The notes under the pieces are model-generated. The model made no database searches. It was not told where the DNA came from and was given only the letters and a program-made list of their open reading frames with translations. A stretch of DNA of 38,274 nt from Mariniblastus sp. (GTDB lineage: Bacteria; Planctomycetota; Planctomycetia; Pirellulales; Pirellulaceae): positions 1 to 38,274 of the forward strand of contig WTFU01000050.1 in the NCBI GenBank assembly GCA_011523945.1. Direction: 5' to 3'. This document shows, in pieces, positions 1-38,274 of this stretch (position 1 is the first letter of the stretch; every line of letters begins with the position of its first letter). A program made the position numbers and the translations under genes.

Positions 1-1
1 G

Positions 2-1348
2 TCGATACGCGATTCCATGATGGCGACCATCGGGCAATTGGATCCAAAAATGTATGGTCCTAGTTTTTCACCCAATTCAAGTTCTAAACGAAGAGCGGTT
101 TATGTTAGATCACAGCGGAATAATTTAGATAAGTTTTTGGCAGTGTTTGATTCACCGGTTCCTTTCGCGACAACGGGCAATCGCAATACAACCAATGTGC
201 CTGCCCAATCTTTAACCATGATGAATTCCCCCTTTGTGATAGGGCTTTCTAAGGAATGGGCCAATTCGGTCAAATCAGAATTTGCCCAAGCATCGGATCA
301 ACAGAGAATTGAGCAAATGTTCCTGAAAGGACTGGGGAGGCCGGTCGAACCGCGGGAACTAAAAATGTTGATGAATTATCTAGAATCAACTCGAAAGCTC
401 GCGGATAACAATCAGCGACAAATCGCCGTGTTGTTAAAACGACAGGAGGAGCTCACCGCTCAGTTGAATTCAATCGTAGAGCCTGTTCGAAAACGACTAA
501 TGAAATCGGCAGGCGCGAAGAAGTTTGAATTAGATTCCTCCAGCGTCCTCTACCGATGGGATTTCTCAGAGGGGCTCAAAGATCTTCAGAAGGGCTCCGT
601 GTTGACGTTAAAGGCCGGAGCCAAAATAGAGGATGGAGCCCTAGTATTGGATGGCAAGGGTTTTGCATTAAGTGAGCCGATTGCAGAAAAAATCCAAGAC
701 AAAACGCTTGAGGCGTGGATTCAGTTGGATGGTTTGGGGCAAAAGGGAAGTGGCGTTATCACGTTGCAGGATCTGGATGGCAATCAATTTGATTCGATTG
801 TATTTGCAGAATTGAGCGATCGCCAATGGCTTGCAGGATCTAATAATCATCGCAGAACTTTACCCTTCGACGGTCCCCGGGAAGAGTCTGGCAGCGTACA
901 GTCGGTCCATCTGGCAATTACATTTGCGACTGACGGAACGATTGTTGGTTACCGGAATGGCGTTCCCTATGGTCACGCCATCAGGAAAACAAAAACCGCA
1001 GTTTTTGATGCGAATCGTGCGCGACTTGCGATTGGAATTCGACACGGAAACCAAACGACCGTGGGCCGCATGCTGCGTGGGAGAGTCTTTGATGTTCGTT
1101 TGCATAATCGAGCGCTAAGCAAGGATGAAATCGCGGCATCGTTTGCCGGGCAACCGGTCATTTCACAATCCGATGCGATCGCTCAGTTATCTGACGAACA
1201 AAAAAATCAGGTTGCGCAGTTAAAGAAGTCGATTGAACAAACAAGCGCTGAACTTCAAGGCCTTAAGGAAACAAAGCCTTCTTTGGAGCCGTTGGCTCGC
1301 ATCGCCCATGCAATTTTTAACTTAAAAGAGTTTATTTATGTTCGATAG
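2..1348 (+). CDS. DUF1553 (PSD1) protein with LamG-like domain, 3' part
   Basis: The 5' end is missing: the frame is open from base 2, upstream of the first in-window ATG, so the gene starts outside the window. The first ~80 residues match the end of the planctomycete DUF1553 domain, with a [10 protein letters not shown] segment and [15 protein letters not shown] helical linker follows (about residues 95-160). Residues ~178-380 look like a concanavalin A/LamG fold, with alternating strands and phrases such as [10 protein letters not shown] and [17 protein letters not shown]-terminal coiled-coil-like segment ends the protein. Proteins of this family usually carry DUF1549 and a cytochrome-like domain at the N-terminus, here outside the window. 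The stop codon lies 11 bp inside the next gene, so the two are translationally coupled. Biochemical role unknown; a surface polysaccharide-related role is often inferred from genome context. Confidence 0.9.
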
Positions 1349-2816
1349 AGTCACGTTTAATCAGGCTAATGTGAGAGGTTCACTCACGCGGCGGCAAATG
1401 TTGCGCCAGACATCGACTGGATTTGGTCTGCTCGCTCTTCAGGCAATGATGTCGAAAGGCGGGTACGCCAGGCCCTTGGAGCCAGTGCACTCTGCAGAGT
1501 TGACAGACGATAAGCTGCCGGTTTCCCATCATGCGGCGAAGGCGAAGCATGTGATTTTTTGTTACATGTCCGGTGGAGTATCTCATGTGGATTCTTTCGA
1601 TCCTAAACCGCGATTGCGACAGGATCATGGTAAGCCAATGCCAATGAAGGTGGAACGTACTCAGTTCAATCAAAACGGCAATGTGATGGCCTCTCCTTTC
1701 AAATTTAAAAAATGGGGAGAATCTGGTTTGTCAATTAGTTCGATGTTCCCAAAAATTGGAGAAGTTGCAGACGAACTGGCGGTTGTTCGCTCAATGACTA
1801 CAAACGTGAACGAGCATGCTCAGGGTAACTATGCGATGCACACGGGTTTTCCGTTTATCGGGCACCCCAGCGCAGGGGCATGGTGCAACTACGGATTGGG
1901 TACTGAGAACGAAAATTTGCCTGGGTTTGTTGTGTTGCAAAGTGGAGGCGCGGTGGTGCCTCATGGTGGGGTAGGGTTGTTCAGTAATGGGTTTTTGCCT
2001 GCTCAGAATCAGGGCTCAATTCTTCAAGCCGACCGCAGACCGGCTGTAGAAAATATTCGTCCCGGTCTAAGTTTGCGTGACCAACGCAATCACCTTGATC
2101 TGATTCAGCGGTTAGACGAATCGTATCAGGCGAGTGCAAATCATGCGGGTGTCGAGGCGGCAATTCGGAATTATGAAACTGCCTTCGAGATGCAAACGGC
2201 AGTACCAGAAATCTGTGACCTGTCCAAGGAAACCGAGGCAACTCGCGAAATGTATGGATTAAACTCCGCGGAATCTGATAAGGCAGCCTATGGTCGTCAA
2301 TGTCTGTTAGCACGTCGGCTGGTTGAATCGGGGGTGAGATTTATTGAATTGAGTTGTATCACCAAAGGAATCGGTGCTGGTGGAGCGGCCAATCCGTGGG
2401 ATCAGCATGGTGCGTTGGAAAAGGGACACGGGGCGATGGCAAATCAAGTGGATCAGCCAATCGCAGCACTGATTACCGATCTTAGGCAGCGAGGCTTGTT
2501 GGAAGATACGTTAATTGTTTGGGCAGGAGAGTTTGGACGCACGCCGTTTTCGCAAGGATCCAATGGACGAGATCACAATCCTTTTGGATTTAGTATCTGG
2601 ATGGCCGGAGGGGGTGTGAAGGGTGGAACCGCTTATGGTGCGACGGATGAATTTGGTTATCACGCCGTTGAAAATCCTTGCAATGTTTATGATCTGTGGG
2701 CAACCGTGCTACACCAGCTCGGAATTGACCACGAGCGTCTGACGTACCGTTACGCAGGAAGGGATGTTCGTTTAACGGATGTTCATGGGAATGTATTACA
2801 TGACATCCTTGCGTGA
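1338..2816 (+). CDS. DUF1501 domain protein, Tat-exported
   Basis: A 492-residue member of the DUF1501 family, related to the alkaline phosphatase/sulfatase fold and abundant in planctomycetes. The N-terminus has a twin-arginine motif (RR at residues 18-19, then QML) followed by a hydrophobic stretch, as in exported proteins. The core shows [21 protein letters not shown], a Ser/His/Asp-containing region, then a downstream [13 protein letters not shown] segment and [10 protein letters not shown], which is the conserved metal-site-like region of the family. The C-terminus ([18 protein letters not shown]) is the usual ending. It overlaps the DUF1553 gene by 11 bp, a very common gene pair in Pirellulaceae. 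Substrate unknown. Confidence 0.95.
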
Positions 2817-2841
2817 TTCACGAATCTCTAATCGCGAAAAA

Positions 2842-2861
2842 TCACCATCCTTGGTGAAAAA
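2842..2861. terminator. Weak hairpin between convergent genes
   Basis: TCACC (2842-2846) pairs with GGTGA (2853-2857) around a 6-nt loop. A-rich and T-rich flanks lie on either side, so it could act on both strands. It sits in the 73-bp gap between the converging DUF1501 and TrkH genes. The stem is short, so confidence is low. Confidence 0.4.
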
Positions 2862-2889
2862 TAAATCGAATTGACATCCACCGTTGCGT

Positions 2890-4800
2890 TTATTGATCGT
2901 GCCAAAATCTAGGAGCGAAAAGAACGAGGATTGGAAATATTTCGAGGCGACCGAGCATCATCAGCAAGATGAATAACGACTTGGAAGGCACGCTGAAATT
3001 AGCGTAATTCTCGGTCGATCCGATTACGCCCAAACCAGGCCCGATATTGTTGAGTGTTGAGGCGACCGCACTTGCGGAATCAACCAGTTTGTTCTGTTGG
3101 TTTGTTCCCCAGGTTAGATCTGATTCAAACGCAATTACGAAGAGAAAGCCGAATACGAACAGAGCAATGATCAGTCCAAAATAAACAAGGATGGAGTGAC
3201 GCAGCGACTGGTCTTCGGTAGCCTTACCGCCGAGTTTTAACAGGCGTACTTCTTTGGGTTGAAAAGAACCTTCGACCTCAATTCGCAAGATTTTGAAAAA
3301 TAAGATATGGCGAATTACTTTCATTCCTCCACCAGTGCTGCCTGCGCATCCACCAACGAACATCAACAACAGCAGTAGTCCCCGGCCGAACTGATTCCAT
3401 TGGTCAAAATCTGCGGTTCCATAACCGGTCGTGGTGATAATCGAAACCACTTGAAAGAGGCTGTTTCGAAAAGCGGTTTCAAACGGCTGAAAATCAACGT
3501 TACCCGACCGGATTCCGAATATGACAATTGAGATCGTCGCAATGGCGATGATACCAAGGTAGGTTCTGAACTCGAGATCAAGAAATAGTTGTTTTGTTTT
3601 CAAACGGACGATTGGGAAAAGCAATAAGAAATTTGCCCCCGCCAAAGTCATGAACAGGATGACCACATACTCAATCGCTCGTCCATTCAGCCCTTGATGA
3701 AAGAAATGGCCAAGACTGTCGTTGTACGTGCTAAAACCTCCGGTGGCCATGGTCGCAAAGGCATGGCATATCGAATCAAAGGGCGACATTCCAAGTAAAA
3801 ACAGAATGAATGCGAGGATGATGTTGAGCATCACGTACATGCCTGCAAAACGCCATGCCGTGTGCTGCATTCGCGCCCGTGAGCTTTCATAAGTAGGACC
3901 CGGCATTTCGGTTCTCATCAAGGCTTTGCCTGCGGATCCTTGTCCCAACAAGACTACGAACAGGACGATGATCCCTAAACCGCCAAGAAAATGTGTGCTG
4001 GCTCTCCAGAACAAAATACAGTGGGGGACGAGATGAGGATCCTCTAGATCGCAAATCACCGTGGCGCCAGTGGTGCTAAAACCCGACTGGGATTCGAACA
4101 GCGAATCTACCAGTCCCATCTTGACCCACTTCAAGCGATAATGGGTCGCTCGATCGGCAGGGGCGGCTGATTCTTCGCCGGGACCAATTAACCATTCATT
4201 CCACGGTGATTTTTGCTTCAACCGTGAGAATACTTCGGGTGCATTGGAAAGTCCTGTAGCTTTGATGAAATCCCGAGTGGATAGGCCGCGGGCGGTTGCG
4301 TTGGCAAGTGTTTCAAGGACGATTAAATTTTCGGTGTCCTTCAAACGATCGGGATCTTGGTTTCCGTTGTCCTTCCATTGGTCCGTTTCTCGCCAGGTCT
4401 CCCAGGCTCTCCAGCGAGACGAGGCAACGACAACGGTGTCGGGTTCATGAAAAACTCGAATCGACGGGCCACGATTGGTGCCGCTAAAAATGTAAGGCAG
4501 AGCACCCAGCACACTGGCTAAAACCCAGCTCAGGCCAACGATCGCCATTGCTTCCTTGCGGTAGATTTTTGCATTTCCAGCCGGACGGCCGAATTGCACC
4601 ATCGCTCCACCTAGAATCCAGCAAATAACCGCACTGTAAACGAGAGCCCAGATGCCATTGCTCTCAAGCTGGTTTGCTTGGACAGCCGCATCGGTATGGG
4701 AGCCAATGTTGGGATCTGCCCAAATCAAACTGAACAACATAAAAGTGCCGATCAGAATTGTGAGCACGCCAAGCAATTTTGAAAGGATGCGAAAATTCAT
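2890..4800 (-). CDS. trkH: TrkH-type potassium uptake channel subunit with large insert
   Basis: Membrane subunit of the Trk/Ktr K+ uptake family (four M-P-M repeats). The filter signatures are visible: FSTTGATV (first P-loop, residues ~241-248), ATGGFSTY (second), TTTGYGTAD (third) and NNIGPGLG (fourth). The conserved [15 protein letters not shown] and [15 protein letters not shown] segments are also present. Typical members have about 480 residues; this one has 636. Most of the excess is a soluble, Trp- and charge-rich insert at about residues 108-228, between the second membrane helix and the first P-loop helix, which should face the periplasmic side. No TrkA is encoded nearby. It is the last gene of a same-strand run with a small membrane protein and two lipoproteins. 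Confidence 0.95.
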
Positions 4801-4872
4801 GAGATCAGTTGTAGGGTCGAAGTCCGACTCTGATTTTTGAAACAGTTATCAAATTTCGACAGTGTATTGAGT

Positions 4873-5346
4873 TTAAAGTTCCGGATGTATTTCGATCAAC
4901 CGATTGGCAGAAATCTTAGCACCAATCAGCAGGCTTGCCGGAAAGCAAAGCAAGTAAACAAGCGTCATTGTCTTTTTCGCGGGAGCGTCTTGAATGATGG
5001 TTTGTAAGTGCATCACAAACATCAAAACAGCTACAAAAGCCGCGTGTGGAAAAAAAGCGAATGGCGCGGTTCGTACAACTAGCCATCCAATCATGGCAGA
5101 TAATAAACAATTGAAAGCTACCGCTAGACAGAACATTGGAATGGGAATGACCGACCATGGATCCGATGCCATGATCTTCTCTTGTTCTTCCATCGTTAAG
5201 TTCAAGAAATTTACAAAACTAGGAAATAGCAAATAACCAAGTAATAAAAATGTTGAGAAAAGCGACAGCACGGTCATCACGTAACCAGAAGCAACCGTTA
5301 GGAAGCTTCTTAGTAACATGGCGGGTGGCAAGGTTGGTTGAGACAT
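4873..5346 (-). CDS. Hypothetical integral membrane protein
   Basis: Not recognised as a named family. About 157 residues with four predicted hydrophobic helices: FLTVASGYVMTVLSLFSTFL, then a segment around IPMFCLAVAFNCLLSAMIGWL, then FFPHAAFVAVLMFVMHL, and a last one around LVYLLCFPASLLIGA. I chose the ATG at 5346 (MSQPTLPP) because the residues added by the upstream ATG at 5376 are polar and have no ribosome site; neither start has a good Shine-Dalgarno. It lies 72 bp upstream of trkH on the same strand, so cotranscription is possible. Confidence 0.75.
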   Translation of the reverse strand: MSQPTLPPAMLLRSFLTVASGYVMTVLSLFSTFLLLGYLLFPSFVNFLNLTMEEQEKIMASDPWSVIPIPMFCLAVAFNCLLSAMIGWLVVRTAPFAFFPHAAFVAVLMFVMHLQTIIQDAPAKKTMTLVYLLCFPASLLIGAKISANRLIEIHPEL

Positions 5347-5436
5347 GCGGTTTTCTTGAGCTGGTAAAAACCGCATTGTAGGCCAGTTGCTGCAAGGCTT
5401 GAACCCGAGTGGACTTGGGTGGTAAGTCTTTGGGGG

Positions 5437-6096
5437 CTATCGCCTTTCGGTTTCCGAAGTCTGCTCTGCAACATTTAACCCCGTTAATTGCTGCTTTTCA
5501 AACACGATCATCGCGTCACAGTCTTGAAGATCCGGGCCAAGGGTAACTCCAGTGACAAAGCGTTTCCCATCGGCAAAAAACTTCAGAAAGGATCTGGACT
5601 TTGCAATCGTACCGTCGGACAATGCTTCCGAGGTCTCAATAACCAACCCATCGTCTCGTGATTCGAGAATTCGCCAATTGCCCTGAGAACCATCGCGCAT
5701 CACCTGGCCATCGATCGAAACCATTTCTAAATCGTTTTCAAGTGTGCCGTCTGGTTTGTATTCAACGGCCATGATTGTCGAGAGGAAACTAGAAGCTTTA
5801 GCAAGGATTAATTCTTGCTGTTCAGATGGCAATGATGAAATTTTCTTGGTTAGTTTTGCTTCATCAAGAATGGCGTTGCCCAGCCAAATACCCGGTAAGT
5901 CATTCGAGGTAGGTTGGGCTTCAACCGCGGAAACCTTTGCTGGAGTTGCGGAGGCGACTTGAGCGTCAGGGGCGGTGGTGGGCGTTGGGCTTGAAGTTAC
6001 CGATGTTGGTTCAGAGCAGCCTAGTGTTCCGACGATAAAGCCGGCCAGTAGGATGCCAAATAAAATACGTGTCTGTGAAGATCTATCAATCAACAT
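5437..6096 (-). CDS. Hypothetical lipoprotein
   Basis: 219 residues. The N-terminus has a charged start, a hydrophobic stretch (ILFGILLAGFIVG) and TLGC, giving a probable lipidated Cys27. A Pro/Thr/Ala-rich linker (about 28-60) follows. The mature domain begins DLPGIWLG and contains YKPDGTLENDL, GNWRIL and SRSFLKFFADGKRF, a series of short strands typical of small lipocalin-like or TIGR03066-like planctomycete proteins that start with G-x-W. It has the same general plan as the next lipoprotein upstream, 36 bp away on the same strand. Function unknown. Confidence 0.8.
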   Translation of the reverse strand: MLIDRSSQTRILFGILLAGFIVGTLGCSEPTSVTSSPTPTTAPDAQVASATPAKVSAVEAQPTSNDLPGIWLGNAILDEAKLTKKISSLPSEQQELILAKASSFLSTIMAVEYKPDGTLENDLEMVSIDGQVMRDGSQGNWRILESRDDGLVIETSEALSDGTIAKSRSFLKFFADGKRFVTGVTLGPDLQDCDAMIVFEKQQLTGLNVAEQTSETERR

Positions 6097-6132
6097 GGTA
6101 AACTCCCTTTCACCACGAAATAAGCAATCGCT

Positions 6133-6582
6133 TTATGGCTGTTTTGTAAATGTGATTTTTGTGCGGGTGCCAGCCATATTGGGCGGCACTAATTTAATGG
6201 TCGTTGCGTTGATGAAATTGATTTCGTGTTCTGATTGTTGGCTTTGGATGTCACACAAAACCAACATCTTATCGGATGATTCATCGTAGGAAATAAATTT
6301 CCACGTTCCAATTTTACCCTGATCAATCTCACCCATTTTTGTTGACGTTTCTAACTGCCCATTCCAGCTGAAGCGAATCAACATTTTTGGAGGGCCGGGA
6401 TTGACTGAAAAATCATTCGGATCCAGTGTTGCCGCGGGGTCATCTTCATTGATTCGCTCCATCACGGTATCGGCTTGTTGGATCCCCCAAGTCCCTATGA
6501 TTTTTGAACGATTAGCATCACTGCAGCCAATTAAAGTGCAAGCAAGCACGCTGGCAAAAATTACTTTTAGAAGAACTTCCAT
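6133..6582 (-). CDS. Small hypothetical lipoprotein
   Basis: 149 residues with a short signal peptide ending LIGC (lipidated Cys20). The mature part begins KIIGTWGI, then PPKMLIRFSWNGQLET, KIGTWKFISYD and ATTIKLVPPNMAG. This is a G-T-W-opening beta-rich domain similar in outline to the neighbouring lipoprotein at 5437, so the two may be distant paralogues. It is the first gene of a minus-strand run (two lipoproteins, a membrane protein, TrkH) and diverges from the Cys-rich lipoprotein at 6743 across a 160-bp shared upstream region. Confidence 0.8.
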   Translation of the reverse strand: MEVLLKVIFASVLACTLIGCSDANRSKIIGTWGIQQADTVMERINEDDPAATLDPNDFSVNPGPPKMLIRFSWNGQLETSTKMGEIDQGKIGTWKFISYDESSDKMLVLCDIQSQQSEHEINFINATTIKLVPPNMAGTRTKITFTKQP

Positions 6583-6742
6583 TGGAGTTACTTTGGAAAA
6601 ATAGCTAGGGCGAATTGAATGTTGCGAAAGGAAAATTGTGAAAGTTTACCAATTGTATGGTTTTTTTTGATTGGCAAACAAATAACGGTCGATAAATCCG
6701 AAGCATGCACTTTGCATGTGAATTTCATTGGGGGATGAACGA

Positions 6743-7351
6743 ATGATTCGATTTTGCTTGATCTTAACAGGTTTAACCATTTCGGCGATGTCAATTGGCT
6801 GCTGCGGTCCGATTGGGTGTGGCGTGGATATCTCAATGGGGCACAACGGATGTGTTGATTGTGTAGAGCCTGTGTATCGTCCTCTCGATGGTGTTCGGCA
6901 GCTTCGCGGGCGTTGGGCTTGTGGTAGCGGATGTGCTGAAACGTATTATGGCGAGTGGCGAAGCACTCCGCCTGATGTGCACGACCCTTGCTGTGACCAA
7001 GGCTGTGTCGAAAGTCGCAGAATCTATTGGAGCGGCTGCTGGCAACCGGGTGCTTTACTTCGTGGACTCTATGGCGTTCGTTATTGTGATGATTGCGGCT
7101 CTGATGTTGGATGTGATTGCGAAGGCGGAATGATCCACCAATACATGGATGAAGAGGTAGTGCCCGAGGCGGCTGAGCCAACGGTTGCGATGATGACAGG
7201 TGGATGTGACTGTCCCAGTTGCCGCACAGGCAACGCGGTAACCGCAACGGGATATCCTCAAACCGTTCGGCAGACGGCAGCGGTTAATGCGCCGTCCTCA
7301 AGAACCGTTTCGTATCGAAAAGTTGTCCCCGTGAACCAGAGAGTGCGTTAG
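6743..7351 (+). CDS. Cysteine-rich secreted lipoprotein
   Basis: 202 residues with more than 20 cysteines. I chose the ATG at 6743, because a G-rich site (GGGGGA, 6730-6735) lies about 7 nt upstream; the TTG at 6728 overlaps that site. The signal peptide ends MSIGC (lipidated Cys20, next to Cys21). The mature protein is full of short Cys clusters (GCCGPIGC, CDDCGSDVGCDC, CDCPSC) and ends in a Thr/Val/Arg-rich tail. I know no defined domain for it; Cys-rich secreted proteins of this style are frequent in Pirellulaceae. It could be a disulfide-bonded envelope component or bind metal; both are inferences. Confidence 0.8.
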   Translation: MIRFCLILTGLTISAMSIGCCGPIGCGVDISMGHNGCVDCVEPVYRPLDGVRQLRGRWACGSGCAETYYGEWRSTPPDVHDPCCDQGCVESRRIYWSGCWQPGALLRGLYGVRYCDDCGSDVGCDCEGGMIHQYMDEEVVPEAAEPTVAMMTGGCDCPSCRTGNAVTATGYPQTVRQTAAVNAPSSRTVSYRKVVPVNQRVR

Positions 7352-7422
7352 TCAGTCGGCTTTGTCGTCCTGAGTGCCCGCCGATCTTCACGCAATTTCA
7401 TTTTCTCGCGGTTTCAGGCTCT

Positions 7423-7776
7423 CTAGCCGGGGGGCCACGAAAGTGGTCGTCGGGCGAGGATGTGCAAGTGAAGATGGTCGACCGATTGTCCTCCGTCTTG
7501 TCCGCAGTTCGCTACTACTCGATAGCCCGAACCTTCAATCCCCAGTAATCGTGCTACTTTGGGGACGGTAAGCAATAGGTGCCCCGCGAGCTCCTGGTGG
7601 GCTTCGTCGAGCGAATCAACATTCACAATTTCCTGCTTGGGTATTAACAGGACGTGAACCGGTGCTTGCGGAGACGTATCGTGAAAAGCGAGACATAAAT
7701 CGTCTTGATAGACAATGTCGGCCGGGATCTCGCCGTCGATTATCTTTTTGAAAATCGTTTTTTCTTCGCTCGTCAT
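7423..7776 (-). CDS. HIT family (HINT-like) nucleotide hydrolase
   Basis: 117 residues, the normal length for the HINT branch. The histidine triad is present as HLHLHILA with His101, His103 and His105; the middle histidines form the nucleophile/phosphate-binding site. Upstream landmarks also fit the family: IFKKIIDGEIPADIVYQDD at the N-terminus, HVLLIPK in the centre and GYRVVANCGQDGGQSV before the triad. These enzymes hydrolyse purine nucleoside phosphoramidates or related adenylates in the cytoplasm. It is followed upstream (33 bp) by the Trm112-like gene on the same strand. Confidence 0.96.
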   Translation of the reverse strand: MTSEEKTIFKKIIDGEIPADIVYQDDLCLAFHDTSPQAPVHVLLIPKQEIVNVDSLDEAHQELAGHLLLTVPKVARLLGIEGSGYRVVANCGQDGGQSVDHLHLHILARRPLSWPPG

Positions 7777-7808
7777 TTTAATGGTTCCGCAATTGGAAAG
7801 TTAAGAGT

Positions 7809-8087
7809 TCAGGCTTCTTCTTTGCCGGCTTCGTTCAAATCGATGGCTTGGTCTTCGATTAAAATGACGATGCCTCCCCGAATTGGAAGGAGCAAGGTTT
7901 GGCTTTCATTAATGTATCCGCCTTCGAGCGGTGTCGCGATAGTTTGTCCGATTCGATTGACAAGTTTTTTTTCGAGAATTTGTTGATTGAGAGAGGCAAT
8001 TAAATCGGGATCAGCAGGTTTGAGTGGTGATTTGGTAACGGGGCATCGAATGATTTTTGAAAATTCCACGTCGGTAGGTGAAGACAT
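7809..8087 (-). CDS. Trm112-like (UPF0434/YcaR-type) small protein
   Basis: 92 residues. The N-terminal FSKIIRCPVTKSPL and the C-terminal LLLPIRGGIVILIEDQAI match the two ends of the Trm112p-like/YcaR fold (CP..k..L and the P-x-R-x-G-I-P-x-L strand). In classical members a Cys pair binds zinc; here only the first Cys remains (CPVT in place of CPxC), so metal binding is unlikely. Trm112 in eukaryotes and archaea activates methyltransferases; the bacterial role is less clear. Confidence 0.8.
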   Translation of the reverse strand: MSSPTDVEFSKIIRCPVTKSPLKPADPDLIASLNQQILEKKLVNRIGQTIATPLEGGYINESQTLLLPIRGGIVILIEDQAIDLNEAGKEEA

Positions 8088-8267
8088 CGAGGATTTACTT
8101 TCTCACCCTCAACAGCGGGGTGCTTGGGCAATTAGTAATTAGAAGCAGTTGAATCTATGAGAATGCCGCGTTCGGGCGTACCGCCGTAGCCGGTATCGTA
8201 CTGCCTATCAGATCATAGATTTATTTTTGAGATAAATCAAAGTGGAATAATTCAGAGGCAAAAAGTG

Positions 8268-8984
8268 TTAGGCTTCTGTTGCATTGAGTGTTTGCTGGGC
8301 AACCAGCATCCAATCGACTTGTTCATCAAACTCATCTCCTTCATACCGAAGTCTGGTAAGAACAGGGGAGACTGAGCGGCTCGAGATTTGTTCTCGATTC
8401 GTTTCCATGCTGACGTCACCATCAAACATCCTTGCGTCATTCAGAATAACCCCCGCGATTGGAATTCCGTCACGAAAGCAGGCGGCGGTAATTAAAGCAG
8501 AGAGTGACTGGTTAATCACGCCGATTGAATTGGGTGCGACGACGATGGTGGGGTATCCGAGATCGTAGGCGACATCGGCGAAATACTCATCGTCACTGAT
8601 CGGTGACATGAGTCCACCTGCGCCTTCAACAATCACGATATCGCACTCATCGGCCCACGCTGAAATCCCGGCTCTCATCAACTCGGTATCGAGCTCGCGT
8701 CCTTCGTGTCGAGCGGCCAGATGCGGAGCGAGAGGCGCCTGGAATCGTTGAGGGCAAACGGCTTCCAGTGTCAGCGGGTGTCCTGCGGCTTCCCATAAGG
8801 CAACGGCGTCTTCGGAGACGAGTTGTCGTCCGTCAGAAACACATTCGCTGGCAGCGGGTTTATAAACGCCAACGCGATGCCCAGCCGCCACTAAATCCTT
8901 GACGATATGGGTCGCAACGTAGGTTTTTCCTACTTCAGTATCCGTGCCGGTGATGAACAATCCGAAGGGTGGTTTCTTTAACAT
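8268..8984 (-). CDS. bioD: Dethiobiotin synthase
   Basis: ATP-dependent carboxylation and ring closure of 7,8-diaminopelargonate to dethiobiotin, the penultimate step of biotin synthesis. 238 residues, normal for the family. The P-loop GTDTEVGKT (residues 13-21) and the second signature VEGAGGLMSPISDD are intact; LAPHLAARHEGR matches the substrate-binding region. No other biotin gene is adjacent, so the pathway is dispersed. It is divergent from the carbamoylputrescine amidase gene with about 160 bp between starts. A 170-bp spacer with small dyads separates it from the Trm112-like gene. Confidence 0.96.
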   Translation of the reverse strand: MLKKPPFGLFITGTDTEVGKTYVATHIVKDLVAAGHRVGVYKPAASECVSDGRQLVSEDAVALWEAAGHPLTLEAVCPQRFQAPLAPHLAARHEGRELDTELMRAGISAWADECDIVIVEGAGGLMSPISDDEYFADVAYDLGYPTIVVAPNSIGVINQSLSALITAACFRDGIPIAGVILNDARMFDGDVSMETNREQISSRSVSPVLTRLRYEGDEFDEQVDWMLVAQQTLNATEA

Positions 8985-9145
8985 GCCTTAAGACTACCAT
9001 TGAGGAGATTAACGTCCAGATAGGAAGTCGGAATATCGCGTCTTCTTTCCTGAAGATCAACATTAAAATCAGGTTAGGGAAGCGATCAGAGCAAAGAAAA
9101 TTTGGACGTTCCGCATTTATGGTTTCTATTTCCCGAGATAAAAAC

Positions 9146-10012
9146 ATGAATTCCACTCTCGATATCGCAGTAATTCAGGCTACATGTCGTTCCGACGGGG
9201 AAGCGAATCTCAAGGCAACGGTTGGCCAGATTGTGGACGCAGCGGGGGCGGGAGCGAAACTCATTTGCCTTCAGGAACTGTTTGCTTCGACTTATTTTTG
9301 CCAGTCTGAAAACCATGAGCATTTTAATTTAGCTCAGTCGATCCCCGGAGCGATCACAGATCAGTTGTCGAAACTAGCAAAAGAGCTGCAGGTCGTAATT
9401 GTCGCGCCGGTGTTTGAGAGGCGGGCTGCCGGTTTGTTTCATAACTCAGCGGTAATTATTGAGTCAGATGGCTCACTTTTGGGCACCTATCGAAAGATGC
9501 ATATCCCTGACGATCCTTATTTCTATGAGAAGTTCTATTTCACTCCCGGTGACCTTGGTTTTCAGTGTTTTGAGACGTCGGTTGGGAAAGTTGGCATTTG
9601 TATTTGCTGGGATCAGTGGTTTCCAGAAGCAGCTCGCTTGACCGCACTTCAAGGTGCTGAAATTCTGGTCTACCCCACGGCAATCGGATGGCAGGCGGGG
9701 GAAAAAGCAGAGTACGGTCAAAGCCAGCTGAACGCGTGGCAGACGATGATGCGATCTCATGCAATTGCCAACGGTGTATTTGTTGTTGCGCCGAATCGAG
9801 TCGGCATCGAAGAGAATATTGAATTTTGGGGCTCTTCCTTTGTGGCCGATCCGTACGGTGTCGTTCTCCAAACCGCTTCAGTCGAGCAACCGGAGACCAT
9901 GATCGTTTCTTGCGATTTGTCATTGGTGGAAACAGCTCGAACGCATTGGCCATTTTTCAGAGATCGTCGAATTGACGCGTATGGTGATCTTTCTAAGCGC
10001 TGGCGTGGCTAA
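9146..10012 (+). CDS. aguB: N-carbamoylputrescine amidase
   Basis: Carbon-nitrogen hydrolase of the nitrilase superfamily that converts N-carbamoylputrescine to putrescine, CO2 and ammonia. The catalytic triad is visible: Glu44 in LQELFAS, Lys117 in YRKMHIPDD and Cys154 in GICICWDQWFPE. YFTPGDLGF and the WGSSFVADPYG segment match the N-carbamoylputrescine amidase branch. The ATG at 9146 gives 288 residues, the usual length, and begins just before the first strand (LDIAVIQ); the longer frame back to 8969 adds residues that fit no family. The next gene, 42 bp downstream, encodes agmatine deiminase, which makes its substrate. Confidence 0.95.
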   Translation: MNSTLDIAVIQATCRSDGEANLKATVGQIVDAAGAGAKLICLQELFASTYFCQSENHEHFNLAQSIPGAITDQLSKLAKELQVVIVAPVFERRAAGLFHNSAVIIESDGSLLGTYRKMHIPDDPYFYEKFYFTPGDLGFQCFETSVGKVGICICWDQWFPEAARLTALQGAEILVYPTAIGWQAGEKAEYGQSQLNAWQTMMRSHAIANGVFVVAPNRVGIEENIEFWGSSFVADPYGVVLQTASVEQPETMIVSCDLSLVETARTHWPFFRDRRIDAYGDLSKRWRG

Positions 10013-10054
10013 ACTATTTCTGGATTTCTCTTTCAAATTGTCATGGTGGTTTAA

Positions 10055-11086
10055 ATGACGCATCCTCTTCGATTGACTATGCCTGCTGAGTGGGATCGAC
10101 AGTCTGCAATTTGGCTCAGTTGGCCTCATAATCAAGAGACATGGCCGGACAATCTGGAACCAGCTCAGCGTGAATTTTTGGAATTAGTACGCACAATCGC
10201 AACAACCGAACCGGTCATGGTCTTGGTCGATTTCGCGGAAAGTGAGCAGGCTGTAGAGACGATGCGTCGTTGGAATAATGTTACCTGCGTCGACATTCCT
10301 ACCAACGATGCATGGGCACGCGATTATGCGCCTACGTTTGCAATTGACTCTGAAGGCGGAATGGTTGCGGTCGATTGGCAATACAATGCCTGGGGAGGCA
10401 AATATCCTCCTTACGACCTCGATCAACAGGTTGCGAAACGAGTGGCGGAGTATCTCGGGATTGACCACGTGTCTCCTCCATTTTGCTTCGAAGGTGGCGC
10501 GATCGAAGTGAATGATCATGGTGTGCTGCTCAGTACTCGGTCGTGTGCGCTGAATCCCAATCGCAATCCGGGGATGGATATCGAGCAAGCTGAATCCATC
10601 TTGAAGAAGTATCTTGGAGTGGAGGTTTGCTTATGGCTCACTGGAAATGCAATCGAAGGAGATGATACCGATGGCCATATCGATCAAATTGCTCGATTTG
10701 TGAATCCAACTACAATTGTTATGGCGGCAGATTGCGGGACCAACAAGATTCAGCGTGAGGGCCTTGAGCGGAATCATAAAGACTTGAAGGAACAGCTAAA
10801 ATTCCAGGGATTAGGACATTACCAAGTGATATCGTTGCCGTTGCCGAGTTCATTCACATTCTGCGGCCGGGTGATCCCGGCGAGTTATTGCAATTTCTTG
10901 ATTACGAACGAACTCGTTATTGTTCCCCAATTTGGGGTGGAAGAAGACAAACAAGCTTTACAAATTTTAAGTCCTTGGTTTCCGGAAAGGGAAGTTGTGG
11001 GCTTGGCCTCTAAGAATATTGCGGTTGGTTTGGGCTCGTTTCATTGTCTTTCGCAGCAACAGCCAGAGATTCACGAAAACATTTAA
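10055..11086 (+). CDS. aguA: Agmatine deiminase
   Basis: Hydrolyses agmatine to N-carbamoylputrescine and ammonia; guanidino-modifying (peptidylarginine deiminase-like) fold. 343 residues. Family landmarks: MPAEWDRQSAIWLSWPHN at the start, NDAWARDYAPTF, FEGGAIEVND, GDDTDGHIDQIARF, and the catalytic cysteine in GSFHCLSQQQP (Cys331). The acidic and histidine residues in those motifs form the rest of the active site. With the preceding amidase it completes the two-step route from agmatine to putrescine. The arginine decarboxylase that would supply agmatine is not in the window. Confidence 0.96.
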   Translation: MTHPLRLTMPAEWDRQSAIWLSWPHNQETWPDNLEPAQREFLELVRTIATTEPVMVLVDFAESEQAVETMRRWNNVTCVDIPTNDAWARDYAPTFAIDSEGGMVAVDWQYNAWGGKYPPYDLDQQVAKRVAEYLGIDHVSPPFCFEGGAIEVNDHGVLLSTRSCALNPNRNPGMDIEQAESILKKYLGVEVCLWLTGNAIEGDDTDGHIDQIARFVNPTTIVMAADCGTNKIQREGLERNHKDLKEQLKFQGLGHYQVISLPLPSSFTFCGRVIPASYCNFLITNELVIVPQFGVEEDKQALQILSPWFPEREVVGLASKNIAVGLGSFHCLSQQQPEIHENI

Positions 11087-11240
11087 AAAATTCTGTCGCG
11101 AACTGAACGGTCTTGCGTGTATCCTATTTCGAGATTCAGACAGCTTTCCAGCGTTGGGACGTGGTTTCAACCTATTTTTTGCTGAGTCAAATTTTTGAGT
11201 AGATCAATTGGTGTTTTCACGCCAAATTAAAAACTTTGTC

Positions 11241-11246
11241 GGAGGA
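11241..11246 (+). promoter_or_regulatory. Strong Shine-Dalgarno site
   Basis: GGAGGA sits 4 nt before the ATG at 11251. It is one of the few textbook ribosome-binding sites in the window and decides the start of the RGG-rich protein over the upstream ATG at 11236, which overlaps it. Confidence 0.8.
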
Positions 11247-11250
11247 AATT

Positions 11251-11997
11251 ATGAGAATTTCATACAGATTATGTCTGCCATGTACCGTAATGGCGCTTGC
11301 GTTTCTACTTGGTGCAACAGACGTGATGGCTCAGCCTGGCGGCGGTCGTGGCGGACGCGGCGGACGAGGGGGAGGTGAAGAAAGTTCATCTCGCCTGCTG
11401 CGAAACGAAGCAGTTCAGAAGGACTTGGAGCTGTCGGACGAGCAAATTGAGCTCATTGAAGGGCTCTCGCAGGGGCGTGGCGGGGATCGTGAGTCAATTA
11501 TGGCAGAACTCGATGGGCTTTCGGGTGAGGAGCGGTTGGAGAAGATGCGAGAAATTCGGGATCGCCGAACGGAAGAGATGAAAAAAGAGCTGGATGATAT
11601 TCTCCTGCCACACCAGATCGAGCGGTTGGAGCAGATTGCAAACCAAGCCTCTGCTCAGGGGGGGGCAAGATCTTTGATTGGTGGAAGTCTGGCCGAAAAA
11701 CTAGGAATTACAGAAGATCAAAAGGAGAGGCTTCGCTCAAAAGCAGAGGAACTCCAACGAGAAATGAACGAAAAAATTGCAAAACTCCGAGCCGAAATGC
11801 AGGATGAGCTTTTAGGTGAACTGACGGCCGATCAACGGGCTCAGTATCGTGAGATGATGGGGGAAGCATTTAAGTTTGAGCGAAGTTCACGCGGTGGCCC
11901 CGGCGGTGATCGAGGCGGACCGGGCGGTGATCGCGGTGGAAACCGTGGTGGTGATCGTGGTGGAAGTCGCGGTGGCGACCGTGGCAGTGATTTTTAG
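11251..11997 (+). CDS. Secreted RGG-rich protein with helical LTxxQ-like core
   Basis: 248 residues from the ATG at 11251. A signal peptide (hydrophobic MALAFLLGA, cleavage near DVMAQ) is followed by an RGG-rich segment (GGGRGGRGG repeats), two similar helical units (ELSDEQIELIEGL and GITEDQKERLRSKAEEL) and a Gly/Arg/Asp-rich tail with repeated GGDRGG units. LTADQRAQYREMMGEAF resembles the LTxxQ motif of Spy/CpxP-type periplasmic proteins. RGG tracts bind nucleic acids in other proteins, but in an exported protein polyanion or surface binding is equally possible. Transcription ends at a strong terminator just downstream. No known function. Confidence 0.85.
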   Translation: MRISYRLCLPCTVMALAFLLGATDVMAQPGGGRGGRGGRGGGEESSSRLLRNEAVQKDLELSDEQIELIEGLSQGRGGDRESIMAELDGLSGEERLEKMREIRDRRTEEMKKELDDILLPHQIERLEQIANQASAQGGARSLIGGSLAEKLGITEDQKERLRSKAEELQREMNEKIAKLRAEMQDELLGELTADQRAQYREMMGEAFKFERSSRGGPGGDRGGPGGDRGGNRGGDRGGSRGGDRGSDF

Positions 11998-12037
11998 TCA
12001 ACTACGGTCAAGCGAATTTGATAGTCCTTTCAACGCA

Positions 12038-12077
12038 CGCTCCAGCGACCAATTTCGCTGGAGCGTTTTTTTTTTTT
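12038..12077 (+). terminator. Strong intrinsic terminator
   Basis: A perfect 11-bp stem (12038-12048 with 12055-12065), a 6-nt loop and twelve consecutive T residues (12066-12077). It ends the RGG-rich gene transcript and faces the converging methyltransferase gene. Confidence 0.93.
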
Positions 12078-12137
12078 GCAATTACCTGATCGCTTATTCG
12101 ATATTTCTCGAGGTTCAGGAATTAAATTTATCCAAAG

Positions 12138-12929
12138 TTAAACAAACAGTTTAGTTTTTGGTTTTCCAATGCGTCGTGCTTTAATTCGGATATAAGGTGC
12201 AATGAATTGACAGCGATGAGCAAAACTATTGGTTTCTGAATTCAGTTTGGCGTGCATCGGCTCGGTAATATCTTCGATGACCAAGCCTGCCCGACACATT
12301 TCTCCTAACAATTGCTCCCAGCGATGGACGTATTCTAGCGTGCCATCTTCGCGGATTAGATTGGGGTGAGGACTCGGGGGTAAGGGAGTAGAGGCGTAGT
12401 AAGGATGCTCAATGCGATACTCACCCTGGTCGGCGTTCAGCGAAGCCTGGAGGCTGGTCGGTTGTTTGTGCTGGCTAATGTAGATGCCGTCAGAGCAGAG
12501 GACACGAGCAATTTCTTGATAAACAGGAGCAACATTTTGCACATAGCAGGTACTAACAGGGTGAATGACAATTTCAAACGAGTCATTTTTAATGGCTGAC
12601 AAATTATCCATGGAGGCTTCGATGGTTTGGAGGCTCAACTGTCGTTGCTCAGCGACGCGACGATCGAGTTCAAGCATGGCAGGGCTGATGTCGACTACCG
12701 TCACAATGGCCCCTGCGGCAGCATAAATGGGCCCTTGCCGCCCCCCTCCGGCAGCGAGGCATAGGACGCGTTGCCCCCGAATGTCACCTCCCAGCCATCC
12801 CGGCCCGTCGACCGACTGCAGGGGGTTCTCAAAATCGATATCACGTGCAGGTTTTGCGAGTCGATCTTGCTTTTTTGCTAATCGATCCCATGCTGCCCGG
12901 TTGTGCCAATGTTCTTCTGACGGTTCCAT
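12138..12929 (-). CDS. Class I SAM-dependent methyltransferase
   Basis: 263 residues. The SAM-binding motif I is VLCLAAGGGRQGPIYAAAG (usual G-x-G-x-G written as AGGGRQG), motif II is VTVVDISPAML, and DSFEIVIHPVSTCYV follows as the motif IV strand, all of the methyltransferase type 11/25 class. The N-terminus (HWHNRAAWDRLAKKQDRLAKP) and the middle HPYYASTPLPP resemble a subgroup of unassigned bacterial methyltransferases. The start at 12929 has no obvious Shine-Dalgarno. It diverges from the thioesterase gene with about 20-65 bp between starts. Substrate unknown. Confidence 0.85.
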   Translation of the reverse strand: MEPSEEHWHNRAAWDRLAKKQDRLAKPARDIDFENPLQSVDGPGWLGGDIRGQRVLCLAAGGGRQGPIYAAAGAIVTVVDISPAMLELDRRVAEQRQLSLQTIEASMDNLSAIKNDSFEIVIHPVSTCYVQNVAPVYQEIARVLCSDGIYISQHKQPTSLQASLNADQGEYRIEHPYYASTPLPPSPHPNLIREDGTLEYVHRWEQLLGEMCRAGLVIEDITEPMHAKLNSETNSFAHRCQFIAPYIRIKARRIGKPKTKLFV

Positions 12930-12994
12930 AGTGCTTACGAATATTCAAAATGATATGCTGGTATAGTCTGGAAGTTCGAGTCCCGTTTCGAGAT

Positions 12995-13459
12995 GCCGTG
13001 TCTGCTTCATCCCCATTAATCGCCGAATTTGAGTTAATCCGCGAAGTTCGATTGGTGGACACTGATTCGACGGGATTCGCGCATTTTTCTTCTTATGTAC
13101 GGATGATGGAGGAAACGGAGTACGCCTTTCTTCGAAGCCGTGGGCTTCGGGTGGTATTGTACGATGAACGAGGCACGATGGGATTCCCCCGGCTTCATGT
13201 TAGCATCAGTATTTTTGCTCCGGTCAGTTTCGGAGAGCAAGTCCTCGTCAAATTAAAGTTGACTGAGCTGGATGGTAAACAAGTGACGTACTGTTTTGAA
13301 ATTTGTAATCGGAAGGGGGAGGTGATCGTCGAAGGAATATTTCGAGCGGCGTTTTGCCGTTTCCCAGATGACGCGCCGCCGTTTGCGATTCTAATTCCTG
13401 ATTTCGTAACAACGGCTTTAACCGGCTCGCCTGACCTAATCCCTGAAACTCAAGCATAG
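12995..13459 (+). CDS. Acyl-CoA thioesterase, 4HBT hotdog fold
   Basis: Hotdog-fold thioesterase of the 4-hydroxybenzoyl-CoA thioesterase family. VRLVDTDSTGFAHFSSYVRM is the conserved Asp-containing active-site strand and helix, followed by EETEYAFLRSRG; ISIFAPVSFGEQVLVKL is the second strand set. The start is uncertain: the GTG at 12995 begins just before the hotdog strand (SASSPLIAEFELIREV), while an ATG at 12950 adds 15 residues that look unlike coding sequence. The gene sits 37 bp upstream of hemH and may be cotranscribed. Substrate unknown. Confidence 0.85.
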   Translation, partial: AVSASSPLIAEFELIREVRLVDTDSTGFAHFSSYVRMMEETEYAFLRSRGLRVVLYDERGTMGFPRLHVSISIFAPVSFGEQVLVKLKLTELDGKQVTYCFEICNRKGEVIVEGIFRAAFCRFPDDAPPFAILIPDFVTTALTGSPDLIPETQA

Positions 13460-13496
13460 TTTATTTTCATTCTTTCAACTTTTTATTGATATTCTT

Positions 13497-14552
13497 ATGA
13501 CAGCAGAACCTACCTACGATGCATTGTTTCTTGTTTCTTTTGGCGGACCTGAGGGGCAGGACGAGGTAATGCCATTTCTGGAGAATGTATTGCGCGGGAA
13601 AAATGTTCCGCGGGAGAGGATGCTGGAGGTTGCTGAGCACTATCGGCACTTTGACGGAGTTAGTCCGATCAATGCACAAAATCGGGAGTTGATTGCTGCA
13701 ATCGAGCAGGAGTTAAAAGAGCATGGTATCGACCTTCCGGTTTACTGGGGAAATCGAAATTGGCATCCGATGATTCCGGAGGCACTTGAAAAAATGAAGG
13801 CTGACGGAGTGCAAAATTCGCTCGCATTCTTTACTTCAATTTTTAGCTGCTACTCTGGTTGCCGGCAGTACCGAGAGAACATTGCGGAAGCCCAAGCCGA
13901 TATTGGCGAAGGTGCCCCATCGGTTAACAAGCTTCGGATGGCCTTCAATCATCCTCTCTACATCGAAGCATCGGTGGAGCGGGTGCGCGATGCAATGAAC
14001 CAAATTACCGAATCGCGTCGAGAGTCAATTCGATTTATTTTCACGGCGCACAGTATTCCGTTGTCGATGGCTGAGGGATGCAAGTATTCGACCCAATTAA
14101 CGGAGGCTTGCCGTCTCATCATGGAAGCCATTGGCGATTATCCTTGGGACCTCGTTTATCAAAGTCGTTCTGGCCCGCCAATGCAACCATGGCTCGACCC
14201 AGATGTTTGCGACCATTTGCGAGCAGTCAAAGAGGCAGACGATGTTAGCGAAGTGGTAATCATGCCGGTAGGTTTTGTATCCGATCACATGGAGGTCTTG
14301 TTTGATCTTGATACGGAAGCAAAAGAGGTGTGTGATGAGCTGGGCATTGAAATGGCTCGCGCAAAGTCCGTTGGCGTTCATCCAAGTTTCATCAAAATGA
14401 TTCGAGAACTGATCCAGGAGAGAATGGCCGGCGCAGAGAAGCGCGCGATTGGGAATATGCCGCCAAACTGGGACGTTTGCCCCAAAGATTGCTGTACCTA
14501 TGATCCTCCAAAGCGTCCCACACGTCCTGGTCGCAGCAGACCGGTAGGTTAA
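13497..14552 (+). CDS. hemH: Ferrochelatase
   Basis: Inserts ferrous iron into protoporphyrin IX, or coproporphyrin III in some lineages, in the last part of haem synthesis. 351 residues. Landmarks: LFLVSFGGPEG at the N-terminus, YWGNRNWHP, FTAHSIP with the metal-site His185, and SDHMEVLFDLD with His264 and Glu266. Cysteines lie at 118 and 122 (SCYSGCRQYRE) and in a C-terminal cluster at 328, 332 and 333, followed by a Pro/Arg-rich tail. Some microbial ferrochelatases carry a [2Fe-2S] cluster using one internal and three further cysteines; these positions would allow it. The stop overlaps the converging DUF2617 gene by 4 bp. Confidence 0.95.
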   Translation: MTAEPTYDALFLVSFGGPEGQDEVMPFLENVLRGKNVPRERMLEVAEHYRHFDGVSPINAQNRELIAAIEQELKEHGIDLPVYWGNRNWHPMIPEALEKMKADGVQNSLAFFTSIFSCYSGCRQYRENIAEAQADIGEGAPSVNKLRMAFNHPLYIEASVERVRDAMNQITESRRESIRFIFTAHSIPLSMAEGCKYSTQLTEACRLIMEAIGDYPWDLVYQSRSGPPMQPWLDPDVCDHLRAVKEADDVSEVVIMPVGFVSDHMEVLFDLDTEAKEVCDELGIEMARAKSVGVHPSFIKMIRELIQERMAGAEKRAIGNMPPNWDVCPKDCCTYDPPKRPTRPGRSRPVG

Positions 14553-15112
14553 GTGTTAGCCAGCGACTGGTTTGGTGTCAGTTTGAATTGTGTGTCCGAT
14601 TTGATGATCGAGCATGTTTCCGGAAACGTATGGAAAGTGCGAACCTTGACGTGCTTCCTGTATGCCTGAACGTTGATGTAACTAATTGCTCCAAAGGCAA
14701 GTCTGCCATTGGATTCAAATCGCTGCACCAAACCCTCGCACTCCACTCTTTGATCCAGTTGCTGTTGGATCGAGACGAACATTTTTGCAGGCACGCACTC
14801 AAGTTGAACCTTGGATGAAAAACCAATGTGCCCATCGTAAACGGCTTGGTCGATGGTGGTGCCTTCAATGGGATGTGAGATGAGGATGTTTCCAGTGGGT
14901 AACGAGTGGTGGGCTCCGGCACTGACTTCCGTCAAAATAATGGAGCCGTGGTGGAAACTGATTGCATGGCCATCGGTGGTGATCTTAAGTTTGAGTGAGT
15001 AGTTTTCTCGTTCAATGAGTCGCGAGGCACAGACTTCGAACAGCTCTGGATGAATATTCCTGGCAAACAAATGGAAATTTAAGTCGGTGATTTTTGGACG
15101 AACGGATAGCAC
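14549..15112 (-). CDS. DUF2617 family protein
   Basis: 187 residues. The N-terminus (VRPKITDLNFHLFARNIHPELFEV) and the middle (GHAISFHHGSIILTEV, LPTGNILISHPIEG) fit DUF2617, a family of unknown function seen in planctomycetes. Several features suggest a small beta-rich soluble protein; there is no signal peptide or membrane segment. The 3' end overlaps hemH by 4 bp in convergent orientation, so the two transcripts overlap at their ends. Confidence 0.8.
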   Translation of the reverse strand: MLSVRPKITDLNFHLFARNIHPELFEVCASRLIERENYSLKLKITTDGHAISFHHGSIILTEVSAGAHHSLPTGNILISHPIEGTTIDQAVYDGHIGFSSKVQLECVPAKMFVSIQQQLDQRVECEGLVQRFESNGRLAFGAISYINVQAYRKHVKVRTFHTFPETCSIIKSDTQFKLTPNQSLANT

Positions 15113-15712
15113 AGTAAACTTTCATAGGGTCGCAAATAAGCAAGCGAGACGAAGTGAATTTACTTCGAGTGCCTGAGTATGCCATTGTAAAGTCGCAGCC
15201 GGATAAAATCTGCTTTTGATTTTGTTTTTTCGATATGGAATTGAAAAAAACAGAAGTGAAATCTTAAACAAAAATAATGAAATAAAGTTGACAATTGACA
15301 AATAGCAAAAGCTATCTCCGAGATTGAACGATTTGTTAGTTCGATCTCTGCTCAGCTTTTTAACGCGGATCCGTTCCGGCTTTTTTGCCGAACGGGAATT
15401 CCAATCCGTGAATCTCTTGTCGAAGTGGATCGTAGCGATTTATTTAGAATGAACCAATGTTAAAAATCTGCGGTTAAAGATCGCGACAACGGACGAATAT
15501 TAAATTAAATTCCGAGGATTAATGAAGGCGTATGCTCCCGGCCAACAGGCAAGGCGAGTTTTGCCGTGTCGAGTAAAAAATTAAAAACAAATGGAAAGAT
15601 TCTTGATGAATCGTGGTATTTTCATGTTTTTTGTTATCGATAGGGTTAATATGACGTCCAGTTGATTTGCCTTCAGACGCCAGTGTGCCACGAAATAATC
15701 GAGGGAGACGAA
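15113..15712. other. 600-bp gene-free stretch with two large hairpins
   Basis: No convincing ORF. It is AT-rich and contains tandem TTGACA boxes (15288-15293, 15295-15300) without a good -10, and two strong hairpins. Hairpin A: AAAAGCT (15307-15313) with AGCTTTT (15354-15360), enclosing GAGATTGAAC (15320-15329) with GTTCGATCTC (15339-15348), one G-U pair. Hairpin B: CGGAT (15366-15370) with ATCCG (15404-15408), enclosing CCGTTCCGGC (15371-15380) with GCCGAACGG (15387-15395), one bulged C and a T6 loop. It may be a leader of the gene at 15713 or a separate RNA. Confidence 0.6.
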
Positions 15713-15955
15713 TTGAAAAATAAAGTGCTGATCGTTGTTTTTGTCGTCACCGTCATCGCTGGTCTGTTCTGTTGGCCTATTTCGATCAATTGCGCACAGT
15801 GTGGTGAGTCCATTCGATATGAAGCTCTGATGGCCCGCATTGCGGGAAGTTGGGAAGATAACTTTATGTGCGACCTCGAATGTACAGAGGCGTGGCTTGA
15901 TGAGCATCCAATTGAGCGAGACGAAAATGGGGCCGTCATTACACGCCACTAGTAA
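15713..15955 (+). CDS. Small membrane-anchored protein with Cys pairs
   Basis: About 79 residues from a TTG at 15713, chosen because GAGGGAG (15701-15707) lies 5 nt upstream and the protein then starts MKNK followed by an N-terminal hydrophobic helix (VLIVVFVVTVIAGLFCW). The outer part contains CAQCGESI and FMCDLECTEAWLDEHP, a CxxC plus CxxxC pattern resembling a TRASH/treble-clef-like zinc ribbon. No family recognised. A metal-sensing or metal-binding role is conceivable. The region upstream is the long hairpin-rich gap. Confidence 0.7.
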
Positions 15956-16082
15956 GATTGATTGATTCGCTTTGCAGGTTTACCTTTTGGTTGGATAGCA
16001 AGCTGTCATGGGGGCGAGTTGCTCGCTCAAGCATTTCTTTTTTGAGAGTCTTTGAGTTGCGCTGGTTAACATTGAATCGGGA

Positions 16083-16772
16083 TTAGATTCGCCAGTCGAT
16101 GGTCTTTATTCCGCGTTGAGTCAACTCAAGATTGATCTTGGAAAATGGCTGACTGCCAAAGAATCCTCGATAAGCGGAAAGTGGAGAAGGGTGTGGCGCA
16201 GAGAGAACAAAATGTTTTTCTTGGTTAATGAGCTTTGATTTTTTTTCCGCGGGTTTTCCCCAGAGAACAAAAACAAGCGGATCGGAGTGTTCATCCAATT
16301 TCTGAATTACCTCGTCGGTAAAGCGTTCCCAGCCTTTTTTACGGTGGGAGTTTGCTTCGCTCTTGCGAACAGTTAGCACCGTGTTTAACAGAAAAACACC
16401 TTGTTGAGCCCAAGGCGTTAGATTGCCGGTAACCGGTATCGGGATGTCTAAATCCGCAGATAGTTCTTTGAAGATGTTCCTGAGTGAAGGGGGCAGCGCA
16501 TTTCCCTCTTCGACAGAAAAACTTAATCCATGTGCCTGATTAGGACCGTGATAAGGATCTTGTCCAAGAATGACGACTTTTGTCCGGGCGTAAGGCGTTA
16601 GCCGAAACGCATTAAAAACATTTTCTTCGGTTGGGTAAATGGTTTGTGACAGCCGCTCTTTGTTGATGAATTGAAACAATTCAAAAAAATCTGGACTGGC
16701 AAGTACTCTATCAAGCACTTCAGTCCAGTCGCTTTCCATGGGCCAGCCGGGAGGCAGAAGTGCGCGGTTCAT
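16083..16772 (-). CDS. ung: Uracil-DNA glycosylase
   Basis: Family 1 enzyme that removes uracil from DNA. 229 residues, normal length. The water-activating loop VVILGQDPYHGPNQAHGLSFSV is intact (Asp and Tyr of GQDPYH), and the DNA-intercalation loop SAPHPSPLSAYRGFFG is present; LTPWAQQGVFLLNTVLTVR is also typical. The start overlaps the recJ stop by 4 bp, so translation is coupled to recJ. Confidence 0.97.
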   Translation of the reverse strand: MNRALLPPGWPMESDWTEVLDRVLASPDFFELFQFINKERLSQTIYPTEENVFNAFRLTPYARTKVVILGQDPYHGPNQAHGLSFSVEEGNALPPSLRNIFKELSADLDIPIPVTGNLTPWAQQGVFLLNTVLTVRKSEANSHRKKGWERFTDEVIQKLDEHSDPLVFVLWGKPAEKKSKLINQEKHFVLSAPHPSPLSAYRGFFGSQPFSKINLELTQRGIKTIDWRI

Positions 16773-18529
16773 GTGGTTGCAACCGGAGACTGGCTTGGAC
16801 GAAAATCGATCAGTTGGACTTCGACATTGCGGCGGCCTCGGAATTCATTAATCACGGGGCGAAAGGCAAAGTCGAAAAACGCCTCGGTATCGCTTAACTC
16901 GGCCGCCCATTCGCCTTTCCCAAAAGCGACGCCTCGGATGGTCGAATTGTGTTGTTTTAATTGAAGGGAAAGGTGTCGACCGTCGGTTCCCATTGTTTTT
17001 GTGGGAGCCGCCAGTTGAACCTGAGAGGCACACAATACGGGCCGCGGGTTGTCTTGCCCAAACGGAGCGAGTTTTTCAAGTTCATTCATCATGCCGATGG
17101 TGAGATGTCCAATAAAGGCCTCGGCGTCGATTTCCAAATCTGGGATCAGTTCATTTACACTGACCTGATCAATGACCTGTTCGCAAAAATCTTCTCGAAA
17201 TGCATCAATGTTCTTTGGGTCGATACTGATTCCAGCGGCCGCTTTGTGGCCGCCAAACTTAATCAAATGCTGTTGGCAGCCCTGAAGCGCTTTGTAAAGG
17301 TCAACTCCACAGGAGGTTCGACAGGAGCCAATTCCCGGACGATTGTTTAGCGGGTCGGTAGAGATCACGATTGTTGGGCGATGGTAGGTAGATGCGATTC
17401 TTCCTGCAGCGATTCCAATAACACCAAGGTGCCAGTCTGGCTCGGTTAAAACCAACGCCGCTTCTTGTTCCGGATCATGGTTTTCCTTAATCATTTTATT
17501 GGCACCGCGAATGATCTTGCGCTCTAACGTATCGCGATTTTTATTGAGTTCATCGATATAGGTTGCCAATGCTTCCCCGCGTTCCTCTGAGTCGCAAGTC
17601 AGTAGTTCGACGCCTAATTGAGCCTGCCCCAATCTTCCGGCAGCATTCAGACGGGGACCGATGGAAAATCCAATGTCCTCAGAGCCAAGCTTGGGCTTGT
17701 TATCACATTTTGCTAAACGCATCAGGTGTTTCAAGCCTTCGCTGGAGTATTGTCTCATGCAATTAAGCCCATGATGAACAATGATTCGATTTTCATCGAG
17801 TAGTGGAACAACGTCGCAGACTGTTCCAATGGCGGCAAGTGAGATCGCACCAAACAAAAAATTGCGATATCTTTCGGGCAGTTTGGCAGAGCCGCAATGA
17901 TGTTGACAAAGCGCCCACGCGAGCTTGAAGGCAACGCCAGCACCGCAGAGGCCGGTAAAGGGGTAATCAGTTCCGGGAAGGGCAGGGTGCACAACAGCAT
18001 GGGCTGGTGGAAGCGAAGGCCCTGGATGATGGTGGTCGGTAACGACAATTTCCATGCCTTCGTCACGGGCAAATTGCACTTCGTCAACGCTGGAGATTCC
18101 ACAGTCGACCGAAATAATCAATTCAGCTCCGCGACTTTTTAACTTGCCGACGTTCTCAATACTCAGCCCGTAACCATCATTGAGCCGATTGGGAACAAAG
18201 TAGGACACATCGGCGTCGAGCAACTGAAGGCAGCGAAATAGAATCGCTGTCGAGGTCATTCCATCTGCGTCGTAATCCCCGTAGATGAAAATTTTCTTTT
18301 GATTAGTGATCGCACGATAAATTACTTCGACCGCCTGGCTGACACCCGGAAGCTCTTGCGGCGGTCGCAAGCCCGTCATTTTTAAATCTAAAAAGGAGGT
18401 GATCTGATCGTTTTTGGTCAGCCCCCGTAGTGCCAGAATTTGAGCGACGACGGGGGAGACGTTGGTGGCTCGTTCAATCGCCTGGATTATTTCCGTGTCG
18501 TGTGTGCGAATCGACCATTGCATTGCCAT
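16769..18529 (-). CDS. recJ: Single-stranded-DNA exonuclease RecJ
   Basis: 5'-3' ssDNA exonuclease of the DHH superfamily, acting in recombination and base-excision/mismatch repair. About 586 residues. Catalytic motifs: DYDADG (about 87-92), SVDCG (about 142-146), TDHHHPG (DHH at about 167-169), the DHHA1 GGHKAAAG (about 428-435) and a C-terminal OB-like domain. I prefer the ATG at 18529, which has AAGGA 6 nt upstream; the ATG at 18535 directly abuts that site. The gene ends in a 4-bp overlap with ung, so a two-gene DNA repair operon is likely. Confidence 0.96.
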   Translation of the reverse strand: MAMQWSIRTHDTEIIQAIERATNVSPVVAQILALRGLTKNDQITSFLDLKMTGLRPPQELPGVSQAVEVIYRAITNQKKIFIYGDYDADGMTSTAILFRCLQLLDADVSYFVPNRLNDGYGLSIENVGKLKSRGAELIISVDCGISSVDEVQFARDEGMEIVVTDHHHPGPSLPPAHAVVHPALPGTDYPFTGLCGAGVAFKLAWALCQHHCGSAKLPERYRNFLFGAISLAAIGTVCDVVPLLDENRIIVHHGLNCMRQYSSEGLKHLMRLAKCDNKPKLGSEDIGFSIGPRLNAAGRLGQAQLGVELLTCDSEERGEALATYIDELNKNRDTLERKIIRGANKMIKENHDPEQEAALVLTEPDWHLGVIGIAAGRIASTYHRPTIVISTDPLNNRPGIGSCRTSCGVDLYKALQGCQQHLIKFGGHKAAAGISIDPKNIDAFREDFCEQVIDQVSVNELIPDLEIDAEAFIGHLTIGMMNELEKLAPFGQDNPRPVLCASQVQLAAPTKTMGTDGRHLSLQLKQHNSTIRGVAFGKGEWAAELSDTEAFFDFAFRPVINEFRGRRNVEVQLIDFRPSQSPVATT

Positions 18530-18616
18530 GTGCATTCCTTTTCTCGCTTGATCAGCCGAGCTTATCGTAAAGAAAACCGTCTATAGCGGCAAGCAATCGA
18601 TGGGAAATCCGAGGGA

Positions 18617-18644
18617 AGCGAAGGGGCGGTTCCCCCGCTTTTTT
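18617..18644 (+). terminator. Plus-strand terminator without a plus-strand gene
   Basis: AGCG (18617-18620) and GGGG (18623-18626) pair with CCCC (18632-18635) and CGCT (18636-18639) around loop CGGTT, with an AA bulge, followed by six T (18639-18644). Upstream on this strand lies only the antisense of recJ. It may stop antisense transcripts or end a small RNA. Confidence 0.45.
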
Positions 18645-18678
18645 GTTTGATGCTGGATTGCAAATTACTACAGGCGCG

Positions 18679-18709
18679 CAAAAAACGACCACGCTATAAA
18701 AGCGTGGTC
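18679..18709 (-). terminator. Intrinsic terminator of rpmG
   Basis: A 9-bp perfect stem (18687-18695 with 18701-18709) and a 5-nt loop, followed on the minus strand by a T-run complementary to 18680-18685. It lies about 40 bp past the rpmG stop codon. Confidence 0.85.
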
Positions 18710-18746
18710 ATTGCATGTTCCGACAGCCAACCGAGGGCTGGGAAGA

Positions 18747-18914
18747 CTACTTTTTCTTTTCGACGTGAATTGTGTGCTTGCGAAGTCGTGGCGAAAACTT
18801 TTTGAGTTTAAGCTTCTCGCCGCCACCTTTCTTACGAATGGTGTAGTTGTAATCACCTGTCTCTTCGCAAACGAGATGGAAGATTTCCAGTTTTTTCTTA
18901 CTTTTGCCTGCCAT
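18747..18914 (-). CDS. rpmG: 50S ribosomal protein L33, zinc-free type
   Basis: 55-residue protein starting MAGKSKKK at 18914; the longer frame to 18947 adds residues outside the family. The body matches L33: [16 protein letters not shown], then [23 protein letters not shown]33 in its zinc form carries two CxxC pairs; here a single Cys remains (VCEET) and the second pair is replaced by SPRL, so this is a C-minus type. A monocistronic unit: no tRNA or other ribosomal gene is adjacent, and a terminator follows. Confidence 0.93.
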
Positions 18915-19145
18915 GGGTAGCCTCGAGGTCCCTGAATTTCCGAACAAATTGGAGTCGCGGAGTATATCAACTATTGTCGAGTTGAGTAAGGTACAAATTT
19001 AATAAAATCGGGGCTTTGGGTGGTTTGCTCTCAAATTTCCCGAGTTGAGAGGGATCGGAAGCTCCAAAAACCGAAGATAATTCCGGAAAATGGGCGTTCG
19101 GCTCGAAGGCAGTCCGCACCAGATGAACGCGGAATCGGCGCGGAA

Positions 19146-20357
19146 TTAGTCCTCGTTCGTGATAATAACGCTTGATTCAGTATCCTGATAATCACGCAGT
19201 GATTCATCCGCATGTTTCTCGATTTCGAGATCGTACTTCGAGATCGGCGCCGGTCTGCCGTAGTAGTATCCTTGGCCGAGTTGGAAACCCATCTGAACCA
19301 AGATGTCATGACACTCTCGGGTTTCAACTCCTTCAGCAAGAGTCTGAATTCCTAGATTGTTGACCAGCGTGGCAAATAAAGCGACCAACTCTTGACGCTT
19401 GATTGAGGCATGTTCGATGTTGTTTGTAAGTTTCATGTCAAATTTAAGGAAATCGGGTCGCACTTCTCCGAGTTCCACCAAACGCGCCTTTCCAACGCCG
19501 AAATCGTCAAAGGCCAACATGATGTTCAAGTCTTTCAGGACTGCGCAAAGCTCTCCCATTAGGGTCATGTTGGTAACTGCGGCTTCATGGATTTCGAGCG
19601 TGATTTTCTGTTCAGGTGCTGCCTTGCGGACCTCTCGCAGTGAGTCGTAAAGTTCCGAGTTGCCAAGTTCTTTAGGGTGCGTATTGACAAAGAGGTTTGA
19701 ATCCGGACCGAAAGCGGTACCGATTTCAACTCCACGTAGTCTGAAAGCTTCACTCAGTTGAGATTCCATATTTAACTGGGATGCTGCTTGGAACATCTCC
19801 TGTGGCGTTTGAAGACCAAACAGTCGACTGCGTCCGAGAACTTCATAACCGACGAAGGCCTGGTCTTCGAGTTGCACGATGGGCTGAAAGTGTGGATAAA
19901 GTCCGCCGTCACTGATTAGTTTTTCGAACTGAATCATCGCAAGCGCCTGGTCACAAACGTCCTCATGAACGGTGTTATAAGAACCAACACTCTCCTGGTT
20001 AACTCCGACGCGAAATACAAGAGCGGCAAAATGAATTAGGTCATTTTCTCGGATTTCTTTTTCACCGAAGATTTGTTCACCGTTGACAAATGTTCCATTG
20101 GTGCTGCCAAGTTCACGCAGCGTTAATCGTCCATCGTCCGACACGATGATTTCAGCATGGTTTTTCGAAATGCAACCGTCAGGCAGGTGCAGCGAAGAGT
20201 CTGATTTCCGGCCAATGGAAAAAGGCGTCGAATGGATCGGAAACTGACGATTAGGTTGCGAGGGGTCGAGTTGACCAGTCAAAAACCAACGACAGTTTTT
20301 GGGTGCTTTTCCCTCGCTTTGAGGGATGTTTGAGTTGATTGCATTCAGGTCGAACAT
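19146..20357 (-). CDS. FHA-EAL domain signalling protein
   Basis: 403 residues. FHA domain at about 45-115: FSIGRKSDSSLHLPDGCISKN is the phosphothreonine-binding start (Arg50, Ser64, Asn66-His67) and GSTNGTFVNG (84-93) the end. EAL domain at about 150-385, with motif EVLGR (Glu172) in place of EALLR, Asn225, Glu255, DDFG (284-287), Lys305, Glu342 and Gln362 in LGQGYYYGRP. All metal and catalytic positions appear present, so c-di-GMP phosphodiesterase activity is possible. FHA domains bind phosphothreonine made by Hanks kinases; a kinase-containing protein is encoded in the divergent transcription unit across a 459-bp gap. Cytoplasmic: no signal or membrane segment. Confidence 0.92.
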   Translation of the reverse strand: MFDLNAINSNIPQSEGKAPKNCRWFLTGQLDPSQPNRQFPIHSTPFSIGRKSDSSLHLPDGCISKNHAEIIVSDDGRLTLRELGSTNGTFVNGEQIFGEKEIRENDLIHFAALVFRVGVNQESVGSYNTVHEDVCDQALAMIQFEKLISDGGLYPHFQPIVQLEDQAFVGYEVLGRSRLFGLQTPQEMFQAASQLNMESQLSEAFRLRGVEIGTAFGPDSNLFVNTHPKELGNSELYDSLREVRKAAPEQKITLEIHEAAVTNMTLMGELCAVLKDLNIMLAFDDFGVGKARLVELGEVRPDFLKFDMKLTNNIEHASIKRQELVALFATLVNNLGIQTLAEGVETRECHDILVQMGFQLGQGYYYGRPAPISKYDLEIEKHADESLRDYQDTESSVIITNED

Positions 20358-20816
20358 GAGTGGGCTTGAATCGTAAATGGTTTAGTCGGGTTTGAGGAAC
20401 CAAGTGAGATGATTTGCTCCAAAGTATGAAACAAACAAAGTCACGTTTACGGGCGGTTCGGCCGGAGGAAGGTCGAAAGATCCTCCTTTCCGTTAAGGAT
20501 TTGTAGCTTTTAAATAAACAATTGGTTGGAACAAAAAAGACAAAATCAGCAAGGTCGATAAATGATTTGCAGAGCTTTCCCCAGTTAGCTTCGGATCGGT
20601 TCGAGAAGGCCGAAAAAAACGCGGAGGAAATAGGGTTTGTAGCGGTGGTGTCAGTTAATTCAAATTTTGCATCCCTTTCGACCGAGTCGGAACCGCTTAA
20701 ATCCACCCAGGTTGTTCCTTTTGATTTCGTTGCGAGAATTGTTATTGAGGCGACGATATACTTCTTTAATGGAAGATCAATTGATTCATGCATTCTTTGC
20801 AATCTGAGACATCGCC
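20358..20816. other. 459-bp divergent intergenic region of the signalling locus
   Basis: No convincing gene. It holds the upstream sequences for the minus-strand FHA-EAL gene and the plus-strand ATPase gene. A hairpin with stem GGAGGA (20464-20469) and TCCTCC (20481-20486), with a TC-GAAA-GA tip (20473-20480), stands out. No clear sigma-70 boxes could be picked with confidence. A frame at 20522-20851 has no recognisable protein features and runs into the ATPase start. Confidence 0.5.
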
Positions 20817-22145
20817 ATGTTTACTCAAACCCCACCAAGTCTGGGCTCTGAATTGCTCGCAACCATTTTGGCCGACGAGTCATTTCGCCCCTCAGAACCC
20901 AATTCGCTTCCAGAAACAAGTTTGCCAAATTCTCTGATTGAGAACTTGTTACTTAAACGACTCGCTGTGGTAGGAATGAGTAGCGGGCGTCAACTTTCTA
21001 ATGATCTGTGTTTACCATTTAGCGTGTTACAAAAGTTGTTTGCACAACTTCGATCGCGGCAGATCATTGTTCATAACGGTTCGGCACCACTCAATGATTA
21101 CAGTTACACTTTGACGGAAAGCGGTCGCGAGCGGGCGGCGCTTGCAAGTCAGCACTGCTCGTATGTAGGACCGGCTCCAGTTCCATTAATGGACTATGTC
21201 CTCAGCGCGGAGGCCCAGACGATCCGGGCCGAGTCACCAAAACGCAAGCAACTTCGAAATGCTTTTGGCGATATCTCGATTAACGAGTCGCTCTTCGAGA
21301 ATCTAGGGCCCGCGATTAATTCCGGTGCCGGGTTGTTTTTGTATGGAGAACCCGGGAACGGGAAGTCGACGCTGGCTCATCGAATTACCCGGTGTTTTGG
21401 TAATGAAATCTGGGTTCCGCATGCGATTTATGAAGATGGTCACATCATCAAATTTTTTGATGCTGCCTATCACAAACCAGCCCAAGATGATTCTAATTCA
21501 TTGATTCACGAGGCTGCTTACGACAAACGCTGGGTGAAGATACGCCGACCAACAGTCGTTGTTGGCGGTGAATTAACTATGGATTCACTTGAAATTCGCT
21601 ACAATCGGAACAGCAATGTCAGTGAAGCTTCGCTGCAGATGAAAAGTAATTGCGGTTGTCTTTTGATCGATGATTTTGGCCGCCAGCGAATTGAACCGCA
21701 AGAATTATTAAATCGCTGGATTGTCCCATTGGAGAGTCGAGTTGACTTTCTCAAGCTGGCAACGGGCAAGAAAATTATGGTGCCGTTTGAGCAGTTGATA
21801 ATTTTTTCAACGAATCTTGAACCGAGTGACTTGGTGGACGAAGCATTCCTTCGTCGGATTCCGTACAAGATTGAAATCAGCGATCCTTCCACCAAAGAAT
21901 TCCACGTTTTATTTGAGATTTACTGCGATAAGTTAGGGTTTGAGTATGACGCTGAAGCGGTTGATTACTTGATCGCGACGCACTTCACTTCGGCCTCGCG
22001 GCGACTGAGACGATGCCATCCGAGAGACCTTTTGACGCAGATTAGAAATTTCTGTGCTTACAATGAGTTACCTGTAGAAATTCGTCCTGAATATTTTGAC
22101 CGAGTTGTCAAAAGTTACTTTACGGAAGTTCTAAACAAGAATTAA
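20817..22145 (+). CDS. AAA+ ATPase with N-terminal winged-helix-like region
   Basis: 442 residues. The N-terminal region (about 40-112) looks like a winged helix: LSNDLCLPFSVLQKLFAQL, then RQIIVHNG and YTLTESGRERAAL as the wing. The ATPase core has Walker A GEPGNGKST (177-185), Walker B CLLIDDFG (Asp285-Asp286), sensor 1 IIFSTNLEP and DEAFLRRIPYKIE (Arg346-Arg347) as a sensor 2/arginine position. A C-terminal helical part follows. I recognise the general type from planctomycetes but no named family. It lies upstream of the kinase-tubulin gene on the same strand (330 bp) and divergent from the FHA-EAL gene. Confidence 0.85.
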   Translation: MFTQTPPSLGSELLATILADESFRPSEPNSLPETSLPNSLIENLLLKRLAVVGMSSGRQLSNDLCLPFSVLQKLFAQLRSRQIIVHNGSAPLNDYSYTLTESGRERAALASQHCSYVGPAPVPLMDYVLSAEAQTIRAESPKRKQLRNAFGDISINESLFENLGPAINSGAGLFLYGEPGNGKSTLAHRITRCFGNEIWVPHAIYEDGHIIKFFDAAYHKPAQDDSNSLIHEAAYDKRWVKIRRPTVVVGGELTMDSLEIRYNRNSNVSEASLQMKSNCGCLLIDDFGRQRIEPQELLNRWIVPLESRVDFLKLATGKKIMVPFEQLIIFSTNLEPSDLVDEAFLRRIPYKIEISDPSTKEFHVLFEIYCDKLGFEYDAEAVDYLIATHFTSASRRLRRCHPRDLLTQIRNFCAYNELPVEIRPEYFDRVVKSYFTEVLNKN

Positions 22146-22475
22146 GCTGAGCGAGCATTTTCAGCATCGAATCCGAATCTATTTGGCAGCAACTAAGTAG
22201 GAGCGAGGCGGTCGGTAAACATCGTTTTCCGATGATTCCATCCCCCAAGACCGCCCATTTTCCAATCACTTCCCAAAACGGGCTTCCCCGTCGGCCCGTC
22301 AGTCGTAGCAAATGTTCCAGTTCTTTGGATTGGCGAGTGATTTTTCGGGCGAATCTTTGCCGGTTTTCACCTCCGATTCTATCCAAAAGCTACCTTTCCG
22401 AGGCACTTCGCACAATTAATGCAGCTGAGTAATTGAACTCTGTTTAAAACGGTGAATTTTCGGTAGAGGAATCCA
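22146..22475. other. 330-bp spacer with nested hairpins
   Basis: No convincing protein. GGCGGTC (22207-22213) pairs with GACCGCC (22249-22255), enclosing CATCG (22220-22224) with CGATG (22230-22234). A second hairpin is ACGGGC (22278-22283) with GCCCGT (22294-22299). It lies between the ATPase and kinase-tubulin genes and may be an RNA leader, processing site or attenuator. A 66-codon frame at 22232-22432 shows no features. Confidence 0.5.
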
Positions 22476-25400
22476 TTGAAATCTGAACGACTAGAATCTC
22501 AGCGTGATATTCTCGGCTACACGCTTCAGAATCGGATTGGTACCGGCGGGTTCGGTGAGGTCTGGTCGGCCATTGCGCCGGGTGGCCTTTCCAAAGCACT
22601 GAAGATTATCTACGGATTTCACGACGAGAAACGGGCACAATCGGAGCTGAAGTCACTCGATCGCGTCAAGGCATTGCGGCATCCGTTTCTGCTCTCGCTC
22701 GAGAGAATTGAGGTTTACGAAGGCCAGTTAGTGGTCGTTTCCGAATTAGCGGACAAGAGTCTAGCTGAAGCATTCAATGAGTTTACTGCCAAGGGTCAGT
22801 TGGGAATTCCTCGCGCCTTGGTGTTGCGTTATCTTCGCGGAGTCGCAGAAGCTCTCGATTATATGCGTGAAGAGCACAAGCTCCAGCATCTCGACATTAA
22901 GCCGGAAAACTTATTGTTGGTTGGGGACCATGTTAAGGTTGCTGATTTTGGATTGATCAAGGACATTGATGCCGGTTCGCACTCACTGATGTCCGGCATG
23001 ACCCCTGCGTATGCGGCGCCGGAGCTGTTCGATGGCTGTCCCGGAATGCACAGTGATCAGTACTCTTTGGCAATTGTCTTTCAAGAAATGCTAACTGGCA
23101 CCCGTCCATTTCCGGGAAACACGCCCGCACAACTCGCTGCCCAGCATCTTCATGGAAAGCCAAACTTACGACTGTTGCCGAAAGGTGATCAGCCGATTGT
23201 GGCTAAAGCACTCTCTAAAGACCCAACGTTGCGGTATTCCACTTGCAGCGATTTTATTAACGAGCTGGTCAATAAGAAAAGGACTGTCAAAAAGTCGGTG
23301 CGTCGATCAGATATCCATCTCGATGTGGATTCAAACACGATGACCCTGCCTGGTTCTAACAACAGTCAGCAGGTCACGCCGACGCTGTCTGGAATGGGAT
23401 TGCCTTACAAGGGAACTGCGCTGAAGTCGTTAGGTCCACCCGATTGTAATCCTCAAAAGGCGAAACTGCGACCGACTTTGGTGGTTACGATCGGTGAAAC
23501 TGCGAATCGAATCGCTCATAAATTAAAAAAGCAAATTGGGTGCAGGCATGGAGACCTTGCAGAATTACCTTCTACTGAAATACTTGCTATCGACACTGAT
23601 CGGCAGGCATTAAATGAACTATGTGCGATTGGTGTTAATGGTGCGTTAGGCGTGAGCGAGGTAATTGACGTTCCTTTGCGAAAGCCGGAAGTATATCGTG
23701 ACCGTACGCATTCTCTGCTTTCTTGGTTGGGGCGACGCTGGATTTATAATGTGCCACGGTCGCTGCAAACTGAAGGATTGCGTCCACTTGGGAGACTTGC
23801 TTTTGCGGATCACTTCGACATGATTTGCAATCGCATTCAAGAGAGTCTTCGAAAGATCGTGGCGGTAGAAAATCTTGCAAAGTCGGCGGACAAATTAAAT
23901 ATTGATCCCGGTGAATTATCCCCCCGTGTATTTTTGGTGACCTCAATCAGCGGCGGTGTTGGCAGCGGAATGGCCCTCGATCTTGCCTACACAATCAAGC
24001 TGCTGATGAACGAAAATAACATTGATTCCAATACGCTTTGCGGAATATTGTTGCATTCGACGTGTAAACAAAAACGAGATCCAACACTCTCGACAGCGAA
24101 TTCGATTTCATTTTTAACGGAGATGCGGCATTTTGTAGAGCGTGGCTACACCGGAGATCCGACGATCGGGTTGCCTGATTTTGAAAATGAGCCGCCTTTT
24201 GATTTTACTTACTTCAACGACTTGGGGCACGATTTGAGATCAAGTGCATTTGATCTCAATCTTGATCGAGTCGCGGAGTACATTTACTTGTCAAGCACTT
24301 CCCGTTGCTCTGAGTTTTTGGATAAATGCCGGGATATTGAGTCGGAATTTGATCACTTTTCCCTTCGGACTTTTGGGATGAGTTCTACTGGTCCCGGAAA
24401 TTTAAAGACTGGACAAGACGCCGTTAGTCGGGTCGCCAGTGGGTTGGTTTCGCGATGGTTGGGTAGTGAACGCGGTAGGCAATTCAACGCGAATGAATTT
24501 ATTGACCGTCAAATGGTATTGGCTGGCTTGGGAGAATCCCAGCTAATTCAGCGAATTTCTGGTGTCGCAGAAAATGTATTCGAAGGCAAGATTGGAACGA
24601 TCGTATCGGATGCAAAAGAAATGGTTTTGGCAACGTCGGTTGATTCGAGAGAAACGATACAAGAGTTTCTCGATGGTATTTTTGGTGGCTCCGGCGCGAC
24701 CGACGCCGAAAGTGTTGAGCTGGAAGTTTGTCATCAGATGAAGGAACTCACCCAGCAAATGGCTGCAAAAGATGCCGGTGTCTTGCGGGATGAGATTTTC
24801 AAAATGGTCAGTAGCCAGGAACTGAATATTTTTAAAGCTCAACAATCGATTGACTGTCTTCTTGCAAGGCTCGATGGCGTTCAGGTAAAGCTAGAGCATT
24901 CTATCCGCAATCATCGTTCTGATTTAAGAGTCAAACTGAGCGAATTGCGTCCATTTTCTGATGAGCGAGCACGGTCGAGTCAAGAGTTTGAGGTGAGATT
25001 CGATCGAGCTGTTAGTGACTACTGCGATGCGAGGTGTACTGAATTTTATCAGCGTTTCGCGACGTCTTATTACCGGACCGTTGCTCGTGCATTGGATTCC
25101 ACTCGGGAAATGATTTACAAGTTCAAAACGAAACTTGAAAAAATACAGGTTGATTTTGAATCCATCGAAGAAATTGAAGAGGTGGAGACCACTGATGAAT
25201 TTAACATGAATCAAATTTTCAGCGATAATATCAATCGTGATCTCAATCAACAAATCTTAAAAACCGAACTGCAAGTTTACCAATCACTGATTCGAGACTG
25301 GGGAGATTACGTTAGCGTATTCAACGATGCGTCGCTCATGAGGAGTCAATTGCCGCAGCAAATCAGATCGTCAGCACAACGCGTTTTAACCAATGCTTAT

Positions 25401-25778
25401 AAGAAAGTATCATTGGATGATGTGGTTCAAAAAGAAAATATTGGCCCTGAACAGTTAGTGAAATGGGCGAAAGATCGCATACGTGAGGCAAGGCCCGAGG
25501 TTGACGATTGCGGCGGCACTTGCCGGTTGATGGTTGGCATGCCTGCGTTGTCCGGCGAGTCGATGCTGCCAAGAATCCTGGAAAATAAATTCAAATTAAA
25601 GAACTGTGCAGTCAACGGAACTCAAGGTAATTTTGTGCTCTGTTTCGAAGGCGAAGACGTTCCACTTGCCAATGTGGCGTTCCGATTGCTGGAGAGCCAA
25701 CCGAATGCTCCCGAATTAGTAAGGCGAATCAATACCAGAAATGACATCGATTGGTCGACACTCGATGAATTGCTGTAG
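22476..25778 (+). CDS. Ser/Thr kinase - Tubulin_2-like fusion protein
   Basis: 1100 residues. TTG start at 22476 preceded by AGAGGA (22465-22470). Kinase domain about 14-270: G-loop IGTGGFGEVW (21-30), Lys43, HLDIKPENLL with Asp140, Lys142 and Asn145 (HLD, not HRD), DFG (157-159), APE (181-183). A Ser/Thr/Pro-rich linker (about 270-330) follows. From about 332 a nucleotide-binding fold starts (RPTLVVTIGETANRIA, ILAIDTD), with the glycine loop SISGGVGSGMALDLA (490-504) that is the tubulin/FtsZ G-box in the Tubulin_2 (PF13809-type) form. The C-terminal half is helical with likely coiled coils. All kinase catalytic residues are present, so activity is expected. No membrane segment. Located after the AAA+ gene and near the FHA-EAL gene. 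Confidence 0.9.
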   Translation: MKSERLESQRDILGYTLQNRIGTGGFGEVWSAIAPGGLSKALKIIYGFHDEKRAQSELKSLDRVKALRHPFLLSLERIEVYEGQLVVVSELADKSLAEAFNEFTAKGQLGIPRALVLRYLRGVAEALDYMREEHKLQHLDIKPENLLLVGDHVKVADFGLIKDIDAGSHSLMSGMTPAYAAPELFDGCPGMHSDQYSLAIVFQEMLTGTRPFPGNTPAQLAAQHLHGKPNLRLLPKGDQPIVAKALSKDPTLRYSTCSDFINELVNKKRTVKKSVRRSDIHLDVDSNTMTLPGSNNSQQVTPTLSGMGLPYKGTALKSLGPPDCNPQKAKLRPTLVVTIGETANRIAHKLKKQIGCRHGDLAELPSTEILAIDTDRQALNELCAIGVNGALGVSEVIDVPLRKPEVYRDRTHSLLSWLGRRWIYNVPRSLQTEGLRPLGRLAFADHFDMICNRIQESLRKIVAVENLAKSADKLNIDPGELSPRVFLVTSISGGVGSGMALDLAYTIKLLMNENNIDSNTLCGILLHSTCKQKRDPTLSTANSISFLTEMRHFVERGYTGDPTIGLPDFENEPPFDFTYFNDLGHDLRSSAFDLNLDRVAEYIYLSSTSRCSEFLDKCRDIESEFDHFSLRTFGMSSTGPGNLKTGQDAVSRVASGLVSRWLGSERGRQFNANEFIDRQMVLAGLGESQLIQRISGVAENVFEGKIGTIVSDAKEMVLATSVDSRETIQEFLDGIFGGSGATDAESVELEVCHQMKELTQQMAAKDAGVLRDEIFKMVSSQELNIFKAQQSIDCLLARLDGVQVKLEHSIRNHRSDLRVKLSELRPFSDERARSSQEFEVRFDRAVSDYCDARCTEFYQRFATSYYRTVARALDSTREMIYKFKTKLEKIQVDFESIEEIEEVETTDEFNMNQIFSDNINRDLNQQILKTELQVYQSLIRDWGDYVSVFNDASLMRSQLPQQIRSSAQRVLTNAYKKVSLDDVVQKENIGPEQLVKWAKDRIREARPEVDDCGGTCRLMVGMPALSGESMLPRILENKFKLKNCAVNGTQGNFVLCFEGEDVPLANVAFRLLESQPNAPELVRRINTRNDIDWSTLDELL

Positions 25779-25817
25779 TTGTCGCTTGGCTTGTCATTTC
25801 AGTTCACCAAGCGATTA

Positions 25818-26789
25818 CTATTTTTCCAAAACATACGCAAAGATTAACGGAGCGACGATTGAGGCATCGGAGTTAATCATGAACCGCGGTGTGTCAGCTG
25901 CCAACTTACACCAGGTGATTTTTTCATTGGGCACAGCGCCGGAGTAAGAACCATAAGAAGTGGTTGAGTCTGAGATTTGAGCGAAGTACTGCCAGAGTCG
26001 AATATCTTTTTTCAAGTCTTGAATGATCGTTGGAACGGCACAGATTGCAAAGTCTCCGGCGATTCCGCCCGCGATTTGGAAAAATCCAATTGGAGCGTTA
26101 GCATCCGTTTCTAAATACCAGTTCACGAGATGCTCCATTTGTTCGGTACCTGATCGTAGTGCATGGTGTGATTTGATTTTCTTTTCAATGCACCTCGCGG
26201 CGAAGATATTCCCAAGTGTTGAATCTTCGAAGCCCGGTGAGTAAACCGGAATCTGTTTTTCATAAGCTGCCAAAAGCCAGGAATTAGCCGGATCGATCTG
26301 AAAGTGAGATCCAAGTACACCGGTTTCAAACAGTTTGTAAAAAACCTCGAAGGGAAACAGGCTTGCTCCGTTGTTGGCATTCTCGGCGCAAATGGACATG
26401 AAATTTTCTTCAATATGCCGCATCACGGTTTCCGGAATACATGTATCAGTGACCCGGTTAAACCCTTCCTCGAGGAGCGCTGTTTCATCGCTCGGTGAAA
26501 GGTCCCGATAGTTAGGGACTACTCGATATTCATCGTGGGCGACCAAATTAAAGACATCTTCTTCTAAATTGGCGCCGGTGCAGGAGATGGCGTGAACTTT
26601 GTCCATACGGATCATCTCGGCCAGCGAAATGCCGAGTTCTGCCGTACTCATGGCCCCCGCCAGGCTGACCAGCATTTTCCCACCTGAGGCGAGATGTTCT
26701 TTATAGCCTCGCGCGGCGGCGACCGTTTCTCTAGCATTGAAATGTAGGAAATTCTGGTCAAGAAAATCAGAAATGGGAGAATTCGACAT
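25818..26789 (-). CDS. Deoxyhypusine synthase-like enzyme
   Basis: 323 residues from the ATG at 26789 (MSNSPISDFLDQNF); the upstream extension to 26855 has no features. Deoxyhypusine synthase family: LVSLAGAMSTAELG, ISCTGANLEEDVFNL (NAD-binding), VYSPGFEDSTLG, and the catalytic-lysine segment ITWCKLAADTPRF (Lys about 295) followed by NSDASIVAPLIFAY. The eukaryotic enzyme transfers an aminobutyl group from spermidine to a lysine of eIF5A. Bacteria lack eIF5A, and known bacterial relatives act on free polyamines, such as homospermidine formation from putrescine. This window also encodes the putrescine pathway AguA/AguB. The exact reaction is an inference. Confidence 0.88.
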   Translation of the reverse strand: MSNSPISDFLDQNFLHFNARETVAAARGYKEHLASGGKMLVSLAGAMSTAELGISLAEMIRMDKVHAISCTGANLEEDVFNLVAHDEYRVVPNYRDLSPSDETALLEEGFNRVTDTCIPETVMRHIEENFMSICAENANNGASLFPFEVFYKLFETGVLGSHFQIDPANSWLLAAYEKQIPVYSPGFEDSTLGNIFAARCIEKKIKSHHALRSGTEQMEHLVNWYLETDANAPIGFFQIAGGIAGDFAICAVPTIIQDLKKDIRLWQYFAQISDSTTSYGSYSGAVPNEKITWCKLAADTPRFMINSDASIVAPLIFAYVLEK

Positions 26790-27133
26790 GGCAGTGACTT
26801 TTTTGGGGAGAGTGCGTTTAGGGAGCAGGTTTGAGGTTCCCGCGATCCAGCACAAGTTCGTTGAATCCTTGTTGGCTCGCGGGGAAAACGTCGTTTGTTG
26901 TATCAGTTTCTTGTTGTACCAAAAACTGATTATTGGGGGTGTACAAATGAAACAACAAGTTGCATCCTAGCGACACGATGCAAAAATGCATCAACCGTAA
27001 ATTGCTGAAATTTCCGAAAAAACTGGGGATTTCCGACGAATTAAGCCTGGTTCAGGCTTCGGCACCAAGTTTGCAATTGGAGCGGTAGAAGCCTTTTTCA
27101 TTATTCCCGATAAATTTTTCGAAGAAACAAACA
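26790..27133. other. 344-bp divergent spacer with overlapping dyads
   Basis: No gene seen. TTGCATC (26960-26966) can pair with GATGCAA (26977-26983); the same GATGCA (26977-26982) can instead pair with TGCATC (26987-26992) around loop AAAA. A further dyad ATCAGTTT and AAACTGAT lies upstream (about 26900-26930). It holds the promoters of the deoxyhypusine-synthase-like gene and the gene at 27134. Confidence 0.5.
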
Positions 27134-27964
27134 ATGCACGCCAGTCAACTCGCAGAACTTGGAAGTTGGATCTCACTTCATGCTGGTAATTTTATTTACG
27201 GCGAAAATCATCAGCCTTCACTTGCCGCGACCAATTATTGGACGGCATCCAAGGTAAGGCTTCAGCGATGGGTTTCGGCATTAAAGATGTTTGAGCAGGA
27301 TTTCGCCAATCGTGATTCTGAGCATGACCCCTGGCCAGCATTTGAGATTGTCGTGCAAGAAATTTTACTTTCGGAATTGCTGACACGAGTGTGGTCGGCG
27401 ACGGTAATTACACACGACTGGTACCATCAACAAGATGAAATGCATGGAGTGGCTCATTCTGTTCATGTAGCCCACATCGAAGCTAAGAACCGGGCGATTC
27501 GAATTTTGCTTCATGCCCGCCCTGAAAATGAAGCGGTATTTGATCGATTGAATCGACTGCGGCGTCGAGTTGAACGTTGGACAGATATGTTTTTAGGACA
27601 GCTTCCCAATGGGGAAAAAGCTTCAGTTTTTGGTTTTGACCGTAATCGTGTACTCGATTTCAGTCGCGAACAGGACGATGCATTGGAGGCCGAAATCATA
27701 ATGCGTCAACGGGTGATTGCCGCTTCTTTTTCGGTCGACGTTGTTCGAGACCAAACACCTTATTCCGCCAATCCAGATCTCAATCGCGAGTTGGCAGCCG
27801 GGATCTTAGACTTTTTCACCGCGGATCGATTCGATTCAAACAGTATGCCGAAATCAACCAGAATGATCTGGATGGAAAAAGCTCAAATCGATACTCAGTT
27901 GTTGCTCGACGAACTAGTTGAATTTGAAACCGAGGCAGAGCAGCCTCGTTTTTCTCTCCAGTAA
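27134..27964 (+). CDS. Conserved hypothetical protein
   Basis: 276 residues, no signal peptide or membrane segment, rich in Trp, His and Arg. I do not recognise the family. Long helical segments dominate (SKVRLQRWVSALKMFEQDF, then EIVVQEILLSELLTRVWSA, then RLNRLRRRVERWTDMFLGQL). Conserved-looking phrases include THDWYHQQDEMHGVAHSVHV and WMEKAQIDTQLLLDELVEFE. The helical and His/Asp-rich character would suit a metal-dependent or membrane-associated soluble protein but gives no specific function. A 14-bp tandem repeat straddles its stop codon. Confidence 0.8.
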   Translation: MHASQLAELGSWISLHAGNFIYGENHQPSLAATNYWTASKVRLQRWVSALKMFEQDFANRDSEHDPWPAFEIVVQEILLSELLTRVWSATVITHDWYHQQDEMHGVAHSVHVAHIEAKNRAIRILLHARPENEAVFDRLNRLRRRVERWTDMFLGQLPNGEKASVFGFDRNRVLDFSREQDDALEAEIIMRQRVIAASFSVDVVRDQTPYSANPDLNRELAAGILDFFTADRFDSNSMPKSTRMIWMEKAQIDTQLLLDELVEFETEAEQPRFSLQ

Positions 27965-27981
27965 AGCCTCTCCAGTAAAGC
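27954..27981. repeat. Perfect 14-bp tandem repeat at a stop codon
   Basis: CTCTCCAGTAAAGC occurs twice in a row (27954-27967 and 27968-27981). The stop codon TAA of the hypothetical gene (27962-27964) is inside the first copy, so the second copy is untranslated. It lies in the 35-bp gap between convergent genes. Confidence 0.9.
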
Positions 27982-27999
27982 AAGACGCTGGACTTTACC

Positions 28000-28998
28000 T
28001 TATGCACGCTGGGCTAGAATCAGGCCCCAGTAATAAGGGGTTGCGGGTAAATGAGCGAATTGAACTTGCGCAAATCCACTCGACCGCAACTCACTTTCAA
28101 GCGCCAGTGGGTCGTGCAGACGTCCCTGGGAAGAGCGTAACCCTAATTCGAGATTAAAAATGGCCAGGTTTTTGTCGCCACTCTCCTGTCCGGGGAAGAC
28201 GTCGACGATGGCGAATTCTCTGTCAGGTTTTACAAGTTTGTGAACCTGGCTGAAAAGTCTTTGGCAGGAACCTAAAGTCATTCGATGAATTTGGCCGGCG
28301 ATTAATACCAAGTCAAAGGAATCATTTTGAATTTCTTGAATGGAGTCAAGGTCGAGTATATTTTCGGCTTCGACGTAAGTAACGTTGTGTTCCGCCCCGA
28401 CATTTTCAATCGTTTTACGGGCTCTTTGAATTCCAATCGGACGGTCGAGAAGCGTGATTTTTGCTCCCGGATCTGAGTGGGTTAGGGTTGCTGAGAAGAT
28501 TGCTGAGCCGCACCCAATTTCGAGAATTCGCAAATCTTTTCTGGATTTCCCGATATCGAGTGCTTGAGTCGCAATCATGGCGGTTGGCGTAAGAGTCCAC
28601 TCTTCGCTGGTTTTGTTGGCGATGTAATCAATGTCCTCTACCGGGACCTCATCGCACACCGGAAGCGGAGCGCCGGTTTTGGTATGGAGCACGAGGTGTT
28701 TCCAGTATTCGTCGCCAAAATCGTAAAAACGATCCGGGATCAACCTTGCAATTGAAGAGAGTGCATAATCATCGCCGTATTTTTCTACGAGTTCGGTTTT
28801 TGCAACAACATCTAACAACCGGGCGAGTGCTTCGGGGTGTGCCCCCAGTTCATCAGCGAGTTGCGCAGCGGTTCGCTGGCCATTGCGAAGCGCGTTGATA
28901 ACGCCGAGTTCGACGGCTGCACGAATTGCGTGAGAAAGTGCATTTCGATGCTGGAGAGAGATAAAATCTTCAAGTGTTTTCTGTTGTGAACTGGACAT
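28000..28998 (-). CDS. O-methyltransferase-type SAM methyltransferase
   Basis: 332 residues with an N-terminal winged-helix dimerisation domain (AAVELGVINALRNGQRTAAQLADELGAHPEALARLLDVV-type pattern at about 25-70) and a C-terminal class I methyltransferase domain. Motif I is RILEIGCGSAIFSATL, motif II KITLLDRP, and FDLVLIAGQIHRM the motif IV region. This layout matches plant/bacterial small-molecule O-methyltransferases (Methyltransf_2-like). The typical catalytic His in the C-terminal helix could not be assigned. It converges on the hypothetical gene at 27134 and diverges from the CxxCH dehydrogenase gene, with starts about 50 bp apart. Substrate unknown. Confidence 0.88.
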   Translation of the reverse strand: MSSSQQKTLEDFISLQHRNALSHAIRAAVELGVINALRNGQRTAAQLADELGAHPEALARLLDVVAKTELVEKYGDDYALSSIARLIPDRFYDFGDEYWKHLVLHTKTGAPLPVCDEVPVEDIDYIANKTSEEWTLTPTAMIATQALDIGKSRKDLRILEIGCGSAIFSATLTHSDPGAKITLLDRPIGIQRARKTIENVGAEHNVTYVEAENILDLDSIQEIQNDSFDLVLIAGQIHRMTLGSCQRLFSQVHKLVKPDREFAIVDVFPGQESGDKNLAIFNLELGLRSSQGRLHDPLALESELRSSGFAQVQFAHLPATPYYWGLILAQRA

Positions 28999-29036
28999 TG
29001 TTTCCTTTCTGTTTCAAACTGTATTCCACACGTTCG

Positions 29037-29042
29037 GGAGGA
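29037..29042 (+). promoter_or_regulatory. Shine-Dalgarno site
   Basis: GGGAGG lies 8 nt before the ATG at 29051 and supports that start over the internal ATG at 29072. Confidence 0.65.
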
Positions 29043-29050
29043 CTTTATCA

Positions 29051-31618
29051 ATGCCACTCAGGTTAATATCTATGATTATTCAATATGCACCGGTCAAATT
29101 TGTGTTTGCGAGAAGCCAAAACAATGTTTTCTTTGGCATGCTGTTGGTCTTTTTATTGGTCGCTTTCAATTTAGAGACTGCTCAGGCTCAGACTACCCGA
29201 GCAGAGGACTTGAAATTGCCACTCGGTTTTCAGGCTGAGCTGTTGTATAGCGTGCCCGGTGAACGAGGTTCGTGGGTTTCGATGACTTCGGATCCACAAG
29301 GGCGATTAATTGCGTCCGATCAGTACGGAAAACTTTATCGGATTACTCCCGGTGCCGGAGATTCGTCTAAGGTCGAACCAATTGATTTGAGTATCGGTTT
29401 CGCGCAGGGCTTATTGTGTGCATTTGACAGTTTGTATGTCGTCTCTTACGGAATTAGTCCTCCAAAAGTAAAAAAGGGTGAAAAACCGGGTAAGAAGATA
29501 GAAGCAAAGCCTGCCGGTTTATATCGTGTCCGGGATACCAATCAAGATGACCAATATGACAGTGTTGAATTACTGCGCGAGTTTGTTGGGAAGTCGGAAC
29601 ATGGTCCTCATGCGGTGATCCTTAGTCCGGATAAGAAGTCACTTTATATTTGTGCTGGAAATGCCACAAAAATTCCCAACCCTGAAACGACGCGTGTCCC
29701 CAAATTATGGAAAGAAGATCAGGTGCTCAATCGCCTGCCTGATGCCCGAGGGCACGCTGCGGGACGACTTGCGCCAGGAGGATGGATTTGCAAAACGGAT
29801 CCGGATGGTAAGTCATTTGAGTTGGTAGCGATGGGGTTTCGTAACGAATACGACATTGCCTTTGATCCCAACGGTGAGTTGTTTACCTATGATGCGGACA
29901 TGGAGTGGGATGTTGGGCTTCCCTGGTACAGACCGACAAGAGTTTGCCACGTTGTTAGCGGAGGTGAGTTTGGCTGGAGGCATGGGTCGGGGAAGTGGCC
30001 CGAGTATTATCCCGACAGTGTTCCTCCAGTATTGAATATTGGTCCGGGTAGTCCAACGGGCATCGTGTTTGGAACCGGTGCGAAATTTCCAGCCGATTAT
30101 CAAAATGCGTTGTTCATCTCTGACTGGAGTTACGGCATGATTTATGCCGTGCGAATGTCTGCCAACGGCTCAACTTATCGCGCTACCAAAGAAAAGTTTT
30201 GTTCCGCGCCGGCTTTGCCTGTGACGGATCTAGTCATTAATCCTGTAGATGGTGCCATGTATTTTTTGGTGGGTGGCCGTCGTTCTCAATCGGCTCTCTA
30301 CCGCGTTACCTATGTGGGTGACAAGTCGGTTGCGCCCGCCGTTTACCCCGAGCTTGACGATGCGGTCGCTGTTAGGCGAAAGCTGGAGTCATTTCATATT
30401 CCAGGTGCTGTCGTAGACTGGCCGTTGGTCTGGGAAAAGCTGGCGGATCCCGATCGAATGATTCGCTATGCGGCGCGAACAGCGCTGGAGTTGCAGGATT
30501 TTGATAAGTGGCAGGATCCTTTTGCGGCAACTCAACCACAACGTGTGTTGGAGTTAATGACAGCGGTTGCGCGATGTGGTGATGAACAGAACCAGGCAAA
30601 GGTAATTGAGCAACTTGCGAAGCTAGATTGGAATCAACTTTCGAGAGAGCAGAGGCTTCATTTGATACGCGTTTATGGGTTGACGCTTTGCCGATTGGGT
30701 GCGCCTACTGAGTCAACGCAAGCGTCTATTCGAAGTTTAGCTCAGCATTTCCCGGCTGAGGATGAACAATTGGATCGCGAATTGGCCAAGTTGTTAGTCG
30801 CCGTCAAAGCAGAAGAAGTGACCGCCAAAATCGTCGACAAATTGTTGACGCCCAGCGCCCAGGAGCCGCAAATCGCTTACGCGATGATTTTGAGCGACGC
30901 ACAAACCGGCTGGGATAATGCGCTTAGAGAAAAGTATTTTCGCTGGTTTGTAGAATCCGCAAAAACGAAAGGTGGTAATTCGTTTGGTGGATACATCAAC
31001 AACATCAAGAAATACGCGGTCGAAAAGTTGTCGAATCAGGAGAAAAAAGATTTAGCAGAGGTGTTGGCATTGAAGCCAGAAATCAGCGATCCGTACGCTG
31101 ACCTGAAGGCAAGGCCAGTCGTCAAGAAATGGGGAATGGATGATTTCATGGATGATGACAAAACGATGTTTGCGAATCGAGATCTTGAAAATGGAAAGAA
31201 AATGTTCGCGCTTGCAACGTGTTATAAATGCCATCGAATGGAAGGGCAGGGCGGGATTGTCGGTCCTGACTTGACTCCCGCCGGGCATCGCTTTAGTACT
31301 CGCGATTTAATTGAGACCATCGTTGATCCGAGTAAAGAAATTTCGGATCAATATGAGGCAACGATTTTCCAGCTCGATGACGGCACCATGGTTACCGGGA
31401 GGGTCGCGAATCTAAACGGCAATCGATACATGGTTCAGGAGAATATGATTGACCCGGGAAGATTTACCAATGTCCAGGTCGATCAAATTGAAGTGATGAA
31501 GCCTTCTAAAACCTCGATGATGCCAACAGGGTTGCTTGATACTTTGACAAGAAGCGAAATTCTCGATTTGTTAGCTTATATGAAATCGGTTGGAAAGCGG
31601 GCTGCTGGCGAGCAATAA
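29051..31618 (+). CDS. PVC-type CxxCH haem-binding dehydrogenase
   Basis: 855 residues. The N-terminus has a hydrophobic signal segment (FFGMLLVFLLVAFNLE) then AQAQTT. The first ~400 residues form a beta-propeller with repeated W/F-G-x-G blades and PxGxxxxY signatures (SDWSYGMIYAVR, GSPTGIVFGTG), like glucose/sorbosone-type dehydrogenases. A helical HEAT-like middle follows, then a C-terminal cytochrome c-like domain with the haem site CYKCH (Cys724, Cys727, His728), FSTRDLIETIVDPSKEIS and a final MKSVGK. The type is characteristic of planctomycetes and is usually considered a membrane-associated periplasmic redox enzyme. Substrate unknown. Confidence 0.95.
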   Translation: MPLRLISMIIQYAPVKFVFARSQNNVFFGMLLVFLLVAFNLETAQAQTTRAEDLKLPLGFQAELLYSVPGERGSWVSMTSDPQGRLIASDQYGKLYRITPGAGDSSKVEPIDLSIGFAQGLLCAFDSLYVVSYGISPPKVKKGEKPGKKIEAKPAGLYRVRDTNQDDQYDSVELLREFVGKSEHGPHAVILSPDKKSLYICAGNATKIPNPETTRVPKLWKEDQVLNRLPDARGHAAGRLAPGGWICKTDPDGKSFELVAMGFRNEYDIAFDPNGELFTYDADMEWDVGLPWYRPTRVCHVVSGGEFGWRHGSGKWPEYYPDSVPPVLNIGPGSPTGIVFGTGAKFPADYQNALFISDWSYGMIYAVRMSANGSTYRATKEKFCSAPALPVTDLVINPVDGAMYFLVGGRRSQSALYRVTYVGDKSVAPAVYPELDDAVAVRRKLESFHIPGAVVDWPLVWEKLADPDRMIRYAARTALELQDFDKWQDPFAATQPQRVLELMTAVARCGDEQNQAKVIEQLAKLDWNQLSREQRLHLIRVYGLTLCRLGAPTESTQASIRSLAQHFPAEDEQLDRELAKLLVAVKAEEVTAKIVDKLLTPSAQEPQIAYAMILSDAQTGWDNALREKYFRWFVESAKTKGGNSFGGYINNIKKYAVEKLSNQEKKDLAEVLALKPEISDPYADLKARPVVKKWGMDDFMDDDKTMFANRDLENGKKMFALATCYKCHRMEGQGGIVGPDLTPAGHRFSTRDLIETIVDPSKEISDQYEATIFQLDDGTMVTGRVANLNGNRYMVQENMIDPGRFTNVQVDQIEVMKPSKTSMMPTGLLDTLTRSEILDLLAYMKSVGKRAAGEQ

Positions 31619-31642
31619 GTTCACGGGGCGAACGAACAAATG

Positions 31643-32263
31643 CTATTTCTTCGGCGATCCGGCCGGTTTTAATTCAAACCGTTCGGTCGTTCTGGAATAA
31701 CCTCGTCCGCCCATGCGCCCAATGGTATCCAATTTAGATGGATCTATTTTTTGATCGTGGTCTAGGATATTATCCGCGATATTCATTAAGACAATTTTGC
31801 CAATGATAACATTCGCTGCGAGCGGCCCCTCTCCGACCGGGACAATCTGGATGACTTTGCATTCAAACTGAATCGGGGATTCCAAGACGCCGGGAGGCTG
31901 TACTTTTTGGCTGGGGACGGGGTTAAGTCCGACTTCGTTAAACTCACTCGTTTCATATTGAAAGTCGCCAGCCGTTTCAGACATTGGCTGGGCAATTGAG
32001 AACGGCACGACGTTGACGACAAATTCTCCGTTGGCGCGGATGTTGATCAGCGTATCTTTGGGGGAACCGTCTGGTCGGTTGACTGGCGAGAACATCAGGG
32101 CTGCGGGTGAGCTGCAGATTCCGTTGAAATAACTGAAGGGAGCAAGGTTGGTCACTCCCGCTGGCGAGATGGTAGATACCCAGGCAATCGGTCGTGGCGT
32201 AATAGCGCGAATCATCGTTGAGTAAACAAATGATGCCGACTCGGCTTCGGGGTCAATTAACAT
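31643..32263 (-). CDS. Flavin reductase-like domain protein
   Basis: 206 residues of the FMN-binding flavin reductase-like/split-barrel family. The N-terminal TPRPIAWVSTISPAGVTNLAPFSYF is the family signature, and NGEFVVNVVPFSIAQPMSET is the second conserved part; LESPIQFECKVIQIVPVG completes the barrel. Such proteins bind FMN and reduce flavin or another substrate with NAD(P)H. It lies 57 bp downstream of the homogentisate dioxygenase gene on the same strand, so a shared transcript is possible. A catabolic link is inferred only from position. Confidence 0.88.
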   Translation of the reverse strand: MLIDPEAESASFVYSTMIRAITPRPIAWVSTISPAGVTNLAPFSYFNGICSSPAALMFSPVNRPDGSPKDTLINIRANGEFVVNVVPFSIAQPMSETAGDFQYETSEFNEVGLNPVPSQKVQPPGVLESPIQFECKVIQIVPVGEGPLAANVIIGKIVLMNIADNILDHDQKIDPSKLDTIGRMGGRGYSRTTERFELKPAGSPKK

Positions 32264-32320
32264 AATTCCAAATTTACGAAACGGTTCAGTGTTTTTGAGT
32301 CCATCGGGAAATTGCTTGGT

Positions 32321-33490
32321 TTAGAGCCAGCTCATGGGATAGCTTGGATCATCCATTTCCATCGCTTGTTGTGTGAGGAAAAGAGGACGGTCAGTGTCGT
32401 ACATAACGGCCATTTCGTTTGTGAAATCCATGCCCATGCTTTTCATGATGGTTCCCGGGTGTGGGCCGTGAGGAATTCCGCCGGGATGGAGTGTCATGCT
32501 GCCTATGTCAACTCCCTTACGTGAACCAAATTCGCCGTCGACGTAGTACAGGACTTCATCAGCTTCGACGTTGCTGTGGACGTATGGGACTTTAACTGCC
32601 TTGGGATGGTGATCGAGATGCCTTGGTGCGAATGTGCAAATCACAAACCCTCTCATCTCGAATGTCTGTTGGTAAGGAGGAGGCAGGTGGAGGGTGCCAG
32701 TGAGCGGTTCAAAATCCCAGGCATTGAAAGTATAGGGGTAGAGAAAGCCGTCCCAGCCGACGACGTCGAATGGATTATTGGCCATAACGACACGCGTTAG
32801 TTGACTTCCATTTTTAATGAGGATCGATGTTTCGACTTCTTCGTCCTGGGTATCAAGCTCAATGGGGCTGTGAAAATCTCGCTCGCTGTAGGGCGAACCG
32901 AGGAGCATCTGCCCGTCTTGATTGAGGTATTGCTGCGGGATCCGAACGGGTCCGTTGCTTTCGATGATTAAATGGTCTTCTACCGAAATGGAATCGCTGA
33001 CAATGCGGTAATTGCAGGTCCTCGGAATGACGCAGTAGTCCCCGCGGCGGTAAGGGAGTCGCCCATACGTGGTTTCGATATACCCTTGGCCATGATGAAT
33101 AAAGATGATTTCATCGGCAGCTGCATTTCGGTAAATCTCTGCCTGTTGTCGGTCGGGTCGGACGCGGTAAGCGGTAAGATCTTCGTTGAACATCATGGGG
33201 ATGCGGTCGGTTACCGGGTCACCACCTCTGACGAGGTTTCCGGATTTTATGTGGTGATGTCTCAGTTCTTGATCTGCGCAAGGCTTCACTTCGATTTTAC
33301 CGACAGTCTTCGTTGAGATGACGCGTGTTGGAGGTCGGCGATGGTAAAGGATGCTATAGACGCGATCGAATCCCTGAGTCGTGACAACATGTTCATAGAA
33401 CAGTCCCTCATTCAAATAGCTTTCGCCCAGATTTTCAAATTGCATGTGGCGTTTAGCGGGAATTTCCCCGAGGCGGCGGTAGCTAGGCAT
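32321..33490 (-). CDS. hmgA: Homogentisate 1,2-dioxygenase
   Basis: Fe(II)-dependent dioxygenase that opens the ring of homogentisate to maleylacetoacetate in tyrosine/phenylalanine catabolism. 389 residues, somewhat shorter than the common 430-445. Bicupin: the N-terminal cupin has EIIFIHHGQGYIET; the C-terminal one has VPYVHSNVEADEVLYYVDG and MTLHPGGIPHGPHPG. His305, an acidic residue at 309-312 and His341 are the likely iron ligands. DVVGWDGFLYPYTFNAWDFEP is a long family signature. The start at 33490 is the only reasonable ATG in frame. Confidence 0.92.
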   Translation of the reverse strand: MPSYRRLGEIPAKRHMQFENLGESYLNEGLFYEHVVTTQGFDRVYSILYHRRPPTRVISTKTVGKIEVKPCADQELRHHHIKSGNLVRGGDPVTDRIPMMFNEDLTAYRVRPDRQQAEIYRNAAADEIIFIHHGQGYIETTYGRLPYRRGDYCVIPRTCNYRIVSDSISVEDHLIIESNGPVRIPQQYLNQDGQMLLGSPYSERDFHSPIELDTQDEEVETSILIKNGSQLTRVVMANNPFDVVGWDGFLYPYTFNAWDFEPLTGTLHLPPPYQQTFEMRGFVICTFAPRHLDHHPKAVKVPYVHSNVEADEVLYYVDGEFGSRKGVDIGSMTLHPGGIPHGPHPGTIMKSMGMDFTNEMAVMYDTDRPLFLTQQAMEMDDPSYPMSWL

Positions 33491-33721
33491 AACGACAAAC
33501 CGTTAAAAAAATGGGTTACTAGACAGGGATCGATTCACACTTAGAGAATCAGTTTTTAAAGAATTGCCTCAAAACTTTTTGGACTATTCTACTCATCGAC
33601 TGGATCAAAACCCGGAATTTATCTTGGTTCGCGGGAATTGGCAACTTGGTCAATGGTCTGTAAGGTAACACAATCGAACGTCGATCCGAATTTGAAGTTC
33701 CAATTATTGGACAGCTGGCTT

Positions 33722-34447
33722 ATGAATCTCGAAGCAAATCAAAATCCAGTATGCCTGGTGACGGGCGGGAGTAGCGGAATTGGCTTGGCGACGGCCTTAC
33801 TTTTCGCCGAAAAAGGCTACGAGATAGCGATTTGCGGAAGACGTGAATCGAATCTGCTGGAGGCCAAGCGTTCGATAGACGCAATTTTGGGCGATCGCGA
33901 GTGTTATACGATGGTGGCTGATCTGGAAAATACTGTGCGGGCTCGCGAGGTGGCGGCAGAGACGATCAGTCGATTTGGGCGAATTGATCTGTTGGTTAAT
34001 AATGCTGCTGCATCACCGCTTGCGCCGTTCCATGAAATATCCCCGGAGACTTTTGAGGCGACTATCAATACGAATGTCAGAAGCTTGTTTTATCTTACGC
34101 AGGTGATTTGGAAAAAAATGCGAGACCAGCGAGCGGGAGTGATCGTTAATATTTCATCACTTTCAGCGGTTGACCCCTTCGACGGGTTGGGGTTTTACGG
34201 AGCTTGCAAAGCGTGGATGGATTTGATGACACAGGCCCTTGCCAGCGAAGGTGCGGATTTAGGGTTAAGAGTTTGCTCTATTCGACCTGGTGCGGTGGAA
34301 ACTCCGATGCTTCGACGGCTGTTTCCTGATTTTCCATCTGAGCAATGTGTTCAACCTCGCAGGATTGCGGAAACGGTTTGGGGGTGTGTTTCCGAACCAG
34401 AGAACTACCCAAGCGGCGAGGCTTTTACCGTTACGGATCAACCTTAG
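33722..34447 (+). CDS. Short-chain dehydrogenase/reductase
   Basis: 241 residues of the classical SDR family from the ATG at 33722; the frame back to 33638 adds residues outside the fold. NAD(P)-binding TGGSSGIG, NNAA (LLVNNAAASP), the Ser of VNISSLSAVDPF, the Tyr-x-x-x-Lys of FYGACKAW, and the IRPGAVETPM loop are all present. GRRESN after the second strand suggests NADP preference, an inference from the basic residues. It is followed by the PTPS gene 33 bp downstream. Substrate unknown. Confidence 0.93.
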   Translation: MNLEANQNPVCLVTGGSSGIGLATALLFAEKGYEIAICGRRESNLLEAKRSIDAILGDRECYTMVADLENTVRAREVAAETISRFGRIDLLVNNAAASPLAPFHEISPETFEATINTNVRSLFYLTQVIWKKMRDQRAGVIVNISSLSAVDPFDGLGFYGACKAWMDLMTQALASEGADLGLRVCSIRPGAVETPMLRRLFPDFPSEQCVQPRRIAETVWGCVSEPENYPSGEAFTVTDQP

Positions 34448-34480
34448 TTTTTTCTTATTCACGAAAGCAATAAAAGTTGC

Positions 34481-35290
34481 ATGCTGCGTCTCTCTCGAGA
34501 AATTCGATTTTCACTGGTTTCGCCGGATAGTATCGGGGCGGTGGAATCAAAAAATTCATGGGCTGGTTGGCCGTCAACCAACGCCATGGTTCCTGCGCTA
34601 GTGTTAGGCTGCGTGATTGAGGGAGAACCGGATTCGGAATCGGGCTATCTTTGCGATGTCTCAAAAATCGACGGACTTTTGAGATCGATTGCAACAGACC
34701 TATTGATCGGTCACCCTCAGCGTTTTCCAACCGGTGAGCTAATGATACGCGGGGTTTGTCGAGAGTTTCTAAAGCGTTGGAATCATACATCGAGCTTGGT
34801 TTCTATTTCTTTGTCGACAAATCCTTACTTAGAATTTTCAATTCACGTAGAGCAAGATATGAATTTAATGGCAGACGAAGATGTGACAGTACATTTGACC
34901 CAGCAATTTGAGTTTTCTGCGGCACATCGGTTGCACTGTAGCCAACTTTCGGATGAAAAAAATCGGCAGTTGTTTGGCAAGTGCAATAACCCAGCGGGGC
35001 ATGGACACAATTATGTTCTCGATATCACGCTGTCTAATCAGGTTGAAAATCAGACCGGGGCCATTGTGTCGTTAGGTGAATTCGAAGCGACGGTAAAAGA
35101 GTTGGTAATTGACCGGCTCGATCACCAACATCTGAACCATGACGTCGCTTATTTTGCCGACGTTAATCCCACGGTTGAGAATATTGCTGCAGCGGTTTTT
35201 GAGTGGCTTGACGGCCACTTTGGCGAGGCAACACTTGAGCGGGTTCGAGTTTATGAAACTCCCAAAACATGGGCTGAGTGTACCCGTTGA
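34481..35290 (+). CDS. Duplicated 6-pyruvoyl/6-carboxytetrahydropterin synthase-like protein
   Basis: 269 residues. The C-terminal half (about 135-269) is a complete PTPS-type domain: FEFSAAHRLHC (His149), GKCNNPAGHGHNY (Cys168, His174, His176), DRLDHQHLNH (Asp214, His215), NPTVENIAAAVFEWL and RVYETPKTWAEC (Glu259). The three His form the zinc site; the Cys in GKCNNP is the eukaryotic PTPS-like nucleophile position. The N-terminal half (about 1-120) has the same order of elements in degenerate form (LSREIRFSL, GYLCDVSKIDGLL, FPTGELMIRGVCREFLKRW) but lacks the zinc histidines. An internal duplication with one inactive copy is likely. The pathway (queuosine, folate or biopterin) cannot be read from the context. 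Confidence 0.9.
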   Translation: MLRLSREIRFSLVSPDSIGAVESKNSWAGWPSTNAMVPALVLGCVIEGEPDSESGYLCDVSKIDGLLRSIATDLLIGHPQRFPTGELMIRGVCREFLKRWNHTSSLVSISLSTNPYLEFSIHVEQDMNLMADEDVTVHLTQQFEFSAAHRLHCSQLSDEKNRQLFGKCNNPAGHGHNYVLDITLSNQVENQTGAIVSLGEFEATVKELVIDRLDHQHLNHDVAYFADVNPTVENIAAAVFEWLDGHFGEATLERVRVYETPKTWAECTR

Positions 35291-35298
35291 GCGAATTC

Positions 35299-35363
35299 AA
35301 TTGGTTACGAACTGGTAGCCAATTAAGTTGCAAATCTCGACCGACTAAATTTCGGCGAGTTTT
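35299..35363 (+). terminator. Terminator region after the PTPS gene
   Basis: Two hairpins follow the stop codon. First, AATTGG (35299-35304) with CCAATT (35319-35324). Second, CTCG-a-CCGA (35336-35344) with TCGGCGAG (35352-35359), followed by TTTT (35360-35363). The second is a fair intrinsic terminator. Confidence 0.6.
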
Positions 35364-35385
35364 CATCACAGTTAGGCAAAGTCAA

Positions 35386-35871
35386 TTATGGTTTTAGTTT
35401 TTTCCGCAGGTCAGGAATGATTTCGGCCGGTACGAATCTTGCAAGTTGTTCGTCGGTTGCCAAGGGCGTGATCTGTTTGATCAGCGAACTGGAGACGTGA
35501 GCGTATTCACCATCCGCCATCAGAAAGACAGTCTCCAATTCATCATTAAGTGCGCGGTTGGCCATCATCATCGTAAATTCAGCGGCGATATCAGTGAGAG
35601 GCCGGACACCACGGATCATCACTTTCGCGTTGCACTTTTTGACAAAGTTGACCGCAAGGCCTTCGAACGTCTCCACTTGGACGTTGTTCAAATGGGCGGT
35701 CACCCGGTGGACGAGGTCCAGTCTTTCATCCGACTTAAAAAGGCCAGTTTTCTCAATATTGACACCAATTCCGATTACTAATTGGTCCACAAGTCGACTG
35801 CTTCGTTCGATAACGTTAAGGTGTCCGAGAGTGATCGGATCGAACGAGCCGGTATAAACGGCGGTCTTCAT
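35386..35871 (-). CDS. coaD: Phosphopantetheine adenylyltransferase
   Basis: Makes dephospho-CoA from 4'-phosphopantetheine and ATP, the penultimate step of CoA synthesis. 161 residues from the ATG at 35871 (MKTAVYTGSFDPITLGHLNVI); the frame to 35955 has unrelated residues. The nucleotidyltransferase motif GSFDPITLGH is intact, and IRGVRPLTDIAAEF and VSSSLIKQI (an ISSS-type motif) are normal for the family. Transcription seems to start between 35872 and the terminator of the upstream RNA candidate. Confidence 0.97.
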   Translation of the reverse strand: MKTAVYTGSFDPITLGHLNVIERSSRLVDQLVIGIGVNIEKTGLFKSDERLDLVHRVTAHLNNVQVETFEGLAVNFVKKCNAKVMIRGVRPLTDIAAEFTMMMANRALNDELETVFLMADGEYAHVSSSLIKQITPLATDEQLARFVPAEIIPDLRKKLKP

Positions 35872-35996
35872 TAGAGAATTGTCCTGTTGGATGTTTCCGC
35901 GAGAAAGCCAGAGTTGGGTTCCTTTGATGCTACTTAGTGTACCTAATAAGAGCATTTAATACGGAGTAGGGACGAGATATCAGCGGGTTGGAAATC

Positions 35997-36018
35997 AAAA
36001 AAGCCATTTTTCGTGGCT
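35997..36018 (-). terminator. Terminator-like hairpin with T-run (minus strand)
   Basis: On the minus strand AGCCA and TGGCT (36018-36014 and 36006-36002) form a 5-bp stem with a 7-nt loop, followed by six T residues (36002-35997). It ends the RNA candidate that lies upstream of coaD. Confidence 0.6.
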
Positions 36019-36260
36019 ACAAGGAAAGATTTTTTGGGAAAGAGGTTGGTTTGTTAGTGGTTCAATCCATATAATCAAGCCAACGACGGCGTTGAAACGG
36101 GTTTGTGACTGAATGCCGGTTTAATGCTCATGCCGAAACACTGGAAAAAGTGCTACAAGCCCACCTTCTTCGGAAGGACTACGCGTGATAACCGGAATCG
36201 TCGATACCTGAAAGCAGGTTCATCGCATTCTCTTTGATATGCCGTCGTGACACCACCCAA
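35997..36260 (-). ncRNA. Probable structured non-coding RNA, family not assigned
   Basis: No protein fits here. The minus strand has a TATAAT box (36272-36267), then nested long-range complements: ACCAC (36252-36256) with GTGGT (36057-36061), GCCGTCGT (36241-36248) with ACGACGGC (36083-36090), and AACCGG (36190-36195) with CCGGTT (36116-36121). Inside are small perfect hairpins: ACCTG/CAGGT (36206-36219), CCTTC/GAAGG (36164-36177) and CACT/AGTG (36139-36152). The stretch ends in a hairpin with six T. Expected length is about 264 nt. The CAACG/CGTTG hairpin (36081-36094) competes with the long helix. I cannot match it to a known RNA family with certainty; 6S-like is one guess. The other strand carries the same pairings but no terminator. 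Confidence 0.55.
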
Positions 36261-36266
36261 AGGCCA

Positions 36267-36272
36267 ATTATA
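36267..36272 (-). promoter_or_regulatory. TATAAT -10 box upstream of the RNA candidate
   Basis: A perfect TATAAT on the minus strand; the likely transcript start is about 36260. The -35 is poor (TTACTA at a 19-nt spacing). Confidence 0.5.
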
Positions 36273-36402
36273 CTAACGTAGAGTCTATTATTAGTAACGG
36301 GCACTCTGGTTCTATCCGAACTGGGCTGTTTATTTTTGGCGATGATCGGATTGCTGTCTTTGGCAAGTCCGACTCGCGAACGCAATTTTGAGGATAACTT
36401 CT

Positions 36403-36606
36403 GTGCAGAAGGGGCTTTGTATCGCCGCGCTAACGATCGCTATCATCGTTTTCGCTTTATTCCTTGCCGACTTAGTTCTGGGATTCTCCGGAATGCAACA
36501 GGTTGCGCCGTTCAAGTTTGCAAATATGTATATCGACATTGTGTTTGTCGTTTGCTCGCTGCTCTTGGCTGTGATGAGCTGGTTTACGCTTCGCGAACAG
36601 GTTTAG
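36403..36606 (+). CDS. Small two-helix membrane protein
   Basis: 67 residues from a GTG at 36403, supported by AGGA (36391-36394) 8 nt upstream; the TTG at 36388 adds five residues and overlaps that site. Two hydrophobic helices (LCIAALTIAIIVFALFLADL and DIVFVVCSLLLAVMSWFTL) joined by a short loop (GFSGMQQVAPFKFANMY), ending LREQV. Small proteins of this style occur in Pirellulaceae; function unknown. Confidence 0.7.
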   Translation: MQKGLCIAALTIAIIVFALFLADLVLGFSGMQQVAPFKFANMYIDIVFVVCSLLLAVMSWFTLREQV

Positions 36607-36905
36607 TTGTCCAATCGGGGCAAAAGACGGTTCGTCGCGATCTTCAATTCTTGCCGCTCTAATGGCGAGCGTCATCTCCAGCTCGACTGACGAATCGATG
36701 CGTGTGGCCTTGATCATTCTGCCGAGGTACTTGGGTTTGTTGATGCTCACCTCCAATGGCACAAAAGCGGTAAGAGCTTTTTGTGTTTGAAAATTGATTG
36801 ATTTCGTTTGTGAGTTGGAATTGTTTTTATTCTTAATCCGAACTGCGTTATCATAACGGTCTGGGGTTTGTTGCTTTCCCTCCTTCGTTTCTGGGAGAAT
36901 TTTTC
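36607..36905. other. 299-bp gap upstream of the Gfo/Idh gene
   Basis: No convincing gene. A 96-codon minus-strand frame (36472-36762) covers part of it but runs antisense through the small membrane protein gene and shows no domain. The last 100 bp are AT-rich and probably hold the promoter of the next gene. Confidence 0.4.
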
Positions 36906-38213
36906 ATGAGTCGTTCTTTGTCTCGCCGTGAATTTGCCAAAGCTGGTGCCGCATCTGCGGTTGCGGTTTCAATGCCTTCGGCAGTATCTGCTGCTCCACC
37001 CTCTGAGAAAGTTCGCGTAGGATTCGTCGGCGTCGGTAATCGCGGTTCTCAATTGATGAAGGCGTTTGCAACTCAGGACGACTGTGAATTCATTGGAGTT
37101 GCAGATGTTTACCAGCCCTATCGCGAACGAGCCAAACAGAATTTTGGGGCAAATCTGGTCGCAGTCGAAGACTATCGTAAGTTATTGGATCGAAAGGACA
37201 TCGATGCCATTGTCATAGCGACTCCTGACCACTGGCATGCGATTCAGGCAATTACTGCTATGTCTGCAGGAAAGGACGTCTACGTTGAAAAACCGTTGAG
37301 CGTGACGATTCATGAGGGGCGGCAGATGGTTGAGGCGGCGCAGCGGTACAACCGCATTTCCCAAGTTGGGTTGCATCGCCGCTCGATGAAGCTTTATCGG
37401 AATCTATCGGATTTGATGAAGTCAGATCAATTGGGGAAGATTACTGTTTCGAGAGCCTATCGTTTGAACAACATGTTCCCAGATGGAATTGGGCGGCTGC
37501 CGCATCAAAATCCCCCCGCTGATCTGAACTGGGATCTATGGCTTGGTCCACGTCCCAAGCAGGCTTATCAAGAGAATATTGCCCCCTATAAATTTCGCTG
37601 GTGGCAGCGGTTTTCTTCCCAGATGGGGAATTGGGGTGTGCATTATTTTGATACGATTCGCTGGATGCTCGGGGAGTCAGCGCCTGCATCGGTGGCGGCA
37701 ATTGGTGGTAATTTTGCGATTGATGATGACCGTACGATCCCGGATACCGCCGAAGCTGTATTTGAGATGCGTGGAGGGTCGCTGCTTACATTTGGACAAT
37801 ATGAAGCCACCAGTAATCCGGCGTTGGCTTATGGAGAGATTGAATTTCGTGGTACACAGGGGACCGCTTATTCTTCGTCAACGGGTTACAAGGTCATTGC
37901 AGAGAAACCGGGGCAGTTTCAGGCAAAGGGAGTCAGGGGGAAGGACTCTGAATTTATGCTAAACGAGCCTAATAGTGTGGCGACTGCGAACCACGCGAGA
38001 AATTTCTTAGATTGCGTAAAGTCGAGAAAGCAAACGAATTGCTCAATGGAAGAGGGGCATCGCTCGACCACTTTTGCACACCTTGCCAATATCTCATTGG
38101 CAACTAAGTCACGGCTTGAGTGGGATTCGGGGAATGAGCGGTTCGTCGATAATGAGCCGGCCAATGAGTTGTTGCATTACGAATACCGCAAAGGATTTGA
38201 ATTGCCGACCTGA
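36906..38213 (+). CDS. Gfo/Idh/MocA family oxidoreductase, Tat-exported
   Basis: 435 residues. The N-terminus SRREFAKAGAASAVAVSMPS is a twin-arginine signal. The Rossmann fold starts VRVGFVGVGNRGSQLMKAF (G-x-G-x-x-G), followed by IDAIVIATPDHWHA and YVEKPLSVTI, the EKP motif with the catalytic Lys. The C-terminal half (WNWDLWLGPRP-like segment, WGVHYFDTIRWML) matches GFO_IDH_MocA_C as found in planctomycetes. Likely substrate is a sugar or inositol in the periplasm; not determined. Upstream is AT-rich with no strong Shine-Dalgarno. Confidence 0.95.
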   Translation: MSRSLSRREFAKAGAASAVAVSMPSAVSAAPPSEKVRVGFVGVGNRGSQLMKAFATQDDCEFIGVADVYQPYRERAKQNFGANLVAVEDYRKLLDRKDIDAIVIATPDHWHAIQAITAMSAGKDVYVEKPLSVTIHEGRQMVEAAQRYNRISQVGLHRRSMKLYRNLSDLMKSDQLGKITVSRAYRLNNMFPDGIGRLPHQNPPADLNWDLWLGPRPKQAYQENIAPYKFRWWQRFSSQMGNWGVHYFDTIRWMLGESAPASVAAIGGNFAIDDDRTIPDTAEAVFEMRGGSLLTFGQYEATSNPALAYGEIEFRGTQGTAYSSSTGYKVIAEKPGQFQAKGVRGKDSEFMLNEPNSVATANHARNFLDCVKSRKQTNCSMEEGHRSTTFAHLANISLATKSRLEWDSGNERFVDNEPANELLHYEYRKGFELPT

Positions 38214-38274
38214 GCGCCAGTTTTCTAGTCGGGGATTTTACCGCGGAGGCAGCTCTTATTTAATGCAGCCCAAT
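38214..38274. other. Window edge, no gene seen
   Basis: Sixty-one bases after the oxidoreductase stop; no ORF or hairpin recognisable. Confidence 0.5.

Follow-up and report, generated by a model that had tools for sequence, protein, structure and literature searches.

A planctomycete locus linking a kinase-tubulin-like fusion to FHA-EAL and AAA+ genes: a candidate phospho-signalling module

What might a tubulin relative that carries its own kinase be doing beside a cyclic di-GMP (c-di-GMP) enzyme and an AAA+ ATPase? The question is raised by three neighbouring genes in the window, a 38,274-nucleotide stretch of the Mariniblastus sp. genome (contig WTFU01000050.1). An FHA-EAL protein of 403 residues (19146-20357, minus strand; open reading frame and Pfam) is followed by an AAA+ ATPase of 442 residues (20817-22145, plus strand; open reading frame, conserved motifs and model) and by a kinase-Tubulin_2 protein of 1100 residues (22476-25778, plus strand; open reading frame, Pfam, a model of mean pLDDT 85.5 and an alignment of 73 rows). 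The last frame opens with TTG, with AGAGGA visible by eye a few bases upstream. An earlier note on this DNA had placed the three frames at these coordinates and strands, the 1100-residue product included, and its layout was borne out; its domain calls were also correct, with EAL, FHA, Pkinase and Tubulin_2 all above the Pfam cut-off.

The adjacency of the trio in many planctomycetes suggests one machine tying together phosphorylation, a cytoskeleton-like scaffold and c-di-GMP. Our preferred reading, to which we assign a probability of about 0.48, is that the genes encode a signalling module, conserved in planctomycetes, whose scaffold is an FtsZl1 (Tubulin_2) protein carrying a Ser/Thr kinase at its N-terminus. 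In this module, autophosphorylation of a linker would lead to FHA-EAL docking, local c-di-GMP turnover and remodelling by the AAA+ protein. The basis of this reading is gene linkage, residue conservation and motif enrichment, all drawn from sequence comparison.

Gene linkage across planctomycetes

Conserved linkage, which the earlier note had put forward as a check on the locus, was found across many genera, with an FHA-EAL gene near the kinase-tubulin gene in 71/81 loci and an AAA+ gene in 56/81. A first set, which overlaps these 81 loci, gave a similar picture: 34 loci had a clustered kinase-tubulin gene, 29 of them with FHA-EAL and 22 with AAA+, and the next gene family occurred in 9. A quick tree of 64 proteins requires a minimum of seven locus-type changes, comprising three gene-order changes among loci with the FHA-EAL type found in the window (FHA-EAL1) and four switches of FHA-EAL type. 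FHA-EAL1 was present in 29/35 genomes with a kinase-tubulin gene, as against 4/25 without (Fisher p 2.6e-7). Other kinases may also serve FHA-EAL1, since it occurs unlinked as well as in those four genomes. Unlinked paralogues likewise exist for the AAA+ family, and inspection of their neighbourhoods by eye revealed no recurring partner.

The neighbours also bear on a different proposal, made for FtsZl1 systems generally, that the proteins form a membrane-remodelling complex, with the AAA+ and FHA-EAL proteins here taking the place of the vWA partner. FtsZl1 operons elsewhere carry vWA, kinase and GTPase genes (PMC2875224), and the three kinase-less Tubulin_2 proteins in the same family (L038, L043 and L052) adjoin vWA/PKD genes, the vWA match at L043 falling below the cut-off. 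Against this, among the 38 first-set loci, where part of the neighbours were annotated, no third gene family appeared in more than nine, the commonest being GGDEF (nine) and sulfatases (seven), and the annotated neighbours included no recurrent vWA gene of the kind frequent in FtsZl1 operons. We consider membrane remodelling rather unlikely. In favour of a c-di-GMP link, a GGDEF gene with an intact signature lies upstream in all five loci observed to have the order FHA-EAL, AAA+, kinase-tubulin.

The locus could alternatively be an anti-phage defence system. The kinase domain does hit PADLOC kinase models, and the AAA+ protein has a weak match to IetA. However, the PADLOC matches are confined to the kinase domain or to short AAA motifs, system-specific families were not found together, and the scanned window genes around the locus encode RecJ, UDG, ferrochelatase, TrkH and other metabolic proteins, making a defence role very unlikely.

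The tubulin-like half and its relation to FtsZ

The nucleotide-binding region of the third protein extends from residue 335 to about 640 (23478-24395, plus strand), with the Pfam Tubulin_2 match (PF13809) covering 335-622 at 6.9e-24 and 85.2 bits against a curated cut-off of 27. The glycine loop that the earlier note had read at residues 490-499, SISGGVGSGM (23943-23972, plus strand), was confirmed as T4; G493 and G498 are kept in 73/73 rows and G494 in 72/73. Beyond the GTPase-like domain the model shows a long helical, probably coiled-coil region at 750-894 (24723-25157, plus strand) and further helices after it, as in FtsZl1/Tubulin_2 proteins, followed by an alpha/beta domain at about 1012-1074 (25509-25697, plus strand; model secondary structure) in which G1013 and G1014 are nearly invariant.

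Used alone, E. coli FtsZ aligned in hhalign over the T1 to T3 stretch only, scoring 29.9 where five controls reached no more than 21.5, and we therefore turned to a profile built from 11 FtsZ sequences. With this profile T1, the DTD strand and T4 all align, at a score of 35.3 compared with at most 26.8 for eight control profiles and a probability of 27%, so that the putative GTP-binding half (T1-T4) weakly resembles FtsZ. The tubulin/FtsZ fold proposed in the earlier note thus stands for the N-terminal nucleotide-binding half only, through a sequence profile rather than a structure comparison. Foldseek with the full model says nothing on the tubulin half, because the named matches in both libraries were nearly all kinases. 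When the alignment of the C-terminal part was run against PDB sequences with hmmsearch, the matches were mostly helical or coiled-coil proteins, with one tubulin/FtsZ chain (3zid, E 0.19).

These comparisons weigh on the idea, also raised in the earlier note, that the protein forms filaments. As a true cytoskeleton, the tubulin-like domain would polymerise with GTP, the kinase and AAA+ protein would control its dynamics, and FHA-EAL would report on them. The FtsZ profile alignment, the near-invariant T4 glycines and the long helical region are what such a filament might be expected to show. However, the low hhalign probability is joined by the lack of any counterpart to the T7 catalytic loop in the match to the FtsZ profile, the founding FtsZl1 paper states, in its available text, that T6-H7 could not be identified in the family (PMC2875224), and T1 in the window reads IGETA, whereas 45/73 rows have a glycine at position 341. 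A GTP-dependent filament is, in our judgment, improbable.

Whether the protein could be a cell-division device standing in for FtsZ is a question of distribution. The absence of FtsZ suggested by the earlier note holds for the Mariniblastus genome itself, in which, at 91.87% completeness, a search with the FtsZ_C model gave no hit. The idea of a stand-in fared worse: 25/60 genomes of the family, some of these incomplete, have no kinase-tubulin match, which argues against an obligatory FtsZ substitute, and one genome retains only a C-terminal remnant of the gene. This role seems to us hardly credible. In a draw across the phylum, 18/292 genomes matched the C-part alignment, with strong and full-length matches only in six of the same family (the Mariniblastus genome included) and three of another family of the class.

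The kinase linker and its candidate reader

The kinase domain occupies residues 15-269 (22518-23282, plus strand; Pfam Pkinase 8.4e-32) and has HLD in place of HRD; the tested catalytic residues and the leucine of HLD are kept in 73/73 rows. Between it and the tubulin-like domain lies a predicted disordered linker, residues 268-310 (23277-23405, plus strand; pLDDT below 50), with candidate phosphosites at T288 and T301. The pattern T-x-[VLIMT]-[FLIMV] occurs in 43/61 non-redundant kinase-tubulin linkers compared with 15.5 by shuffling (0/2000 shuffles as high), while the serine form of the same motif occurs in 21 against 17.3, pointing to a threonine-specific enrichment. The motif was picked after inspection of the linkers, with 11 patterns tried on the 61-linker set, and the rows are related by descent. 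In 20 held-out linkers the threonine motif was again in excess (10 against 4.3; 13/5000 shuffles as high) and the serine form was not (4 against 5.7). At 40% redundancy the excess was not significant (5/17 against 3.0), and the linker in the window satisfies the relaxed motif only, with threonine at +2. Of two other forms, T-[ED] was not replicated in the held-out set (1/20 against 0.65), and T-x-x-[DE], another FHA preference, was not enriched in the linkers (27/61 against 34.1). Hydrophobic residues at +2 and +3 define a known FHA-ligand pattern (PMC6733907), and the linker motif T-x-hydrophobic-hydrophobic is this pattern of GarA, OdhI and DgcB, marking the threonines as candidate sites.

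The candidate reader is encoded at the other end of the locus. FHA-EAL carries an FHA domain at residues 47-110 (20028-20219, minus strand; Pfam 8e-17), with phospho-binding residues kept in 44-45 of 45 aligned rows, and an EAL domain at 145-369 (19251-19925, minus strand; Pfam 2e-41). The metal and catalytic set, which we take to be E172, N225, E255, D284, D285, K305, D307, E342 and Q362, is kept in 45/45 rows at seven positions and in 44/45 at two, so the protein is expected to combine a phosphothreonine-reading FHA domain with a c-di-GMP phosphodiesterase. Among FHA chains in the PDB, 6hc0 ('GGDEF domain protein'), presumably Bdellovibrio DgcB, has the best sequence score. Thr129, just after the FHA domain (codon 19971-19973, minus strand), is threonine in 45/45 rows and may be a phosphosite, although a helix N-cap box (T-x-x-E) is an equally good fit.

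The AAA+ protein falls below every Pfam cut-off. Nonetheless, its Walker A lysine, Walker B Asp-Asp, sensor asparagine and two arginines are identical in 52/52 rows, and its model matches AAA+ proteins, with an N-terminal region whose predicted secondary structure appears winged-helix-like. As the five models of this protein are uneven (mean pLDDT 75.6 for the best, 50-56 for the other four), we claim no AAA+ clade.

A possible mechanism and its relatives

In the signalling module that we favour, the kinase would autophosphorylate threonine sites in the disordered linker ahead of the tubulin-like domain, as the threonine-specific motif suggests. The FHA domain of FHA-EAL would then bind the phosphothreonine and bring the phosphodiesterase to the scaffold, much as PknG recruits GarA/OdhI. 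Phosphorylation by the same kinase of a threonine just after the FHA domain might next close or oligomerise FHA-EAL and so switch its EAL activity, as proposed for DgcB, and the AAA+ protein, to judge from gene linkage, could be the factor that assembles or dismantles the complex. The output would be local c-di-GMP under the control of phosphorylation and scaffold, probably serving attachment, envelope or life-stage change, not division.

Parts of this scheme have precedents. FHA docking onto autophosphorylated kinase segments has been described (PMC8546545), and the PknG-GarA/OdhI system treated there similarly pairs a kinase bearing a disordered segment, which in PknG holds autophosphorylation sites and here candidate ones, with an FHA partner that has its own Thr motif. 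Here, unlike in that system, the kinase shares its chain with a tubulin relative and the FHA domain with EAL, and the FHA-EAL threonine lies after the FHA domain, not before it as in GarA/OdhI. DgcB, an FHA-GGDEF protein, also places FHA on a c-di-GMP enzyme with the same ligand pattern, its FHA domain being thought to exert control via a phosphorylated tail (PMC6733907); in our locus EAL replaces GGDEF and a candidate kinase is encoded next door.

The fusion itself is not new. The earlier note had called a kinase and a tubulin-like domain in one chain unusual, whereas it is common in this family and has been in print since Makarova and Koonin described FtsZl1/Tubulin_2 (PF13809) in 2010, with four planctomycete members bearing an N-terminal kinase (PMC2875224). 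Our protein shares their Tubulin_2 domain, long helical middle and C-terminal domain but differs in its FHA-EAL and AAA+ partners; the available text of that paper never uses the term FHA and mentions AAA once, concerning chelatases. Tubulin-like domains are, moreover, the commonest domains associated with solely cytoplasmic Ser/Thr kinases in Planctomycetota (PMC11032199), an architecture matched here, although that account, in its available text, contains no EAL, c-di-GMP, operon or neighbourhood terms. We found no earlier description of the kinase-tubulin, FHA-EAL and AAA+ module in the literature searched, nor, in the partial texts examined, a tested function for any FtsZl1 protein. A module kept through changes of gene order provides concrete FtsZl1 partners and a candidate phospho-docking site. 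Three systems that are usually studied apart, namely Ser/Thr kinases and their FHA readers, the turnover of c-di-GMP, and tubulin relatives, would be joined by this module in bacteria with no FtsZ visible in the genome.

More tentatively, and with doubt outweighing belief, the locus may represent a new class of signalling machine, in which a tubulin-family scaffold with its own kinase places phosphothreonine on its own linker, FHA-EAL directly gates c-di-GMP hydrolysis on the scaffold and the AAA+ protein resets the system, while at a second locus type EAL and GGDEF pseudoenzymes act as c-di-GMP sensors on the same scaffold. At these loci the EAL domain of the second FHA-EAL type (FHA-EAL2) looks mostly inactive and, like a linked REC-GGDEF-CBS protein, appears to have mostly lost its catalytic signatures, as if both were c-di-GMP sensors or scaffolds. 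The loss of activity is not certain, as about half of the FHA-EAL2 rows retain some of E172, E255 and Q362. Downstream of the FHA domain, T-x-hydrophobic-hydrophobic occurs in 19/24 FHA-EAL2 rows against 4.4 expected (shuffle maximum 11, n=5000), and its serine form in two.

Gene linkage around the kinase-tubulin

The best-supported inference is that the FHA-EAL protein and the kinase-tubulin, an N-terminal Ser/Thr kinase joined to a Tubulin_2 (PF13809) domain, belong together as a functional module. ORF calling in the window recovered the three genes described in the earlier note: FHA-EAL (19146-20357, minus strand), AAA+ (20817-22145, plus) and the 1100-residue kinase-tubulin (22476-25778, plus). 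FHA, EAL, Pkinase and Tubulin_2 all exceed the curated Pfam cut-offs. The AAA+ protein had no Pfam model above cut-off in that scan; its predicted model resembles AAA+ structures, and the Walker A Lys, Walker B Asp-Asp, sensor Asn and two Arg are identical in 52/52 aligned rows.

A scan of genome contigs confirmed 157 relatives. Among the window and the best 80 of these 157 (81 loci), the kinase-tubulin has FHA-EAL as a close neighbour in 71, AAA+ in 56 and a GGDEF-family gene in 22, which bears out the proposed three-gene locus. Going by their titles, the best 80 are planctomycetes, except one labelled only 'bacterium' and one binned as Nealsonbacteria. FHA-EAL is missing from ten loci, of which two have room to show it (L081, 7.9 kb upstream, and L147, 3.3 kb); in the remaining eight we judge that the contig ends on the side where kin carry the gene. 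At locus L051 (6920-8167), a 415-residue protein without a Pfam match stands directly upstream of a kinase-tubulin lacking an adjacent FHA-EAL.

The window's order, FHA-EAL(-) AAA+(+) kinase-tubulin(+), recurs most often (34 of the 81, plus one with a split AAA+), followed by co-directional AAA+, kinase-tubulin, FHA-EAL (8), co-directional FHA-EAL, AAA+, kinase-tubulin (2) and AAA+(-) FHA-EAL(+) kinase-tubulin(+) (1). A further 25 loci are of type 2, defined by a second kind of FHA-EAL (FHA-EAL2, as opposed to the window's FHA-EAL1), with a GGDEF-family gene in 22 and AAA+ beyond it in 5. A quick 64-protein tree, built without the linker columns (8 stateless rows uncounted, 21/61 inner branches weakly supported), needs at minimum 7 locus-type changes across all states, with 3 among FHA-EAL1 orders alone and 4 between types 1 and 2. 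In a first set of 38 loci, which includes the window and overlaps the 81, clustered kinase-tubulin occurs in 34, FHA-EAL in 29 and AAA+ in 23, all but one of which belong to those 34; the next-commonest families, at 9 and 7 loci, are the GGDEF family and a sulfatase family.

The trio is flanked, as far as scanned, by unrelated genes. RecJ and UDG stand before it, and after it come a deoxyhypusine-synthase-like gene (25818-26855), a gene of unknown kind and a methyltransferase. The deoxyhypusine-synthase-like gene is a possible polyamine gene, as are a carbon-nitrogen hydrolase and adjoining PAD_porph (agmatine-deiminase-type) gene at 8969-11086.

Distribution, fold and precedents

PF13809 was matched in 37 of 60 Pirellulaceae genomes, counting the host, with two (G021 and G051) holding only a kinase-less Tubulin_2 protein. 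The kinase-tubulin is thus present in 35 and missing from 25, although these genomes are 72 to 100% complete and some absences may therefore be gaps. FHA-EAL1 (presence threshold E < 1e-60) occurs in 29/35 genomes with kinase-tubulin vs 4/25 without (p 2.6e-7). The AAA+ family was matched in 54/60, frequently in 2-3 copies; paralogues unlinked to kinase-tubulin lie at L148 429-1892, L149 2862-4274 and L150 7761-9449 and 14535-15977. Across the phylum, the kinase-tubulin C-part alignment matched 18/292 genomes, 9 strongly and over full length. A 101-residue C-terminal remnant of kinase-tubulin, mid-contig in a genome without the full gene (L193, 8618-8923), suggests gene loss. Kinase-less Tubulin_2 proteins of the same family adjoin vWA/PKD genes at L038 6673-12322, L043 6085-12439 and L052 7176-13818, which is the classical FtsZl1 arrangement.

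The tubulin/FtsZ fold proposed earlier stood only for the nucleotide-binding half, at the level of sequence profiles. With hhalign, residues 330-662 scored 35.3 against an 11-member FtsZ profile (P 6.7e-4, probability 27%) and no more than 26.8 against eight control profiles; the match spans T1, the NTD/DTD strand and T4, and this alignment gave no T7 counterpart. The window's T1 (IGETA) deviates from consensus, with G at position 341 in 45/73 rows. The kinase-tubulin model has a mean pLDDT of 85.5. The suggested filament formation remains unsupported, as is a cell-division role.

Kinase and tubulin-like domains in one chain had been called unusual, a view that published work does not support: Makarova and Koonin 2010 (PMC2875224) describe an N-terminal kinase domain on four planctomycete FtsZ-like proteins, PMC9871819 mentions the planctomycete kinase domain again, and in PMC11032199 a tubulin-like domain is the one most often associated with planctomycete STKs that are solely cytoplasmic. 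The fusion itself is therefore not new; the module with FHA-EAL did not appear in the consulted passages of these three papers and of PMC10936438. The open-licence literature yielded no FHA-EAL publication, including for FHA and EAL together with Planctomycetes.

Intact and degenerate domains

Within the FHA domain of FHA-EAL1, all 45 aligned rows keep G49, S64, H67 and N87, and 44/45 keep T86; seven EAL positions are kept in 45/45, with D307 and E342 in 44/45. We take the tested FHA and EAL positions to be functionally important. The kinase's tested P-loop glycines, Lys, Glu, HxD, Asn, DFG Asp and APE Glu are kept in 73/73 rows, all with HLD instead of HRD.

Type-2 loci (L060 7968-15884, L090, L095, L096 and others) carry a REC-GGDEF-CBS-family gene divergent from FHA-EAL2 and kinase-tubulin. 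In an alignment at ~25% identity, FHA-EAL2 retains the FHA residues in 24-25 of 25 rows, whereas the EAL set is eroded (N225 and E342 1/25, D285 3/25, D307 6/25, D284 7/25, K305 10/25, Q362 12/25, E172 and E255 13/25); Pfam EAL matched one of two scanned proteins and not the other. Seven linked GGDEF-family proteins were scanned, five being REC-GGDEF-CBS and two CBS only, and the GGDEF signature is absent in 21/22; of the two copies in L109, the longer one still has it. From these sequences, both c-di-GMP domains of type-2 loci look mostly catalytically dead, with the FHA domain retained.

A GGDEF gene with intact signature lies upstream in all 5 loci seen ordered FHA-EAL, AAA+, kinase-tubulin (L142, L146, L187-L189). 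Enzymes of c-di-GMP turnover are thus repeated neighbours of kinase-tubulin, some looking active and others degenerate. Intact-signature GGDEF proteins also lie downstream of kinase-tubulin at L089 4229-5149, L074 13395-15569 and L107 12708-13820.

A linker motif and a proposed mechanism

In the PknG-GarA system, as PMC8546545 describes it, a kinase segment autophosphorylates and the FHA substrate docks; the DgcB paper (PMC6733907) reports an FHA ligand hydrophobic at +2 and +3, common to GarA/OdhI. Given this logic and DgcB, it is plausible by analogy that the kinase-tubulin's own kinase segment would be autophosphorylated and FHA-EAL would dock on it in the PknG-GarA style. Of the proposed steps, the one with the weakest backing is that of AAA+, which may assemble or dismantle the complex.

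The linker between the kinase and tubulin-like domains (268-310) is predicted to be disordered (pLDDT < 50). Among 11 patterns tried on 61 non-redundant linkers, T-x-[VLIMT]-[FLIMV] occurs in 43 vs 15.5 expected (reached by 0/2000 shuffles), its Ser form in 21 vs 17.3, and T-x-x-[DE] showed no enrichment (27/61 vs 34.1). As the motif was chosen after viewing the linkers, 20 held-out linkers were examined: it occurs in 10 vs 4.3 expected (13/5000 shuffles equally high), the Ser form in 4 vs 5.7, and the enrichment of the T-[ED] subform was not reproduced. A strict motif ([VLIM] at +2) is found in 43/79 linkers at 70%, 23/51 at 50% and 16/34 at 45% redundancy (0/3000 shuffles each), the excess no longer being significant at 40% (5/17 vs 3.0 expected); its Ser and Ala versions fall under expectation. 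The window's linker has the relaxed form only, at T288 and T301. FHA-EAL2 carries such motifs, chiefly TQVM-like, C-terminal of its FHA domain in 19/24 vs 4.4 expected (L115, without the anchor, omitted). In FHA-EAL1, Thr129 is kept in 45/45 rows, its T-x-x-E being also a helix N-cap box.
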